63,846 bases of DNA, taken from positions 1 through 63,846 of the forward strand of contig NZ_JAMQQG010000022.1 in NCBI RefSeq assembly GCF_023716925.1, read 5' to 3'. The notes beneath the pieces were generated by a model. It was not told the origin of the DNA. It did not search any database and was given only the letters and a program-made list of their open reading frames with translations. The position numbers were made by a program, and so were the translations under genes. Below are positions 1 to 63,846 of this stretch, piece by piece. Numbering within the stretch: the first letter of the stretch is position 1; each line of letters starts with the position of its first letter. Origin of the DNA: Frankia sp. R82 (GTDB lineage: Bacteria > Actinomycetota > Actinomycetes > Frankiales > Frankiaceae).

Positions 1-3365
<3,365 letters not shown>

Positions 3366-4172
3366 CAGCGTCCACTCAATGGAGTATCGGATCGGCCGGG
3401 CGACCACACCGTTCACCGGCAGCGCATCATCGCGACTCTTATCCTGATTGACCCTCGACCGCCACAACAACCCCTACGGCCCGTACCGGCCGCCGCGTCA
3501 ATCGGCACTGTGAGACGAGAAACAGGGGGCCCTAGGGGTACAGCATCGAGACAGGACGCGAAAGGCTTGCCGGCCCTTCTCGGGAACCGCAGGCTCCTCC
3601 GGGTTTCTCCGCTCCCCGCGCGACCGGCGGCGCTCTCGTCGCCCACCAGGTTCTCCCCGACTCCTCCGCGGGGCTCGGCGCGAGGCGGCCGCCGGCCGGC
3701 GACCACCGGACGCGGCCAGCAGCCTCCCAGGCCGGGCAGCCTCACCAGCCGGGCGCCTTGCGGGTCCCCGCACATCTACGGACAGCTGGGGGATATCCTC
3801 CATTCACCTCACCGCGTGCACACAGTCTCCAGATGGAGACACACGGCCATCGACTCTCGCCTATCATGCGGAATCGCTACAGATAGCATTTCTATTCTTG
3901 CCCTGAGCGCTCCCTGTTGATCTGATGTCGAAAGTTCGCGAACCACGCACGACAGAGACCGACGCCCGTCCGTCGAGAGACACACCTGACCCATCGACCT
4001 CGTCGACGCCCATCGGCGCACCCCGCTCCCCCACCGGCGATCATCGCCTCCGCCCATGGGCAGCGAGCGGGCATCCCGCCGCGCCGTCGCCACGACCCCG
4101 CCCCCCTCACCGCCTCGTCGACCCAGCCGCCCACAGGGCCCGTCCACCACATCCGCAAGGAGACCGCCGACC
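3366..4172. promoter_or_regulatory. Divergent intergenic region between PKS and LAL regulator
   Basis: About 800 bp separate the outward-facing PKS and regulator genes, and no convincing gene lies in it. It holds a 16-bp palindrome at 3825-3840, GTCTCCA-GA-TGGAGAC, with perfect 7-bp arms. A TATCAT hexamer at 3862-3867 would suit a -10 element reading toward the regulator. The palindrome may be an operator for the pathway regulator, but this is inference. Confidence 0.45.
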
Positions 4173-7001
4173 ATGATCTTCGTCGCGCGCGAGGCCGAAA
4201 TAGCGGTTTTTGAAAGTTTGATCGCCGATTGTACGAGCGATCCTCCCAACGGTCAGATCGCTCTTGTCGCCGGCCCGGCCGGAATCGGAAAAAGTGCACT
4301 CCTACGCATCTACTCGGAGCGGGCCGTAGCGGCAGGAATTCGCCCGCTACGCGCTACCGGGTGCACCGAGAGAAATTCGCTTCCGTTCCGACTGACCCGG
4401 CAGCTCTTCAGTGAGTTCGCGGGCGATTTGCGCTATGACCACCTCGTGACCAGGGCAATCGACAACTATGTGACGCTCGCCCTGGACCATTCGGACGAGG
4501 AGGAGCTGGCGGCGGCCTACTCCCGAGTTCTGGGCGGTATCGAGGTGTTTCTGCGGGACCTCGGCACTCGGGGCCCGGTTCTCGTCCTGGTGGACGACGC
4601 AGGCAGGGCCGACTCTGCATCTCAACGCTGCCTCATCGATATCATGCAGCGAATCACTTTTCTCCGCGCCCTGATCGTGTTGACGGAGCCCACCGGCGAA
4701 GCGGCCTGGGGCAATCCGGCGGCGAGCAGGGTCTTCCTGCAGCCGCAGGTCACCCGCATCCGGCTGCCGCCGCTGTCCCCCGAGGACGTCGCCCTGATCA
4801 TGGCGCGGCAAACCGGTGCCGGGGGGACGATCCAGGTGGCGCGGGCGGTCCACCGGGCCACCGGCGGAAATCCTCTCCTGGTACGGGCACTGATCGAGGA
4901 TCATCAGGCGGCGCTCGGCCAGCGGGTCGCCACCTCCACGACGGAGCCGGTGGCCGGGCTCGCCTTCGAGCGGGCGGTGCTGTCCTGCCTCGAACGCGCC
5001 GGGCCAGCGGCCCTCGACGTCGCCCAGGCGGTGGCGGTGCTGGACGGTTGTGGCCAACCCGACCGGATCTCCCGACTGCTCGGCTGCCCTGCGGATGCCG
5101 TCGACCAAGGGCTTCGCGTGCTGGAACAGGCCGGGCTGCTCGAGAACCTGTCCCTGCGCCATCCGGCGGCCCGTCAGGCGGTCGCGGCTGACATCCCCGT
5201 CGACCGACGCCTGGAGCTGCATCGCCGCGCCGCGGTACTGCTGCACCACGACGGCGCCCGCGCCGTCGACATCGCCCGGCACCTGGTCGCCGCGCGGCAC
5301 ACCGAGGACATCTGGGTCCTCCCGGTGCTGCGGGTTGCGGCGGCCGAGGCTGAGGCGGATGATCAGTTGGCCCACGCGGTCGAGTTTCTCCAGCACGCCG
5401 CCCGGGCGTGCTCCGCCGAGTCGGAACGCAGCGCGGTCCTGCTGGACGCGGCGAAGGTCGACTGGCAGCTCAACCCGTCCACGACGTTTCACTATCTGCC
5501 GCCTCTGATCGCTGCGGCACGCAAGGGCCATCTGGTGGGCCGCCGGGCGGTTGATCTCGTGTCGGCGTTGGCCTGGCATGGCCGGTTGGCCGAGGCGTCA
5601 GCGGCACTCGTCCACGTCAGTGAAGCAAGCGCTCGCCGGGGCGGGCAGGCTGCCACCGACCCCGATGTCGGGCGGCTCCTGTTGTTCTGTACCTATCCGG
5701 GGCTCATGGACCAGGTCAACCAGGCCTCCATCGCATCGGCGGCGCAACGGCTGGACCCGGCCACGACCGATCCGGTGGAGCGCGCGGCGCTCGCTCTGGC
5801 GGCAGTGGTCACCGGGCGGGGGCATGCACTGGGTAGCACCGAGGCAGACCATCTGCTCCAGAACGCGCCGCTGACCGACACCGGCATCGAGGCCGTCATG
5901 TCGGCGGCACTCGTTCTGATCTACACCGACCACCTCGCCGCCGCCACCACCGGCACCGACATCCTCAGCACGCACCCCACGATCTCCCGTTCGAACACCT
6001 GGCGGGCCATGGTCTCCGGTCTACAGGCCGAGATCGCCCTGAGACGGGGCGACCTGCCCAACGCGGAAAGACACGCCCGCACGGCACTAACGGACGTGAC
6101 GCCACATGGCTGGGGGGTCGGTCTCGGCGCACCGCTGGCGAGCATGCTGCTTGCCATGGTCTGTATGGGCCGCCTGACCGAGGCCGCGCGCTGGCTGACG
6201 ACCCCGGTTCCGGAGGCAATGTTCCAGACCCGGTTCGGCCTGCACTATCTACACGCCAGAGGACACTTCTATCTCGCGACCGGTCGACTGCACGCGGCGC
6301 TCGCCGACTTCAGCACCTGCGGCGATCTGATGGTCCGCTGGGGGATGGACGTGTCCGGTCTGGTGGCCTGGCGGACCGGCGCCGCCGAGGCATACCTGCG
6401 GATGGGACAGCCAGACCGCAGTCGGCACCTGGCCGAGGAGCAACTCGCCCGGGAGGGATTCACCAACTCGAGAACCTCGGGAAACGCGTTTCGGCTGCTG
6501 GCAGCCGTCAGTGCACCCGACGAACGGCTGTCCCTGCTGCGGCAGTCGGTCGAGGTCCTGCGCCAGGTCGGGGCCAGGGTGGACCTCGCCCGCGCGATGG
6601 CCGACCTGAGCATGGCCTACCACGGCAGCGGCAACATTGCCCAGGCCCGCTCCGTCTCGCGAGGCGCCCGACTACTGGCGAACCAGAGCCGGGCCGAGGC
6701 GATTCTCGAACCCCCCAGGCAACGCGCCGGCCGCGGGCATGAGGAGTCGTGCGGGGCCGCGCGGCAGTACCCGCCAGCTGTGGTCGACGCACTGACCGAC
6801 GCCGAACGGCGGGTCGCCGCCCTGGCCGCCCTGGGACACACCAACGGAGAAATCGCGGACCGCCTGTACGTCACGACCAGTACCGTCGAACAGCATCTGA
6901 CCAGGGTGTATCGGAAGCTGAACGTGCGGTCCCGGGCAGATCTGCCCGCTGTACTCAGCCCGGCGTCGCCACGTCCACGCACCGCCTTACCTGCAAAATG
7001 A
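4173..7001 (+). CDS. LAL-family LuxR regulator (AAA ATPase plus LuxR HTH)
   Basis: A 942-residue transcriptional activator of the large ATP-binding LuxR type, the class that often controls macrolide and polyene clusters. The N-terminus carries an ATPase module: Walker A GPAGIGKS at residues 34-41 and a Walker B-like stretch VLVLVDDAGRAD at 136-147. A long helical, TPR-like middle follows. The C-terminal LuxR helix-turn-helix spans about 874-930 (LTDAERRV, then GEIADRLYVTTSTVEQHL). I chose the ATG at 4173 because AAGGAG sits at 4157-4162 and the protein then opens directly on the ATPase; an upstream in-frame ATG at 4056 would add a low-complexity Pro/Arg tail. Placement head-to-head with the PKS makes it a probable pathway-specific activator. 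Confidence 0.93.
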   Translation: MIFVAREAEIAVFESLIADCTSDPPNGQIALVAGPAGIGKSALLRIYSERAVAAGIRPLRATGCTERNSLPFRLTRQLFSEFAGDLRYDHLVTRAIDNYVTLALDHSDEEELAAAYSRVLGGIEVFLRDLGTRGPVLVLVDDAGRADSASQRCLIDIMQRITFLRALIVLTEPTGEAAWGNPAASRVFLQPQVTRIRLPPLSPEDVALIMARQTGAGGTIQVARAVHRATGGNPLLVRALIEDHQAALGQRVATSTTEPVAGLAFERAVLSCLERAGPAALDVAQAVAVLDGCGQPDRISRLLGCPADAVDQGLRVLEQAGLLENLSLRHPAARQAVAADIPVDRRLELHRRAAVLLHHDGARAVDIARHLVAARHTEDIWVLPVLRVAAAEAEADDQLAHAVEFLQHAARACSAESERSAVLLDAAKVDWQLNPSTTFHYLPPLIAAARKGHLVGRRAVDLVSALAWHGRLAEASAALVHVSEASARRGGQAATDPDVGRLLLFCTYPGLMDQVNQASIASAAQRLDPATTDPVERAALALAAVVTGRGHALGSTEADHLLQNAPLTDTGIEAVMSAALVLIYTDHLAAATTGTDILSTHPTISRSNTWRAMVSGLQAEIALRRGDLPNAERHARTALTDVTPHGWGVGLGAPLASMLLAMVCMGRLTEAARWLTTPVPEAMFQTRFGLHYLHARGHFYLATGRLHAALADFSTCGDLMVRWGMDVSGLVAWRTGAAEAYLRMGQPDRSRHLAEEQLAREGFTNSRTSGNAFRLLAAVSAPDERLSLLRQSVEVLRQVGARVDLARAMADLSMAYHGSGNIAQARSVSRGARLLANQSRAEAILEPPRQRAGRGHEESCGAARQYPPAVVDALTDAERRVAALAALGHTNGEIADRLYVTTSTVEQHLTRVYRKLNVRSRADLPAVLSPASPRPRTALPAK

Positions 7002-7024
7002 GATGAGTCAGGGACCCACCTCGA

Positions 7025-7048
7025 CGGAGCGCGCCACGCAGCGCTCCG
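7025..7048 (+). terminator. Hairpin downstream of the LAL gene
   Basis: CGGAGCGC and GCGCTCCG form a perfect 8-bp stem around an 8-nt loop, 23 nt after the regulator stop codon. There is no T-run, which is common for terminators in very GC-rich actinomycetes. Confidence 0.45.
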
Positions 7049-7269
7049 CAGGGGAGGCAGATCGTAGGCAGATCGTTCACGCGTCGGAGAAGGCCGGTGA
7101 TGATCCACCAGATCCCCCGCGCTGATCGGGCGGTGGTCGGCGGTCATGACGCTGGAACCGGACGATGGCCAGCTGTCGGGAGCGCCCGCGGTATAGGCCC
7201 GCTGGTCGCCGGCCACACGGTGGAGGTGACCGTCGAAGGCATCGGTCTGCCGGGCAGTCCGGTGACCGA

Positions 7270-7545
7270 AGCCTGACAGCCCTGGGACTGACCACCGCCG
7301 ACGTCGCGCACGTCGGCGACAACCCGGTCGCCGACGCCCAGGGCGCACGCGCCGCAGGCAACCTGATGGCCCTGCTCATCGACCGCACCGGCCGCCACCC
7401 AATACCAGCCGGCGCAACCCGCATCACAGACCTACGCGAAGCGCCCGACCTTCTGCGAGGAATCCGAAGATACGACACGACAACGCCGGCGATCAGCACG
7501 GCGACCACACAAAACGAACGACCCTACCCCCTGGCCCGCAGGTGA
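7270..7545 (+). pseudogene. HAD-superfamily hydrolase, C-terminal remnant
   Basis: The frame encodes LTTADVAHVGDNPVADAQGA followed by RAAGNLMALLIDR. This is the motif IV region and C-terminal end of a haloacid dehalogenase-like phosphatase, with the two metal-binding aspartates of the VGDNPVAD segment. The nucleophile Asp (motif I), the cap and motifs II and III are missing: upstream sequence in this frame is Arg-rich and unrelated. The stop at 7543-7545 looks natural, so only the last third of a gene survives. It lies between two intact loci and is probably the scar of a deletion. The original substrate cannot be inferred. Confidence 0.7.
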
Positions 7546-7763
7546 CGCAGAAAGCGCGTCGTTCACCGGACGACCTCCGCCCGACCTGCAAGAATGAGGT
7601 CACCGGACAGGGTGGGGTAATGGTTCGAGTCCCCCTCGGACACTCTCGTTCGTACATGATCGCTTGAGGCTGGGCCTCGGCGATCACTCGGTGGGCTCCT
7701 GGCTGGTGGGTGAGCTGTAGGCCGGAGTCTGACGGCGGCCGTCCCGATGGCACAGGCGCTTGC

Positions 7764-8543
7764 TTACAGGTGCGCGCCGCCGGTGGCGTCGACAGTTTGC
7801 CCGGTGATCCAGCGGGCCTCGTCGGAGGCCACAAAGGCCACCACGTCGGCGATATCGGCGGGCTGGCCAACCCGGTTGAAGGCGGAGAACGAACCCCAGA
7901 CGGCGAGTTGCTCGGGGTCGTCCCGCAGCCAGGCGGCGTTGCTGTCGACGTCGACGATTCCCGGGGACACGGAGTTCACCGTGATGCCGCGGCCACCGAG
8001 TTGGGCCGCGAGGGTGTAACTGAGGGTGTTCAGCGCGCTTTTGCTCATCGCGTAGGTGACCATCGACGGTGCGGCGATGCGGGTAGCTCCGGAGGAGATG
8101 TTGATGACCCTCCCGCCGTCGCGCAGGCGGCCGAGCGCCCCCTGGATCACGAAGAACGGCGCTCGGACGTTGACCGCGAAGACGCGGTCGAACTCGTCGA
8201 CGCCGGTACCGACCAGGTCGGACGACGACGAGATGCCGGCGTTGTTGACCAGGATGTCCACACCGGGCGGGGCGGCGAGCTCGGCGAGGGCCGCGTCGAA
8301 ACCCGACCACAGGACATCGGCGGCGTCGAAGGCCGCCAGCTCGGCACGGACCGCGAAGGCGCGCCCGCCGCCGTCGACGATCCGCGTGACTGTCTCCTTC
8401 GCCGCCGGCTCGTCATGGCCGTAGTGCACGCCGACCAGCGCACCGTCCCGCGCCAGCCGCAGGGCGATCGCCTGCCCGATCCCGCGGCTCGCGCCGGTGA
8501 CCAGCGCCGTCCTGCCCGTCAGCCTGCCGTCAAGGTGTGCCAT
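7764..8543 (-). CDS. Short-chain dehydrogenase/reductase (SDR)
   Basis: A 259-residue classical SDR, a cytoplasmic NAD(P)-dependent oxidoreductase. Cofactor motif TGASRGIG lies at residues 16-23, NNAG at 100-103, the catalytic serine in NISSG at about 150 and the YxxxK pair at Tyr164/Lys168; the C-terminal Rossmann end reads GQTVDATGGAHL. The length is typical of the fabG-like class. It is transcribed divergently from a TetR regulator with 130 bp between them. This arrangement usually means the regulator controls the reductase in response to its substrate or an electrophilic or quinone-like compound. The substrate cannot be told from sequence. Confidence 0.92.
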   Translation of the reverse strand: MAHLDGRLTGRTALVTGASRGIGQAIALRLARDGALVGVHYGHDEPAAKETVTRIVDGGGRAFAVRAELAAFDAADVLWSGFDAALAELAAPPGVDILVNNAGISSSSDLVGTGVDEFDRVFAVNVRAPFFVIQGALGRLRDGGRVINISSGATRIAAPSMVTYAMSKSALNTLSYTLAAQLGGRGITVNSVSPGIVDVDSNAAWLRDDPEQLAVWGSFSAFNRVGQPADIADVVAFVASDEARWITGQTVDATGGAHL

Positions 8544-8569
8544 GGATACCTTCCCCAGGGATCGACTTC

Positions 8570-8597
8570 AAGATTCTTAGTGATCGTTAAAAATCTT
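8570..8597. promoter_or_regulatory. 28-bp palindromic operator candidate (TetR)
   Basis: The sequence reads AAGATT-c-TTA-gt-GATC-gt-TAA-a-AATCTT, symmetric about 8583.5, with 11 of 14 base pairs matching. It is strikingly AT-rich for this genome and lies in the 130-bp divergent region, 27 bp from the SDR start. Length and symmetry fit two overlapping TetR half-site pairs. Confidence 0.65.
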
Positions 8598-8673
8598 CAT
8601 GGAGACTCTAGCAGGCAGGGGTACGACTCCCAGGAGGCTCGAAGTATTTTAGGGTTCGCTATACAATTGCCCG

Positions 8674-9303
8674 GTGGTCACAGGCGACGTGGTGCCCCGC
8701 GCCGGCCGGCCACGCGGGTTCGACCGCGGGCGGGCCCTCGACGTGGCGATGTTCGAGTTCTGGCGCCGTGGCTTCGACGGGGTCTCCGTGGCCGAGCTGA
8801 CGGCACGGATCGGCATCGCGGCACCGAGCCTCTACGGGGCGTTCGGCGACAAGCGCGCTCTGTTTCGCGCGGCGGTCGATGCCTACACGGACCGGTTCGG
8901 CGGGTTCTTCGAGGAGGCTCTGCGCGCGGAGCCGACCGTTCGCCGCGGAGTCCACCGAGCACTTCGGGTAGCCGCCATGGAATACACCCACCCCGACCGC
9001 CCCCGCGGCTGCCTGATACTCAGCGCCGCCGTCGCATGCGCGACCGACTCCACCGACATCCAGACCCTCCTGCGCGATCAACGCGACGCGAATCTGGCCG
9101 CCCTGCGCGCACGGATCGCGACGGATATCTCAGCCGGAGTTCTGCCCGCAGCCACCAGCCCCGACACACTCGCCCGCTACACCGGCGCGGTACTCCAGGG
9201 CATGTCCCAGCAGGCTCGCGACGGTGCCGACGCAGAGCAGCTGCTCGAGGTCGCCGAGACCGCGATGCACGCCTGGCCAGCCGAACAGGCCGCGCGGACC
9301 TAG
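8674..9303 (+). CDS. TetR/AcrR family transcriptional regulator
   Basis: A 209-residue repressor with the DNA-binding domain near the N-terminus: GFDGVSVAELTARIGIAAPS, then LYGAFGDKRALF. The large variable C-terminal half should bind the inducer and dimerise. It is divergent from the SDR gene and probably represses both through the palindrome at 8570-8597. The GTG at 8674 is the start that best precedes the GRPRGFDRGRAL N-terminal arm. A TACAAT hexamer at 8662-8667 ends only 6 nt before this GTG, so the transcript could be leaderless. Confidence 0.92.
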   Translation: MVTGDVVPRAGRPRGFDRGRALDVAMFEFWRRGFDGVSVAELTARIGIAAPSLYGAFGDKRALFRAAVDAYTDRFGGFFEEALRAEPTVRRGVHRALRVAAMEYTHPDRPRGCLILSAAVACATDSTDIQTLLRDQRDANLAALRARIATDISAGVLPAATSPDTLARYTGAVLQGMSQQARDGADAEQLLEVAETAMHAWPAEQAART

Positions 9304-9575
9304 CCGAAGACGGTCCGCGGCCTTTTACCGCGACGGCCGTCCCGCCCACGGCGAGACCGGCTTGCACCCGCTGGCCCTGGGCGGGCTTTCTCTCGCTGTC
9401 CACCACCGGCAACGCGCCGGAGGAGGTGGGCGTTTGAGTGGCCGCCTGCAACGGCGTCAGCATTCCCGGACCAACCGGGACAAGGCTCGAGCTCAACGGC
9501 CACGCGCGTGTCGGGCTCGCGGCCGGGGTGCGGTCGTCACAGACCGAGGCTGTGTTGGCAGCGAACGGTTCGTAG
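9304..9575. other. Intergenic stretch without recognisable gene
   Basis: Frames are open here on both strands, but none reads as a natural protein and I recognise no motif, hairpin or repeat. Confidence 0.4.
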
Positions 9576-9854
9576 TTGCCTAGTTGCCAGACATCGCTCA
9601 AGGGAGGAATCATCTCGGCTTGGGATGAAGCTTATCTCCGCACGATCTATCGGGGAGCGCAGGGCGACTGGCCATCCATGACCCGCGCCGACCGGGAAGA
9701 GGTGGTCATTCCGTTGATTCAGGATGGCATTCCCGGTGATTTCGCGGCCGTCGTCATTGCTAAGATGACAGAGCGGTTCGGTCCGCCGGTTCCGATACCA
9801 CCGGGCATCGGAAGGCCGCCTGAAAATCCGCCGTTCCCGGGAAAGAAAGAATAG
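9576..9854 (+). CDS. Small hypothetical protein
   Basis: I do not recognise this 92-residue protein. The central stretch (AWDEAYLRTIYRGAQGDWPS, then MTRADREEVVIPLIQDG) looks like a natural helical domain, and the C-terminus is Pro-rich (PPVPIPPGIGRPPENPPFPG) and ends in charged residues. No signal peptide or membrane segment is visible. The ATG at 9576 gives an odd first 14 residues. A strong GGGAGGA lies at 9601-9607, inside the frame, so the true start may be a non-canonical codon a few codons later. It is flanked by the TetR gene and the converging pentapeptide gene and has no obvious partner. Confidence 0.45.
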   Translation: MPSCQTSLKGGIISAWDEAYLRTIYRGAQGDWPSMTRADREEVVIPLIQDGIPGDFAAVVIAKMTERFGPPVPIPPGIGRPPENPPFPGKKE

Positions 9855-9973
9855 TTTCCGGCCTGTCCGCAGCCCCCGAACGTCCGGATCGCCTCGACGA
9901 GTCGACGATCACTGCCGCTGTAGGGCTTCCTGGGCATACGTGCAGCAGGTCGTAACCATACCGTCCAGCGGGA

Positions 9974-11272
9974 TCAAGCGCCGCCCGCCGGGTCGCCGGA
10001 CGTCCATGACGCCGGTCGCATCAGGCCTTCTGGCAGGCGTGTCTGGCCGTCTCCCTGCGCCGATTCCAGTTGTTCCTGTGTCAACCCCAACACACTGCGA
10101 AGATCTGCGCCGCGGAGGTTCGTATTGTCGATGCTCGCGTGCCCGAAACCTACGTAGTCAAGTCTCGCACCACCGAGGTTCGCGTCAGCAAGCTTTGCGT
10201 TGCGGAGGTTCGTACTGCGGATTTTCGCGCCGGTGAGGCTCGCTCCACGAAGATCTGCGCCACGAAAGTCCGTATTGACAAGATTTGCGCCGTCGAGGTA
10301 CACGCCCCGAAGGTCCGCGCCCCCGAGCTTTGCGCCGCCGAGATTCGCGTCCCGGAGGTCAACTCCGCGGAAATCAACCGAGTCAAGGTTAGCGCCAACA
10401 AAGCACATACCGCAGAGATTCGCGCTGCGGAGGTCCGCGCCGCCGAGGTTCGCTCCCGCGAATTTCGCACCGTGGAGCTTTACGCGTCGAAGGTCCGTGG
10501 CACGCAGGTCAGCACCGCCAAGATCCGCACCCTCAAGATCCGCGTTCTCAAGAACTGCGCCACGAAGAAATGCGCCGCGAAGATCTGCGCCACCGAAGTT
10601 CGCACCGCCAAGATCCGCGCCACCAAGGTGGACGTCGGTGAGGGTGCCCCCACCGGCCTGGAGACGACGGAGCTCGGCGGGACCGGTGAAGTCGGCACCG
10701 AGGAGGTCCGCACGAGGGACGTCGGGGAGAACAGGCAGGCGGGCCAGTACGGTGACGGCAGCGTGGACATCAAGGGCGGGGCGGACGGGGACAGCCGGTT
10801 CGGGGTCCGGGCGTAGAGCGGGGTCGGTGCTGTGGACACGGGCGAACGCGGAGAGCTCGTCGACTACCCTTCGCTGATCGGCTGCGCTGTCCCGGGCGAC
10901 GCGTTCCAACGCGTAGATTCCGCCGAGACGAACATCCAGGCTGGAATCGCCGAGCTGGCTGATCGCAGTGGCACATAGCTCTCGGACGTGGGTGTTCTCG
11001 TTCGACCGGCGGGTTTCTGCATTGGCCTGCCGGGTCTCGTCCAGCGCGATCAGCGCGCCGGCCACCGCGGTGAGCGCCGCCGCAGCGGTCAGCAGCCCAC
11101 CCTGCAGCGCCGCCCGGGCCTGGACCGTGCCGTCGGAGCTACCCGGGTACATCCGGTCGGGCAGATGCCAGATCCCTGCGACGGCCGCCACCGCGCCGGC
11201 CGCCGCGAATCCCGCGACGATCCACAGCCAGCGCCGCCCGGTTCGCCGGGCCGCTCCTCTGTTGTCGGCCAT
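9974..11272 (-). CDS. Pentapeptide-repeat membrane protein
   Basis: A 432-residue protein with two predicted membrane helices near the N-terminus (WLWIVAGFAAAGAVAAVAGI at about 15-34, then LLTAAAALTAVAGALIAL at about 59-76). A soluble helical linker follows, then roughly 40 pentapeptide units of A(D/N)LxG type from about residue 190 to 410 (for example LGGADLRGVYLDGANL). Such repeats fold into a right-handed quadrilateral beta-helix. In this architecture the helix is a cytoplasmic domain anchored to the membrane; function is unknown for most members. Some soluble pentapeptide proteins mimic DNA and protect gyrase, but the membrane anchor argues against that here. The opposite strand is unusually open because of the repeat. 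Confidence 0.9.
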   Translation of the reverse strand: MADNRGAARRTGRRWLWIVAGFAAAGAVAAVAGIWHLPDRMYPGSSDGTVQARAALQGGLLTAAAALTAVAGALIALDETRQANAETRRSNENTHVRELCATAISQLGDSSLDVRLGGIYALERVARDSAADQRRVVDELSAFARVHSTDPALRPDPEPAVPVRPALDVHAAVTVLARLPVLPDVPRADLLGADFTGPAELRRLQAGGGTLTDVHLGGADLGGANFGGADLRGAFLRGAVLENADLEGADLGGADLRATDLRRVKLHGAKFAGANLGGADLRSANLCGMCFVGANLDSVDFRGVDLRDANLGGAKLGGADLRGVYLDGANLVNTDFRGADLRGASLTGAKIRSTNLRNAKLADANLGGARLDYVGFGHASIDNTNLRGADLRSVLGLTQEQLESAQGDGQTRLPEGLMRPASWTSGDPAGGA

Positions 11273-11316
11273 GACCAGGTTCTACGCCACACGACCAAGA
11301 ATCCGTCCACCCAGAC

Positions 11317-11333
11317 CCCCTATAAAGAGTTTC
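11317..11333 (+). promoter_or_regulatory. 17-bp motif, copy 1, before padR
   Basis: CCCCTATAAAGAGTTTC ends 16 nt before the padR ATG and recurs exactly at 12170-12186. It contains TATAAA, which could be a -10 element, so it may be a promoter core, an operator, or both. Confidence 0.6.
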
Positions 11334-11349
11334 TGGTACGCTGCGGCAC

Positions 11350-11691
11350 ATGCCGAAACGCCGTCAGTCCGGGCCGCGGATCACGCTGCCCACCGCGGCG
11401 GTCCTGCGGCTCATGTTGGACAACCCGACCGCCGACTACTACGGCCTGGAGCTTGCCAACGCCTCGGGCTTCCCGTCCGGCACGATCTACCCGATCCTGG
11501 CCCGTCTCGAGACGGCCGGCTGGCTGGCCAGCTACTGGGAAGAAGGCGAACTCGCCGAGCTGGAGCGGCCGCGGCGGCGGATGTACAAACTGACCGGCCA
11601 CGGGGCACTTGCCGCCCGCGAGGCGCTCGCCACTACCCAGCGCCTCCTCGGTGTCCAGCCCGCCAATCTACCCCGGGGGGAAGGGGCATGA
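11350..11691 (+). CDS. PadR-family winged-helix regulator
   Basis: A 113-residue regulator with the PadR winged helix: LPTAAVLRLMLDNPTADYYG, SGFPSGTIYPILARLETAGW, then the wing ERPRRRMYKLTGHG. The short C-terminal helix makes it a PadR-s2 type dimer. Its stop codon overlaps the next ATG (ATGA at 11688-11691), so the two proteins are translationally coupled. The 17-bp motif just upstream and its second copy before 12205 suggest that PadR controls itself and the following genes. No Shine-Dalgarno sequence is visible before its ATG. Confidence 0.88.
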   Translation: MPKRRQSGPRITLPTAAVLRLMLDNPTADYYGLELANASGFPSGTIYPILARLETAGWLASYWEEGELAELERPRRRMYKLTGHGALAAREALATTQRLLGVQPANLPRGEGA

Positions 11692-12128
11692 CGCTCCGCC
11701 CCTTTCGTGACGCTATCACCAGAGCCACCCGAGTTTCTATAGCCCTCGTCCTCGCCGTCGCCATCGACGAGGTCCTCGTTCTCAAGATCTTCGCGAGTGG
11801 ATGGTCGGAGCCCATTTCGGAAGCTCGACAGAGCGAAAGGGTGTCCGAGTCGTTGCGGGGCTGGTTTCACCGGGCTAATCGCGCAGGCGAAAAACGGCGA
11901 CTGTCGCAGGTGTGCATGAACGTGAACCGACTCGCCACCCACTTGCTGGACCGCGCCTCCTGCCAGCTCCCGGAGCCTTTTCAGGAACGGTTCGCTGAGG
12001 AGTGGGCTGACCACCGCACCCAGTACCGCGGCTGGCGGCTGCTGTGGTGGGCGCTGTGCGTGCGCGTCACCGCGACCCGCACCGCCCGCGAACTCCGCCA
12101 CTCGCAACTCCCCCACGCCGACCGGTAA
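11688..12128 (+). CDS. Hypothetical protein coupled to PadR
   Basis: A 146-residue protein I cannot name. Residues about 16-36 (VSIALVLAVAIDEVLVLKIF) may form a membrane or amphipathic helix. The C-terminal half is distinctive: LPEPFQERFAEEWADHRTQY, then RGWRLLWWALCVRVTATRTA, with conserved-looking Trp and Arg residues. AAGGGG immediately upstream and the 4-nt overlap with padR support the ATG at 11688. PadR regulators are often paired with small membrane proteins that they regulate. That is the likely relation here, but no reaction or partner can be stated. Confidence 0.75.
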   Translation: MTLRPFRDAITRATRVSIALVLAVAIDEVLVLKIFASGWSEPISEARQSERVSESLRGWFHRANRAGEKRRLSQVCMNVNRLATHLLDRASCQLPEPFQERFAEEWADHRTQYRGWRLLWWALCVRVTATRTARELRHSQLPHADR

Positions 12129-12169
12129 CCCCGGTCGCCACGCGAGGGTCGTGCCCGCACATCCTTCGA

Positions 12170-12186
12170 CCCCTATAAAGAGTTTC
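12170..12186 (+). promoter_or_regulatory. 17-bp motif, copy 2
   Basis: The sequence CCCCTATAAAGAGTTTC is identical to that at 11317-11333, here 18 nt before the GTG of the next gene, at almost the same spacing as in front of padR. Candidate shared promoter or PadR operator. Confidence 0.6.
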
Positions 12187-12204
12187 GGATAGAGGAGGTT
12201 CCCG

Positions 12205-12453
12205 GTGTCACCACCGTGGCTGGCTGGACTGCGTGAGATCGTCCAGCCGCTGGCCGGCGCGCTTCCCGCGCTGCTGCTCGTGCTGTTCGCCGGCCTGTTG
12301 GCCTTCGCCGGCCTGCCTTGGGGTCCCGGTGGCCGCACCTACACCCTCGCCTACGCGGACCGGCTCGTGAAGCTCGCGGCGATCCTGGTGGGCCGCCACC
12401 GGGAGGCGGCGGACGCGCACGTGGGCAGCGCGTCATCAACCCTGTTGATCTAG
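12205..12453 (+). CDS. Small single-span membrane protein
   Basis: An 82-residue protein starting at GTG after AGAGGAGG (12191-12198). A hydrophobic helix spans about residues 16-37 (AGALPALLLVLFAGLLAFAG), followed by a short tail ending ASSTLLI. No family recognised. The identical 17-bp upstream motif ties it to the padR pair, so it may be a PadR-regulated membrane peptide. Position and ribosome site support it more than its sequence does. Confidence 0.65.
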   Translation: MSPPWLAGLREIVQPLAGALPALLLVLFAGLLAFAGLPWGPGGRTYTLAYADRLVKLAAILVGRHREAADAHVGSASSTLLI

Positions 12454-12597
12454 GGTGCGGAGGTTCAGGCATCACGGGGCGGCGAGCCTGCCGGGCACGG
12501 CGCGTGCGGCACACCCGACAGCCAGCACCTTCAGCTGCTCCCGCGCCTCCGACAGCCAGGCGCGCCGCAGCGGATCGAGCATGGAGAGGTGATCAAA

Positions 12598-12722
12598 ATG
12601 GCGGGAAAGCATGGTCAGGATCTGTCCTGCGGCGTCTGCAACGGCACGGGCTCGGTGACGGTGTCGACGGACGGTGAGAGCCAGACGGTGACGTGCGGGG
12701 TGCGCAAAGGATCGGGGAATGC

Positions 12723-12726
<4 letters not shown>
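12598..12726 (+). CDS. Zinc-ribbon-like micro-protein (CxxCxGxG)
   Basis: A 42-residue ORF with a good ribosome site (GGAGAGGTG ending 6 nt before the ATG). It encodes CGVCNGTGSVTV and later TVTCGVRKGSG. The first half matches the CxxCxGxG knuckle of DnaJ-type zinc ribbons. In the second half the expected CxxC is reduced to a single Cys (CGVR), so metal binding would be incomplete. Its TGA overlaps the GTG of the methyltransferase (GTGA at 12723-12726), a sign of co-translation. Similar short CxxCxGxG peptides are common in actinomycetes, with no known role. Confidence 0.65.
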
Positions 12727-14049
<1,323 letters not shown>

Positions 14050-14063
14050 TCAACGGCGTGACG

Positions 14064-15764
14064 TCAGGCTGGGCTGCGCGTCCTGCGTGCGGAGGGGGCG
14101 GGTTTTCCTCGGCGGCTGCTGCCGGGCCGCGCGCCGGACTCGCGGCTCGGCCGTTCGGGGCGCAGGTTGAGGGGCTGGCCGGCGATGCGGGTGCGGGTCA
14201 ACGCCCGCTGGGTGGCCTTGGTCAGCTCGGTGGGAAGTTCGACGAGGCTGTAGTCGTCCCGGATGTCGATCCGCCCGAAGTCCGCTCGGTCCAGGCCGCC
14301 CTCGTTGGCGAGCGCCCCGACGATCTGGCCCGGGGTGACCCGCTGGCGATGCCCGACCCCGATCCGGTAGGTGGCATAGACCCGCCGTGGTCTGCCCACG
14401 CCGCGGGGGTGGCTCTCCCGGGCAGGCGGAGCGGTGTCCGGCGGGAGGAGGAATTCGCCCGGTTCCTGGCAGGTCATCACGGCCAGCGCCGCGGCGATGT
14501 CGGCGAGCGGAACGTCGTGCTCGTGGGTGTAGCCAAGGATCAGGTCCCTGAACACGGCGTGGGCTGGCGCGTCGAGCGCGGCGGTGATCGCGTCGTGGAA
14601 CTTCGCGACCCGCCGGGCGTTCACATCCGCCGCGCTGGGGAGTTCCATCTCGAGGAGCGGCTGGCGAGTGGCCTTCTCGATCGCGGCGAGCAGGCCCTTT
14701 TCCCTGGGGGTGACGAGCAGCAGCGCCTCACCGCTGCGCCCGGCGCGGCCGGTACGGCCGATGCGGTGGACGTACGACTCCGGGTCGGTGGGAATGTCGT
14801 AGTTGACGACGTGGGTGACCCGTTCGACGTCGAGGCCGCGGGCGGCGACGTCCGTGGCGACGAGCAGGTCGAGAGTGCCGTCGCGGAGCTGGGCGATGAT
14901 CTTCTCGCGTTGCGGCTGGCTGAGGTCGCCGTTGATCGCCTCGGTGGCGAAGCCGCGGCTGCGTAGCCGCTCGGCGACGTCCTCGGTTGCCGACTTCGTC
15001 CGCACAAAAATGATCATTGCTTCGAACGGCTCGACTTCGAGGACCCGGGTGAGCGCGTCCATCTTGCGCGGCCCGGCAACGGTCAGGAACCGCTGCCGGG
15101 TGTTCGCGGCGGTGACGGTCCGCGCCCTGACGGTGATCTCGACCGGGTCGCGCAAGTACTGCCGGGCAATGCGCCGGATCGGCGCGGGCATCGTCGCGGA
15201 GAAGAGCGCGACCTGTTTGGCGTCGGGGGTGTCGGCGAGGATCCGGTCGACCTCTTCCTGGAAGCCCATCCGGAGCATCTCGTCGGCCTCGTCGAGGACC
15301 AGCATGCGCAGGCCGCCCAGATTGAGCGTCCCGCGTTCCAGGTGGTCGATGACCCTCCCTGGAGTGCCGACGACGACCTGCGCGCCGCGGCGGATCCCGG
15401 CCAGCTGGGGAGCATAGGCCTGCCCTCCATAGACAGGCAGCACATGCAGGCCGGCGAGGTGGTGGGCATACCGGCCGAACGCCTCGGCGACCTGCAGGAC
15501 CAGTTCCCGGGTCGGGGCAAGCACAAGCGCCTGGGTAGCGGTGCTGCGCACATCGATCCTGGAAAGGATCGGGAGAGCGAACGCGGCGGTCTTGCCAGTC
15601 CCGGTCTGGGCGAGGCCGACGACGTCGCGGCCCTCGAGCAGGGCAGGGATCGTGCCCACCTGGATCGGCGACGGCACCTCGTAGCCGAGTTCGGTGAGGG
15701 CTTGCAGGACTGGGGTACCAAGCCCGAGATCATGGAAGGTCGGCTGCTCCTCGGGCTCGGTCAC
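14064..15764 (-). CDS. deaD: DEAD-box RNA helicase (DeaD/CsdA type)
   Basis: A 566-residue ATP-dependent RNA helicase. All core motifs are present: Q motif region (FHDLGLGTPVLQALTELGYE), motif I AQTGTGKT, PTREL, GTPGR, DEAD in VLDEADEM, SAT in LFSATMPAP, FVRTK, VATDVAARGLD and HRIGRTGRAGRSG. After the core comes a DbpA-like RNA-binding region (RIGVGHRQRVTPGQIVGALA, then DDYSLVELPTE) and a basic Arg/Ser/Pro-rich tail. Likely role is ribosome assembly and mRNA remodelling, for example in the cold. The gene stands alone between IS remnants. Confidence 0.94.
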   Translation of the reverse strand: MTEPEEQPTFHDLGLGTPVLQALTELGYEVPSPIQVGTIPALLEGRDVVGLAQTGTGKTAAFALPILSRIDVRSTATQALVLAPTRELVLQVAEAFGRYAHHLAGLHVLPVYGGQAYAPQLAGIRRGAQVVVGTPGRVIDHLERGTLNLGGLRMLVLDEADEMLRMGFQEEVDRILADTPDAKQVALFSATMPAPIRRIARQYLRDPVEITVRARTVTAANTRQRFLTVAGPRKMDALTRVLEVEPFEAMIIFVRTKSATEDVAERLRSRGFATEAINGDLSQPQREKIIAQLRDGTLDLLVATDVAARGLDVERVTHVVNYDIPTDPESYVHRIGRTGRAGRSGEALLLVTPREKGLLAAIEKATRQPLLEMELPSAADVNARRVAKFHDAITAALDAPAHAVFRDLILGYTHEHDVPLADIAAALAVMTCQEPGEFLLPPDTAPPARESHPRGVGRPRRVYATYRIGVGHRQRVTPGQIVGALANEGGLDRADFGRIDIRDDYSLVELPTELTKATQRALTRTRIAGQPLNLRPERPSRESGARPGSSRRGKPAPSARRTRSPA

Positions 15765-15851
15765 ACCTGAGAATACGGTTCCCGCCCGGCAGCCTGGTAA
15801 GAGGCGGTCGCGCCGGCCTTCGGCGCACCCCCTGGCCGCTTCGAGCGTGTC

Positions 15852-16320
15852 TCATGTGGGGTGTGGGAGTTTCTTCCAGCAGGTGATCGCGGCGGCCAGG
15901 CAGAGGACACCGAGAAATTTCAGCCCGTTCCGTTCGTAGCGCATGGTCAGCCGACGGTAGCCATCAAGCCACGCAATCGTCCATTCGATCTTCTTCCTGT
16001 GCCTGTCGAGACGTTCGGTACTGTCCACCTCACGGCGGGCGATCCGGACGCCGATGCGGCGTCGGCGCAGGAACCGGCGCAGGCCCTGCCGGTCGTGGGC
16101 GTTGTCGGCCCGAAGCTTGACGGGCCTGCGTCGCCGTGGCCCGCGCGGGCAGCGGATCGCCTCCGATGCTGGCGACCAGCGGGATCAGGGCGTGGCTGTC
16201 GTGCAGGTTCGCTCCGGAGACCGCCACGACCAGCAGCAATCCCTCGGCGTCGGCCAGCACATGAATTTTCGAGCCGGGTCTGCCGCGATCGACCGGGTTC
16301 GGCCCGATCAGAGTTCCCCG
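15852..16320 (-). pseudogene. IS5-family transposase, frameshifted C-terminal part
   Basis: Three pieces in different minus frames line up to one DDE transposase. GPNPVDRGRPGSKIHV comes first. ADAEGLLLVVAVSGANLHDS then carries the second catalytic block. Near the end come KIEWTIAWLDGYRRLTMRYE and RNGLKFLGVLCLAAAITCWK, then KLPHPT and stop at 15852. At least one frameshift lies around 16120-16140. The N-terminal third is not recognisable upstream, so the element is dead. Confidence 0.8.
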
Positions 16321-16599
16321 TTACCTTCTTGGTGGCCCCGCAACGGGGCTCCCGGCCTCCGGATCTGGCATGACGTGAGCCCCTCGTCGATCATGATCGA
16401 AAGGGTGGTGTCACCGGGTCCGGAGGCATCGGCAGACCGCTGATCAGGGGCATGACCGCCGATCCCGACCCCGGGTGAGGCAGGCCTTCGTACCGGGCCG
16501 CTTCCGTACGCAACCCGTCGCAGATCACAGCCATCACGCCGTCGGCCTCCTTCGGCCCGCCGCATCGTGGGCCAGGTGATTCCGGGACGTGGACGGCCG

Positions 16600-16870
16600 G
16601 CGGGAGCTGAGCGGTCGATGCGGCGGACCATGGCAGCAATCATGATCCGCCGGATCAACGATTCCGCGTGGTCGAAGCGGCGTTCGTAGGCGCGTACGCC
16701 TCGGCGGCGGACGGCGATCCAGGACAGGGTACGTTCGACGACCCACCTGCGGGACAGCACCGAAAAGCCCTTCTGGCCTGCAGGTCTGTGCGCGACCTCT
16801 GACCGGAGGGCGCAGGATGCGGACGGCCCCGCCGGACGAACTGGCCGACGAAGGAGCCATCGTCGAACAG
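16600..16870 (-). pseudogene. Second IS5/IS4-like transposase C-terminus
   Basis: The minus frame encodes KGFSVLSRRWVVERTLSWIA, VRRRGVRAYERRFDHAESLI and RRIMIAAMVRRI. The Y/W-VVERT block carries the catalytic glutamate of DDE transposases of the IS5 group. Nothing recognisable of the upstream catalytic blocks remains. It does not belong to the neighbouring remnant, whose own C-terminus is intact, so two elements decayed side by side. Confidence 0.7.
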
Positions 16871-17046
16871 CAGCCGCTACGGTGTCGGCGTTTTTCACCT
16901 GGTCGCCAGCCCCGAGCCCGCGACTGGCCACGAGCCCCCTGCGCACCAAGCCCCCCTGACCACCTGACCACCTCCGCGGCTCTGCCAGTCCCGCGGGCCG
17001 GCGTACGGCGGCACCGGGTGTCCGGCCAGGGGCTGCACCGTCGACG

Positions 17047-17349
17047 ATGGGATGCGTGCGGGTGACGATCAGAGTACGACCGGGTGCCGGCAGGACCGCC
17101 GTCGGCGGCGAGCTGGGCGGCCCGGACGGCGAGGCGAGCCTGGTGGTGCGTGTCTCGGCGCGGGCGGTCGACGGGAAGGCGACCGAGGCGGCGCTGCGCG
17201 CGCTCGCGGACGCGCTCGGCCTGCGCCGTGCCGACGTGTCCCTCGTCCACGGCGCCACCAGCCGCACGAAGCTCGTGGAGATCGCCGCATCACCGGCCGA
17301 CGAGCCCGCGCTACGCGACCGCCTGACCGCCCTGCGCCAGCATTGTTGA
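17047..17349 (+). CDS. DUF167 (YggU) family protein
   Basis: A 100-residue member of the DUF167 family: VTIRVRPGAGRTAVGGE near the start, ASLVVRVSARAVDGKATEAA, then LADALGLRRADVSLVHGATS and RTKLVEI. Function is unknown, though structures of relatives are known. The start could be the ATG at 17047 or a GTG 3 or 5 codons later, which lies closer to the conserved core. It is an isolated gene next to IS debris. Confidence 0.88.
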   Translation: MGCVRVTIRVRPGAGRTAVGGELGGPDGEASLVVRVSARAVDGKATEAALRALADALGLRRADVSLVHGATSRTKLVEIAASPADEPALRDRLTALRQHC

Positions 17350-17626
17350 CCAACGCCTGCTGTCAGCCGATCGCGCGAACCCGGCGGTTGGCGCCGGCGC
17401 GGCACGTGAAGGACATGACCTACACAGACGCACCCCGCGGGCTGTCGAACTGGCTGTGCACGGTGCCGGGTCGTCTGCCAGGTGAGCTGACGGAAGGAAG
17501 CCTGGGGGCGCTGGGCGCGGCGTCGAGGTCCTCGACTGTCGCTGACGTTGACGGGTTCATCTGGTGGTGTCCCGCAACGATCGAACTCACCGGTCATCGA
17601 GTCCACCGGTAACGGCCAGGAGGACC

Positions 17627-18202
17627 TCAGGTGCCCACCCCGGCTGTGCGCGTGGGGGGTTCGGCTGGCAGGGGCTGCTCGAGGTGGTCGAGGTTGACGA
17701 GCTGCTCGCCGCGGGCGCGTTCCCGTTCGGCGAGACCGATGTTGTAGAGGAGCCTGGAAAGGTTCTGTTCCACCAGGCTCTCCACCCACCGTGGAGATAT
17801 GGGAAGCAGGACGGCGCACAGTGTGCCGCTGTTCGTCACGCCAAGCGCCTCGCCCCGGGCGGCAGCCTCGGCGATCACCTCCATGCCAAGTTTCCGGATG
17901 GCCACTTTGCGTAGAGGTGATCGCCAGGGCAGGGGGGGTGCGGGCTCGGTTTCCCCCGTGCTCTCCCAGGAACGGGTCACGGCGACCAGCGGCTCGGCGT
18001 TGGCCCGGTCCTTCTCTGCCATCTGGATGTTGTCCACGAGTCTGGAAAGGTTCTGCTCCACCAGGCTGTGGACCCACCGTGGGGAGACGGGAAGCAGGAC
18101 GGCGCAGAGGACCCCGCCGTTGCTGACCCCGAGGGGTTCGCCGCTCTCGGCAGCCGCTTTCAAGGTCGGTCCTGTGAGCTGCCTGATGCCGGCGATCTTC
18201 AT
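17627..18202 (-). CDS. Tandem-duplicated Phd-like protein
   Basis: A 191-residue protein made of two homologous halves. Half 1 contains GVSNGGVLCAVLLPVSPRWV and SLVEQNLSRLVDNIQMAEKD; half 2 contains GVTNSGTLCAVLLPISPRWV and SLVEQNLSRLLYNIGLAERE. Each starts with a short segment like the beta-strand/helix of Phd/YefM antitoxins (RQLTGPTLKAAAESGEPLGV). I see no classical toxin next to it. The gene faces six 10-bp repeats and a membrane protein gene on the other side. A DNA-binding or anti-effector role is inference. The tail is Pro/Thr-rich. Confidence 0.75.
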   Translation of the reverse strand: MKIAGIRQLTGPTLKAAAESGEPLGVSNGGVLCAVLLPVSPRWVHSLVEQNLSRLVDNIQMAEKDRANAEPLVAVTRSWESTGETEPAPPLPWRSPLRKVAIRKLGMEVIAEAAARGEALGVTNSGTLCAVLLPISPRWVESLVEQNLSRLLYNIGLAERERARGEQLVNLDHLEQPLPAEPPTRTAGVGT

Positions 18203-18270
18203 CGGCGTCCTCCCCCGTTAACCCGAAGCCGACCCCGAGTGTCCACGATCATTGCCATACTGTCAACGCT

Positions 18271-18330
18271 TGTGGACGGCCGTGGACAGCCGTGGATGTC
18301 CGTGGACGGCTGCGGACAGCTGTGGACGGC
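18271..18330. repeat. Six tandem 10-bp repeats (YGTGGACRGC)
   Basis: Six consecutive 10-bp units lie between two divergent genes: TGTGGACGGC, CGTGGACAGC, CGTGGATGTC, CGTGGACGGC, TGCGGACAGC, TGTGGACGGC. The period is close to one helical turn, so the same bases face one side of DNA. An inverted GTCCAC lies just upstream at 18241-18246. The array suggests a cooperative protein-binding site such as an operator or iteron-like element. Confidence 0.75.
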
Positions 18331-18375
18331 CGGGTAGGCTGGTGATCGCCGAGGGGGAAACGGGGTGGCAGCGCG

Positions 18376-19110
18376 ATGAAGGTGGAACCGCCGGGCCGGG
18401 ACTACAACCAGTTTCGGGCGGCGACGGAGGCCCTGCGTTCCACCGCCAAGTGGCTGGTGACGGCATTGGCGGGGGTCGCGGTGGTCCTGGTCGCCGGGGT
18501 GCAGCTGACGAGCCTGGGACGGTTGGGTGCCGCGGACTGGCCCCGGATCCTGCTCGCGGCGTTGGCGCTGCTGACCAGCTTGATCTCTATTGGGATCCTG
18601 GTGCGCGACACCACCCGAGTTCTAACGGACAGCTATGTGACGGTTACCGAAATTCAGGATGCGGTCATCGACGGGGAGTTCGCCGTCGATGACCGCAGTG
18701 TGCGGCTACGCCGCCTCGGAGAGCAGATCGCCAACCTGCGCGAGGAGCTGTACGCACACGTCGCCCCGGATCTTGGGACTCTTCTGCGGCGTCTGCGAGA
18801 GGCAAACGCGCGCACGGAGGCAATCATCGCCGGGGAGACGGCCCCGTCACCGGATGAGGTCGAACATGCTTTCGCACGCGTGCGTCTTCTTCAGGACATC
18901 GCTCAGGACGTCGCGGACTGCGCGAACTACTTCCAGACCCGAGATCTTGTTCTGGGAATGCGCCTCAGGCGGTCCGTTGCCGTGGCACTTGCCGCGATGG
19001 GGATAGTCGTCTTCGCATGGGCCGGCAACCCTGACCAGCACGCCAGGCCCACGATCGTCAGGATCGACCGCTCCGCGCCGGCCTCCCGCCTACCAGAGGC
19101 GCGAGGCTGA
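18376..19110 (+). CDS. Hypothetical membrane protein, helices at both ends
   Basis: A 244-residue protein of unknown family. Two membrane helices lie near the N-terminus (WLVTALAGVAVVLVAGVQL at about 26-44; ILLAALALLTSLISIGILV at about 58-76). A cytoplasmic helical domain of about 110 residues follows (for example RRLGEQIANLREELYAHVAP) and a third helix lies near the C-terminus (SVAVALAAMGIVVFAWAG). It reads away from the 10-bp repeat array, divergent from the duplicated Phd-like gene, and its 3' end overlaps the converging gene by 21 bp. Membrane effectors beside DNA-binding partners occur in defence and toxin systems, but nothing here proves that role. Confidence 0.75.
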   Translation: MKVEPPGRDYNQFRAATEALRSTAKWLVTALAGVAVVLVAGVQLTSLGRLGAADWPRILLAALALLTSLISIGILVRDTTRVLTDSYVTVTEIQDAVIDGEFAVDDRSVRLRRLGEQIANLREELYAHVAPDLGTLLRRLREANARTEAIIAGETAPSPDEVEHAFARVRLLQDIAQDVADCANYFQTRDLVLGMRLRRSVAVALAAMGIVVFAWAGNPDQHARPTIVRIDRSAPASRLPEARG

Positions 19111-19443
19111 CGCGGTGGAGGGTCGGATCGGATCAATCGGATGAAGATCGACCAGGTAGAAGCCCAGGTAGGGGCTCGGCTTGCCGTGTTCAGCCGCGAA
19201 CTCACCCAGCTCGGCATCCGTAAGCCTGCGGTAGGCAGCCTGCCAGCCACAGCTAAGAACCGTCAGCCAGTACGGGGCCTCCCCGTGGGGACGCTCCACG
19301 GGGATCTCGACGGTGTTGAAAGCCAGCTCGCCCCGCAGCTCGCTCTTCAGACTGCCGATCACTTCCTTGCGGTCGGCGTCGGTAAGTTCCCGTAGCACAC
19401 GCTGGACCGAACCAGAGGGCGCGACTGCATAGCCCATACCCAT
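19090..19443 (-). CDS. Hypothetical protein, 117 aa
   Basis: I do not recognise this family. The sequence looks natural: RELTDADRKEVIGSLKSELR, ELAFNTVEIPVERPHGEAPY, WLTVLSCGWQAAYRRLTDAE, YLGFYLVDLHPIDPIRP. No signal peptide or membrane helix is seen. A purine-rich AAGGG precedes the ATG at 19443. The 3' end overlaps the convergent membrane-protein gene by 21 bp, which ties the two together physically. It may be part of the same small locus as the duplicated Phd-like gene. Confidence 0.7.
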   Translation of the reverse strand: MGMGYAVAPSGSVQRVLRELTDADRKEVIGSLKSELRGELAFNTVEIPVERPHGEAPYWLTVLSCGWQAAYRRLTDAELGEFAAEHGKPSPYLGFYLVDLHPIDPIRPSTASASRLW

Positions 19444-19559
19444 CCCTTCCCCCGAAGGTGCCGAATCAGCATACTCGGCCGCGGCCAGAACGAATCCGAT
19501 ACTCCACCCCGACTTGTTCCGCTGTCATCGTCAGGCCCTGATAGGCGGTGAGGGCCAGG

Positions 19560-20158
19560 TCAGGGATTCGCCGTGTGACCAGGGTTTATGGCACGGCCGC
19601 GGGCTGTGGCTGGTGGGGGGGTACGGCCGCCGGTGAGTTCGGGGATGCGGGTGCAGAGCGCGGAGCGGCCGACACCGAGCAGCCGGGCGATGGAGCTGAC
19701 GGTGTTCTCGGGCTCGCGCAGCAGAATGCGGGCGTGGCGGATCTGCTCGGCCGACAGCGCGGGGGTCGACCGAGGCGCTGCCCGCGGGCGCGGGCGGCGT
19801 CCAACCCTTCATGCAGGGGCCGGAGGCCGATGCCGCGCCGGCGCAGCTCACCGACGAGGGTGATGAGGTCCTGTGGCGAGCGGGAAAGTCGGTCCAGGCT
19901 CGGGACGACCAGGACGTCGCCGGTGCGAAGGTAGTCCAGACAGGCGGTGAGTTCGGGCCGGTCGGCGTTCTTGCCGGACCGCTTGTCGGCGAGGACCCGC
20001 AGGCAGCCCGTGTCGGTGAGCGCGCGGGTCTGGCGGTCCAGGAGCTGGCCGGCGGTGCACACCCGCGCATCGCCGACCAGGGCACCGGTCGCCGCGGCCG
20101 GTTCGGGTGCGAACGGGTCGTCCAGATCGGCCCTGACAGGTGGATCAACGATCACCAT
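19560..20158 (-). pseudogene. Serine recombinase (resolvase) with Ser-to-Cys change and deletion
   Basis: The minus strand encodes a resolvase/invertase N-terminal domain: ALVGDARVCTAGQLLDRQTR, DKRSGKNADRPELTACLDYL, then VLVVPSLDRLSRSPQDLITL. Family members read ARVSTAGQ, with serine as nucleophile; here that residue is Cys. After GIGLRPLHEG the sequence jumps directly to LDAARARGQRLGRPP, so the normal 30-odd residues before the hinge are missing. The DNA-binding end (LSAEQIRHARILLREPENTV, SSIARLLGVGRSALCTRIPE) continues in another frame. The gene is therefore broken twice. Confidence 0.82.
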
Positions 20159-20297
20159 GATCTGGACCAACGGTCGCCATGATCGGAGTGCAGGAAAACG
20201 GGTCGAGGACTGTTGTTCGACACACAGACTTTCCAACATGTTTCCCGGACAGCAGCCCGACCGCCTTGCCTCGATTCCGATTGCCGTCTTCCGCGTT

Positions 20298-20340
20298 TCT
20301 GATCTTGTCCGGTAATCGAATGATTCCCGACAAGATCAGA
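20298..20340. repeat. 43-bp nested inverted repeat
   Basis: TCTGATCTTGTC at 20298-20309 pairs perfectly with GACAAGATCAGA at 20329-20340, and an inner AATC/GATT pair lies at 20314-20317 and 20322-20325. It is located between the recombinase remnant and a TPR fragment, with no intact gene ending nearby. It could be a recombination or element end rather than a terminator. Confidence 0.55.
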
Positions 20341-20359
20341 ATGGCGGGGTGCGGTCGAG

Positions 20360-20560
20360 AAACAGCGGGCCCAGGAGGCCGGCCGAGTTGTTCGAGAACC
20401 AGGTCGAGCGCGCCGACGCCGTAGCGGGTGTCGGGGTGGTCGTCACCGAGCACCCGCCGCCAGCGGGCGAGAGTGTCCTCGTTCCGGTCCCGCGCCGTCT
20501 GGTACTCCCCCAACACGGCGACGCAGGTCGCCCATAGTGATGGTCGGAAAAACACGGATA
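20360..20560 (-). pseudogene. TPR-repeat protein fragment
   Basis: The minus frame encodes LGEYQTARDRNEDTLARWRR followed by VLGDDHPDTRYGVGALDLVL and EQLGR. This is one unit of the kinesin-light-chain-like TPR found in actinobacterial NB-ARC/TPR regulators (EDTLxRxRRVLGDDHPDT). No ATPase or further repeats flank it. It is a leftover of a much larger gene. Confidence 0.65.
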
Positions 20561-20685
20561 GCATCCCGGGCGTGCTACCGGGAGACGGAGAATCCCACGA
20601 CGACGCCGAGGGCAGCAAAGGACAGCGTACCCGGGTCGTCGCCGTGGGATTCTTCTTGCGTTGCCGAGGGTTTACCAAAAGATTC

Positions 20686-20943
20686 CTACGTCGCCGACCC
20701 GCGGTAGGCGACCGGGCCCTCGCCGGGGAACTGCGCCGCACCCTGGAATGACGCACCGTCGTCGAAGAACGTGATGCTGCCGTTGCCCTGGGGGCCCGAC
20801 CAGGTCACCTGGGTCCCGGTCTCCGGCCGGCCCGACGAGGGCACGACCTGGTTCCGGTTACCGATGACGATCTGCAGGTCGGCGTCCTTGTGCCATTCCG
20901 CCCCCGGGCCGCCCCACTGGATCTCGGTGTGGTAAAGAGACAT
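20686..20943 (-). CDS. OAA-family lectin, single repeat
   Basis: An 85-residue protein resembling one repeat of Oscillatoria agardhii agglutinin, which binds high-mannose glycans. It opens with MSLYHTEIQWGGPGAEWHKD, continues IVIGNRNQVV, and ends AAQFPGEGPVAYRGSAT. The conserved QWGG, W-H, IG-R-Q and GEGP-(F/Y)-RG elements of the OAA fold are in the right order. OAA proper has two such repeats of about 66 residues; this protein has one, with a longer middle. No signal peptide is present. The ATG at 20943 follows a purine-rich GAAGGGGAAG. Natural members can act as dimers or use one repeat. A role in recognising fungal, host or phage sugars is inference. Confidence 0.72.
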   Translation of the reverse strand: MSLYHTEIQWGGPGAEWHKDADLQIVIGNRNQVVPSSGRPETGTQVTWSGPQGNGSITFFDDGASFQGAAQFPGEGPVAYRGSAT

Positions 20944-21568
20944 GCGTCTTCCCCTTCTGCCGGCGTGGCCCGCCGGGCCACGCTTCAACGGGAACAGCGG
21001 GTACGTGAATTCTGTTCACCCGAGGCCAACCAGCCCGGACCGGCCGGCCCACTCGCGTCAAGACATGGATCCCCCGGACGGGAAGTCGGCCACCAACGAG
21101 TCGAGCGAACCTCCGCGGATCCCATCGTAACCACCCTGATACCCGGCGACAACGACTTTGCAGAACAAAAACAGCTACGCCTGTTTATCGACATTATGTT
21201 TGAATATGCGACTTTGACTCCTTTTGGTATGCGGTGTGATTGTCGGGCATCAATGAATGCGACCCGCCGAGCCGGCGCGAACACCATTTGTCCAGGAAGT
21301 GCCACGGACGTTGAATGATCAAGGCCCGCGTGATCACATCCGTTCTGTCCAGGTATGGCCAGACCGCGGAGAGGGCGAGGATCGGCCGCCACGCGGACGA
21401 CCCGAGCAGATCTGTGATCAGCCGCTCCGCCGGTTCGGCGGGGGGCTCCCCGGGTCTTCGGCCCCGCCCTGGCCGTCGTCGCGTGGAAGCTGGGCGGCTG
21501 CCGGCTGCCGGCTGCCGCGGCCGCAAGGGACGAGGGTGCCGGCTGGGTCATCTGCCAGGGACGTGACC
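20944..21568. other. Gap with no recognised gene
   Basis: About 620 bp. Several frames are open, but none carries a recognisable motif. The middle (21180-21300) is AT-richer than its surroundings, which may mark a promoter or foreign DNA. Confidence 0.4.
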
Positions 21569-21606
21569 AGGCTGGCAGCGACCAGGGTCCTGATCGCTGC
21601 CAGCCT
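21569..21606 (-). terminator. Strong hairpin terminator after the P450 gene
   Basis: Arms at 21569-21581 (AGGCTGGCAGCGA) and 21594-21606 (TCGCTGCCAGCCT) pair perfectly over 13 bp with a 12-nt loop, 13 nt past the P450 stop codon. No T-tract. Confidence 0.7.
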
Positions 21607-21619
21607 CGGCAGGGCAGGG

Positions 21620-22816
21620 TTAGGCGATGCCGGCGCCTTTCAGGGTGACCGGCAGTTTCGCCACACCGCGGACGTTCGAGGAGACCTTCATCTCGGCCCG
21701 GGCGGGGTCGGCGATGAAGTCGGGGTACCGCTTGAGGATCTCCTCGAGAGCCACCTTGATCTCGAGGCGGGCCAGGTGGGCGCCGAGGCAGCGGTGGATG
21801 CCGAAGCCGAAGAACACCGTCGTCGGCTCCTCCGTGCGGTCGAGGCTGAACACGTCCGGGTTCTCGTAGGCGCGCTCGTCCCGCAGCGCCGAGCCGGTGA
21901 TCAGCATGACCCGCTGACCGGCGGGAATCGTCCTGCCGTGCAGCTCGATCTCGCGGGTCGACGTCCGGCCCTGCAGCTGCGACGGGGCGTCGAAACGCAA
22001 CGTCTCCCCCGCGGCCCGGTCGTAGAGCGACGGGTCGTCAAGCAGGCGGCGACGCTGCTCCGGAAAGCGGGTGAGCGCCATCATCCCGTTCGGAATGCTC
22101 TTGGCGACGGTCTCGTGGCCGGCGGTGCCGAGCTCGAGGAATCGGAAGGCGATCTCCTCATCGGTCATCCGCCGGGTCGTCGTGCCCTCCTCGTCGTCGG
22201 CAACCTCGGTCTCGATCAGCAGACTGATCGGGTCTCCGGTCGGGTTCCTGCGCCGCTCGGCGATCAGGGACAGGTAGAGGTTGATCAGAGCGCCGGTGCT
22301 CTCGAGGAAGTCCGTATCGGCCTCCTGGCTCTCGCCGCGGGCCAGCATCCGGTCAGAGCACTCGTTGACGACAGCCCGGTGTTCCTCCGGGATGCCGATC
22401 AGCTCGCTGATGACGTCGAGCGGAAGCGCGACGGAGAAGTTCTGCACGACGTCGAACTCGCCGGAGTCGGCGACCGCGTCCAGCAGTTCGCCGGCCCGAC
22501 GACGGATGTAGGGCTCGAGGGCGAGCATCCGATTCGGCGTGAACACCTTACCGATGATCTTCCGGTGCCAGCGGTGCTCCGGCGGGTCCTTGAGAATCAT
22601 CATCGGGGCGCCGGCCTCCGCGCCCTCGATCGTCACGCCGCCCGTGCTGGAGTACGTCTGCCAGTCCTTGTGCGCGGCGACGACATCCGCGTGCCGGGAC
22701 AGCGCCCAGAACTTCAGGTCCGGGTTGTGGTATAAGGGCGCTTCATCCCGCAGTGCCCGGTAGACGGGGTACGGATCGCTGTACGTCGCGAGGTCATAGG
22801 GGTTGAACTCGACCAT
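21620..22816 (-). CDS. Cytochrome P450
   Basis: A 398-residue soluble heme monooxygenase. The I-helix motif is GTAGHETV (Thr236), the K-helix ExxR is ETLR at 271-274, and the heme loop FGFGIHRCLGAHLAR carries the thiolate ligand Cys343. It needs a ferredoxin and reductase, and none is adjacent on this strand; the ferredoxin-type reductase at 30068 is a possible donor. The start at 22816 (MVEFNPYDLATYSDPYPVYR) follows AGGAG; an in-frame ATG 10 codons upstream has no such site. It lies downstream of the amidohydrolase on the same strand, so both may process an aromatic or alicyclic acid under the divergent LysR. Confidence 0.94.
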   Translation of the reverse strand: MVEFNPYDLATYSDPYPVYRALRDEAPLYHNPDLKFWALSRHADVVAAHKDWQTYSSTGGVTIEGAEAGAPMMILKDPPEHRWHRKIIGKVFTPNRMLALEPYIRRRAGELLDAVADSGEFDVVQNFSVALPLDVISELIGIPEEHRAVVNECSDRMLARGESQEADTDFLESTGALINLYLSLIAERRRNPTGDPISLLIETEVADDEEGTTTRRMTDEEIAFRFLELGTAGHETVAKSIPNGMMALTRFPEQRRRLLDDPSLYDRAAGETLRFDAPSQLQGRTSTREIELHGRTIPAGQRVMLITGSALRDERAYENPDVFSLDRTEEPTTVFFGFGIHRCLGAHLARLEIKVALEEILKRYPDFIADPARAEMKVSSNVRGVAKLPVTLKGAGIA

Positions 22817-23179
22817 CTGCCTTCTCCTGTCGTCAGGTGGGTACATCCTTCCTCCAGTTCGCGATGCGCGCCGCGGTCAGCGGCATGGGTGAACATCTGG
22901 GCGACCGCGGCCCGGATCAGGCACCGGAACAGCCGCCAGGGCAGGTGGTGTGGAATGGCCGGTGGTGGTCGGGCGGATTCCCGGATTGGCGTCGGCGTTC
23001 CAGCCCCGCCGGGAACCACAGGATCGGATGGCCGCGGCGCGGCGCCGGGGTACGGACCGTCGACGTGTACACCCCGGCCGAGTCGCACGCCACCGCCTAC
23101 ATGATCACCCAGGAAGAAGCCGATGCCGCGATGGCCGCCTCGGCATCGGGGCCGAGGTCAACGGTGATGTCATGTTTCT
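22817..23179. other. Gap between amidohydrolase and P450 genes
   Basis: Holds the 28-codon reading frame described next and otherwise no recognisable gene. I looked for a ferredoxin, the expected P450 partner, and found no cysteine motif of that kind. Confidence 0.4.
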
Positions 23180-23183
23180 TCAT
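23097..23183 (-). CDS. Possible 28-aa peptide coupled to the amidohydrolase
   Basis: An ATG overlaps the amidohydrolase stop (ATGA at 23180-23183) and opens a frame starting MKKHDITVDLGPDAEAAIAA, which ends at a TAG after 28 codons. The coupling is typical of real genes, but the product is short and unrecognised. It may be the start of a decayed gene. Confidence 0.3.
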   Translation of the reverse strand: MKKHDITVDLGPDAEAAIAASASSWVIM

Positions 23184-24199
23184 CGGTCCACTCCAGACCT
23201 GGCAAGGCCGAGCAGGCGGGCGGCGTTGCCGCCGCGGATGGCCTCGGTGGTGGCGGCGTCGAGGCCGGCGGCTTCCAGCCGGTCGACCGGATCCTCGACG
23301 CCCATGTCGAAGGGATAGTCGCTGCCGAGGGTGACCTGGCCGGCGCCCATGACGCCGACCAGATGCCGCAGCTGCCCGGGCGTGTAGACCAGGGAGTCGA
23401 CGAACGTCCGGCGCAGGAGAGCGGACGGCGGCTCGGCCGTGGTGTGGGCGTCGGCCCGGGCGGCCCAGGCGTGGTCGGCGCGCACGATGTAGCTGGCCAG
23501 GTACCCGCCGCCGTGCGCGGACCAGATCCGCAGGGTCGGGTGCCGCTCCAGCAGGCCGCCGAACAGCACCCGGGACAGCGCGAGCGCCGTCTCGGCCGGG
23601 TTGCCGACGGTGTTGAACAGGTAGTAGGCGTTCAGCCGCTCGCCGAGGGTGCAGCCCCACGGATGGATCAGGACAGCGGTGTCGAGCTGCGCCGCGGCCG
23701 CCCAGAACTCCGCCAGGCGCGGATCGTCGAGCTCACGGCCCGGCCCGGCGGACGTCGAGATCTGCACCCCGCGCATGCCCTGGTCGACGACCGCGGACCG
23801 CAGCTGCCCGACGGCCAGGTCGGGATGCTGGAGCGACACTGTGCCGATGGGGATCAGCCGGGCCGGGTCCTTCGCACAGAAGGCGGCGACGGAGGCGTTG
23901 CTCGCCGCCACGATCCGGGCGGCGAGGTCCCGGTCGGCCCAGGCATGCGGCAGTGGCACGGCGCTTACCGCCTGGATGTCCACCCGGGCGGCATCCATGG
24001 CGCCCAGCCGCAGGTCGAGGTCCGTCAGCTTCGTTCCGATGTCGCCCATCTGCTGAAGGTTGAGCCGCAGCGACGTGGGGCCCAGGGTGGCCGCGTCCAC
24101 CTGGCGCTGCCGAGCGAGTCCAGGCTGGTCCTCGAGGAACGCGTCGACCTCGGGGACCGCGACGTGGGCGTGGACATCGATAGCAGGTAAGGGCGACAC
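23180..24199 (-). CDS. Amidohydrolase 2 family (ACMSD-like decarboxylase/hydrolase)
   Basis: A 339-residue metal-dependent TIM-barrel enzyme of the family that includes 2-amino-3-carboxymuconate semialdehyde decarboxylase and resorcylate decarboxylases. Metal-binding features: AIDVHAHV at the start (His10/His12), IHPWG at mid-length, the SAHGGGYL strand and LGSDYPFDMG with the metal-ligand Asp. These usually decarboxylate or hydrolyse aromatic-derived acids. GTG at 24199 follows CAGGAG and gives a protein starting just before the first metal motif; earlier in-frame starts would run into the divergent LysR promoter. It is a likely LysR target and is co-oriented with the P450. Confidence 0.88.
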   Translation of the reverse strand: MSPLPAIDVHAHVAVPEVDAFLEDQPGLARQRQVDAATLGPTSLRLNLQQMGDIGTKLTDLDLRLGAMDAARVDIQAVSAVPLPHAWADRDLAARIVAASNASVAAFCAKDPARLIPIGTVSLQHPDLAVGQLRSAVVDQGMRGVQISTSAGPGRELDDPRLAEFWAAAAQLDTAVLIHPWGCTLGERLNAYYLFNTVGNPAETALALSRVLFGGLLERHPTLRIWSAHGGGYLASYIVRADHAWAARADAHTTAEPPSALLRRTFVDSLVYTPGQLRHLVGVMGAGQVTLGSDYPFDMGVEDPVDRLEAAGLDAATTEAIRGGNAARLLGLARSGVDR

Positions 24200-24231
24200 G
24201 CAATCACTCCTGGCGAAAAATCGGCGATGCT

Positions 24232-24246
24232 TGCCTGAACCAGGCA
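24232..24246. promoter_or_regulatory. LysR-type palindrome
   Basis: TGCCTG-AAC-CAGGCA is a perfect 6-bp inverted repeat of 15 bp in the 120-bp divergent region between the amidohydrolase and LysR starts. Position and size fit the recognition site of a LysR regulator. Confidence 0.6.
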
Positions 24247-24319
24247 GAGCGTGAACCTTGACATCGGATGCTTCGAGACTCAGCGTGATGACCGCCACCG
24301 GCGAAGGGTTGGAACGGCC

Positions 24320-25255
24320 ATGAAACTCGGACAGATAGATCTCAATCTATTAGTTGTTCTTGACGCTCTGTTGCGAGAGAAGAACGTGACCCGGGCGGCG
24401 GAGAGCCTGCACCTCTCCCAGCCAGCCACCAGCACGGCGCTCGCCCGGCTCCGGCGCGCCCTCGGCGACGAACTGCTCCACAAGAACGGCCGCTATCTCG
24501 AGCTCACCCCTCGGGCGGAGTCGCTCATCGAGCCGGTGCGGGAGGTACTGGCGACGATCGAGCAGACGATCGCCCGGCCGCCGACCTTCGATCCCACCAC
24601 CAACTCGCGCTGCTTCTCGGTCATCGGCAGCGACTACGTCGGCGCGACTCTCCTTCGGCCCCTGATCGCACGTTTCACCGGACTGGCCGCGGGCCCTCAG
24701 GTGGACACCACCCCGGTCGGCATCCGCTATACGGAGGCTCTCAACCGGGACGAGGTCGACGTCGCGATCCTTCCCGACCGGATCGTCGACGAATCCTCGA
24801 TCCCGGGCTGCTCGCGGATGCCGGTCATCGTGGAACGGTTTGTCGGGGTGGTGTGGCGCGATCATCCCCACGCCGAGGACCGTCTCACCGCCGAACTGCT
24901 GGGCCGCTCGCCCTATCTCGGATACGTCACCCAGGGGCAGCCCGCCATCGTGGAGAAGGACCTGGATGCCGCAGGCTGCACGCGCCGGGTGGCGGCCACT
25001 GCCAGCAGCATGGTGACCATGGCCTTCCTCCTGGCGGGAACGGACCTGGTGGCGGTGCTGCCGGAACGGCTGGCCAGGCGGGTCGCCGTAGCGGCGGAGA
25101 TCCGCCTGCTGGAGCCCGAGATGCAGCTGCAGCCACTGCGCGAGTCGGCGTACTGGCACGCTCGGCGCGCTCGGGACCCCGGCCACGTCTGGCTGCGTGA
25201 GCAGCTGTTCGCCGTGGCCCGGGTGGAGTTTCCACAGGCCGCCGCGACGGGGTGA
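24320..25255 (+). CDS. LysR-family transcriptional regulator
   Basis: A 311-residue regulator. The N-terminus is the classical winged helix-turn-helix: MKLGQIDLNLLVVLDALLRE, NVTRAAESLHLSQPATSTAL, ARLRRALGDELL. The effector-binding domain follows (for example VDVAILPDRIVDESSIPGCS), of the group with NodD/LinR-like N-termini (QIDLNLL). I use the ATG at 24320; a start 23 codons upstream would add a tail atypical of the family. It is divergent from the amidohydrolase and precedes the dehydrogenase-kinase-enolase operon, so it may control both in response to an aromatic acid or pathway intermediate. Confidence 0.93.
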   Translation: MKLGQIDLNLLVVLDALLREKNVTRAAESLHLSQPATSTALARLRRALGDELLHKNGRYLELTPRAESLIEPVREVLATIEQTIARPPTFDPTTNSRCFSVIGSDYVGATLLRPLIARFTGLAAGPQVDTTPVGIRYTEALNRDEVDVAILPDRIVDESSIPGCSRMPVIVERFVGVVWRDHPHAEDRLTAELLGRSPYLGYVTQGQPAIVEKDLDAAGCTRRVAATASSMVTMAFLLAGTDLVAVLPERLARRVAVAAEIRLLEPEMQLQPLRESAYWHARRARDPGHVWLREQLFAVARVEFPQAAATG

Positions 25256-25679
25256 GACCCTCCGGGCATCCCGACTGCGCGTGGGCTACAGGCATTGCGG
25301 GACTCCTTCGTCCGGAATCAGTGACTGGACGGGCGGTGCGGCGAACAGGCCGCGGTCGACATCGCTGAATCTCTCCAGGGAAAGGTCGGCGGGATTCCCA
25401 CCAGTGGGTTCCTGGCGGCCGGTCAGTCGGCCCGGGCGGGCGGCAGCTGCTGCCGCCCGGTCAGGATCGGTCCACGGCGGCGCAGATCGGAAACTCTCCT
25501 TGTGAATACCGGCGATCCACGCCGTTGATGTCCGTCATCGGGCAGACCCGACGGCGCAGCCGGAGGCGGCCGGACGGCAGTCATCGCGGCCGTGAATCGC
25601 AGCCACTCACCTTCTGTATTTCCGCCCGGGCGTCGCCCTGCCTAGGGTTGGGCACACGCGACCACAGGGAGCCGATGCG
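25256..25679. other. Intergenic region upstream of the catabolic operon
   Basis: About 420 bp with no convincing gene. It should contain the promoter of the dehydrogenase-led operon. AGGGAG at 25668-25673 is the ribosome site for the ATG at 25680. Confidence 0.45.
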
Positions 25680-26714
25680 ATGGACTCACTTCACAGCGAG
25701 TGCGACGACGAGCCTGGGCTCACTCGGCCGAAGGTGCTGGCGACAGACATCGCATGGCCCACCGATGACGTGGAACGCGCGGTGCTGGCCGCCGCCGGGG
25801 CCACGCTCGTGCTGGCACCGACGGGTGACGTCGCCGAACTGAGCGCCCTTGCCGCCGACGTCGACGCCATTCTCACCTGCTTCGCGAAGGTTCCCGCCGA
25901 GGTACTGGACGCGGCGCCGCGATGCCGCACCATTGCCCGCTACGGCGTCGGGGTGGACAACATTGACGTCGAACACGCCACCCGGCTCGGGATGGTGGTC
26001 AGCAACGTTCCGGTCTACTGCACCGAAGAGGTCGCCGACTCGACACTTCTGGCTGTCCTCGCGCTCGCGCGCAGGCTGATCCCGCTGACCCGGGACGTCG
26101 CGGCGGGCGGCTGGGGCCGATCCGTACCAGGAACGTCGGTCCGTCTCAGGGGTAAGGTGCTCGGTCTCGTCGGGCTGGGCGAGATCGCCCGCGCGCTCGT
26201 GCCGCGCGCGCGGGCGATCGGTCTGGACGTCATGGCGTTCAGCCGCTCGAACAGCGCCGAGTCCGGGATCCGCCGCGCGGCCTCGTTGGCGGAGCTGCTC
26301 GGCGAGGCCGACATCGTGTCCCTGCACGTGCCGCTGACCGACGACACCCGTCATCTCATCGGGGCCGGGCAGCTCGCCGCGATGAAGCCGACAGCGTGGC
26401 TGGTGAACACCGCCCGCGGTGGCCTCGTCGACACGGTGGCGCTGCTCGACGCGCTCGCCACCGGGGCGATCGCGGGCGCCGCACTGGACGTGACCGACCC
26501 CGAGCCGCTGCCCGTCGACCACCCGCTGCGTCGCCGCGACGACGTCGTCCTCACCCCGCACACCGCCTTCTCCTCGGACGGCTCGCTCGCCGAGCTGGCG
26601 AGCAGGGCCGCCGGCAACGTCGTCGACGTGCTGCGGGGCCGGGTTCCGCACAGCGTCGTCAACCCCGAGGTGCTGGGCAGCGCCGCTCTGCGGGCACCGC
26701 TGGCACCGCGGTGA
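25680..26714 (+). CDS. D-2-hydroxyacid dehydrogenase (phosphoglycerate/hydroxypyruvate reductase type)
   Basis: A 344-residue NAD(P)-dependent dehydrogenase that interconverts a 2-oxo acid and its D-2-hydroxy acid. The cofactor fold shows VLGLVGLGEIARALVPRARA at about 160-179. Catalytic residues are Arg246 (NTARGGLVD), Glu275 (DVTDPEPLP) and His294 (LTPHTAFS), and the substrate loop ARYGVGVDNIDV is present. It starts the operon; its TGA overlaps the GTG of the kinase (GTGA at 26711-26714). With a kinase and an enolase next, it could make the hydroxy acid that is then phosphorylated. Substrate is unknown. Confidence 0.92.
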   Translation: MDSLHSECDDEPGLTRPKVLATDIAWPTDDVERAVLAAAGATLVLAPTGDVAELSALAADVDAILTCFAKVPAEVLDAAPRCRTIARYGVGVDNIDVEHATRLGMVVSNVPVYCTEEVADSTLLAVLALARRLIPLTRDVAAGGWGRSVPGTSVRLRGKVLGLVGLGEIARALVPRARAIGLDVMAFSRSNSAESGIRRAASLAELLGEADIVSLHVPLTDDTRHLIGAGQLAAMKPTAWLVNTARGGLVDTVALLDALATGAIAGAALDVTDPEPLPVDHPLRRRDDVVLTPHTAFSSDGSLAELASRAAGNVVDVLRGRVPHSVVNPEVLGSAALRAPLAPR

Positions 26715-27703
26715 CCGCGCCGGCGGTTCTGGACACCGCTGCGCTGACCCGTCATCTGGTGGAGCGCGGGCTCGTTTCCTCCCCTCTCGGCGTCGAGGTG
26801 CGCGGGCTGGCCGGTGGGGTGTCCAATGATGTCGTCGTGGTCCACGCCCCCGGTTTCGACGCGGTGGTCAAACGGGCACGGGGCCGGCTGCGGGTCACCG
26901 AGGAATGGCTCGCCGACCCAGCCCGCCTCAACACGGAGGGCCGGGCGCTGCGGCTGGCCGGCCGGCTCGTGCCCGGGGCGGTCCCCGCGGTCATCGACCT
27001 GGCCGGCGGCTACCTGGTCATCGAACAAGCCCCGCAGACGTGGCGAACCTGGAAGCAGGATCTGCTCGCCGGCACGGTGGACGTCGCCGTGGCCGAACAG
27101 CTCGGCCGTATGCTGGGCCGCTGGCAGCGCGCGACGACGGACGACGGCGACGTGGCGGGCGCCTTCGAGGATGTCACGGTCTTCGGTCAGTTACGCGTCG
27201 ACCCGTTCCACCGCACGGTCGCAGACAGGCATCCCGGCCTGGCCGACCCGATCCGCCAGACGATCGAGATCATGGCGACGACCCGGACCTGCCTCGTGCA
27301 CGGCGACTACACGCCGAAGAACATGCTGGTCGGCTCCGCGGCCACCGACCTGTGGGTGATCGACTGGGAGGTCGCGCACGTCGGTGACCCGACCTTCGAT
27401 CCGGCCTGGGCGGTCGGGCACCTGCTGCTGAAATCGGTCCACCGTCCGACCTCGGCGCCGGCGTACGCGGCGGCGGCCAGGGCGTTCCTCGCCGGCCTTG
27501 CTGCCGAGCGGCCTGGCGCCGTGCCGCTCGACCCGGCCCAGCTCATCCGGCAGACCGGCTGCCTGCTGCTGGCCCGGGTCGACGGCCGGAGCCCCGCGGA
27601 CTACCTCACCGCGGTCGGTCGCGACCAGGTCCGCTCACTCGGCCGCGGCCTCCTGCTCGACCCACCCCCCGCCCTGACCGATGCCTGGGAGCGGCTCACA
27701 TGA
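26711..27703 (+). CDS. APH-fold small-molecule kinase
   Basis: A 330-residue phosphotransferase of the aminoglycoside phosphotransferase/choline kinase superfamily. The catalytic loop is LVHGDYTPKNML (HGDYTPKN at 197-204), the metal site IDWE has Asp218, and FDAVVKRARG contains the likely ATP-contact Lys54. It is not necessarily a resistance gene, since many members phosphorylate metabolite hydroxyls. Tight coupling to a 2-hydroxyacid dehydrogenase before it (4-nt overlap) and an enolase after it (ATGA at 27700-27703) suggests that it phosphorylates the 2-hydroxy acid to give a 2-phospho acid. That role is inferred from context only. Confidence 0.85.
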   Translation: MTAPAVLDTAALTRHLVERGLVSSPLGVEVRGLAGGVSNDVVVVHAPGFDAVVKRARGRLRVTEEWLADPARLNTEGRALRLAGRLVPGAVPAVIDLAGGYLVIEQAPQTWRTWKQDLLAGTVDVAVAEQLGRMLGRWQRATTDDGDVAGAFEDVTVFGQLRVDPFHRTVADRHPGLADPIRQTIEIMATTRTCLVHGDYTPKNMLVGSAATDLWVIDWEVAHVGDPTFDPAWAVGHLLLKSVHRPTSAPAYAAAARAFLAGLAAERPGAVPLDPAQLIRQTGCLLLARVDGRSPADYLTAVGRDQVRSLGRGLLLDPPPALTDAWERLT

Positions 27704-29031
27704 GCGACACCACCATCACGGGCCTGCTCGCCTGGGAGGCACTGGACTCCCGCGGCCGGCCCACCGTCGGCTGCGAGGTCCGCCTCGACGGCGGGGCCAC
27801 CGGGTCGGCAACGGTGCCCTCCGGTGCCTCGACCGGTCGCCACGAGGCCCGGGAACTGCGTGACGGCGGCCGTCGGTACGGTGGCCAGGGGGTCCGCTCG
27901 GCGGTCGCCAACGTCGCAGGGGAGATCCACGATGCCGTCCGCGGCCTCGACGGCACCGACCAGGCCGTCCTCGACGAGCGGCTGCGCGAGCTCGACGGAA
28001 CCGCGGACCTGCGCCGCCTCGGCGCGAACGCCGTCCTGTCCGTGTCGGTGGCCGCGGCGGTCGCCGGCGCACGGCACCGCGGCGTTCCGCTGTTCAGAGC
28101 GGTGGCTGACGACGGTGGCGCCGCGTTGCTGCCGCTGCCCATGGTCAACATCATCTCCGGTGGTGCGCATTCGGGCCGCTCGATCGACGTGCAGGACTTC
28201 CTCGTGGTCCCGCTGGGGGCGTCCTCGTTCGCCGAGGCGATCGAGTGGGCGGCCCGGGTCCGCGCCGGCACCGCCGAGGAGCTGACCGCCCGGGGCCTGC
28301 CGGTGGCCCTGGTTGCCGACGAGGGGGGCCTCGGTCCGCCGCTGCCCACCAACCGATCGGCGCTGGACATCCTCGTCGCCGGGGTCGAGCGCGCCGGGCT
28401 TCGGCCCGGCGCGGACATCGGTATCGCCATCGACATCGCCGCCAGCCAGTTCGTGCGCGCGGACGGGCGTTACGTGCTCGCCAAGGAGGCCCGCGAGCTG
28501 AGCGCCGACGGGCTGGTCGACGAGCTGGCCGAATGGTGCGCCAGCTATCCGATCGTCTCCCTGGAGGACCCGCTCGCCGAGGACGACTGGACCGGCTGGC
28601 GCACGGCCACCGAGCGCCTCGCCGGGCGCCAGCTGCTCGGCGACGACCTGTTCGTCACCAACCCCGACCGGCTCCAGCGCGGCATCGACGAGCGGGTCGC
28701 CAACGCGGTACTCGTCAAGCCCAACCAGATCGGCACGCTGAGCACGGCCCGTGCCGTCGTGCGCCGGGCGCACGACACCGGGTACGCGACCGTCCTGTCG
28801 GCCCGGTCCGGCGAGACCGAGGACGACTGGCTTGCCGACCTCGCGGTCGGTTGGCGCACCGGCCAGATCAAGGTCGGCTCCACCATGCGCTCGGAGCGCA
28901 CCGCGAAGTGGAACCGGCTGCTGCGCATCGAATCCGAGCTGGGCGAGCGGGCGGAGTACGCCGGTCGGGCCGTCCTGCGGCACACCCGACTCCCACACGA
29001 TCACCAATCCGGGGACGAGAGGACATCGTGA
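27700..29031 (+). CDS. Enolase paralogue with altered active site
   Basis: A 443-residue, full-length enolase relative. Against yeast enolase these are conserved: Ser43 of SGASTG, His157 (H159), Glu208 (catalytic E211), the metal ligands Asp245, Glu289 and Asp315, Lys340 (base K345, LVKPNQIGTLS), Arg369-Ser370 and Lys391 (K396). Two active-site residues differ: E168 is Asp166 (VQDFLVV) and H373 is Ala368 (SARSGETED in place of SHRSGETED). The metal sites and the base/acid pair are thus intact, while contacts to the substrate hydroxymethyl end have shrunk, which could admit a larger group. Enolases make phosphoenolpyruvate by removing water from a 2-phospho acid. This copy is embedded in a catabolic operon and is unlikely to be the glycolytic enolase. 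Confidence 0.88.
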   Translation: MSDTTITGLLAWEALDSRGRPTVGCEVRLDGGATGSATVPSGASTGRHEARELRDGGRRYGGQGVRSAVANVAGEIHDAVRGLDGTDQAVLDERLRELDGTADLRRLGANAVLSVSVAAAVAGARHRGVPLFRAVADDGGAALLPLPMVNIISGGAHSGRSIDVQDFLVVPLGASSFAEAIEWAARVRAGTAEELTARGLPVALVADEGGLGPPLPTNRSALDILVAGVERAGLRPGADIGIAIDIAASQFVRADGRYVLAKEARELSADGLVDELAEWCASYPIVSLEDPLAEDDWTGWRTATERLAGRQLLGDDLFVTNPDRLQRGIDERVANAVLVKPNQIGTLSTARAVVRRAHDTGYATVLSARSGETEDDWLADLAVGWRTGQIKVGSTMRSERTAKWNRLLRIESELGERAEYAGRAVLRHTRLPHDHQSGDERTS

Positions 29032-30002
29032 CGCGATCAGTCGATGGTTGTGCACTCGGTCGGTTCGACGACGGCGCGGGGGCGTTCACCGGCCTGGCCG
29101 TCGGCGACCGGGTCCTGCGGCTTACCGATGACAGCCTGGTGAAGGGGCCCGCCACCTACCTCGCCCTGCTCGAGGAATGGGCGACGGTGTCGGCGGCCCT
29201 GCCCCGGCTGGCCGCACAGGCCGGCCCGGGCGACGGTCTACCGATCAGCGGCCTGGACGTCCTGGCACCGGTCGAGCCCCGGCAGATCTTCCAGGCCGGC
29301 GCGAACTACCGGTCCCACGTGGCGCAGATAATCCTCTCCAGCAGGGAACCCGACGACCTACGGTCGGACGAGGAGCTGCGCCGCGTCGCTGAGCAGGTGA
29401 TGGACGAGAAGGTCCGCCGCGGCAACCCGTTCGTCTTCGCCGGCCTGCCGACCGCCATCTGCGGCCCGGACCACGACGTGCTACTCCCGCCGGAGTCGAC
29501 GCAGGTCGACTGGGAGGCGGAGCTGGCCGTCGTGATCGGCGCCCGGGCGCACCGGGTACCGGCGGAGCGGGCGATGGACCATGTCGCCGGCTACACGGTC
29601 TGCAACGACGTCAGCGCCCGCGACCTCCAGTTCACCCCCGAGAACCGGGTACTCGGCGGCGACTGGATACGGGCCAAGAACCGCCCGACCTTCCTGCCCA
29701 CCGGGCCCTTCCTGGTCCCGGCCGAGCAGATCTCCGACCACCGCCAGCTTCGGATCACCCTGGACCTCAACGGCGAGCGCATGCAGGACGACGTGCCGGC
29801 CAGCATGCTGTTCGACGTCCCCAGCCTAATCGCCGCGGTCTCGGCCGCCACCACGTTGCTGCCCGGGGACCTGCTGCTCACCGGCAGCCCGGCCGGCAAC
29901 GGCGGCCACTGGCGGCGCTGGCTGCGGCCGGGCGACGTCATGGAGGCGGCCATCACCGGCCTCGGCGGGCACCGCAACCGCTGCGTCCCGGAGGAGGTCT
30001 GA
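29028..30002 (+). CDS. Fumarylacetoacetate hydrolase (FAH) family protein
   Basis: A 324-residue member of the FAH superfamily, metal-dependent enzymes that cleave C-C bonds in acylpyruvates, or decarboxylate or hydrate oxo acids. Metal motif DWEAELAVVIG, then GYTVCNDVSARDLQ, the KNRPTFLPTGPFLV loop and LLTGSPAGNG near the end are seen; the N-terminal part includes FQAGANYRSH. The GTG at 29028 overlaps the enolase stop (GTGA). In aromatic pathways such enzymes follow ring cleavage, and the extradiol dioxygenase gene lies 1 kb downstream. Exact reaction unknown. Confidence 0.9.
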   Translation: MTRSVDGCALGRFDDGAGAFTGLAVGDRVLRLTDDSLVKGPATYLALLEEWATVSAALPRLAAQAGPGDGLPISGLDVLAPVEPRQIFQAGANYRSHVAQIILSSREPDDLRSDEELRRVAEQVMDEKVRRGNPFVFAGLPTAICGPDHDVLLPPESTQVDWEAELAVVIGARAHRVPAERAMDHVAGYTVCNDVSARDLQFTPENRVLGGDWIRAKNRPTFLPTGPFLVPAEQISDHRQLRITLDLNGERMQDDVPASMLFDVPSLIAAVSAATTLLPGDLLLTGSPAGNGGHWRRWLRPGDVMEAAITGLGGHRNRCVPEEV

Positions 30003-30067
30003 CGTCCGCGCCCGTCGATGACGGTCGCACGCTGGTCGTCGCCTCTCTTCGACCCGTTGCCGACCGG

Positions 30068-30943
30068 ATGGTCGAGCTCGTCCTCGCGGCCACGGACGGG
30101 CAACGCCTGCCCCGCTGGGCGCCGGGGGCCCACGTCGACCTGGTGCTGCCGACCGGTCTGACCCGGCCCTACTCCCTGGCGGGCGATCCGGGCGACGACC
30201 GCAGCTGGCGGCTGCTGGTCGCCCGGTCCCCGACGGCGGGCGACGGCGCGGGGAACCACATCCACGACGTGCTGCGCACCGGCGAGCGACTGCGGGTCCG
30301 CGGTCCTCGCCATCTGTTCTCCCTCGGCGGCGGTGCCCGCTACCTGTTCCTCGCCGCCGGCGCCGGAATCGCGCCGCTGCTGCCCATGGTCCGCCGGGTC
30401 CGCGCCGCCCGCGTCTACCCCTGGTCGCTGGTCCACGTGGACGGCTCGTCGCGGTACCCGGCGCTGCGCGAGGAGATCGAGAGCCTCGGCGCGACCTCCC
30501 GGTCCACCCCCGAGCGCGGCGCCGCCGTGCGCGCGCTCGCCGAGGCCAGCCCCGACACGGCGGTGTACGTGTGCGGCAGCGGCCGGTTCGTCGACGACGT
30601 GGCGCGGGGGGCGCCGCGTGGAGTCGACCTGCACCGGCAGCAGTTCGACGCGGCCGGAGGCGACCCTGGCGCCGGGCGTGCCTACGAGGTCGTCCTGGTG
30701 CGACGAGGCGAACGGATCCGGGTCGAGCCGGGCACCCGACTGCTCTCAGCCCTGCACCAGGCCGGTGTCGAGGTGCCCGTGTCCTGCGGCACCGGCAGCT
30801 GCGGTGCCTGCCTGGTCCGCGTCCTCGGCGGGGCCGTCGAACACCACGACCGCGTACTCACCGACCGCGAGCGCAGGGGGGGTCGACAGATTGTGTCCTG
30901 CGTGTCCACGGCCGCCGGTGGACACCTGGTCCTCGACCTGTAG
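30068..30943 (+). CDS. Ferredoxin-type oxygenase reductase (phthalate dioxygenase reductase family)
   Basis: An electron-transfer protein with an FMN/FAD-NAD reductase module and a C-terminal plant-type [2Fe-2S] ferredoxin: CGTGSCGACLVRVLGG plus a later QIVSCVST provide the four Cys ligands. RPYSLAGDP is the flavin-binding segment and LFLAAGAGIAPLLPM the NAD-binding one. It probably supplies electrons to an oxygenase, perhaps the P450 at 21620. The only canonical start is the ATG at 30068, but the frame is open upstream and encodes the first beta-strand of the fold (TLVVASLRPVADR). Real translation may therefore start near 29999, where a CTG overlaps the FAH stop just after GGAGGAGG. Confidence 0.85.
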   Translation: MVELVLAATDGQRLPRWAPGAHVDLVLPTGLTRPYSLAGDPGDDRSWRLLVARSPTAGDGAGNHIHDVLRTGERLRVRGPRHLFSLGGGARYLFLAAGAGIAPLLPMVRRVRAARVYPWSLVHVDGSSRYPALREEIESLGATSRSTPERGAAVRALAEASPDTAVYVCGSGRFVDDVARGAPRGVDLHRQQFDAAGGDPGAGRAYEVVLVRRGERIRVEPGTRLLSALHQAGVEVPVSCGTGSCGACLVRVLGGAVEHHDRVLTDRERRGGRQIVSCVSTAAGGHLVLDL

Positions 30944-30996
30944 TCGGCACATGCACCTGGTGGATCAGAGGAATCACAACGTCGCATTTCCGGTTG

Positions 30997-31046
30997 CCGC
31001 ATGCGGTTCCTAACGTCGTTGCCATCATCGGTTGTACATAACGACG
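30997..31046 (+). promoter_or_regulatory. Operator-like repeats before the dioxygenase gene
   Basis: A perfect 10-bp palindrome CCGCATGCGG (30997-31006) and an inverted pair CGTCGTT (31014-31020) / AACGACG (31040-31046) lie in the 112-bp gap. This suggests a separate regulated promoter for the dioxygenase-monooxygenase pair. Confidence 0.45.
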
Positions 31047-31055
31047 GAGGGCCCC

Positions 31056-31985
31056 GTGGGCAGTCTGATCGCGAAGCTGGGGTACGTGGGCGTCCAGACG
31101 CCCCGGCACGAGGAAATGCGGGCCTGGGGCCCTGAGGTGCTGGGTTGCATGCTCGGGCCCGATGGCGAGGACGGTGCGGTCCGCCTCAAAATCGACGACG
31201 CCGACTACCGGCTTTCATTTCACCCGGGCGAGGACCACCGCATGCTTTTCACCGGCTGGGAGGTGCTCAACCATCGCGATCTCGACGCTGCGGTGAACCG
31301 GTTGGAGGGGGCGGGCGCGAAGCCCCGCTTCGCCGAGAAGGAGCTGGCGCGGGCTCGCGGGGTCGACCAGCTCGTCCAGTTCGAGGACCCGTTCGGCCAG
31401 CCGCTGGAGCTGTTCTGCTACCAGGAGTCGAACTACCACTTCTGGCATCCGCCGCGACCGCACGCCGGGTTCGTCACCGGGGAGCAGGGGCTTGGTCACG
31501 TCGTGTTCGTGGTGCCCGACGCGCGCCGGGCCGTCGACTTTTACATCGACGCGATGGGCTTCGTCCCGAGCGAGATCCTGACCATGATGGAGCCGCTCGG
31601 GGAGATGTGGTTCCTGCGGGTCAACCCCCGCCATCACAGCATCGCGTTCCTCGAGATGCCGAACTCGGTCGGGCTGCACCATGTCTACCTGGAGTCGGTC
31701 GACATCGACGACGTCGGCTACTCGTACTTCGACGTGCTCGGCGGAGATGCGAACCCTGACCTGCAGATGGCCCTCGGCCGGCACGTCGGGGACCAGGTCA
31801 TCTCCTACTACGTGCACACCCCGGGCGGATTTATGATTGAGTACGGCTGGGGTGGACTTGCGGTCAACGAGTCGGCAAAACGCTCCCCCAACAATCTCAA
31901 CTTTCGCCGGGGAAAGCGGATGGAGATGTGGGGGCACGAGTTCCGGTTCCAGCCCAACGAGACCGTGCACCCCCACCAGCCCTGA
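31056..31985 (+). CDS. Extradiol (type I) ring-cleavage dioxygenase
   Basis: A 309-residue two-domain vicinal-oxygen-chelate enzyme like BphC/HsaC, which opens catechol rings next to the hydroxyls using Fe(II). Iron ligands are His148 (GLGHVVFVV), a histidine of GLHHVYLE (208/209) and Glu262 (GGFMIEYGW). The N-terminal domain repeats the fold without metal. The GTG at 31056 follows GGAGG and gives the usual family start (LGYVGVQTP); an in-frame ATG 8 codons earlier lacks a site. The next gene, an FAD monooxygenase, could make the catechol that this enzyme cleaves. Confidence 0.92.
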   Translation: MGSLIAKLGYVGVQTPRHEEMRAWGPEVLGCMLGPDGEDGAVRLKIDDADYRLSFHPGEDHRMLFTGWEVLNHRDLDAAVNRLEGAGAKPRFAEKELARARGVDQLVQFEDPFGQPLELFCYQESNYHFWHPPRPHAGFVTGEQGLGHVVFVVPDARRAVDFYIDAMGFVPSEILTMMEPLGEMWFLRVNPRHHSIAFLEMPNSVGLHHVYLESVDIDDVGYSYFDVLGGDANPDLQMALGRHVGDQVISYYVHTPGGFMIEYGWGGLAVNESAKRSPNNLNFRRGKRMEMWGHEFRFQPNETVHPHQP

Positions 31986-32015
31986 GCCCACCGGATCCGG
32001 AAGAAGGAGCCAACC

Positions 32016-33146
32016 ATGTCTGCCGTCAACAGTGTCCTGGTCGTCGGGGGCGGTGTGTCCGGCGCCGCGGTGGCGATTCTGCTGGCCGAGGCCGGGGTCG
32101 CCGTGGAGCTGGTCGAGATCAAGTCCGAGGTCACCGCCGTCGGCTCCGGGATCACCCTGCAGGGCAACGCACTGCGCGTGTTGCGCCAGCTCGGCGTCCT
32201 CGAGAGCTGCGCGGCACTGGGATACGAGTCCATGAAACTCGTGGTGCGGGCGCCGGATCCGCGGGCGACCATTGTGGCCGAGCTGGACGACATTCCGTTC
32301 GGCGGCCCCGACCTGCCCTCGTCCATGGGCATGTACCGACCCGACCTCGCCCGGATCCTGATGGACCGCGCCGAGCAGGCGGGCGTCAAAATCCGCTACT
32401 CGACCACCACGCAGTCTCTCGAGCAGGACGGAGCCGGCGTCGAGGTGCGTTTCTCGACCGGTTCCTCGGGTCGCTACGACCTCGTCGTCGGCGCCGACGG
32501 GGTGCGCTCGTGGACCCGCCGCATGCTGGAGATTCCGCTGGAGACGCGATCCCTCGGTATGGGCGCCTGGCGGATGTTCGGGCCGCGGCCGGCCGACGTC
32601 ACCTCGTCCCAGGCTATTTTTGGCGGCCCCTGCTATATCGCCGGGGTGACGCCCACCTCGGCGACCAGCGCCTACTGGTTCCTGGTGGAACCGGCCCAGG
32701 ACCGCACGACACAGACACCGCAGGAGCAGCTGGCGGACTTCCTCGAGCTCTCCGGGGCCTACCACGGCCCATGGGACGAGGTGCGCGGCGCTTTCACCGA
32801 TCCACGGCACCTCAACTACACCTGGTTCGAGGCCCATCTGCTGGACGCACCCTGGAATCGCGGCCGCGTCGTGCTGATCGGTGACGCGGCGCATGTGTGC
32901 CCGCCGACGCTCGCACAGGGTGCCGCCGCCGGCCTGGAGGACGCCGCGGTGCTGGCCGAGCTCCTGACCACCTCGACCGCGGTCGACGATCGGTTGTGGG
33001 CGGCGTTCACCGCGCGTCGGTACGCACGTGTGAAGACGGTTGTCGATGCCTCGGTACAGATGGCGCAGTGGAGTCTCGACCGCGTCCAGGGAGATGTCCC
33101 CGGGCTCACCCGCACGATCGCCGCACTCGTCAGCCAGGCGGCCTGA
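32016..33146 (+). CDS. FAD-dependent aromatic monooxygenase
   Basis: A 376-residue class A flavoprotein hydroxylase. Motifs: VLVVGGGVSGAAVAILLAEA for the FAD Rossmann fold near the N-terminus, VVGADGVRSWTR (DG motif) and VVLIGDAAHVCPPTLAQGAA (GD motif binding FAD ribityl). It uses NAD(P)H and O2 to hydroxylate an aromatic ring, and with the dioxygenase 30 bp upstream forms a hydroxylate-then-cleave pair. GGAAGAAGGAG precedes the ATG at 32016. The substrate is not identifiable. Confidence 0.92.
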   Translation: MSAVNSVLVVGGGVSGAAVAILLAEAGVAVELVEIKSEVTAVGSGITLQGNALRVLRQLGVLESCAALGYESMKLVVRAPDPRATIVAELDDIPFGGPDLPSSMGMYRPDLARILMDRAEQAGVKIRYSTTTQSLEQDGAGVEVRFSTGSSGRYDLVVGADGVRSWTRRMLEIPLETRSLGMGAWRMFGPRPADVTSSQAIFGGPCYIAGVTPTSATSAYWFLVEPAQDRTTQTPQEQLADFLELSGAYHGPWDEVRGAFTDPRHLNYTWFEAHLLDAPWNRGRVVLIGDAAHVCPPTLAQGAAAGLEDAAVLAELLTTSTAVDDRLWAAFTARRYARVKTVVDASVQMAQWSLDRVQGDVPGLTRTIAALVSQAA

Positions 33147-33189
33147 CGGGCCACCGGCGCGAACCGTACCGGAGGTCTCTGCTGGGACG

Positions 33190-34929
33190 TCAGTCGTTCT
33201 CGCCGGGGGCGGCGATGGCCCGATCGTCGGGCGGGATGGCGTCGACGGCCGGATGGGCGTCGCCGGCGGGCCCGGCGGCGAAGGCGGTCAGCATCGTCGT
33301 GGTGATCCGGGTGATCGGGATCTGGACGGCGGGTCCGCGCGCGCCTGGGCCGCAGACATCCGCCAGGGCGCAGACCCAGGCGCTGGTGCCGCTGTCGAAC
33401 ACGCCGGCCTTCGACGGCGTGACGTAGTAGGAGACGTCGGAGTGGTCGCGCGCCCCCCGGCAGGTGATCGGGGAGTGCATGAGCACCTCGATCGGCCGGG
33501 GAGTCGGGTAGGCCGTGTCGACCCGGTCGTACTCCGAGCCGATCAGGCCGGGCAGGTGGGCTCCGGCGGTCAGGCCTGTCCCGGCGAGCAGCCACGACTG
33601 CGGCCGGTAGACGACCATGTCGCCGTGCACCGGGTTGCACTGGTACATCGCGCCGGTCAGCGAGCTCTCCGGGTCGGCCCGGGGCGGCGACGGCCAGTTC
33701 GCGGTGATCTGGGCGTCGTCATGACCGTGGTACGGGTCCTCCTGCGCGACCTTGTACGCGGTTTCCAACCGGTCCGAGCCGTGCGGTGACGGGTCCAGGC
33801 GGATGCGCCGGTAGACGGCGTTGGCGCCGAGGAACGCGATGTTGGTGCCGCGGTCGCGGGCGGCGGTCAGCGCGGCACGCATCGCCGGGGAGTAGTACTC
33901 GTCGTGCCCGAGCGAGATCACCGCGCGGGCGCCGTCGAGCAGGTTCGGGTCGGCGTGCAGATCGACGTCGGTCGCGTAGTCGACCGGCAGGTCAAGGCGT
34001 TCGGCGAGCGCGACCAGCGGCTCCTCGTTGCCGGTGAAGTCCGCGGCCCCGTCGCCGTAGTCGTACGGACGGTCGAAGGAGACGACCCGGGCCCGGTCGG
34101 CGAATCCGCGCAGACCGTGGTACAGGCTGTAGCCCCCCCACGCGTTGTAGGCCTGCCAGGTCGTGACGGCGTTGAGGATGACCACCCGGCCGGCGGCCCC
34201 CGGGCCACGCACCGTCAGGGGCACGTAGCGATGGTTGCCGTCGGAGGCGTCCAGTCGGAACAGGTAGTCCCCCGGCGGCCAGGACGAGGTGTCGAACGTG
34301 GCCGTCGGCTGCCAGGCGGCCGCGGAGATCGTGTTGATCCCGGGGGCGTGGGCGGGCGCCGCCTGCAGACCCGGCCGCAGGGAACCGGTGGTCGTGACGA
34401 GCCGGCAGGTCCGCCCGCCGTACCAGCCGGTGCGGAACACCGAGGCGGTCAGTGACGGCGCCGAGGTGGAGGCGAACAGCCGCACCGGGTCGCCCGGTCG
34501 GATGCTCACCCGATCCAGCCAGCCTTCGACGGCATGCTGCGGACCGAGCTGGGTGAGCCCGCACTCCGCCCCGGGCCGCGCGTTCTCCGCCCGCACGTCC
34601 AGCCCGCCGGCCACCGAACCTCCGGCGCCGGTCGACCCGGTTGACCCGGTCGGCCCGGCGGACCGATCGCCGGAACGCGCCGGTCGCGCGGGGGTGCCAC
34701 CGACCGCGCAGCCGACCAGGAGCAACAGAACCGACATCGCCGCCAGCCGGATGACCGAGCCGGCCGACCGCGTCGGCGGCCGGCTCGTGGGGACGGCCAG
34801 CGCCCCCGCCCGGACCCGCGCTGCGGCCGGGCGAGGGCGCCCCAGGCCGGAAGGGGGGCGGCGAACAGACGGACGTCCCGCGCGGGGGCGGCGGCGGGTC
34901 GCCGCGCGGAGAAGCCAGGACCGAGGCAC
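33190..34929 (-). CDS. Lipoprotein with N,N-dimethylformamidase beta-subunit-like domain
   Basis: A 579-residue protein. A hydrophobic stretch ending LLLLVGC about 74 residues in looks like a lipobox, so the product is probably a membrane-anchored lipoprotein. The preceding Arg/Pro-rich segment may mean that the true start lies further downstream than 34929. The body matches the large-subunit-like domain of DMFase: SVFRTGWYGGRTCRL, VILNAVTTWQAYNAWGGYSL, VSFDRPYDYG, VISLGHDEYYSPAMRAALTA and NIAFLGANAVYRRI. The known enzyme hydrolyses formamides; extracellular homologues have no assigned substrate. No small subunit gene is present. It is convergent with the monooxygenase gene. Confidence 0.82.
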   Translation of the reverse strand: MPRSWLLRAATRRRPRAGRPSVRRPPSGLGRPRPAAARVRAGALAVPTSRPPTRSAGSVIRLAAMSVLLLLVGCAVGGTPARPARSGDRSAGPTGSTGSTGAGGSVAGGLDVRAENARPGAECGLTQLGPQHAVEGWLDRVSIRPGDPVRLFASTSAPSLTASVFRTGWYGGRTCRLVTTTGSLRPGLQAAPAHAPGINTISAAAWQPTATFDTSSWPPGDYLFRLDASDGNHRYVPLTVRGPGAAGRVVILNAVTTWQAYNAWGGYSLYHGLRGFADRARVVSFDRPYDYGDGAADFTGNEEPLVALAERLDLPVDYATDVDLHADPNLLDGARAVISLGHDEYYSPAMRAALTAARDRGTNIAFLGANAVYRRIRLDPSPHGSDRLETAYKVAQEDPYHGHDDAQITANWPSPPRADPESSLTGAMYQCNPVHGDMVVYRPQSWLLAGTGLTAGAHLPGLIGSEYDRVDTAYPTPRPIEVLMHSPITCRGARDHSDVSYYVTPSKAGVFDSGTSAWVCALADVCGPGARGPAVQIPITRITTTMLTAFAAGPAGDAHPAVDAIPPDDRAIAAPGEND

Positions 34930-35123
34930 GACTCATCGTCGCAGAACCCTCGGAGGTCACCATCCGCCGGCCCACCGGCGCCCGTCCGGCCCGTCCGGCG
35001 ATGTCTCCGCCGAGCCGGACGCGCAGCGCTCCACCGGGTCGGTTCCAGGAAAGCCCCGACAGCCCTCGTGCACGGTATGGCCCCCCTCAGCCACTGGCAT
35101 CAGCACGGTGACGTGTTGTCCCA

Positions 35124-35450
35124 TCACCCTCGCATCTTTCCGGTGATGATGCGGGCGACGGTGGCCGCATCATCCGGTGTGATCGTGGGGTAAACCCGGC
35201 GGCCGACGTCGAGCACCAGCGCCACGTCCTTCCTCAGCCGGTTGGGATCGAGGTTCCACCAGTGGATGAAGTCCCCCGAGCCCCAGATACGCCACTTGCG
35301 CATCCTGTTCGCGCCGGTCAGGGGAAGCACCTCGACGCCCCTGACCGAGGAATAACGGATCCGCTTGTCCCCCCATGGGTAGTAGCTGCGGATGGTGATC
35401 TCCTGCTCGTCGCAGCGGACTGTGCGGTCGTCGTAGATCGCATCGGACAT
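35124..35450 (-). CDS. Bacterial PH-like domain protein
   Basis: A 108-residue cytoplasmic protein, almost entirely a beta-sandwich of bacterial pleckstrin-homology type: TVRCDEQEITIRSYYPWGDK, RIRYSSVRGVEVLPLTG, MRKWRIWGSGDFIHWWNLD, then DVALVLDVGRRVYPTITPDD. The start at MSDAIYDD (35450) is preceded by GAGAGGAAG; an in-frame ATG 25 codons upstream adds a Pro-rich tail. Function unknown. It is near the CtaG gene on the same strand but probably has its own promoter. Confidence 0.8.
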   Translation of the reverse strand: MSDAIYDDRTVRCDEQEITIRSYYPWGDKRIRYSSVRGVEVLPLTGANRMRKWRIWGSGDFIHWWNLDPNRLRKDVALVLDVGRRVYPTITPDDAATVARIITGKMRG

Positions 35451-35524
35451 GATGCTCTTCCTCTCCTGGCGTTCTACCGGGCCCGGAGTTCCAGCCGGGG
35501 CTCCGGTGGTCCTCAGGATGGCCA

Positions 35525-35752
35525 TCAGACAGGTGGTTGATCATCTGGCTTCGACGACCTCGCGCCGTGTTGCCCGAGCCAGAAGGTGATGTCGTCGGCT
35601 GAGGACTCCCAGAGCGGCGGCGTGCCGATCGATCCGTCCGGTGCCTCGATGCCCGCACCCCCATCCATCAGCGCCGGCGCGACATCGACGTCGTCGCGGT
35701 CACCGGGACGGGCGACGATCTGTCTCCCACCATGGTCGCATGAGCGTCGCAC
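35525..35752 (-). CDS. Possible small protein overlapping ctaG
   Basis: A 75-residue frame starting inside the last 53 bp of ctaG in another frame. The second half (DDVDVAPALMDGGAGIEAPD, GSIGTPPLWESSADDITFWL) has natural composition. It may be an overlapping gene or a shifted C-terminal extension of ctaG. No family recognised. Confidence 0.28.
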   Translation of the reverse strand: MRRSCDHGGRQIVARPGDRDDVDVAPALMDGGAGIEAPDGSIGTPPLWESSADDITFWLGQHGARSSKPDDQPPV

Positions 35753-36644
35753 CCCCTTCGGCCTCGTCCAGCAGCCGGTCCGCCTCGCGGGCCTCCCGCT
35801 CGTCCGCTCGCATCCAGCGCACCATCAGCACGGCGATGAAAGGAAGGTCGGCCACCTCACCGACACCCCACAGGATCGCGCCAGCCGTGTGCTGATCAGC
35901 CAGCGGCGCCGGCCCCCAGGAACGATGCAGAGCAAGGTAGTACACAGGTGCCAGGACATGGGTTCGAAACGTCAGAACTCCGCCCGGAATACTGTCCAGC
36001 AAGAGCTCCAGGAAACTGATGAAAAGCGCGGCTGCCGCGGCGATCCCCGTCACCCGTGCCGATTCTTCGATCAGCGGCACCGCGACAAGGAACCCCAGCG
36101 CCAGTAGCGTGACCTGCAAAATGTGGTAGATCAAATGGCTTCGCAGGCTAGCCCCGAAGATCCCACTGAACACGATGACAGAGGTGGTGACCGGCACCAG
36201 TAGTGCGCCGAAAACCGGGCTGACCACGCCGCGCAGCAGTGGCACCCGTGCGAGCCGATTCCCCGTCCGGCGCGAGCGATCCGACGCGAGGGCGCGAGCC
36301 AGTTCGACGGGCCGACCACATGCCAGGAACACAGGCGTGACCATGAACAGGCCGAGAACCTGGACGATGTACGCCGAGAACAAGGAGTGGGCATAGGCGC
36401 CTGACCACCCCATCGTGAACCACAGCAGGCTGAGCAGGCCCGGACCGAAGAACATCACCGTGCGCCGGACGGGCCAGCTCTCCCCCCGCCCGGCAAGGCG
36501 AAACACCCCACCGGCGTACCCCACCGCGGCGATCCCGATCAACGCACAGGCAACTGGATCCAGATGGAACGCCGCCCACGGGTGAGACGGCGCGGAGAGG
36601 GCCGTCACCCCCGGCGACGCGCCAAAGACACGTACCGATCCCAT
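35700..36644 (-). CDS. ctaG: Cytochrome c oxidase assembly factor CtaG (caa3 type)
   Basis: A 314-residue polytopic membrane protein of the CtaG_caa3 family, needed for copper insertion or assembly of cytochrome c oxidase in Gram-positives. About seven helices are visible, with the family hallmarks MFFGPGLLSLLWFTMGWSGA, HSLFSAYIVQVLGLFMVTPV, and YYLALHRSWGPAPLADQHTA followed by GAILWGVGEVADLPF. The histidines of HSLFSAY and DQHTAG are typical. GGGGG just upstream supports the ATG at 36644; starts further upstream would add an Arg-rich tail. No oxidase genes are nearby. Confidence 0.9.
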   Translation of the reverse strand: MGSVRVFGASPGVTALSAPSHPWAAFHLDPVACALIGIAAVGYAGGVFRLAGRGESWPVRRTVMFFGPGLLSLLWFTMGWSGAYAHSLFSAYIVQVLGLFMVTPVFLACGRPVELARALASDRSRRTGNRLARVPLLRGVVSPVFGALLVPVTTSVIVFSGIFGASLRSHLIYHILQVTLLALGFLVAVPLIEESARVTGIAAAAALFISFLELLLDSIPGGVLTFRTHVLAPVYYLALHRSWGPAPLADQHTAGAILWGVGEVADLPFIAVLMVRWMRADEREAREADRLLDEAEGGATLMRPWWETDRRPSR

Positions 36645-36853
36645 CCGGTTGCCCCCTACAGGCCGTCGTGTACCCGAGCACCGCATCCCGCGGCGCCTGC
36701 GCACGCTACGCCCGGGCCCACCCGACCCGACGCCGGTATGGCCGTTGCGGGTGGTGGGATTCGACCCGACCGGGGTGGGGCGACCACACCTCGACCCGCC
36801 ACTTGATCATGTCCGGACAGTAGCTCGACCTCCTGTCCGGAGCGGACACAGAG

Positions 36854-36871
36854 CATGAAGGATCGTTCATG
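36854..36871. promoter_or_regulatory. TGAA-N6-TTCA palindrome, copy A
   Basis: CATGAAGGATCGTTCATG has 8 of 9 pairs matching. Its last ATG is the start codon of the next gene. The TGAA-N6-TTCA core equals that of ArsR/SmtB operators and recurs at 44558-44589 and 55455-55471. Confidence 0.6.
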
Positions 36872-37270
36872 TTTAAATGGCCGCTATGCATCCTGACTGT
36901 GCGGGTACCGATGCGTAGGTGGTGGCGCGGTGGCGCCGATCCCGCGGCGGTCGTCGTCGAATCGGCACTCGAGGTCCTGGCCGAGGCCGAGTCCCGGGTG
37001 CTGCGGGAGAAGGCGCTTGCCCGGCTCGCCCAGCGCCGCGGGCTCGCCTGGGCAAAGGTCGAGCCTGACCTGTACGTGGTGGCACGCGACGGGGTGTACA
37101 TCGGTCTTGTCCAGGCCGTGCGCTCGCGTCGCCGGGTCCGGTGGGGACCCATCCCGTACTGGTGCTCGCAGCCGTACTGCATCTGTCCGAGCGTCGCGGC
37201 GGCGGCGCTGACCATGAGCCGTCTGCACGGCGCGCGTCGGCGGTCGACGGACGGCCGTCAGGCCGCGTGA
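36869..37270 (+). CDS. Unrecognised 133-aa protein, family member A
   Basis: I do not know this protein. It has an intact frame of 133 codons: helical EVLAEAESRVLREKALARLA, the stretch EPDLYVVARDGVYIGLVQAV and a Cys-containing PIPYWCSQPYCICPS. A shorter homologue is at 55224-55457, aligning at RVPM-(R/C)-RR, VDPA/ADPA, ESA-x-(E/V)-VLAEA, ALT-(M/I)-SR and the C-terminal (G/D)RQA, and starting at the same point relative to a shared palindrome. All three length differences are multiples of 3, which supports coding. Base changes between copies are not concentrated at third positions of this frame, so coding on the other strand cannot be excluded. Confidence 0.5.
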   Translation: MFKWPLCILTVRVPMRRWWRGGADPAAVVVESALEVLAEAESRVLREKALARLAQRRGLAWAKVEPDLYVVARDGVYIGLVQAVRSRRRVRWGPIPYWCSQPYCICPSVAAAALTMSRLHGARRRSTDGRQAA

Positions 37271-37309
37271 TGCGACAGTCACCGTCCTGCGACCGGGACC
37301 ACTCCCCGG

Positions 37310-38005
37310 TCAGCCCCCTGGCCGGGGGGATGGCCGGTCGGAGGCGCGGACGAAGCCCGTCTCATAGGCGAAGACGACCGCCTGGACGCGGTCACGTAGT
37401 TCGAGTTTCGCGAGGATGCGGCCAACGTGGGTCTTCACGGTCGCTTCGGACAGCACGAGGTGCCGTGCTATCTCGGCGTTGGACCGCCCGGCTGCAACCT
37501 CGTGGAGGACGACTGTCTCGCGCTCGGTGAGTCGGCCGAGGCGGGGGTCGGCGGACGGTTCGGGTTGGTCCGGGTCGGGGAGCTTGTGCGCGAACGTGTC
37601 GAGGAGCCGCCGGGTGATGCTCGGAGCCACGACCGCGTCGCCGCTCGCCACCGCCAGAATCGCGGAGTGCAGGTCAGCCGGGCGTACGTCCTTGAGCAGG
37701 AATCCGCTGGCGCCTGCGCGCAGCGCCGCGTAGGCGTACTGGTCGATGTCGAAGGTGGTCAGGATGAGCACCTTGGTCGCCCCTCCGGCGGCGATGATCT
37801 GGCGGGTCGCCTCGATGCCGTCGATGCCGGGCATCCGGATGTCCATAAGGACGACGTCGGGTGCGAGCTCAGCGGCCATCCGGATCGCCTCGGCTCCGTC
37901 CTCGGCCTCACCGGCTACGGCCAGGCCGGGTTGCGAGCTCAGGATCATCCGGAAACCGAGGCGCAGCAGCGGCTGGTCGTCCACGAGCAGGACTGAGAGG
38001 GGCAC
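37310..38005 (-). CDS. NarL/LuxR-type response regulator
   Basis: A 231-residue two-component response regulator. The receiver domain has the acidic pair VDDQP at the N-terminus, phospho-acceptor Asp55 (VVLMDIRMPG) and the conserved Lys in FLLKDV. The C-terminal LuxR helix-turn-helix reads LTERETVVLHEVAAGRSNAE, IARHLVLSEATVKTHVGRIL. GTG at 38005 lies 4 nt after the kinase stop, after GAGAGGATGAG. It works with the upstream histidine kinase and probably controls the adjacent ABC exporter. Confidence 0.94.
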   Translation of the reverse strand: MPLSVLLVDDQPLLRLGFRMILSSQPGLAVAGEAEDGAEAIRMAAELAPDVVLMDIRMPGIDGIEATRQIIAAGGATKVLILTTFDIDQYAYAALRAGASGFLLKDVRPADLHSAILAVASGDAVVAPSITRRLLDTFAHKLPDPDQPEPSADPRLGRLTERETVVLHEVAAGRSNAEIARHLVLSEATVKTHVGRILAKLELRDRVQAVVFAYETGFVRASDRPSPRPGG

Positions 38006-38009
38006 TCGC

Positions 38010-39398
38010 TCATCCTCTCTCGGGCATGGCCGGCTCCGGCGCCGCGGCCCACATCGTGTGGCCCGGGCCGGAGGACTCCTGGCCGGGCCCGGCGGGAAAG
38101 CGGGCGTGGACCCGCCAGCCGCCCGCTGGCCGTGGGCCGGCGGTGACGAGGCCGCCGAACGCCGCGGCCCGTTCCCGCATACCGACGAGTCCCTGGCCGC
38201 CGTTGCTCTGGCCGCCGTTGCTCTGTCGATGCGGCTCGGTGGCCGGCTCGGAAGGCTGTTTGGCCCGCGCCGCCGGGACCAGACAGGGCTGTTCCCCGCC
38301 GACGTCCAGAATCTCGACGTCGACTCCGTGCGGGCTGTAACGCAGCCGGACCTGGGCCACCGCCCCGGGCCCGCCATGTTTGAGGGTGTTGGTCAGCGCC
38401 TCCTGGACGAGCCGGAACACGGTGAGCTCGGCGCCGGCGGACATTGCGCGCGGCTCGCCGTCGATCTCCAGACTGACCGGCAGGCCGGTGGCGCGGACCT
38501 GTTCGGCCAGCCGGTCGAGATCCCCGAGGCCGGGTTGTGGCGCCCGGATGTCCTGCTCGCTGTCGTCTCGCAACACGCCGAGCAGCCGACGCATCTCCGC
38601 GAGTGCCTCCCTGCCGGTGTCCGAGATCGCCTCGGCCGCGCGGCCGGCCACGGCAGGATCGGTATCGAGAGTGAGCCCCACGCCGTCGGCAAGCGCGATG
38701 ACGACGGCGAGGTTGTGCGCGACGATGTCGTGCATCTCGCGGGCTATCCGGGCCCGCTCGGCCGCGGCGCCCAGGCGGCTCTGCTGTTCGTGTTCGCGTT
38801 CGAGCCGGGCCGCGCGGTCCTCCAGGTAGGCCAGTCGGGCCCGGCGGTCGCCGATGTTCACCCCGGTCGCGCAGGCCGCGATCACCATGCCGGTGAGGAA
38901 CACGAACGCGCTGAACGCGGGCTGTACCGAAGGACCGCCCCAGCGCACCGCGGCCAGCACCACGCCGGCTTCGACGACACCGGCCGCGACCAGCATCCAG
39001 CGCCGGGAGCGGGACGCGGCCACGGTGTAGAGAGCGACCAGCAACGCCGCGTCGCCCGGCGAGCGCACGTTCACCAGCCACTGGACGAAAGCGAGTACCA
39101 CGACGACGGCGAACACCGCGAGGGGACGGGAGCGGCGCCAGATCAGCGGCGGGAGCAGGACGGCCGCGAACACGTGGCCGGCCGGATATCCCTGCGGATG
39201 CAGCACGACGGCGATCAGCGCCACCGCCGCGAGCGGAAGGACGACCGCCGCGTCGACGGCCATCGGATGCGTGGTGAGCAGCCGTCGCAGCGCACCACGG
39301 GAACGCGGGGCGGGCAGGCCACCGCCGGGCGCATCGTGGGCGAGCCACTCCGCCGCGCCGGAGATGACCCGTCGCAGGCCCCGCGCGGAGAGCGCCAC
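38010..39398 (-). CDS. Sensor histidine kinase (HisKA_3 type)
   Basis: A 462-residue membrane kinase. Five or so hydrophobic helices occupy the first 180 residues. A coiled linker (EDRAARLEREHEQQSRLGAA) leads to the HisKA_3 phospho-acceptor AERARIAREMHDIVAHNLAV with His223, and the HATPase part contains the N-box region LVQEALTNTLKHGG and the later G-box GQGLVGMRERAAAFGG. A repeated QSNGGQSNGGQ spacer interrupts the ATP lid. GTG at 39398 starts 5 nt past the permease stop. It forms an operon with the response regulator and the ABC transporter, as in systems that sense cell-envelope stress. Confidence 0.92.
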   Translation of the reverse strand: MALSARGLRRVISGAAEWLAHDAPGGGLPAPRSRGALRRLLTTHPMAVDAAVVLPLAAVALIAVVLHPQGYPAGHVFAAVLLPPLIWRRSRPLAVFAVVVVLAFVQWLVNVRSPGDAALLVALYTVAASRSRRWMLVAAGVVEAGVVLAAVRWGGPSVQPAFSAFVFLTGMVIAACATGVNIGDRRARLAYLEDRAARLEREHEQQSRLGAAAERARIAREMHDIVAHNLAVVIALADGVGLTLDTDPAVAGRAAEAISDTGREALAEMRRLLGVLRDDSEQDIRAPQPGLGDLDRLAEQVRATGLPVSLEIDGEPRAMSAGAELTVFRLVQEALTNTLKHGGPGAVAQVRLRYSPHGVDVEILDVGGEQPCLVPAARAKQPSEPATEPHRQSNGGQSNGGQGLVGMRERAAAFGGLVTAGPRPAGGWRVHARFPAGPGQESSGPGHTMWAAAPEPAMPERG

Positions 39399-39402
39399 GA
39401 CG

Positions 39403-40239
39403 CTAGGCGTCCCGTCGGCGCAGCGCCACCGCCGCCCCGGCCAGGGCGACCGCCGCGTATCCGCAGAACAGTGCAAAGCCGTTCCACGGTGCCATCGACG
39501 TGGGGTCATGGACGACGGACAGGATCGCCTGACCGGCGCTGCTGGGCAGGTACGGATCGATGTTGTCCGACCAGTTGGACGGCAGGAAGTGCACGATCAG
39601 CGGCAGGACGAGCAGGATGCCGAACAGCGTGGCGATACCGCCCGCGGTGCTTCGGATCAGCGCACCGAGCCCGACTCCCAGCAGACCGACGACCGTGAGA
39701 TACAGCCCCCCACCGAGCACCGCGGTGAGGACGCCGGGGTGTCCGAGCGTGGTGTCAATATGCCGCGACGACAGCACCCCCTGCCCGAGGAGGAAGGCGG
39801 TGAAGGACGAGATCGTCATGAGCACGAAGGTGACCGCCGCGAACACGACAGCCTTCGCCCACAGCACGGGCAGGCGGTGGGGCACCGCGGTAAGCGTCGC
39901 TCGGATCATGCCGGTGCCGTACTCGCCGCTGAACGTCAACACACCCAGCACACCGATGGCGAGCTGGGCCAGGAACACCCCGCTGAGGCTGACACCCGTC
40001 GGATCGAAGCGCAGCCGCTCGAGTGGGGATTCCTGGTCCCAGTGCTGGACCCGCGCCCACGAGATGAGGCAGCCGAGGGCGACCACGAAGACGATCGCCG
40101 CGAGCAGGCTGAACAGGGTCGATCGCAGGGAGCGCAGCTTCGTCCACTCCGAGCGCAGGACCCGCCATGGGGTGACCCGGTAGCCGGCGCCGGCCGCGAG
40201 GCCGCTCGGGGCTGGTCGCTCGACGGTTGCCGCGGTCAC
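39403..40239 (-). CDS. ABC-2 type transporter permease
   Basis: A 278-residue membrane protein with about six helices (LRSTLFSLLAAIVFVVALGC, LTVVGLLGVGLGALIRSTAG, IATLFGILLVLPLIVHFLP). It is the permease half of the exporter encoded just upstream; its GTG overlaps the ATPase stop (GTGA at 40236-40239). The type is that of bacitracin/lantibiotic self-protection exporters, but the transported compound is unknown. Confidence 0.9.
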   Translation of the reverse strand: MTAATVERPAPSGLAAGAGYRVTPWRVLRSEWTKLRSLRSTLFSLLAAIVFVVALGCLISWARVQHWDQESPLERLRFDPTGVSLSGVFLAQLAIGVLGVLTFSGEYGTGMIRATLTAVPHRLPVLWAKAVVFAAVTFVLMTISSFTAFLLGQGVLSSRHIDTTLGHPGVLTAVLGGGLYLTVVGLLGVGLGALIRSTAGGIATLFGILLVLPLIVHFLPSNWSDNIDPYLPSSAGQAILSVVHDPTSMAPWNGFALFCGYAAVALAGAAVALRRRDA

Positions 40240-41243
40240 GCCCGCGCTCCTGGCCCGCCGACGACGGCCCCGGCCGTTCCCACCAGCTCCGCTCCCGACC
40301 TGCCCGCCGTTGTCGTCGGGTCACCCGGCGGCGACGACGGCGTACCGCCGTGGTACTCGACGGTGTCCCGGGTCAGGGTCATGAACGCCTCCTCCAACGA
40401 CGCCTGCCGCGGCGTCAGCTCGTACAGCGGGATGCCGGCCCCGGCCGCGGCGATACCGATCCGGTCACTGGACAACCCCGAGACCTCCAGGACGTCGGGA
40501 CCGTCGGCGCGGACCGTGACGTCGGTGGACAGCAACAGATCACGCAGTTCGGTCGCGCGCGGCGACCGCACATGCACGGTGTTTCCCGAGGCGGCGGCGA
40601 CGAAGTCCGCGACGGACTGGTCCGCGATCAGCCGACCCTGCCCGATGACCACGAGATGCTCGGCTGTCAGCGCCATCTCGCTCATCAGGTGGGACGACAC
40701 CAGAACCGTCCGTCCCTGCGCCGCCAGGTCTTTCAGCAGCGTGCGGATCCAGCGGATGCCCTCCGGGTCCAGCCCGTTGACGGGCTCGTCGAAAATCAAC
40801 GTTCCCGGATCGCCGAGCAGCGCCGCCGCGATCCCCAGCCGCTGCCCCATACCCAGCGAGAAACCACCCGCCCGCTTACGGGCCACGGCAGCCAGGCCGA
40901 CCAGCTCGACGACCTCGTCGACCCGTCGACGCCCGATGCCGTGGGTCTGCGCCAGCGCCAGCAGATGGTTGTGGGCCGAGCGCCCGCTGTGCACCGACCG
41001 CGCCTCCAGCAGGGCACCGACCTCGCACAGCGGGGCCCGGAAGTCACGGTAGCGTTGGCCGTTGATGCGGACCGTCCCCGAACTCGGCGTGTCGAGATCT
41101 ACGATCATCCGCATCGTCGTCGACTTTCCCGAGCCGTTCGGCCCGAGAAATCCGGTTACCAGTCCGGGCCGAACCGTGAAACTCAGGTCCGTGACCGCGA
41201 GCTTCTCGCCATACCGTTTGGTGAGACCCGCCACCTCGATCAT
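40236..41243 (-). CDS. ABC transporter ATP-binding protein
   Basis: A 335-residue ATPase: Walker A GPNGSGKST, signature FSLGMGQR, Walker B LIFDEPVNGLDPEG and switch His in VLVSSHLMSE. The signature deviates from LSGGQ in the way usual for BcrA/drug-exporter types. A C-terminal extension of about 100 residues (HVRSPRATELRDLLLSTDVT and beyond) is also typical. It is the first gene of the ATPase-permease-kinase-regulator operon. Substrate unknown, probably an antibiotic or peptide. Confidence 0.94.
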   Translation of the reverse strand: MIEVAGLTKRYGEKLAVTDLSFTVRPGLVTGFLGPNGSGKSTTMRMIVDLDTPSSGTVRINGQRYRDFRAPLCEVGALLEARSVHSGRSAHNHLLALAQTHGIGRRRVDEVVELVGLAAVARKRAGGFSLGMGQRLGIAAALLGDPGTLIFDEPVNGLDPEGIRWIRTLLKDLAAQGRTVLVSSHLMSEMALTAEHLVVIGQGRLIADQSVADFVAAASGNTVHVRSPRATELRDLLLSTDVTVRADGPDVLEVSGLSSDRIGIAAAGAGIPLYELTPRQASLEEAFMTLTRDTVEYHGGTPSSPPGDPTTTAGRSGAELVGTAGAVVGGPGARA

Positions 41244-41545
41244 CAGTGATCACCCATCTGTTGAGATCCGGGGTCGTCCCGCCAAACTAGCCCGCGCGGA
41301 ACACCGCCGACGACGGCCGCAGGAGCGATTTCCGAAAGCCCGGAAATCCACCTTCAGACGTACGCCCCCGAGACCAGAGAGGTACCCGGCCCGCTGTCCT
41401 GGACGAATCAGACCGTGCGGATGGCCGGCTGGGAGACCGCCGCGGCCGGCGGACACGACGGTGCGGCAGGACCGCAGGCCACCGAACATCCCGTGCCAGG
41501 GCGGTGCCCGACTCGTCGGACCGTGCGCCCCCACCGGGCGGATAC
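41244..41545. other. Intergenic gap upstream of the ABC operon
   Basis: About 300 bp between the ABC operon start and the 3' end of the deacetylase gene. It should hold the exporter promoter. I see no palindrome or gene. Confidence 0.4.
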
Positions 41546-42466
41546 TCACAGTGTGACGAACTGATAGCCATGGGCAATAAGTCGGGGCAGGGCGGTGCGC
41601 AGCGCCTCCACGGTCTGCGCACGGTTCCCGCCACCGTCGTGGCAGAGCAGGATGTCGCCGGGTTTTGCCGCGAGTAAGCGCCGCACGATGCGGGCGGGTC
41701 CCGGGCGGGCCCAGTCGCGGGGATCGATGTCCCAGTCGATCGGAGTCAGCCCGTGGCGGGCGGCGGCGGCGAGAACCTCGGGCGACCAGTCACCGCCCGG
41801 GGAGCGGAACAGCCGGGGCGGGACACCGGCGGCCTCGACGAGAACGGCCTGGGCAAGCTCGATCTCCTGCTCGATCGCCCCCGGCGGCCGACGCGCGAAG
41901 GGCTGCGGATGCGTCATCGAATGGTTGCAGACAGCGTGCCCCTCCTGCACGATCCGGGCGACGATGTCCTTGTGCGCATGCGCCTCCACGCCGACGAGGG
42001 AGAACGTGGCCCGTACCCGGTAGCGCGCCAGCAGGGCGAGGACCTGCGGGGTCCAGTGCGGATCGGGCCCGTCGTCGATGGTCAGCGCGACAGCGTCCGG
42101 GGGGGCGTCGGGCAGCAGGTCGTGGACGGTGAAGACCGGGCGGGCCCGGACCGCAGCGGCGGGGACCGTGGGGGGCGCGGCGAGCCCGGCCATCTCGTCC
42201 GGGTTCATGGTGGCGTTCGGGGAGAACCCGTCCCCCGGGCTGGCGATGATCGGCGGCGTCGGCGAGATGGCCGACGGGCGTAGCTCGGACCGCGCCCGCG
42301 GCTGCGCCGGAGAGGATCCCGGCTGGGAGCAGCCGGCGACGGACGCGCCCGTCGCGACCGCGCCGAGCGACACCAGCCAGGACAGCAGCTCCCGTCGGCC
42401 CACCGCGCCGGACGGACCGTCGGCGGATGGCCCGCTGGTCTGCTCATGATGCCTGTCCTTCATCAT
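41546..42466 (-). CDS. Polysaccharide deacetylase (NodB domain), exported lipoprotein
   Basis: A 306-residue exported enzyme. The N-terminus has GRRELLSWLVSLGAVATGAS then VAGC, a Tat-like twin-Arg followed by a lipobox, so it is likely a lipoprotein. The NodB catalytic motifs are all present: ALTIDDGPDPHWTP with the metal and base Asp residues, NHSMTHP (HxxxH), LFRSPGGDWSP, WDIDPRDW and ILLCHDGGG. It removes acetyl groups from cell-wall peptidoglycan or another glycan outside the membrane. It is followed on the same strand by TatA and LCP envelope genes nearby. Confidence 0.92.
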   Translation of the reverse strand: MMKDRHHEQTSGPSADGPSGAVGRRELLSWLVSLGAVATGASVAGCSQPGSSPAQPRARSELRPSAISPTPPIIASPGDGFSPNATMNPDEMAGLAAPPTVPAAAVRARPVFTVHDLLPDAPPDAVALTIDDGPDPHWTPQVLALLARYRVRATFSLVGVEAHAHKDIVARIVQEGHAVCNHSMTHPQPFARRPPGAIEQEIELAQAVLVEAAGVPPRLFRSPGGDWSPEVLAAAARHGLTPIDWDIDPRDWARPGPARIVRRLLAAKPGDILLCHDGGGNRAQTVEALRTALPRLIAHGYQFVTL

Positions 42467-42557
42467 CCCCCTCCGGGACGGTCGATCGGGTGACCGGGGT
42501 GAGCGTGGGCCACGGCGGCCTCCGGTCGGCGCCCGTGGTCGCCGGATCCTCGGGCGT

Positions 42558-44141
42558 TCACGGTGTACAGCTGGTGTCGGCGAAGCCGGGGCCGCCCAGG
42601 ACGGGCGTCGACGCAGTGGGGCTGGCCGGCGTCGCGCTCAGGCCACGATCCGGGCCGGCCATGGACGTCCCGACACCCGGCAAAGCCGTCCCGAGGCCGG
42701 AGAAGGACGTGCCGAGGACGAGAACGAGCCCCTGGGCGGCCGAGGAACTCGCCGCGATCCGCGCGCCGGGGATCGCGGCGGCGAGATCACGGGCCGGGGC
42801 CAGCTCGGCGGGGCCGTAGCGGACGATCGTGCCCACTCGCGTGGTCGGATCCGAGACCGGCACGAGGTCGCCGGCGAAGCCCGCGGCACGAAGCGCCCGA
42901 GCGGTGCGGCTCGCCAGCCCCTTGCGGCCGGTGTCGTTGCGGACCTCGGCGATGTGTACCTTCCCGGGCGCGAGTCGGGACACCGAGGCAGCGGCGGACG
43001 CGGACGCCGACGAGGTCGGGCCGGACGCGGAGGCAGCGGTGGGCACGCCGCGCAGAGGCGGGCGCAGTGGGGCGAGGATCTGCTCGGCCTGCTGGCTGCT
43101 GTAGAGGAGCACATCCCCGTGGGGGGGTATGTCACCCTGGATGTTGACGGCGCCCTCGGCTGAGGTCGGGACGTGGGTGGGCAGGGTGACGAAGGTGGCT
43201 GCGCCACCGGTGAGGCCGTGCAGCCGTCTGGCGAACGTGAGCATCTGCGCAGTCGAAAGCCCCTGGTCGACCTGCAGCGAGCCGCCTACGGCGGCAAGCA
43301 GGCTGGCGATGCGCACCGGATTGGTCAGCACACCGGCACTGGTCGCCCTGGCCAGCAGCTTCGCGAGGAACTGCTGCTGGCGCAGGATCCGCAGCCGCTC
43401 GTCGCCGAGTGCGTGCCGGGTGCGAACGAAGGCGAGTGCCTGGTCGCCGTCCAGATGGTTCTGGCCAAGCCGGCCGTGCCACTGCGACCAGTTGTCGTTG
43501 AGGTTGGCGTGCGAGCCGTCCGGAAGCGGTGCGACGCAGACCGTCACGCCGCCCACAGCGTCGGTCATCGCCTTGAAGCCGGCGAGATCGATGAGGACGA
43601 AATGGTCGATCCGCAGACCGGTGAGTGCCTGCAGGGTGGCGACGGTGGCACCGATGCCACCGTCGGCGAGGACGTTCGTCAGCTTGTCGCGCCCGTCGGC
43701 CGGGGTGTGCGGGGTGTCCGGCGGAGCGGTCACCAGGGTGTCCCGCGGGACCGAGAGCAGCGTCGCCCGCCCGTCGGCACCGAGATGAGCGATGATCGTC
43801 GTGTCGGAGTGCAGCCCTCCGACCTCCGCCTGGCTGCCGTACTCCCCGGCCGTCCCGGCCCGGCTGTCGGTGCCGATCAACAGGATGTTCACGTCTCCGG
43901 GCGCCTCCGGCGGCGGGTGCGCGCCCGACGACAGACGCAGCCGCAGGATCGACCCGCTGAACAACCGGTACCCCGCCCAGCCACCGACGCTGCCGGCGAG
44001 CACGGCGAAGGACAGCACGGCGGCGAGGGCCGTCACCACCCGGGCCGCCACAGACGACGGCTGGCGTGCACCGGCCACCGACCGCTGCCGCCGCACACCG
44101 GCCGGCATGAGCCGGAGTCGATCCGGCTCGCGGATACTCAC
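42558..44141 (-). CDS. LytR-CpsA-Psr (LCP) family cell-wall transferase
   Basis: A 527-residue protein with one N-terminal membrane helix (VVTALAAVLSFAVLAGSVGG), the LCP catalytic domain (VNILLIGTDSRA, DTTIIAHLGADGRATLLSVP, RDTLVTAP, DGRDKLTNVLADGGIGATVA, QALAFVRTRH with Arg residues that bind polyprenyl phosphate) and a C-terminal LytR_C domain (VHIAEVRNDTGRKGLASRTA). LCP enzymes attach teichoic acid-like or arabinogalactan polymers to peptidoglycan. A Ser/Ala-rich linker separates the two domains. It stands in an envelope-gene cluster with deacetylase and TatA. Confidence 0.93.
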   Translation of the reverse strand: MSIREPDRLRLMPAGVRRQRSVAGARQPSSVAARVVTALAAVLSFAVLAGSVGGWAGYRLFSGSILRLRLSSGAHPPPEAPGDVNILLIGTDSRAGTAGEYGSQAEVGGLHSDTTIIAHLGADGRATLLSVPRDTLVTAPPDTPHTPADGRDKLTNVLADGGIGATVATLQALTGLRIDHFVLIDLAGFKAMTDAVGGVTVCVAPLPDGSHANLNDNWSQWHGRLGQNHLDGDQALAFVRTRHALGDERLRILRQQQFLAKLLARATSAGVLTNPVRIASLLAAVGGSLQVDQGLSTAQMLTFARRLHGLTGGAATFVTLPTHVPTSAEGAVNIQGDIPPHGDVLLYSSQQAEQILAPLRPPLRGVPTAASASGPTSSASASAAASVSRLAPGKVHIAEVRNDTGRKGLASRTARALRAAGFAGDLVPVSDPTTRVGTIVRYGPAELAPARDLAAAIPGARIAASSSAAQGLVLVLGTSFSGLGTALPGVGTSMAGPDRGLSATPASPTASTPVLGGPGFADTSCTP

Positions 44142-44243
44142 GCTGTGATGCCCCCCGCCTCACCGAATGAGGATCAGCCGTTCGATACCCGGCCGTCTCA
44201 GGCAACCCTGGACCTGATCCGGCAGGATCGGGCCAGAGGCCGC

Positions 44244-44492
44244 CTACCGCACCTCGTCCGCATCGCGGTGCGACTCCCCGCCCGGCGGGGGATCCTCCGC
44301 CGTGACCTGGGCGGTCGGGGCGGTGGGCAGCGCACCCTGCGTGTCCTCTGCGTGCAGTGCACGCGTCTCCGCCTTGAAGATCCTCAGCGACTGTCCGAGG
44401 GAGCGCGCGGCATCAGGCAGGCGACGGGAACCGAACAGGATCAGGAAGACGGCCGCCACGATCAGGATGTGCCACGGTCCGAACTCACCCAT
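44244..44492 (-). CDS. tatA: Sec-independent translocase protein TatA
   Basis: An 82-residue TatA/E type protein: short N-terminus, membrane helix WHILIVAAVFLILFGSRRLP, amphipathic helix DAARSLGQSLRIFKAETRAL and an acidic, unstructured tail. It forms the pore of the twin-arginine export pathway. It is alone here, with no tatC or tatB, so it is probably an extra copy. A perfect 32-bp palindrome lies 66 bp upstream. Confidence 0.92.
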   Translation of the reverse strand: MGEFGPWHILIVAAVFLILFGSRRLPDAARSLGQSLRIFKAETRALHAEDTQGALPTAPTAQVTAEDPPPGGESHRDADEVR

Positions 44493-44557
44493 CTGAGCGC
44501 TCCTTCCTCGAGCGCGAGGCGCTCACCCGGGCTGTCCCGGGCCTACTCCGAGAATCG

Positions 44558-44589
44558 ACCTACATATGAAAGATCTTTCATATGTAGGT
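44558..44589. promoter_or_regulatory. Perfect 32-bp palindrome upstream of tatA
   Basis: The half ACCTACATATGAAAGA is followed directly by its exact complement TCTTTCATATGTAGGT, with no spacer. It contains a TGAA-N6-TTCA core like the sites at 36854 and 55455. The location, between the Nramp 3' end and tatA, fits an operator for tatA; a cruciform or terminator is less likely without a loop. Confidence 0.65.
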
Positions 44590-44697
44590 TTCGAGAGTAC
44601 CTCTGTTCTCGTTCGTGGGCGACACCGGTGGGCGGGTGAGCGACCAGCGACCCGGGCCGGGTGGGCACCGCCCCCGGGACGCCGCGGACGCCGGCCT

Positions 44698-46449
44698 TCA
44701 GAAGCACAGCAGCAGTCGCATCCCCTTGATCACTACCAGTATCAAGGCGAGCAGAACATAGAGCCGCAACACCAGAACGATCGCGCGACGGCCACGGGAA
44801 CGAGGCGGTTGCCCGAGTGTCTCGAGCGGCGGCATCGTCCATGTGGCGCGGTCCTCCCCAGATCGGCCGGCGCCGTGTCCGACGGACAGGTCAGCGCCGC
44901 ACCCGGGTCCGCGGACCCAGGCAAGCGCACTCGTGGCACCGACGACACCGGCGAGCCCGACCAAGGCCACCGTGACCTGCACGGGCACCCCCAGGCCCGG
45001 AAACAGCGTTGTCAGCACGAGCTGCGCCGACAGGACGATCAGCATGCCAACGATCACGGCGGCCAGAACGTTGAGCCACGGCGGGTTCGTCCACGGCCCG
45101 AGCACTGCTCGGTCGTTGCACAGCAGGACCAGGAACACCGTCGCGCTCGGTAGCAATACCCCGGCCAGCACGTTGACCAGCAGCGTGAGCAGACCGAGGG
45201 GCAACCCCGGGATCATCACCACTGCCGCGGCAAAAACGATCATGGCCAGAAAGCTGCCATGGAACGCCCTCGCCTGCCGCCACGGGCGATGCAGGGAGTG
45301 GCGCAGCCCACTGGCATCGCCGATCGCGTACGAGGTCGAGAGTGCCACGGCCGCCGCGCCGAGCAGCGAACCACTGAGGACCACGACCGCGAACAGGACC
45401 CCGGCCCACGCGCCGACGGCGGAGCCCAGCGACGCCGCCGTGTGCTCGGCGTCGACGAACCCGCCGCCCCGGCCGCCGGCACCGGCACCGGCGCCGGCGA
45501 CATGGTGCAGGGCCGCCGCGCAGGTGGCCAGTGCGGCCGCCGCGCCGGCGACGAACAGGAGCGTGCCCACGGCGATGTCCGCGCGCGCGTAGCGGACCCA
45601 GCGGCTGGTCACCCGCTTGTCCACGACGTTGGACTGCTGGAAGAACAGCTGCCACGGCGAGACCGTCGTCCCGATCATGGCGACGACGAACAGGACGCCG
45701 CGCGTCGGTAACGGGCGCCTTCGCGTCGCCGCCAGGTGCGCTGCGGCCAGCGCCGGGTGATGCGCCTGTACCAGCAGGGCCAACGGGACGACGGCCAGCG
45801 TCCCGAGCAGGGCGGCGAACATCGCGCGTTCCCAGTGCCGGAAACTGCCGCGCGCCGTGACGCCCACCAGCGCCATGGCCGCCAGCGGGACGGACACGAG
45901 CCGGCTGATCCCGAAATACCCGCAGCCGAGGGCGATCCCGATGAACTCGGTCACCAGGGTGAGCGCGTTGAGCACGAGCAGGTCGGCCAGGGCGAAACGC
46001 CCCCAGAGCCGGCCGAAGCGTTCGAAGATCAGCCGCGCGTGTCCGACGCCCGTCACCGCGCCGAGGCGGGCAACCATCTCCTGGTTGACGAACAACACCG
46101 GCGCGAGCAGTATCACCAGCCACAACAGCCGGTAGCCCCGGTCCTGCCCGGCCTGCGCGTACAGCGACAGGCCGCCCGCGTCATTGACCATCACGATGAC
46201 GCCGGGCCCGAGGACGGCGGCGAAGGTCGCCAACCGGCGCCAGCCCGATGTCCGCGGGCCGGTGTCGACCAACGGGATCGTGCCCCACGCACCCACCACG
46301 TCGCCCCGGTGGGCCCGGTCGAGCACCGTACGCCGTTCCACCGGCTGTCCACCGAACGAACCGCGGACGATCACGCCATCGCCCAGGCGGGAGGAGCCGG
46401 CCGCACGGGGCGACGCGGGATCGTGGGATGCACTGTCGCGTGTGGGCAT
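44698..46449 (-). CDS. Nramp-related divalent metal transporter
   Basis: A 583-residue membrane protein with about eleven helices of the Nramp (SLC11) superfamily. The first motif, DPGN in Mn/Fe transporters, is here NDAGG (VIVMVNDAGGLSLYAQAGQD), and the MPH motif of helix 6 is SPW (IGTTVSPWQLFFQQSNVVDK). Loss of the metal-selecting Met/Asn resembles what is described for Nramp-related transporters with other specificity, such as Mg2+. The ATG at 46449 is right after the ArsR gene, 11 nt past its stop, so the two are one operon. The N-terminal 70 residues are a soluble extension. Confidence 0.85.
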   Translation of the reverse strand: MPTRDSASHDPASPRAAGSSRLGDGVIVRGSFGGQPVERRTVLDRAHRGDVVGAWGTIPLVDTGPRTSGWRRLATFAAVLGPGVIVMVNDAGGLSLYAQAGQDRGYRLLWLVILLAPVLFVNQEMVARLGAVTGVGHARLIFERFGRLWGRFALADLLVLNALTLVTEFIGIALGCGYFGISRLVSVPLAAMALVGVTARGSFRHWERAMFAALLGTLAVVPLALLVQAHHPALAAAHLAATRRRPLPTRGVLFVVAMIGTTVSPWQLFFQQSNVVDKRVTSRWVRYARADIAVGTLLFVAGAAAALATCAAALHHVAGAGAGAGGRGGGFVDAEHTAASLGSAVGAWAGVLFAVVVLSGSLLGAAAVALSTSYAIGDASGLRHSLHRPWRQARAFHGSFLAMIVFAAAVVMIPGLPLGLLTLLVNVLAGVLLPSATVFLVLLCNDRAVLGPWTNPPWLNVLAAVIVGMLIVLSAQLVLTTLFPGLGVPVQVTVALVGLAGVVGATSALAWVRGPGCGADLSVGHGAGRSGEDRATWTMPPLETLGQPPRSRGRRAIVLVLRLYVLLALILVVIKGMRLLLCF

Positions 46450-46460
46450 CGCGCCCCCAG

Positions 46461-46838
46461 TCAGGAGGCGGAGGCGGCGCCGCGCAGCCGCCCCCGCGGC
46501 GTGGCTGGCCGGGCCACCCGCCGGATCGCGTACGTCAGCAGGACCCGCGCATCCTCGTCGGACAACGCGTACACCCGATGGCGTCCTACCCGCTCGGCCC
46601 GCACGAGTCCATGCTCGCGCAGGACGCGCAGCTGATGGGACACGGCGGACTGCTCGAGCCCGAGCTCCTCCACCAGCTCGCCGACCAGCCGCGGACCGCC
46701 GGTGAGGCAGACCAGGAGCTGGACCCGGCTCGGCGTCGACAGCGCGAACATCACATCCGCGATCCGCCCCGCCGTGTCCTCGTCCACGCGCAGGCGGCCA
46801 TCGCTGTCCGGGGTCGGCACGGGCGGATGGGCGGACAC
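46461..46838 (-). CDS. ArsR/SmtB-family transcriptional regulator
   Basis: A winged-helix repressor of about 125 residues: LSTPSRVQLLVCLTGGPRLV, GELVEELGLEQSAVSHQLRV, LREHGLVRAERVGRHRVYAL. The metal sites of classic members (CxC in the recognition helix, D-x-H in helix 5) are not evident, so the inducer is unclear. I chose GTG at 46838, which gives a typical family length; a longer frame to 46985 would add a basic tail. It precedes the Nramp gene in an operon and is a candidate for the TGAA-N6-TTCA palindromes elsewhere in the window, though none lies right in front of it. Confidence 0.85.
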   Translation of the reverse strand: MSAHPPVPTPDSDGRLRVDEDTAGRIADVMFALSTPSRVQLLVCLTGGPRLVGELVEELGLEQSAVSHQLRVLREHGLVRAERVGRHRVYALSDEDARVLLTYAIRRVARPATPRGRLRGAASAS

Positions 46839-47019
46839 CAGGCCAGCATAGATCCCGGCCCACCTGAGATCCCGGCCCGCGACACGGCTTCGGAGCGCCA
46901 GCCGGGCCGGATGCGTCCCGCACACACCGGCCAGGCGTCTCCGGGAGCCCGCACCGGCGACCAGGTGAACCCGCCGGAGGATCACCGGGGGTTCTCCTCC
47001 ACGGGTGCGACGGTCGGCG

Positions 47020-47270
47020 TCAGCCGTCTTCGCCGCCCTGTTCGATCAGCCTGCTGGTTGGACGTTCGAGACGGTTCTGGATGAACATGTTTCCGGGAAA
47101 CGTCTCCGGTGTGCCGGGAAAACCATGGAACACCGCGAGGGCGGGGAATCTCCGATCGGCCGGCCCCCGAAAACAGCGGGCAGGCAGATAGAGCAGCCCG
47201 TGATGACTCAGACCGCTGCGGGCGCCGCGAAAAACTACCGACAGCATTTCGCCCTTGCCGTGACGCGCCG
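47020..47270 (-). pseudogene. Putative esterase fragment
   Basis: The minus frame reads MLSVVFRGARSGLSHHGLLY, LPARCFRGPADRRFPALAVF, HGFPGTPETFP. This matches the N-terminal beta-sheet and HG-P oxyanion region of esterase-D/antigen-85-like enzymes, as in the gene at 56612 (ALVYLPPQYF, FPVVYLMHGSPGAPVDWY). The frame then ends without the catalytic Ser, Asp and His. It is a truncated copy. Confidence 0.7.
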
Positions 47271-47670
47271 CAGGGCGCCCGGCAGCCAGCCAGTCGGCCG
47301 TCAGGACATCGGCTCCTGTTGTCGATGTTGAGCATCGGGGCAGCCCCGGCACCGATCGGCTGCGCGAACGATCACGCGGCCGCGTCCCCGTCACCCGTCC
47401 CGAGCGCCGTCGACTCCACCCCGACCGCGCCCCGGAACGCCCCGGGCCGGACCCGGCGGATCACACTGACCACCTCGGAGTCATCTGTCATCGCACGGGT
47501 TCTCGGCGCGTCAGCGGAAGGATCCATTCGGGTCTCCGACAGCTGTAGTATTTTCTGGCAAAGCCGGCGCGAGGACAGGCGGAGATAATCATGACGGTGA
47601 CGCCATCCGCGAACACATTGCGTGCGTTCAAAAGGCCGGAGGCAGGGCTGCCCGGGGAATTGAGGGGCTG

Positions 47671-48333
47671 ATGCGTGGGACCGTCGCCGTTGTCGACGAC
47701 GACGAGGTGCTGTGCGCGACGATCGTCCGGGTCCTGCGTCTCGAGGGGTTCGGGGTGCCGTGGTCGGCGATGACCGGAGGCGCGGCGTTGCGACGGGTGG
47801 CCGATTCCGGGTCGCCCGATGTGCTGGTCCTGGACGTCGCGCTTCCCGATACGGATGGCAGGGATCTGCTGGGGGCGCTGCGTAGCAGAGGTGTCGCGGC
47901 GCCGGCGCTGCTGCTGTCCGCGAAAAGTTCGGTCGCCGACAAGGTCCTCGGCTTCAGCGCCGGTGCGGACGACTATCTGACCAAGCCGTTCGCCATGGAG
48001 GAGCTGCTGGCACGTTTGGACGTGCTGGTCCGCCGGACGCCTGGTGGCGTCACCGGCGAGGTCGCTCTCGATCCGGTACGGCATGTCGTGGCCGGCCCGA
48101 GCGGCTCCCGACCGCTGTCCCCCACCGAGTACCGGCTGCTTGCGGCACTGGTCAGTCGCCGTGGCGAGGTTGTGCGGCGGGCATCGCTGATCTCCAGTGC
48201 ATGGCCGCCGGGCTCGTTCGTTCGGGAGAACACGCTGGACAGCTACGTGGCGAGGCTGCGTCGCGCGTTGCTCGACGTCGGCAGCCGGGCGTCGATCGCG
48301 ACCGCGCGGGGTGTCGGTTACCGGTTCGACTGA
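47671..48333 (+). CDS. OmpR/PhoB-type response regulator
   Basis: A 220-residue regulator. The receiver has VDDDE at residues 8-12, phospho-acceptor Asp55 (VLVLDVALPD) and Lys in DYLTKPF. The C-terminal winged helix contains LSPTEYRLLAALVSRRGEVV and ENTLDSYVARLRRALLD, then ATARGVGYRF. Its TGA overlaps the kinase ATG (TGATG at 48331-48335), so both are co-translated. Targets are unknown; the neighbouring genes are not obviously linked. Confidence 0.95.
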   Translation: MRGTVAVVDDDEVLCATIVRVLRLEGFGVPWSAMTGGAALRRVADSGSPDVLVLDVALPDTDGRDLLGALRSRGVAAPALLLSAKSSVADKVLGFSAGADDYLTKPFAMEELLARLDVLVRRTPGGVTGEVALDPVRHVVAGPSGSRPLSPTEYRLLAALVSRRGEVVRRASLISSAWPPGSFVRENTLDSYVARLRRALLDVGSRASIATARGVGYRFD

Positions 48334-49661
48334 TGCATCGGCGGCTGGTCCGGCTCACAGTCGTGGTCATCGCGGCCTCGGTGGGTCTGTTCACCATGGC
48401 GTTCTGGGTGCTTCTGCGGAGCTGGATGCATCACGACGCCGACGTCCTGCTGGCCTCGCGTGCGCGGTCCGCGGCAGCACTGGTCGCGGTCGATGCCGGG
48501 CGGCTTGTCGTGGAGGAGACGCCGGGCGACGAGGCGGTGGAGCCGGAGATGTGGCTGTTCGACCTGAGGTCGTCCCCGGTGGTACGTCCGCCGGGGGGCC
48601 GGTCCCTCGATGCGGCAGCCGCCACGCTCGCCGCGTCCGGGCCAGGCACGCGGGTGGTCAGTGGGGTCGAGCTACGGTCACTGCCGGTCGGTGACGGGGC
48701 TCGCCGCATCGGCGTGGTGGTGGTGGCGCTTGGCCTCGCGCCGTATGTGCACAGCGAGCGGCTCGCTGTGGGCGCGGCGGTCGCGCTCGACCTCGTCATC
48801 GTGGCCGGCGCGGTCGTCCTGGTGCATCGGCTGGTCGGTTCGGCGTTGCGCCCGGTGGCCGACATGACGACGCGCGCCCGCGAATGGGCCGTACACGATC
48901 TGGATCAGCGGTTCGGGCTTGGACCACCGCGCGACGAGATCACCGGCCTCGCGGTGACGTTGGACAGCCTGTTCGCCAGGCTCGCGGCGAGTCTGCGGCA
49001 CGAGACGCTGCTCACCGCGCAGATCGCCCATGAACTCAAGGCCCCGCTGGCCCGGCTGCGGGCCGTCGCCGAGGCGAGTGCGCGGTACGACACACGGCCC
49101 CGGCAGCTGCGGACAGCCCTCCACCAGGTGATCGGCGAGGTCGACCAGCTCGCCGGAGTCGTCGAGACTCTCCTGAAGGCGCACAACGGCTCCGCGACGA
49201 CCGGGCGAGTGGACCTCACCGAGGCGGCCGCGCGGGTGACCCGCGCCGCCACAACGGCACACCCGCGTGTGCAGGTGCATGTCCACGGCGTCGCCCAGCC
49301 GGCGCTGTGCGATCCGGACCTGGCCGAACGGATCCTGGCGCCGATCGTCGACAACGCGCTTCGGTACGCCCGGTCGGCCATCACCGTCCAGATCGGCGCG
49401 GCCAGTCCGGGGCATGACGAGGCGTCGACAGTGCGGGTCCTGGTTCAGGACGACGGCCCGGGATTCCGTCCTGACGAGGTGGACGCGGTTTTCGACCCCG
49501 GCTACCGGGGGGCCGCCGCGACGGGGGACGGCGCCGGGCTCGGACTGCCCCTCGCGCGAAGGCTCGCCCGGCTCGTCGGCGGCGATGTGCTCGTCGTGCC
49601 CGAACGGCACGGCCAGGTGGCCGTGATCCTGCCGGCGCTGCCCGGCATGTGGCGGGCCTAG
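48333..49661 (+). CDS. Sensor histidine kinase (HAMP, HisKA)
   Basis: A 442-residue membrane kinase. Two helices (VVVIASVG-like at about 9-28, and AVALDLVIVAGAVVLVHRLV at about 150-169) flank a sensor domain of about 120 residues. HAMP follows (LRPVADMTTRAREWAVHDLD), then HisKA with His233 in LTAQIAHELKAPLARLRAVA, and HATPase boxes IVDNALRYA (N), VQDDGPGFRPDE (G1) and GAGLGLPLARRLARLVGG (G2). The typical HExxPL motif is HELKAPL. It partners the response regulator in front. Confidence 0.94.
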   Translation: MHRRLVRLTVVVIAASVGLFTMAFWVLLRSWMHHDADVLLASRARSAAALVAVDAGRLVVEETPGDEAVEPEMWLFDLRSSPVVRPPGGRSLDAAAATLAASGPGTRVVSGVELRSLPVGDGARRIGVVVVALGLAPYVHSERLAVGAAVALDLVIVAGAVVLVHRLVGSALRPVADMTTRAREWAVHDLDQRFGLGPPRDEITGLAVTLDSLFARLAASLRHETLLTAQIAHELKAPLARLRAVAEASARYDTRPRQLRTALHQVIGEVDQLAGVVETLLKAHNGSATTGRVDLTEAAARVTRAATTAHPRVQVHVHGVAQPALCDPDLAERILAPIVDNALRYARSAITVQIGAASPGHDEASTVRVLVQDDGPGFRPDEVDAVFDPGYRGAAATGDGAGLGLPLARRLARLVGGDVLVVPERHGQVAVILPALPGMWRA

Positions 49662-49713
49662 GGTGTGGCGGGCACCGTCCGCCGGAGCCGGTAGGTGAGC
49701 ATGTGCCCTGCTC

Positions 49714-50604
49714 CTAGCCTTCCACGGCCGCGGACTCGGCCGCGGCCCAGTCCCGGTTCGCCCCCCCTGCCCCATCTGCCCCATCTGCCCCGCTGATGCT
49801 GTCGGCGGCCATGTCGGTGTGGACGAGTTCGGATCGGTCCTTCTTCGTGACCGTCAGATAGATCACCGTCGCGACGATCGCAGCGAGGAACACCAGGCTG
49901 GTGGCCAGGGTGCCCAGTCCTGCGCCGCCTTCGTCGCTGGCGCCGCTGAGGTAGTCGCCGGTCGACCCGCCCAGCGGCCGGGTCAGCACGTAGGCGATCC
50001 AGAACGACAGGATCGGGCCGAGACCGAAACCCTGGTACGCGGCGTAGACAACCGCGATCGCGATGGCGAAGACAACGACCGCGGTCAGCAGGCTGAGCCC
50101 CAGCCGGTCGGTCAACAGGTCGCCGGCGGCGGTGCCGAGCGCGAAGGTGACCAGCACCGCGAGCCAGTAGAACACCTCTCGCCGCCTGGTGATGATGCTG
50201 TGGATCGACAGCGTGCGCTCGACCCGGTACCACACGAAGAACGTCAGCGCGAGCAGGGCGGAGAAGGCGGCGGTGCTGGCGACGAGGCTGACGTTCAGGC
50301 CGTCGGTCAGGTTGTCGGTGACCAGCGTTCCGACAACGCTGATGAGAACGACGGTCGTCCAGTACACGCCCGGCAGGTAGTGGCGAAGCCGGAACTGCGC
50401 CACCAGCGCGGCACCCAGCAGGCCGGACATCAGAAGTGTCGTCCTGCCGAGCCCGAAACCGAGCGTGGTGTTGAGATAGTCGGCGGCACTCTCACCCACG
50501 GTCGTGCAGAGAACCTTGATTATCCAGAAGTAGACCGTTATCTCTGGGACCTTGTTGGACATCGGCCGACCTGCGGCCACCGTTTTTCCGGCTGAGGTAG
50601 TCAT
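49714..50604 (-). CDS. COG4705-type membrane protein
   Basis: A 296-residue protein with eight or nine membrane helices. It contains the family repeat twice or more: PEITVYFWIIKVLCTTVGES then AADYLN, and later VFYWLAVLVTFALGTAAGDL then LTDRLG. The function of this family is unknown. The tail is acidic and low-complexity. The ATG at 50604 removes a doubtful 41-residue Cys-rich leader. A broken paralogue lies just upstream on the other strand. Confidence 0.82.
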   Translation of the reverse strand: MTTSAGKTVAAGRPMSNKVPEITVYFWIIKVLCTTVGESAADYLNTTLGFGLGRTTLLMSGLLGAALVAQFRLRHYLPGVYWTTVVLISVVGTLVTDNLTDGLNVSLVASTAAFSALLALTFFVWYRVERTLSIHSIITRRREVFYWLAVLVTFALGTAAGDLLTDRLGLSLLTAVVVFAIAIAVVYAAYQGFGLGPILSFWIAYVLTRPLGGSTGDYLSGASDEGGAGLGTLATSLVFLAAIVATVIYLTVTKKDRSELVHTDMAADSISGADGADGAGGANRDWAAAESAAVEG

Positions 50605-50797
50605 GCTCACGACACCCAGAATAATGCCGCCAACCTGACAACAACCTGACTGGCGATGAACGCGTCGGCACCGCCGGACAGGCAGGCCATCAATGCCAGC
50701 CAGCATATCGAAACAAGTGCCCGCCACGGGCGCGTTTCCATGACGATCCCCATCGCCTCAGGCCGGCGGCGCCGCAGGAAGGAGCGGAAAGGCATCG

Positions 50798-51110
50798 ATG
50801 ACACCGTCAGCCCAGCCGGAGAGGCGTCGCACGGTAGGGCACCTCGAGTCGAGGGCACCCGAGATCACCGTCATGTTCTGGACCGTCGGGACTCTCACGA
50901 CCGGGATGGGTGCGGGCGCGTGGGAATTCCTCGCGAACCGTGGCGTCCCACTGGCCGGGCAGTGGGCTTATCGGGCTCGCGGTGGCATGTGGCTGCGGCT
51001 GCGGCTGCGGCCCCCACCCTCGCCGCGATCTTCTGTCTGTGGCGCCGCGACGAGCGAACCCTGTCAATCCACAGCATCGTCACCCGCCGACATGAGGCGC
51101 CGACCCACCC
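50798..51110 (+). pseudogene. COG4705 paralogue, decayed
   Basis: One plus frame reads APEITVMFWTVGTLTTGMGA, like PEITVYFWIIKVLCTTVGES of the intact gene. After a break, another frame gives LAAIFCLWRRDERTLSIHSI then VTRRHEA, like LLALTFFVWYRVERTLSIHS then IITRRREV. A stretch of about 100 residues in between is lost and a frameshift lies near 50990. The two copies are divergent and about 200 bp apart. Confidence 0.75.
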
Positions 51111-51185
51111 CGCCGAACCTCGTCGCGATACGAACCGCGTTTCACTTCTCACCGTCTGCCACACTCGGCCGGATACCGGAAAGCA

Positions 51186-51329
51186 TCACGATGTCCACAG
51201 AGTGAGATTTTTGAGGAATTGACAGTGATCGGCCGCCCCGGACAGCAGCACCACAGCCAGACCGATGATCATCGCTATGCCAAGAAATCTCCGCCACAAT
51301 CCGGCGACCTTGTCAACTCCCCATTGCAC
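51186..51329 (-). CDS. Possible 47-aa membrane peptide
   Basis: A GTG at 51329 opens VQWGVDKVAGLWRRFLGIAM then IIGLAVVLLSG, one clear membrane helix with a basic N-terminal side, and stops after 47 residues. No family recognised. It could be a remnant; the ribosome site (TGGAG) is close. Confidence 0.28.
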   Translation of the reverse strand: MQWGVDKVAGLWRRFLGIAMIIGLAVVLLSGAADHCQFLKNLTLWTS

Positions 51330-51573
51330 GACTCCATGGTAGAGACGCCTGATGTGATGAGGATGTATTGGATCATCCGTGGATACGGCCCGCGGGCCGA
51401 CATGGACGAGGACTTTCGGATCGCGGCTCACGGTCGCCGTGGCGAGGTCGCAGGATTCGGTGAGTTCACAGCCACAGGCCTCGCCGCCATCGCGGGAACA
51501 AACCATCGACAGGAGTCGGATTCGGGCGGATACCTGTATCTGCCAGGCCCATGCCCACCAGATGGGGTCCAGG

Positions 51574-52962
51574 TCATTCCGGCCGACTCCGTGGGCCTCG
51601 GTCAGACGGGATCAACGAATCACTCGAACCGCCAGTGGGTCGGCGTTGTTGTTCGACGTTCCTGTACGGATCGCTCGCCGGCCGGACGTCGGGACGGGGG
51701 GCAGGCCTGGGGCGCCTGCCGTTGCGGGCGTCGAAGGCGGCAATCCCACGGCGGTAGGCCTGTTCCTTGCGGCGCGCGATCGCGGTCGGTTCGATCTCGG
51801 CAACACCGATGCGCCCGTGGGCGCCGATGACGCTGGCCCGGGCGGCGTCGAGCAGACAAGGTGCCAGGGCATCCGCGAGGGCGCCGGGATCGTCGGGGGC
51901 GACGGCCGCGCCGGCCTCCCAACGTTGCACGAACGGCGCGACCCCGGTCCGGGTCGTGGTCACCACCGGACGGCCCGCGGCCATCGCCTCGGCGGCGACG
52001 ATGGAGAAGCTTTCGAACCGGCTGGGCACGGCGACGACCCGGGCCTGACGGTAGACCTCGCGGACCTGCCCGGCGGACAGATGCCCGGGCAGCTCGACGT
52101 TCAGACCGAGCTGCGCAGCCCGGCGCGCCAGCCACTGCCCCGACGGCGTCCCGGAGATCATCCCGGCGGATCGGCCGGCGAGGATGAGCTTGTGAGCGAC
52201 CCCGGCGCCGCGCAGCCGCGCGGAGGCTTCGAGGACCACGTCGACACCTTTGTAGGCCTCCAGTCGACCGATGACGGCGATGGTGGGTTCGGTCTCGGCG
52301 ACGTCGCCGATGTCATGCCAGGGAGAAGCGTCAAACGGGTTCGGGATGACCTCGACCTCCCGGCGACTCAACCAGCCGGAGTCACGCAGGGTGTCGACGA
52401 GCAGCTGCGAGGGTGAGGTCACCACCGCGGCGCGGTTCGCCGAGGTGCGGTCGATCCGGTCAGCCAGGCTGCCCTTGATCCCGATGGGTTCCCCGGACAG
52501 CCGGACAGTGAGCATCGTTGGGCAGTGCAGGTGGATCGCGAGGGGATGGGAGCGGCGCATGGCCTGAACGAGCCCTCGGGTCTCCCCGTCCTGGGTTTCG
52601 ATGATGTCGGGATGCAGGCCCAGCTGGCGCATCCACAGGCTGTAGGACAGCGGGAGGCTGGCCCGCAGCGACAGCGAATCCCGCGGGTACAGCGGGCCGC
52701 GCAGCCGGGTACCGACCGGGCCCAGCGCCCGGCTGACGGGAATCCGCAGCAATGGCCGGCGGTGCACGTGGACACCGGCCTCGACACTGTCGGTGGACTG
52801 GTGACCCTGCGCGCAGAGCACATGGACGTCGTGCCCGAGTCCGGCGAGCGCGACGGCCAACGCCGCGGTGTAGGTACCCGCCCCGTCCCAGACGACGGGC
52901 GGGTACTGCTCGCAGAAGAACACGATACACAAGGCCCGTATCGACCCGAACGACTCCGTCAC
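51574..52962 (-). CDS. GT4-type glycosyltransferase
   Basis: A roughly 462-residue retaining glycosyltransferase with two Rossmann domains. N-terminal CEQYPPVVWDGAGTYTAALA has the glycine-rich acceptor loop. The C-terminal half carries VIGRLEAYKGVDVVLEASAR and SRFESFSIVAAEAMAAGRPV, with the Glu-x7-Glu pair and the PV donor-binding stretch. It probably transfers a sugar from a nucleotide donor to a cell-envelope or natural-product acceptor. GTG at 52962 is used; a TTG start at 53019 would add 19 residues. The last 50 residues are Arg/Pro-rich and may be disordered. No partner genes are adjacent. Confidence 0.88.
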   Translation of the reverse strand: MTESFGSIRALCIVFFCEQYPPVVWDGAGTYTAALAVALAGLGHDVHVLCAQGHQSTDSVEAGVHVHRRPLLRIPVSRALGPVGTRLRGPLYPRDSLSLRASLPLSYSLWMRQLGLHPDIIETQDGETRGLVQAMRRSHPLAIHLHCPTMLTVRLSGEPIGIKGSLADRIDRTSANRAAVVTSPSQLLVDTLRDSGWLSRREVEVIPNPFDASPWHDIGDVAETEPTIAVIGRLEAYKGVDVVLEASARLRGAGVAHKLILAGRSAGMISGTPSGQWLARRAAQLGLNVELPGHLSAGQVREVYRQARVVAVPSRFESFSIVAAEAMAAGRPVVTTTRTGVAPFVQRWEAGAAVAPDDPGALADALAPCLLDAARASVIGAHGRIGVAEIEPTAIARRKEQAYRRGIAAFDARNGRRPRPAPRPDVRPASDPYRNVEQQRRPTGGSSDSLIPSDRGPRSRPE

Positions 52963-53328
52963 CTGTCCCCGATTCCCACTGTGCCGCGACCCTACCGTGC
53001 CATTACCGGAGAGCAACAATAAAGTGCGAACACGTTACCCGAGGAAACATGAGCAACGGGCAGCACATGTCAACACAACCGACGGTACGCAGCTACGGAA
53101 ACTTTCCGCCTCGACAATGGCCGACGAGAACGACAACCAAGAAGAGCGATCTGCAGATCCTGGAAACTCGTCGGACCGGTAGTCGCAACCTCCCGTCTCC
53201 GGGCAGAACAGCATCGGTCGATGCCTCGATTCTCGGATATGGATCATGTGATTTCCATGTGAACGAGAGGGCGACCGGTGGACGGATCGTTCCGGACGGA
53301 ACGCTGTCGCCCTTCCACGACCGAGGGG

Positions 53329-53382
53329 CAACCCGACAGATCGGGGCAACCCGACGGATCGACCTGAAATTCAGGTCGATCC
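53329..53382. promoter_or_regulatory. 18-bp tandem repeat and 27-bp palindrome
   Basis: GGGGCAACCCGACRGATC occurs twice in tandem. Then GGATCGACCTGAA (53356-53368) pairs perfectly with TTCAGGTCGATCC (53370-53382) around one base. This lies just before the CorA-like remnant at 53390 and looks like an operator that outlived its gene. Confidence 0.55.
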
Positions 53383-53389
53383 TCGTGCC

Positions 53390-54309
53390 ATGACGACCTC
53401 GCACGGTACGGACGTGCGATCGGCGTGGCCGCTCGCCTATCTGCCGGAGCTCCCGGTCACGGCTCCGGTCGACGCACCGGCCCCGATCCGGCTGTCCTCG
53501 GCGTGCCGCATCCTCTCCCAGCCCCAGGCCAGCCCCTCCTCGACCCTGACCCCCAGACCGGAGCGCGTGCCTGCGCCGCCCATGACGGTGCGACCCGCTG
53601 CAACCGCCCGGACCAGGTTGTACCGCGACGGGAAGCTGAGTATCTCGGGTTTCCCCGCCGCTGACATCAGCGAGTATGCCGACCAACCCGGCGTGACGAT
53701 CTGGCTGGATCTACACAACCCTGATCGTGATGATCTCGCCGTCCTACGCGAGGAGTTCGGCCTGCACCCGCTGGCCGTCAAGGAGACGGCCCCGTGCCCT
53801 GTTGCTCTTGACGGCCGGAGGCCGGGCAGGCGCGTCGAGAGGTGGGTTCCGGGTTTCCCTACTACGCCTGCCCGACGACGCCTGTCCGGCGTGAGGAAGA
53901 GCTGTTACTGGGCGCCGACGGGCTGGTTCTGCCGGCCCTGACCGGACCGCTGCGCGCCGACACGCTCACCGGACTGATCGCCCGGGGAAGCGCCGGCGGC
54001 CGTCGGTTCCCACAGATGATTCTCGACATACTGCTCGCTGTGGCGGGATTTGTCGGTGATCCGCGCGACGAGGCCTTCGATACCGCTCGCAGCATCAAGG
54101 CCCGAGGTGCCTACCTGATTGAACTGGACGAGGACACGGTACGGAAACAGGTCGCCGCCGACCACATCCATCCGAGGTACAAAAATCGGACTACCGGAAC
54201 CCCCGCGAGGTGCACCTGCCCCAGCCAGAACATGATCCCAGAGAGATCGCACCCTTGCCGGCCGGGTACACCTCGCCCTCGTCGGATTCGAGCCATCACC
54301 AGAATATGA
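53390..54309 (+). pseudogene. CorA-like Mg2+ transporter remnant
   Basis: About 53600-53800 encodes ARTRLYRDGKLSISGFPAAD, ISEYADQPGVTIWLDLHNPD and RDDLAVLREEFGLHPLAVKE, the N-terminal soluble domain of actinobacterial CorA. The frame then becomes Arg-rich and ends. A second frame continues to 54309 with MILDILLAVAGFVGDPRDEA and other natural-looking stretches that I cannot match to CorA. No GMN motif or pore helices are found, so it cannot transport. The first 60 residues from 53390 are low-complexity. Confidence 0.6.
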
Positions 54310-54392
54310 TCATTACAGTTAAGGGCGGGGGGTGGATCCTGTGTGGCACGGGATCCGATCCCCATGGCCCACCCTACCTATATACCACCTGT

Positions 54393-54950
54393 TTACGGGC
54401 GGCGCTCGATGGTGAATGGATTGCTGGTTGGGTGAGCCTGGTGAGCACCCAGGCGGATCACGTTCGGAGAGGCGGGACGACCGTCGATCGTGAAAGCGAA
54501 ACCGGTCCGCGCCGCCGCACCGTCGACGAAGTCGATCCCGTCAAGACTGCCGTAGTTGACGAACCTGAAGGTAAGCGTCCTGTGGTCCTTACCAGGGGAG
54601 AGGGTGTCCCCCTTCTCCAACCGCACACCATGCGCGGTGATCGGCCGATCGGCGCGGACCGTCCCGGTGAACACCACCTTGCCACGACCAGGGTGGGTGA
54701 CCCTTAGATGCCAGCCGGCCTGGTCATGCCAGACATAGTCGCCGGCCGCAGCACCACTTTTGACAACAGGAGCACCAAGCACGATGACCGGGAGACGCCC
54801 CGCGTGGCTGGAGCTGTCCCTCGATGCGGCAACGCTTGCGTACGGGGTGGGAGATGGCGCGGCGTTCGCCATACCAGTCAGGCCGCCGACGAACGCGGCG
54901 CTCGCCGCCACGGTCCCGACCGCCACTGCGGCCCTACGAGGTACACGCAT
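54393..54950 (-). CDS. Secreted hypothetical protein
   Basis: A 185-residue protein with a clear Sec signal peptide (MRVPRRAAVAVGTVAASAAF, then VGGLTGMANA, cleavage after ANA). The mature part is a beta-rich domain of unknown function: GDYVWHDQAGWHLRVTHPGR, GKVVFTGTVRADRPITAHGV, LTFRFVNYGSLDGIDFVDGA. GGAGG 5 nt before the ATG at 54950 fixes the start, which removes an unlikely 67-residue leader. It has no gene partner. It is probably exported to the medium or wall. Confidence 0.85.
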   Translation of the reverse strand: MRVPRRAAVAVGTVAASAAFVGGLTGMANAAPSPTPYASVAASRDSSSHAGRLPVIVLGAPVVKSGAAAGDYVWHDQAGWHLRVTHPGRGKVVFTGTVRADRPITAHGVRLEKGDTLSPGKDHRTLTFRFVNYGSLDGIDFVDGAAARTGFAFTIDGRPASPNVIRLGAHQAHPTSNPFTIERRP

Positions 54951-55223
54951 GGAAACCTCCACGATAAGGGTTAACCGATGATTCCGGGTGAAACCATGCA
55001 GCGACCATCGCCAGCCATGGCCACACCCGCCGTCCAGATCCTGTATGAGTTGCACATGAACTGCACAAGTTACGTAACAAAATGGCAGGAAATGCTCGCA
55101 GGGCGGTTCCACTCGACGCCACGGGGAAAGCGCCGAGCCGGCCGGTGACACCGCATCGCGGGTGGAGGTCTTCCACTTTCATGGGCATTTCCTCCGTTCG
55201 AACAAGAACCCGCCACCCTCGCA

Positions 55224-55457
55224 TCACACAGCCTGGCGGTCGTCATTCGTCCGCCTACACGCGTCATTCGTCCGCCTACACGCGTCGCATGGACGGCTTA
55301 TGGTCAGGGCCACCGATGCGACGCCGGAACAGACGCGGTACCCGGCCTCCGCCAGGACCACAGGCGCCGATTCGGCCAAGGCCATCGCGGGATCAACGCC
55401 ACGGCGCGACCGCCTACACATCGGCACCCGCAGGATCCATGCCAGCCACCCTAGCAT
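55224..55457 (-). CDS. Unrecognised small protein, family member B (shortened)
   Basis: A 77-residue homologue of the protein at 36869. It begins MLGWLAWILRVPMCRRSRRG and continues VDPAMALAESAPVVLAEAGY. Next to member A it lacks residues 45-105 in frame, lacks two codons near the start, and carries a 21-bp in-frame duplication (DACRRTN twice). Start codon and upstream palindrome are placed as in A. Whether the short form works is unknown; loss of the middle with its Cys-containing segment suggests decay. Confidence 0.45.
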   Translation of the reverse strand: MLGWLAWILRVPMCRRSRRGVDPAMALAESAPVVLAEAGYRVCSGVASVALTISRPCDACRRTNDACRRTNDDRQAV

Positions 55458-55471
55458 GAACAATCCTTCAT
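55455..55471. promoter_or_regulatory. TGAA-N6-TTCA palindrome, copy B
   Basis: On the minus strand ATGAAGGATTGTTCATG, nearly identical to copy A at 36854-36871 and overlapping the start codon of family member B in the same way. Confidence 0.55.
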
Positions 55472-55718
55472 ATATTTTTCCGCACCCGCCACAGCGCAGA
55501 ACGTCGCAATTCACCGGTCGCAACCGATGGAGTATCTTCCGTTTGGCGGCGACTTCCAGTAAACCCAGATCTTTCCCGTCTCAACCAGGTATGACTGCGG
55601 GAAAACCTCCCACCCCTGTTGATGTTGATTTGTGCTGTTCGGTCGGGGTGCGGCCGTGGCAGTGTGCCCGCTGTCGCGCGGGTGGGCATCCCGTCCACGT
55701 CCGGGACGGGTCCCTTCC

Positions 55719-55775
55719 GGTCGGTGGGCTGGGAGGTCGGTGGGCTGGGAGGTCGGTGGGCTGGGAGGTCGGTGG
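55719..55775. repeat. 16-bp minisatellite
   Basis: GGTCGGTGGGCTGGGA occurs three times in tandem plus a partial fourth. The unit is not a multiple of 3 and no intact gene covers it. G-rich on the plus strand, so it could form a quadruplex. Confidence 0.7.
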
Positions 55776-55849
55776 CCCGGGCTCTCCGGGGACGGGCGGT
55801 GTGTGCAACGTCCTGATCGCCTGGACGGCCAGTGGGGCTCAGGCGGTGG

Positions 55850-56184
55850 TGGACCGCGGGGTGTGGCAAGGCCTGCCGGACGTGGTGGGCCCGCTGGCCC
55901 GCGAGCGAGTACAGCCGGTGGCGCAGACGTTTCGGTTCCCACGATCTCGCCGGGTGATCGACGAGAGCGAGCATCCAGGTCCGGTCGCTCAGATCGCAGG
56001 CAAGCGCGTCGAGCGCACCAGATCTGGTTCCGAATAGGAATGTGTAGGGCCGGTCGGTCAGGCCGACATTCCTGAGCACCTTCGCCGGGTCATGGGTCGC
56101 GGCGGCGAGGGGCCGGAGGCCTGGGCCACATCCGCCCCACGCCAAATCTGCCACACATAGTGGCCTGGGTAGCCTGCGCGTCAT
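55850..56184 (-). pseudogene. IS1380-like transposase C-terminal fragment
   Basis: Minus frame: DALACDLSDRTWMLALVDHP, ARSWEPKRLRHRLYSLAGQR, AHHVRQALPHPA. This follows the C-terminal region of IS1380/IS4-type transposases (HPAR-WEPK-LR-RL). Catalytic blocks upstream are absent and the frame runs into Pro-rich sequence at the minisatellite. Confidence 0.65.
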
Positions 56185-56470
56185 GTCCCGGCTGGTCGTT
56201 CCGGCTTCCTCTCGTCACCGGTTTCTGGCTGCGGCCGGCGCGGTGGCAGCCGCAGGGCTGACGGGCTGCGGCACCGGTGATTCGAACCCGCCGGCGTCAC
56301 CGGCGTCGTCGGGGTCGCCGCCGCCGCCCTCCGGCACGAGCACCGCCACGCCGCTGATCCTCGCCGAAGCCGCCGCCGGGTGCTGGGGCATGGACGAGCC
56401 AGTTCGCTCCCCGACTCACCACGAATTCACCGCGAGGGGTCTGCTGCCCCCTGGAAACCGGACACTGTGA
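56183..56470 (+). CDS. Short lipoprotein or truncated secreted protein
   Basis: A 95-residue frame with an evident lipoprotein signal: RHRFLAAAGAVAAAGLTGCG, Cys at about position 29. A Ser/Pro-rich linker follows, then EAAAGCWGMDEPVRSP, and the frame ends soon after. The signal looks functional, but the body is too short for a domain, so it may be the 5' end of a broken gene. No family recognised. Confidence 0.5.
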   Translation: MSRLVVPASSRHRFLAAAGAVAAAGLTGCGTGDSNPPASPASSGSPPPPSGTSTATPLILAEAAAGCWGMDEPVRSPTHHEFTARGLLPPGNRTL

Positions 56471-56611
56471 TCCGGATCAAACGGTCCCTGGACGGACGTT
56501 GGACAGCACGGATCTGTTCTTGGCAGGGCGGCGTTCGACGGGCTCAGGCGCAGCACCGGTCACGGAGCTTCAGAACGAGCAACTCCCTTGTGGGGTGGGG
56601 CGGGGTGAGCG

Positions 56612-57772
56612 TTGGGATCGCTGGTCGTCATCGGGAAGTGGTTCATCCTGTCGCTGGCGGGGCTTGCGTTGCTGTCCTGGGTGGGCAGCGTGCTGCTGGC
56701 CCGGCGGGGACGGGCCGTGCTGGTCGCAATGGCGGGGCTGTCGGTGGTGTTGACGCTGGCGACGGTGGCGGATCTCGTCAACGCCTACTACAGCTACCTG
56801 CCCCGGGTTGACGACGTCGTCGGCGTCCGGTCGTGGCCGACGGCATCGGTACACGAGGCCGTGACCTCGTCACCATCGCGGCCGCATCCGAACGGATCGG
56901 TGATCGGCCTGCCGATCACCGGGGTGCACAGCAGTTTCGGTGTCCGGAAGGCGCTGGTCTATCTTCCGCCGCAGTACTTCATCGAGCCGCAGGCCCGTTT
57001 CCCGGTGGTATACCTCATGCACGGCTCTCCGGGCGCCCCGGTCGACTGGTACCGGGCCAACCGGGCGGCAGCAATCGGCGCGCTGCTCGCCAGTGCAGGG
57101 CGGCCGGCGATCCTCGTCGCCCCGCGGCTCAGCCGCGGGTGGCTTGATGACAGCGAGTGCGTTGACCGGCCCAGCGAGCACATCGAGACCTACCTGATCG
57201 ACGATGTCATCCCCACCGTCGATGCCCGGCTGCGCACGATTCCGCAACGCGCCGACCGGATCTTCGCCGGGATGTCTGCCGGCGGCTTCTGCGCATTGAA
57301 CCTCGGGCTTCGCCACCGCGACCTCGTCGCAACGATTGTGGACATGTCCGGGATGGACAAGCCCACGCATGACGGGGGGATGGTCGGCCTGTTCGGGAAC
57401 CGGCCCGATCTCGCGCTCGTCGCCGCGTCGAACACCCCGGCGCGCTACGCGCCGATCCTGCCGCCGTCCCCACCGATGCGGGTGTGGATGGACAGCGGGC
57501 GCAGTGACCGCGAGGCGCTGTCGGACACCCTGAACATGGCGTCCACCCTGGCGCGACGCCCGGGCTTCGATGTCGTTCTGCGGCTGCGGCCGGGTAGTCA
57601 CGACTTTGGTGTGTGGCGTCCGGCCCTGCGCGACAGCCTTCAATGGGCAGTACCATCCGGCGGGAACACCTCGGCCATCATCACACCTACTGCCAGTAGG
57701 CTGCCACCGACCGCCAGCGCGACCCCCGGACATCTCCAGCAGGATTCTGGTTATCCCCTTGTCCGACGGTAA
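56612..57772 (+). CDS. Membrane-anchored esterase (antigen 85/esterase D-like)
   Basis: A 386-residue protein. Two membrane helices lie at the N-terminus (IGKWFILSLAGLALLSWVGS, VLVAMAGLSVVLTLATVADL), then an extracellular alpha/beta-hydrolase: FPVVYLMHGSPGAPVDWY (oxyanion region), nucleophile Ser222 in IFAGMSAGGFCALNL, and the catalytic His in RPGSHDFGVWRPAL. Mycobacterial relatives are mycolyl- or acyl-transferases at the cell surface. Here a surface esterase is the safest call. The proposed start is TTG at 56612, which is uncertain. A truncated copy is at 47020-47270. Confidence 0.82.
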   Translation: MGSLVVIGKWFILSLAGLALLSWVGSVLLARRGRAVLVAMAGLSVVLTLATVADLVNAYYSYLPRVDDVVGVRSWPTASVHEAVTSSPSRPHPNGSVIGLPITGVHSSFGVRKALVYLPPQYFIEPQARFPVVYLMHGSPGAPVDWYRANRAAAIGALLASAGRPAILVAPRLSRGWLDDSECVDRPSEHIETYLIDDVIPTVDARLRTIPQRADRIFAGMSAGGFCALNLGLRHRDLVATIVDMSGMDKPTHDGGMVGLFGNRPDLALVAASNTPARYAPILPPSPPMRVWMDSGRSDREALSDTLNMASTLARRPGFDVVLRLRPGSHDFGVWRPALRDSLQWAVPSGGNTSAIITPTASRLPPTASATPGHLQQDSGYPLVRR

Positions 57773-58023
57773 TGATGTGTAGCCGCGCGGGGGGTTCGGT
57801 GAGGACTCGCCTGTTCGCGAGGAGCACCTCGTGGTATCCGAGTGCCGTAGCCTCGACGCGTTCGCCTATCACGAAGACAGCATCAGACCCGGCATCGTCA
57901 TGCTCGACGTCCGCACGCGCCTCCCCGAAGACACCCAACCCTCACCGCCACCGCGTAAACACCCGCTGCCTGGCCGGTAATGGCCGAGACTCCGTCACAC
58001 ATTGACATCGCCTGAACCGCGTC
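57773..58023. other. Gap with no recognised gene
   Basis: Some 250 bp with short frames only and no motif, hairpin or repeat that I can support. Confidence 0.35.
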
Positions 58024-58355
58024 AACCAGCTCTGGAACCGGTGACGAGCCTCGCTCGGATGCGGGCGAGGAGCTCATCGACGTCGACAGGCTTGGTGATG
58101 TAGTCGGTCGCGCCGGCGCCGGGGCACTTCTGCCGGTCGTCGGGCATGGCCTTCGCGGTGACGGCGATGAGGGCAGGTTCGCGATCCGCGGCATGGTGGT
58201 GATGGCGAAGACGTTGCGCAGGTCGTCGTCCACGACGAGCACCGTGCGTCCCGTCAGCCGGTCGTCGGAGGCGGTCTCCCGCTGCGGCGAACGCTGGTTG
58301 TCCTGGAAGCCACCCGTGACCAGCTCGCCGATTCCGGCGAGGGCATCGTCTGATC
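58024..58355 (-). pseudogene. Response-regulator receiver domain, internally deleted
   Basis: The first minus frame has [20 protein letters not shown] then [12 protein letters not shown]. The domain resumes in another frame: [43 protein letters not shown]. This is the receiver of a hybrid sensor kinase of the type ending in KPVDVDELL. About 60 residues, including the phospho-acceptor Asp, are missing where the two join and the frame shifts. It cannot be phosphorylated. Confidence 0.8.
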
Positions 58356-58390
58356 ACTGACCGCCGCGGCGACGCCGCCCCATCCCGGGG

Positions 58391-59005
58391 TCAGGGCGCC
58401 AGGCGCAGCGTGTTGACGAAGACCTTCGTGATGTACTCGGCCGCCTCGTCGATGCTGCACTCCACCAGGTTCTGGACCAGCCACATCTCCGGGAAGCGGG
58501 CGGTGATCGAGCCCAGGACGGCACTCACCAGCCGCGGGTCGAGCGTGGGGTCAGCCAGCCCGCGGCCCTGTAGCTTGCGGATCGACTCGGTGAGCTCGTC
58601 GAGGTGGTGCCGAAGGCGCTTGTCGCGCGCCTCGCGCAGGTATTCGTCGTACCGGGAGACCTCCTCGATGACACCGAGCAGCCGTGCCTCACGGCGATAG
58701 GCCTCCAAGTAGCGATATGTCGACTTTCGAATACGTTCCGTCGGCGACATGTCCGAGTTCGGGTCGAGGACGATCTGCTGCATCGGCGCGTTCAGCTGGG
58801 CGTCGGCCACGGCGGCGAGCTCGCGGAAGATGTCTTCCTTCGAATCGAAGTAGTGGTAGAAGGAACCGTGGGCCAGGCCGGCCCGCTTCACGATGTCGGC
58901 GACGCGGGTCGGCAGATAACCGGACTCCTCGAACGCCTCTTTCGCCGCTGCCAGCAGTTTCATCCTGGTCTGCGTCGCCTGCAGCGATCGTGTCTGGCTT
59001 GGCAT
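58391..59005 (-). CDS. TetR/AcrR family regulator
   Basis: A 204-residue repressor. DNA-binding domain: TRMKLLAAAKEAFEESGYLP, TRVADIVKRAGLAHGSFYHY, FDSKEDIFRE. The C-terminal domain has long helices and resembles regulators of lipid or steroid catabolism. The ATG at 59005 follows GGGAG; a longer frame to 59134 would add a 43-residue tail. It lies 230 bp downstream of the amidohydrolase on the same strand and may regulate it. Confidence 0.92.
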   Translation of the reverse strand: MPSQTRSLQATQTRMKLLAAAKEAFEESGYLPTRVADIVKRAGLAHGSFYHYFDSKEDIFRELAAVADAQLNAPMQQIVLDPNSDMSPTERIRKSTYRYLEAYRREARLLGVIEEVSRYDEYLREARDKRLRHHLDELTESIRKLQGRGLADPTLDPRLVSAVLGSITARFPEMWLVQNLVECSIDEAAEYITKVFVNTLRLAP

Positions 59006-59237
59006 CAGAGGGCTCCCTGCGGGTGGCGGCGATGACCATCGGGGCGTCCGATGCATGAGTCGATTGCTCCATGCTGCCAGGTCGGTGGCGCCGATCGGCA
59101 CGGACCACGGTGGGCCGAAAGCCGCCTTCGCCACTTGTGCGCCTGCGTCGACCCACCCGCGCTCTGGCCCCGGCGACCGCCGCGATCCGACCGCCAGCCC
59201 GGCGGCCCGACGGTCTCCGCCAGTCAGTCGGGCCCCG

Positions 59238-60443
59238 TCAGCTGATCGAGGCGCCGATGTTCATCAGCTTCGCCAGGTTCCCACCCATGTAGCCGGCGAT
59301 CTCCTCATCGGGCAGGCCGAGGGCGTTCAGGTCGTCGATGTAGGAACGCGGCTTCGCCAGACCCTCCGGGTGCGGCCAGTCCGAACCGAACAGGACGTGA
59401 TCCTTCCCGATCAGCCCGCCGAGGTAGTCGTAGTTCTCCTCCCAGAACGGGCAGATGTAGAGGTTGCGGCGAAGGGCGTCGACCGGGTTCTCGGCAAAAC
59501 CCTGCGGCATCTTCTTGTAGACGTAGGCCAGGTCGTTGAGCAGCGGTTCGAGCCACCTGCCGCCCAGCTCGACAATGGCAACCTTGAGCTGCGGGAACCG
59601 GTGCAGCACCCCGTGGCACGCAAGCGCGGCCACCGCGTCCGCTGCCGGCCGCAGGGCCCAGAGCATCGGGAGCGCCTCCATCTGGAACGGCCGCATCTCG
59701 GACTGCTCGCCCTGCCACTCGGCGGAGAACCGGGCGTAGCCCGAGTCCGAGCCGTGCATCGCCACGAAGACGTCGTGCTCTACGACCTTGGCCCAGAACG
59801 GGTCGAACTCCGGCAGCGCGAACGACCGCGAGCCGCGGTAGCCGGGCACCGGCGCCGGACGGATCAGGATGGCCTTCGCGCCACGCGCGACCGCCCACTC
59901 CAGCTCCTCGATCGCCCGGTCCACGATCGGCAGGGTGATGACGGGCGTGGAAAAGATGCGGTCCTCGTAGTTGAACTGCCAGGTCTCGTACATCCACTCG
60001 TTGAAGGCGTGGATGACGGTGTGGGTCATCTCCGGGTCGTCGCGCATCCGCTCCTCGAGCAGGCTGGCGAGGGTCGGGAACATCAGGGTGCGGTCGACGC
60101 CGTACTCGTTCATGGCCTCGAGCCGTGGCCCGGGCGCGCGGAACGCGGGAATCGCGCGGATCGGTTCGCCGAAGATCTCCCGACGGCTCTTGCCCTCCGG
60201 GTTGCCGTTGCGGTAGAAGTCCTCCTCCGCACCCGGACGGGCAACGACGTCGAACGTCGGGTTCGGGATGTAGTCACTGACCGTGTTCCGAACCATGATC
60301 TTGGTGCGGCGACCGATGTCGACGTACTGGATCGCGCTCTTGTAGCGGTCGGGTAGGAACTTGACGAACGCCTCGCGGGTCTCGTACATGTGGTTGTCGC
60401 CGTCAAAGATCGGCACAGAAGCAGAATCGACCATGGAGATCAT
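59238..60443 (-). CDS. Amidohydrolase 2 family metal-dependent hydrolase
   Basis: A 401-residue TIM-barrel protein of the amidohydrolase-2 type often found in steroid and aromatic catabolic regulons. Visible blocks: PIFDGDNHMYETREAF at the N-terminus, where the usual HxH is DNHMYE with one His, YGVDRTLMFPTLASLLEERM, VFVAMHGSDSGYARFS, LKVAIVELGGRWLEPLLNDL, DHVLFGSDWPHPEGLAKPRS with the metal Asp. It probably decarboxylates or hydrolyses an acid. ATG at 60443 follows AAGG; the ATG three codons later is an alternative. It is not closely similar to the amidohydrolase at 23180. Confidence 0.88.
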   Translation of the reverse strand: MISMVDSASVPIFDGDNHMYETREAFVKFLPDRYKSAIQYVDIGRRTKIMVRNTVSDYIPNPTFDVVARPGAEEDFYRNGNPEGKSRREIFGEPIRAIPAFRAPGPRLEAMNEYGVDRTLMFPTLASLLEERMRDDPEMTHTVIHAFNEWMYETWQFNYEDRIFSTPVITLPIVDRAIEELEWAVARGAKAILIRPAPVPGYRGSRSFALPEFDPFWAKVVEHDVFVAMHGSDSGYARFSAEWQGEQSEMRPFQMEALPMLWALRPAADAVAALACHGVLHRFPQLKVAIVELGGRWLEPLLNDLAYVYKKMPQGFAENPVDALRRNLYICPFWEENYDYLGGLIGKDHVLFGSDWPHPEGLAKPRSYIDDLNALGLPDEEIAGYMGGNLAKLMNIGASIS

Positions 60444-61568
60444 GCTAGACCTTGATTGACATCGATGTCAACGTCACTCGGATGGCATGGGTCCGGCCCT
60501 GGTCGACGAGTGGCTGGCGGTCACAGTGGCCGGTGGCGATGGGCGAGATCTCGACTCAGTCCGCTCCGACTACGCCGATCCCGCACATATATTCCACCCA
60601 CCCCGCCGGTCCGCCCACCGCGCTGGTCCGACGCCGGGCGGATCGGCCGCGCCGGTCGACCTGCCCGGCCGACACCGACGTCGGCGTCAACGAGTGTCGC
60701 CGTCAGGGTCACCTCGGCAGCGGGGTCGTGGGGCGCACAGCGTTGCCGCAACCCAGGTCGTGGCCCTGGTCACAGCTGCTCGGGACTCGTCAGTTGGTCG
60801 ACCTGCCCCTACCCGCCGGAGGCGACCATGCACAGGACGAACGGCCCGACCCTGGCCCGCAGGATGATCAATCCGGGCATCCAGGTCGTCCTCCGCTGGC
60901 GGCCCGACGACACCACCAACAACGATCGTGACACCGTCGATCATGGATGCCCCCTGGATGCGGCTCGCGACGCTGTGGCGTGCCCGGGACGATGGCCACG
61001 CCGGCCCGACACCCGCCTCGGTGAGGCTAACGCCCAGCACCCCTGGAGATCTTCGCTTCCTTCCGACACCAGGTGGGAGAACATCCCGCCTGTACCGGAC
61101 GCTCGGCTCACCACGGATGCCTGCTGGCCGCACCTGCCCTGGGTCGGGCGATGGGGTGCGGGACGACGTGCTCGGCGAGCCCATCCACGCTCGGGGTATG
61201 GGGGAATGGGGCCCCACCGCCCTGGTCCGCCACCGTGGCCCTCGTGCCGTCCGACGGTCATGCGCCCGGGAACTCGGCTCCATCGAACACTCGACCCTGC
61301 AGTCTCGGACCCCTGATGGCGCCGATCTCTCCGGTGCACGTCCGAACAGGACCAACCTCGCCCCCCAGGCGATTCACCGGGCGCTACCGGGCTGGGATCT
61401 GCGCGGGGTGAGAGCCGGGCGTGAGCAGGTCCGCTGGCAGGCTGGTCAACGACTCGGTACGACGGTCGACGAGGCGGCAGACCAGGGCACGGCGGGTGAC
61501 CATGGCGCCGGCGAGCAGGTCGCGATAGTCCGATGTCACCCTAATTCCGACATATAGCTACTAGAGGT

Positions 61569-61583
61569 ATTGAATCATTCAAT
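61569..61583. promoter_or_regulatory. AT-rich palindrome
   Basis: ATTGAA-TCA-TTCAAT, perfect 6-bp arms, in an AT-rich island of a GC-rich genome. It resembles MarR/TetR operators, but no intact gene starts beside it. Confidence 0.4.
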
Positions 61584-61850
61584 GTCAGTATGATCCGGTG
61601 CGCCATTTCTCTGATATGCGAACGGTTACATCTCACCGGGTTGACCGGGCAGGCTCACCACGCGCCCGCCCGCCGGTACCGCCGGAGGCGACACGTCGGG
61701 CACTTCCTCATGGAGAACTCCTGGCACGACAAGGAAAAGCCAGTCAACGCACAGGGATCTCTCCGCGGGCACAACCGAATCGACGGCTACGCCCGGCACG
61801 CTCCGGCCACCCAACGTGCCAGGGATGCCACCCGGTTGGCATCGTCACAG

Positions 61851-61875
61851 ATAGCACCAAAGTGCTATAGTTTTC
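61851..61875 (+). terminator. Hairpin followed by T-run
   Basis: ATAGCAC and GTGCTAT pair over 7 bp with a CAAA loop, followed by AGTTTT. This is the standard layout of an intrinsic terminator, yet no gene ends just upstream. Confidence 0.45.
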
Positions 61876-62452
61876 CAATCTCACACTCTCCGTACGCGAC
61901 CAGATTCCTGACGTCATCAGGCCTGCCTGGCCGGGACGCGGACGACGGACAGCCATCCCCCGGGACCCGGGATCTCCGTAGAACAGCGCGGATCAGCCAG
62001 GTCAGGGGGCGCGGAGGGCCGCCCGGCCGGGCACGTCCCGCGGGCAACGGAAACAATTCGGCGTCATGGCCTTATCGCTGCTCCAGCAGCCTCCGATCCA
62101 TCGGTATGCCCTCGGCGCGCTGGACAGCACCGGCCCACGCCGTATCCATGTCCGCACCCGGCGGAACCCCAACCGCAGCCGGCGACGCACTCTCCGAGAC
62201 GCCAGTCTGGACGCGTTCCGGAGCTGTGCGGTTTAAGCGACCAGGCCGGCCAGAGCGGCTTTCGGTGTGCCCGGACACGAGCATCAACACCGTCACGAGC
62301 ATCAACACCATGCCGTGGCAGAGTCGAAGCGCTCATGGTCCGACGCTGTGGGCCAGGCGCCTCTGATCAGACAACCGTCGATCAAAAACAGTACGCTGAC
62401 CGGCCCCCAACCTGTCGATCGGGTCCGGATCATTCCAAGAAAGGCATCACTC

Positions 62453-63688
62453 GTGAGGTCCCGTGCACTTGCGGCATTGTTTGTCGCGCCAATATTTCTC
62501 GCCTCCGCAGCAGCCTGTAGCAGCGCGCCGACAGCCAGCGCGGAAAGCTGCAGCACGAAGGCGCCGGGAGTATCGCCGACCGAGATCAGAGCCGGCTTCA
62601 TCTTTCCGGCGAGCGGGGTGCTGTCGAATACGTTCGTCCCGGTACGGGCAGGCCTGGAGGCACGTGTTGACGCAGCGAACGCCGCGGGTGGCGTCTACGG
62701 CCGTCAGATCAGATATGACTGGGCCGACGATCGCGGCAAACCCGCCACCAACGACGTGGTCGCCCGGAGCCTGGTCGACGAAAAAGCGGACTTCGCCATC
62801 ATGGAGACCTCCCCGGTGTCGTCCGGCGGGGCATCGTATCTCGCCTCCAAGCAGATCCCCGTCGTCGGCCTGGCCGTCGAAGCCGCGTGGTCGCAGTACC
62901 GCAACATGTTCGCGTTCAGCTACGCTCAGGGTGCACTGCGGTCATCCGGGGCGGTAACCACGTTCGGGAAGTTCGCCCGCCAGCAGGGCGGCACACGGGC
63001 GCTCCTCATCACCGACCCCGTCGGCCTGGGCCTGTCCGTCACCTCGCACGCGGCGATGCAGACCAGCCTGGAGTCCGTCGGAATTTCCGTCGATCAGGCC
63101 GAGGCGGACCAGGAACCCTCCAACAGCCAGCTGAACGACATCATTCGTCGGATGACCACAGAAAACATCGACACTCTCGTCGGCACGCTGACAACCGAAA
63201 CCTTCGCAAAAATCGTCGTGGCTGTGCGACAGCACGGGCTGCAGCCCAAGGTTCTTCTCACCGGCAGCCAGCTACCCGGCAGCGACCTTCTCGCCAGGTA
63301 CGGTTCGCAGCTGGCCGGCGTGACCACCTACAGCAGCCAGCCGATGGATCCGAAGGACCCGGCTGTGGCGGCCTACCAGGCGAACCTCAACCGCTATGCC
63401 CCCGAGCTGGAGGACTCCGGCCAGCCGGTTGCACTCGCCGGCTACGTCACCGCCGATCTACTGATTCGCGGCCTGCAGGCGGCCGGCCCGTGCCCAACCC
63501 GGCAGAGCTTCATCACCGGCCTGCGTGCCGTGAAGAACTACACCGCCGGCGGCCTCGTCCCGGCCATAGATTTCGAGGCCGGCTTCGGCAGGACACCGAT
63601 CTGCTACCCGTTCGTCAGCATCAACGCATTTGGTAACGGCACGGTGACCAAAAGTGCCAGTTTCTGTGGGGAACGTGTCGGCACCTGA
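62453..63688 (+). CDS. ABC transporter substrate-binding lipoprotein (branched-chain amino acid type)
   Basis: A 411-residue periplasmic-binding-protein-like lipoprotein. The signal RALAALFVAPIFLASAAACS has a lipobox Cys at residue 22. The mature part is the Leu/Ile/Val-binding fold: EIRAGFIFPASGVLSNTFVP, VYGRQIRYDWADDRGKP, LASKQIPVVGLAVEA and LAGYVTADLLIRGLQAAGPC. It captures a small solute, often an amino acid, amide or aromatic acid, for an ABC importer. GTG at 62453 with AAGAAAGG upstream fits the signal; frames further upstream add unrelated sequence. The permease genes would lie beyond the window. Confidence 0.9.
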   Translation: MRSRALAALFVAPIFLASAAACSSAPTASAESCSTKAPGVSPTEIRAGFIFPASGVLSNTFVPVRAGLEARVDAANAAGGVYGRQIRYDWADDRGKPATNDVVARSLVDEKADFAIMETSPVSSGGASYLASKQIPVVGLAVEAAWSQYRNMFAFSYAQGALRSSGAVTTFGKFARQQGGTRALLITDPVGLGLSVTSHAAMQTSLESVGISVDQAEADQEPSNSQLNDIIRRMTTENIDTLVGTLTTETFAKIVVAVRQHGLQPKVLLTGSQLPGSDLLARYGSQLAGVTTYSSQPMDPKDPAVAAYQANLNRYAPELEDSGQPVALAGYVTADLLIRGLQAAGPCPTRQSFITGLRAVKNYTAGGLVPAIDFEAGFGRTPICYPFVSINAFGNGTVTKSASFCGERVGT

Positions 63689-63699
63689 TCCGACAGTCG

Positions 63700-63846
63700 T
63701 AAGGCTCAGATGTGCCCAGGCCGGGCGGACGACATCGGTGGGGAGTGGGGGGGCGCTTTCGTGGCCCCCCTACCCCCCCCCCCACCCCCCCGCCCCCGGG
63801 CGGGGGGCCCAACCTCCCGGGGTAAAAGCTCGTGGGGGGAAGATCC
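63700..63846. other. Low-complexity contig edge
   Basis: The last 100 bases contain poly-C and poly-G runs (for example 63770-63800) unlike the rest of the window. This probably marks low-quality sequence at a contig end, so features here should not be trusted. Confidence 0.65.

Follow-up and report, generated by a model that had tools for sequence, protein, structure and literature searches.

A one-repeat member of the OAA lectin domain family in Frankia sp. R82 and its actinomycete relatives

The window, by which we mean the whole 63,846-nucleotide stretch of DNA analysed here from the nitrogen-fixing actinomycete Frankia sp. R82 (contig NZ_JAMQQG010000022.1, positions 1 to 63,846), carries a small minus-strand gene of the OAA lectin family that is present in a single copy in the 6.9 Mb assembly. 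The gene starts with an ATG at position 20943 and reads down to 20686, with MSLYHTEIQWGG...GEGPVAYRGSAT* as its translation; the resulting 85 aa agree with the length given in the original prediction. Read on the plus strand, this segment is interrupted by an internal stop; the original prediction named no strand. The gene and the elements discussed below are as follows:

20686..20943, minus strand: coding sequence, with its stop codon, of the 85-aa one-repeat protein of OAA type (PF17882)
20698..20724, minus strand: codons of residues 74-82 (GEGPVAYRG) with the contact triad E75-G76-P77, matching PTL E56/E123, G57/G124, and P58/P125
20764..20811, minus strand: codons of residues 45-60 (QVTWSGPQGNGSITFF), a predicted extra beta-hairpin, from the model strands and the insert in the alignment
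20908..20919, minus strand: codons of residues 9-12 (QWGG), the putative glycan-contact loop W10-G11-G12, matching PTL contacts W10, G11, and G12
20950..20958, minus strand: RBS-like AGAAGGGGA, 6 nt before the ATG of the lectin gene
20963..20983, minus strand: leader hairpin GCGTGGCCC ggc GGGCCACGC, directly upstream of the RBS and conserved in Frankia and Parafrankia

Aligned Frankia and Parafrankia leaders have a G-rich stretch at the RBS position of the window gene, and the aligned ATG was kept in 12/12 full-length copies compared from these genera, which encode proteins of 85-86 aa. The gene is under purifying selection, with a median dN/dS of 0.17 and a maximum of 0.35 across the 66 pairs among these 12 genes. 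Given this conserved length and low dN/dS, we consider it a real gene. That the gene is the decaying remnant of a lectin that once had two repeats might be suspected from the fragmentary state of some relatives (L014, L069, L070, L071, and L072) and from the resolvase and TPR gene pieces in the downstream flank, but 36 of the 41 loci in named genomes are intact and the aligned ones encode 83-87 aa. Together with the low median dN/dS, this makes such decay highly improbable, and a fragment or pseudogene was rejected on conserved length and dN/dS. Inspection of the N-terminus of the 85-aa protein revealed no signal peptide, as had been claimed, and a secreted lectin was rejected on this basis.

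The lectin gene has a P450 gene on one side and fragments of TPR and resolvase genes on the other. Downstream of it (19586-20756, minus strand), ORFs that overlap one another and match resolvase and TPR proteins look like gene pieces at a rearranged site, and at 17627-18202 (minus strand) there is a gene for a 191-aa protein of two similar halves, weakly Phd/YefM antitoxin-like (below the cut-off). Among the window ORFs searched, only the lectin was common at high identity to the neighbourhoods of 12 other copies, and the other ORFs matched these neighbourhoods at 26-48% identity; a conserved operon for the window copy was rejected, as its neighbours are not common to other copies. When ORFs were chosen by a GC3 rule, the lectin region was syntenic in seven genomes (L073, L074, L075, L077, L078, L082, and L083); the region of L076 was not syntenic with these seven, and the window copy lies elsewhere too. 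In L073, LysR and NUDIX genes flank the lectin, and a sodium:dicarboxylate symporter gene (genome G001; L073 4954-6531, plus strand) is located about 3 kb from it. We presume that this symporter may be FRAAL1390. FRAAL1390 is listed as over-abundant in nodules (3.42-fold) in passages of PMC8951365, and in fumarate-fed cells (6.83) in passages of PMC10252897. A locus-tag literature search for FRAAL1392-1396 and FRAAL1390 returned papers for FRAAL1390 only, and no link of the lectin to nodule expression could be made from the literature searched.

In a Pfam search, the protein matched PF17882, the sugar-binding domain of OAA-family lectins, with 97.5 bits (cut-off 20, E = 5.8e-28) over residues 3-84 of 85 and profile positions 2-75 of 76. 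This was the one significant family, as the second match, DUF3598_N (E 0.26), fell under its cut-off. The NCBIfam model LectinOAAFamily (NF050073) scored 28.7 bits, below its cut-off of 150; this model has 128 positions, which we take to span two repeats, and a low score is expected if it wants both of them. A sequence search of the PDB with E up to 10 returned seven matches, all of them repeat-carrying lectins, two of which are named only 'Lectin'. These results support the 85-aa protein as a one-repeat member of the PF17882 family, a link that comes from sequence rather than from a structure match. They also confirm the single OAA repeat that had been proposed, one PF17882 domain covering residues 3-84, and the blocks named in that proposal are present (QWGG at 9-12, IGNRNQ at 27-32, and GEGPVAYRG at 74-82). 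The longer central segment noted there is real in comparison with the repeats of 3s5v, in which 10 residues face 27 of the query (32-58), and of MBHA, in which 3 residues face 22 (39-60), so that the central insert amounts to 17-19 extra residues. Classical OAAH lectins are built of tandem repeats of about 66-67 aa, two or four in number; with one repeat within 85 aa, the protein is not a classical OAAH lectin.

We aligned 38 one-repeat proteins of 83-87 aa (alignment A3), omitting L032 (its contig is equal in length to that of L009), L042, the tandem L064, and the fragments L069-L072, with copies L002-L005, L007, and L011-L013 represented by their named counterparts. Invariant residues included W17, R30, G43, V46, W48, G53, F59, F60, F66, G68, A70-P73, E75-P77, and Y80-G82, R81 among them. 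Six of these (G43, V46, W48, G53, F59, and F60) belong to the insert and were unchanged in 38/38 rows, as expected of a structural strand, unlike a loose loop. R30, E75, G76, and P77 were likewise kept in 38/38 rows, and G11 and G12 in 37/38 each. These positions can be compared with PTL, for which the binding-site passages of Matoba et al. (PMC8166773) give W10, G11, and G12 with R95, E123, G124, and P125 as contacts of site 1, and W77, G78, and G79 with R28, E56, G57, and P58 as contacts of site 2, and define a 'motif I' as residues 1-26 plus 94-133. From these contact lists, each PTL sugar site therefore joins two repeats (PMC8166773). In our alignment register, R30 falls on PTL R28 and E75-G76-P77 on PTL E56-G57-P58, and sequence comparison indicates that the seven PTL glycan-contact positions (W10, G11, G12, R30, E75, G76, and P77) are all kept in the window protein.

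Position 10 was the variable part of this set: of the 38 proteins, 17 have tryptophan, another 17 threonine, 3 valine, and 1 phenylalanine. In the T10 branch, two residues following the GG are in most cases missing as well, and the sugar specificity in that branch therefore probably differs. The absence of W10 from 21/38 proteins, the N-terminus without a signal peptide, and the label 'hypothetical protein' carried by the one annotated relative that we opened are consistent with a protein that kept the fold and lost high-mannose binding, now serving another ligand or an intracellular role. We consider this unlikely for the window protein, which retains W10, R30, and E75-G76-P77, as do all 12 Frankia and Parafrankia rows.

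The AlphaFold2 model built from the 38-row alignment had a pLDDT of 84.4 and a pTM of 0.71, with seven strand segments (2-9, 17-19, 23-25, 45-50, 53-60, 65-72, and 76-84). Each chain of a classical OAAH lectin has ten strands and two sites; the single-chain model here shows these seven segments, and the chain has one set of contact residues. In a Foldseek search of the PDB, the nine best matches were all lectins of the OAA family (zero matches counted at E <= 0.001), with a best E of about 1e-3 and a probability of 1.00. VIA placed OAA (3obl) first, with Z 8.6 and an rmsd of 1.9 A over 74 residues, a Z to be read against the 7 to 8 that models without a clear match reach and against unrelated barrels, the next of which scored 7.3 (Cap15). 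The VIA alignment set model residues 2-85 onto OAA 2-133 and thus spanned both OAA repeats, from repeat 1 at its start to repeat 2 at its end, in the same way as motif I of PTL; the correspondence of residues with OAA was derived from these aligned ranges. An OAA barrel is therefore the predicted fold of the window protein, and the original prediction, which would have fallen with a different predicted fold, withstood this comparison.

Given that a single chain was supplied to AlphaFold2, the model could not show a dimer. It is possible, with a probability below that of a self-contained barrel, that the protein is instead an obligate homodimer in which a pair of one-repeat chains exchange strands to re-form a two-site OAA barrel, bivalent like OAA. 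PTL sites combine residues of two repeats in the contact lists of Matoba et al. (PMC8166773), and two identical chains could do likewise. Residues 31-40 are a weak stretch of the model (mean pLDDT 63) and are where a hinge would lie, the would-be hinge in the middle segment thus being modelled with low confidence. However, the longer middle adds residues missing from the 3s5v and MBHA repeats, it is modelled as a hairpin and holds invariant residues, and the lone chain already matches across both OAA repeats.

A gene from Catenuloplanes japonicus with two long repeats (L064) offered a further comparison. Its model had a pLDDT of 81.6 (63-72 in the other four models) and was built from 16 rows, among which the one-repeat sequences covered just the first of its repeats. 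Taken by itself, that first repeat (9-90) aligned to OAA 2-133 over 73 residues (rmsd 1.9 A), with a Z of 5.3 that was its best; the second repeat matched other barrels with Z about 4 or less, some over 55-181, and both repeats together matched four-repeat lectins at an rmsd of 12.5-13.0 A. Self-closure of the first repeat is supported by this comparison, from which little can be said about the second.

Our preferred explanation is that the window protein is a leaderless single-domain carbohydrate binder in which one long OAA repeat closes into one barrel with a monovalent mannose-type site, because the single-chain model and the first repeat of L064 both span OAA 2-133. We assign this a probability of roughly 0.5, since a single-chain model cannot show a dimer. 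In PTL, two repeats of about 66 residues form one ten-stranded barrel. In the window protein, the single 85-residue chain would itself supply W10-G11-G12, R30, and E75-G76-P77, and the added beta-hairpin at 45-60 would give strands otherwise provided by a second repeat. The chain could then close on itself into a small barrel with one complete sugar site, and the protein would act as a monovalent mannose-type glycan binder that would not agglutinate unless oligomerised. We infer a monomeric state, one site, and glycan binding, and most likely the window protein works like one half of a classical OAAH lectin closed on itself. As to its role, it is a guess that the protein might bind glycans of the host plant or of microbes, in the soil or in the nodule.

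In the GTDB family of the window genome, PF17882 was found in 13/35 genomes, comprising 10/13 genomes of its own genus, Frankia, and 3/6 of genus g5, one of these three with a C-terminal piece only. Among the broken or partial copies (L070 4277-4360 and L014), the frame in Candidatus Frankia nodulisporulans stops after 27 codons near a contig end, and genome G019 carries only a C-terminal piece of the lectin. A scan of named genomes returned 41 loci, among which were 36 intact stand-alone one-repeat genes, the remainder being the Catenuloplanes gene L064 and four fragments. Actinomycetes, including Frankia, Parafrankia, Actinomadura, Streptomyces, Kitasatospora, and Nonomuraea, contributed 34 of the 36 intact genes, and Symploca and an Acidobacteria metagenome assembly one each, so that looking for comparable one-repeat proteins in this group, as had been suggested, gave a clearly positive answer. 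Being one-repeat is thus unusual against the characterised lectins, as the original prediction had it, but not against genomes, where one-repeat genes are widespread, and the window protein belongs to a widespread, little-studied branch of actinomycete proteins.

Outside the GTDB family of the window genome, PF17882 is uncommon in the phylum, class, and Streptomyces samples: it was found in 2/396 genomes across the phylum (one being the window's own), in 26/393 across the class (13 of them from the window's family), and in 47/392 of Streptomyces. The stand-alone one-repeat type was present in at least 9/392 Streptomyces genomes, a lower bound given that loci of 30 of the 47 matching genomes were examined. 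Eight of these cases came from 28 loci, which also comprised 12 multi-domain genes, 6 without the motif by pattern, and 2 in the wrong frame; L016 was the ninth. In the family of G748, 20/298 genomes matched the one-repeat profile, ten strongly (E <= 6.9e-39) and ten weakly. Multi-domain PF17882 proteins such as L098 (G874) and similar Streptomyces loci have a second sugar-binding domain that is apparently split, profile positions 2-51 and 47-75 being matched about 400 bases apart. The segment between the halves, for example in L098, looks like an F5/8-type-C-like domain. Carriage as phage cargo was rejected, given that none of 50,697 phage records matched at E 0.01 and that, in viral contigs, 10 pattern matches all went unconfirmed in a search with one protein as the query, which detects only close relatives. 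Among plasmid records there were three matches, one being an 11.85 Mb record.

At the DNA level, the window lectin was 96.0% identical to those of two g5 genomes (one of them G020) and 94.0% to that of G006 from its own genus, but only 82-85% to those of four other own-genus genomes, in contrast to rpoB, for which identity was 90.8-91.0% to g5, 92.8% to G006, and 93.7-94.4% to the four. Given that the lectin is closer to g5 while rpoB is closer to its own genus, this Frankia-Parafrankia signature points to horizontal transfer between the genera, or else to paralogy that went unrecognised.

The 9-bp stem of the leader hairpin was present in 13/13 Frankia and Parafrankia leaders compared, including that of L070, the truncated copy; a single cell was unpaired. 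In this small set of 13 related sequences, 99.1% of 117 cells were paired, compared with 90.4% in shuffles and 26-41% in slid-partner controls, and 13 cells at 3 pairs had changed on both sides, a count reached by no shuffle. Two of the five measures were not unusual, namely the number of pairs with two-sided change (62/500 shuffles) and the pair types (59/500). Single-sequence folding z-scores of the leaders ranged from -0.7 to -4.0 (window, -2.1), and within the window an inverted repeat like this one is unremarkable. The presence of G-U pairs speaks for a hairpin in RNA rather than a palindrome in DNA, although the element may also be an operator. The hairpin was not common to 27 folded leaders of other genera, a few of which have stems of their own.

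These observations could be joined into one broader scenario, which as a whole we regard as speculative and rather unlikely. In this scenario, the unduplicated, monovalent OAA barrel would be the starting point from which tandem lectins arose by duplication, loss of the central hairpin, and strand exchange between repeats, and Frankia species would retain a mobile copy, preceded by a structured leader, whose product binds glycans when they live with plants. Given that the stand-alone type was found in at least 9/392 Streptomyces genomes versus PF17882 in 10/13 of Frankia, which are related genomes and not independent, a link to plant life is worth testing.

Frankia lectin genes are reportedly the subject of Pujic et al. 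2012. PMC10520049 names a ricin-B lectin in the passages available, which tie nothing to the window lectin gene, and the passages of PMC11766507 do not mention a one-repeat OAAH. The one-repeat state as such is already in print, in the part of a cyanobacterial survey that describes a single OAAH domain without duplication, possibly of a novel type, in Dulcicalothrix desertica (PMC10655256). In the literature searched, we found neither the actinomycete branch nor the long middle segment described, nor any one-repeat member that had been characterised. The solved OAA-family structures found are all of lectins with two or four repeats, where it takes a pair of repeats to make one barrel. With its extra hairpin, a conserved branch of one-repeat proteins would illustrate how a single unit can form such a barrel, and it would provide a natural monovalent counterpart to a lectin class valued for avidity.

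Among known systems, the two-repeat lectins OAA (3obl), PFA (4fbo), and PTL (7dc0/7dc4) have in common with the window protein the PF17882 repeat, the QWGG and GEGP blocks, the contact residues, and the predicted barrel, but they form one barrel with two sites from two repeats of about 66 aa, whereas the window protein has one 85-aa repeat with 17-19 extra central residues. The four-repeat lectins MBHA (4fbr), BOA (4gk9), and SfL-1 (7umj) belong to the same repeat family but have four repeats, all of them short, in contrast to one here; MBHA and SfL-1 each gave four pairs of matched stretches. The uncharacterised OAAH protein of Dulcicalothrix desertica, likened here by its description in PMC10655256 only, has one domain like the window protein. 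L064 of Catenuloplanes japonicus has the same kind of long repeat as the window protein, with QWGG, a long middle, and NEGPVGYRG, but carries it twice behind an N-terminus that by inspection is signal-peptide-like, whereas the window protein has a single such repeat and, likewise by inspection, no signal peptide.
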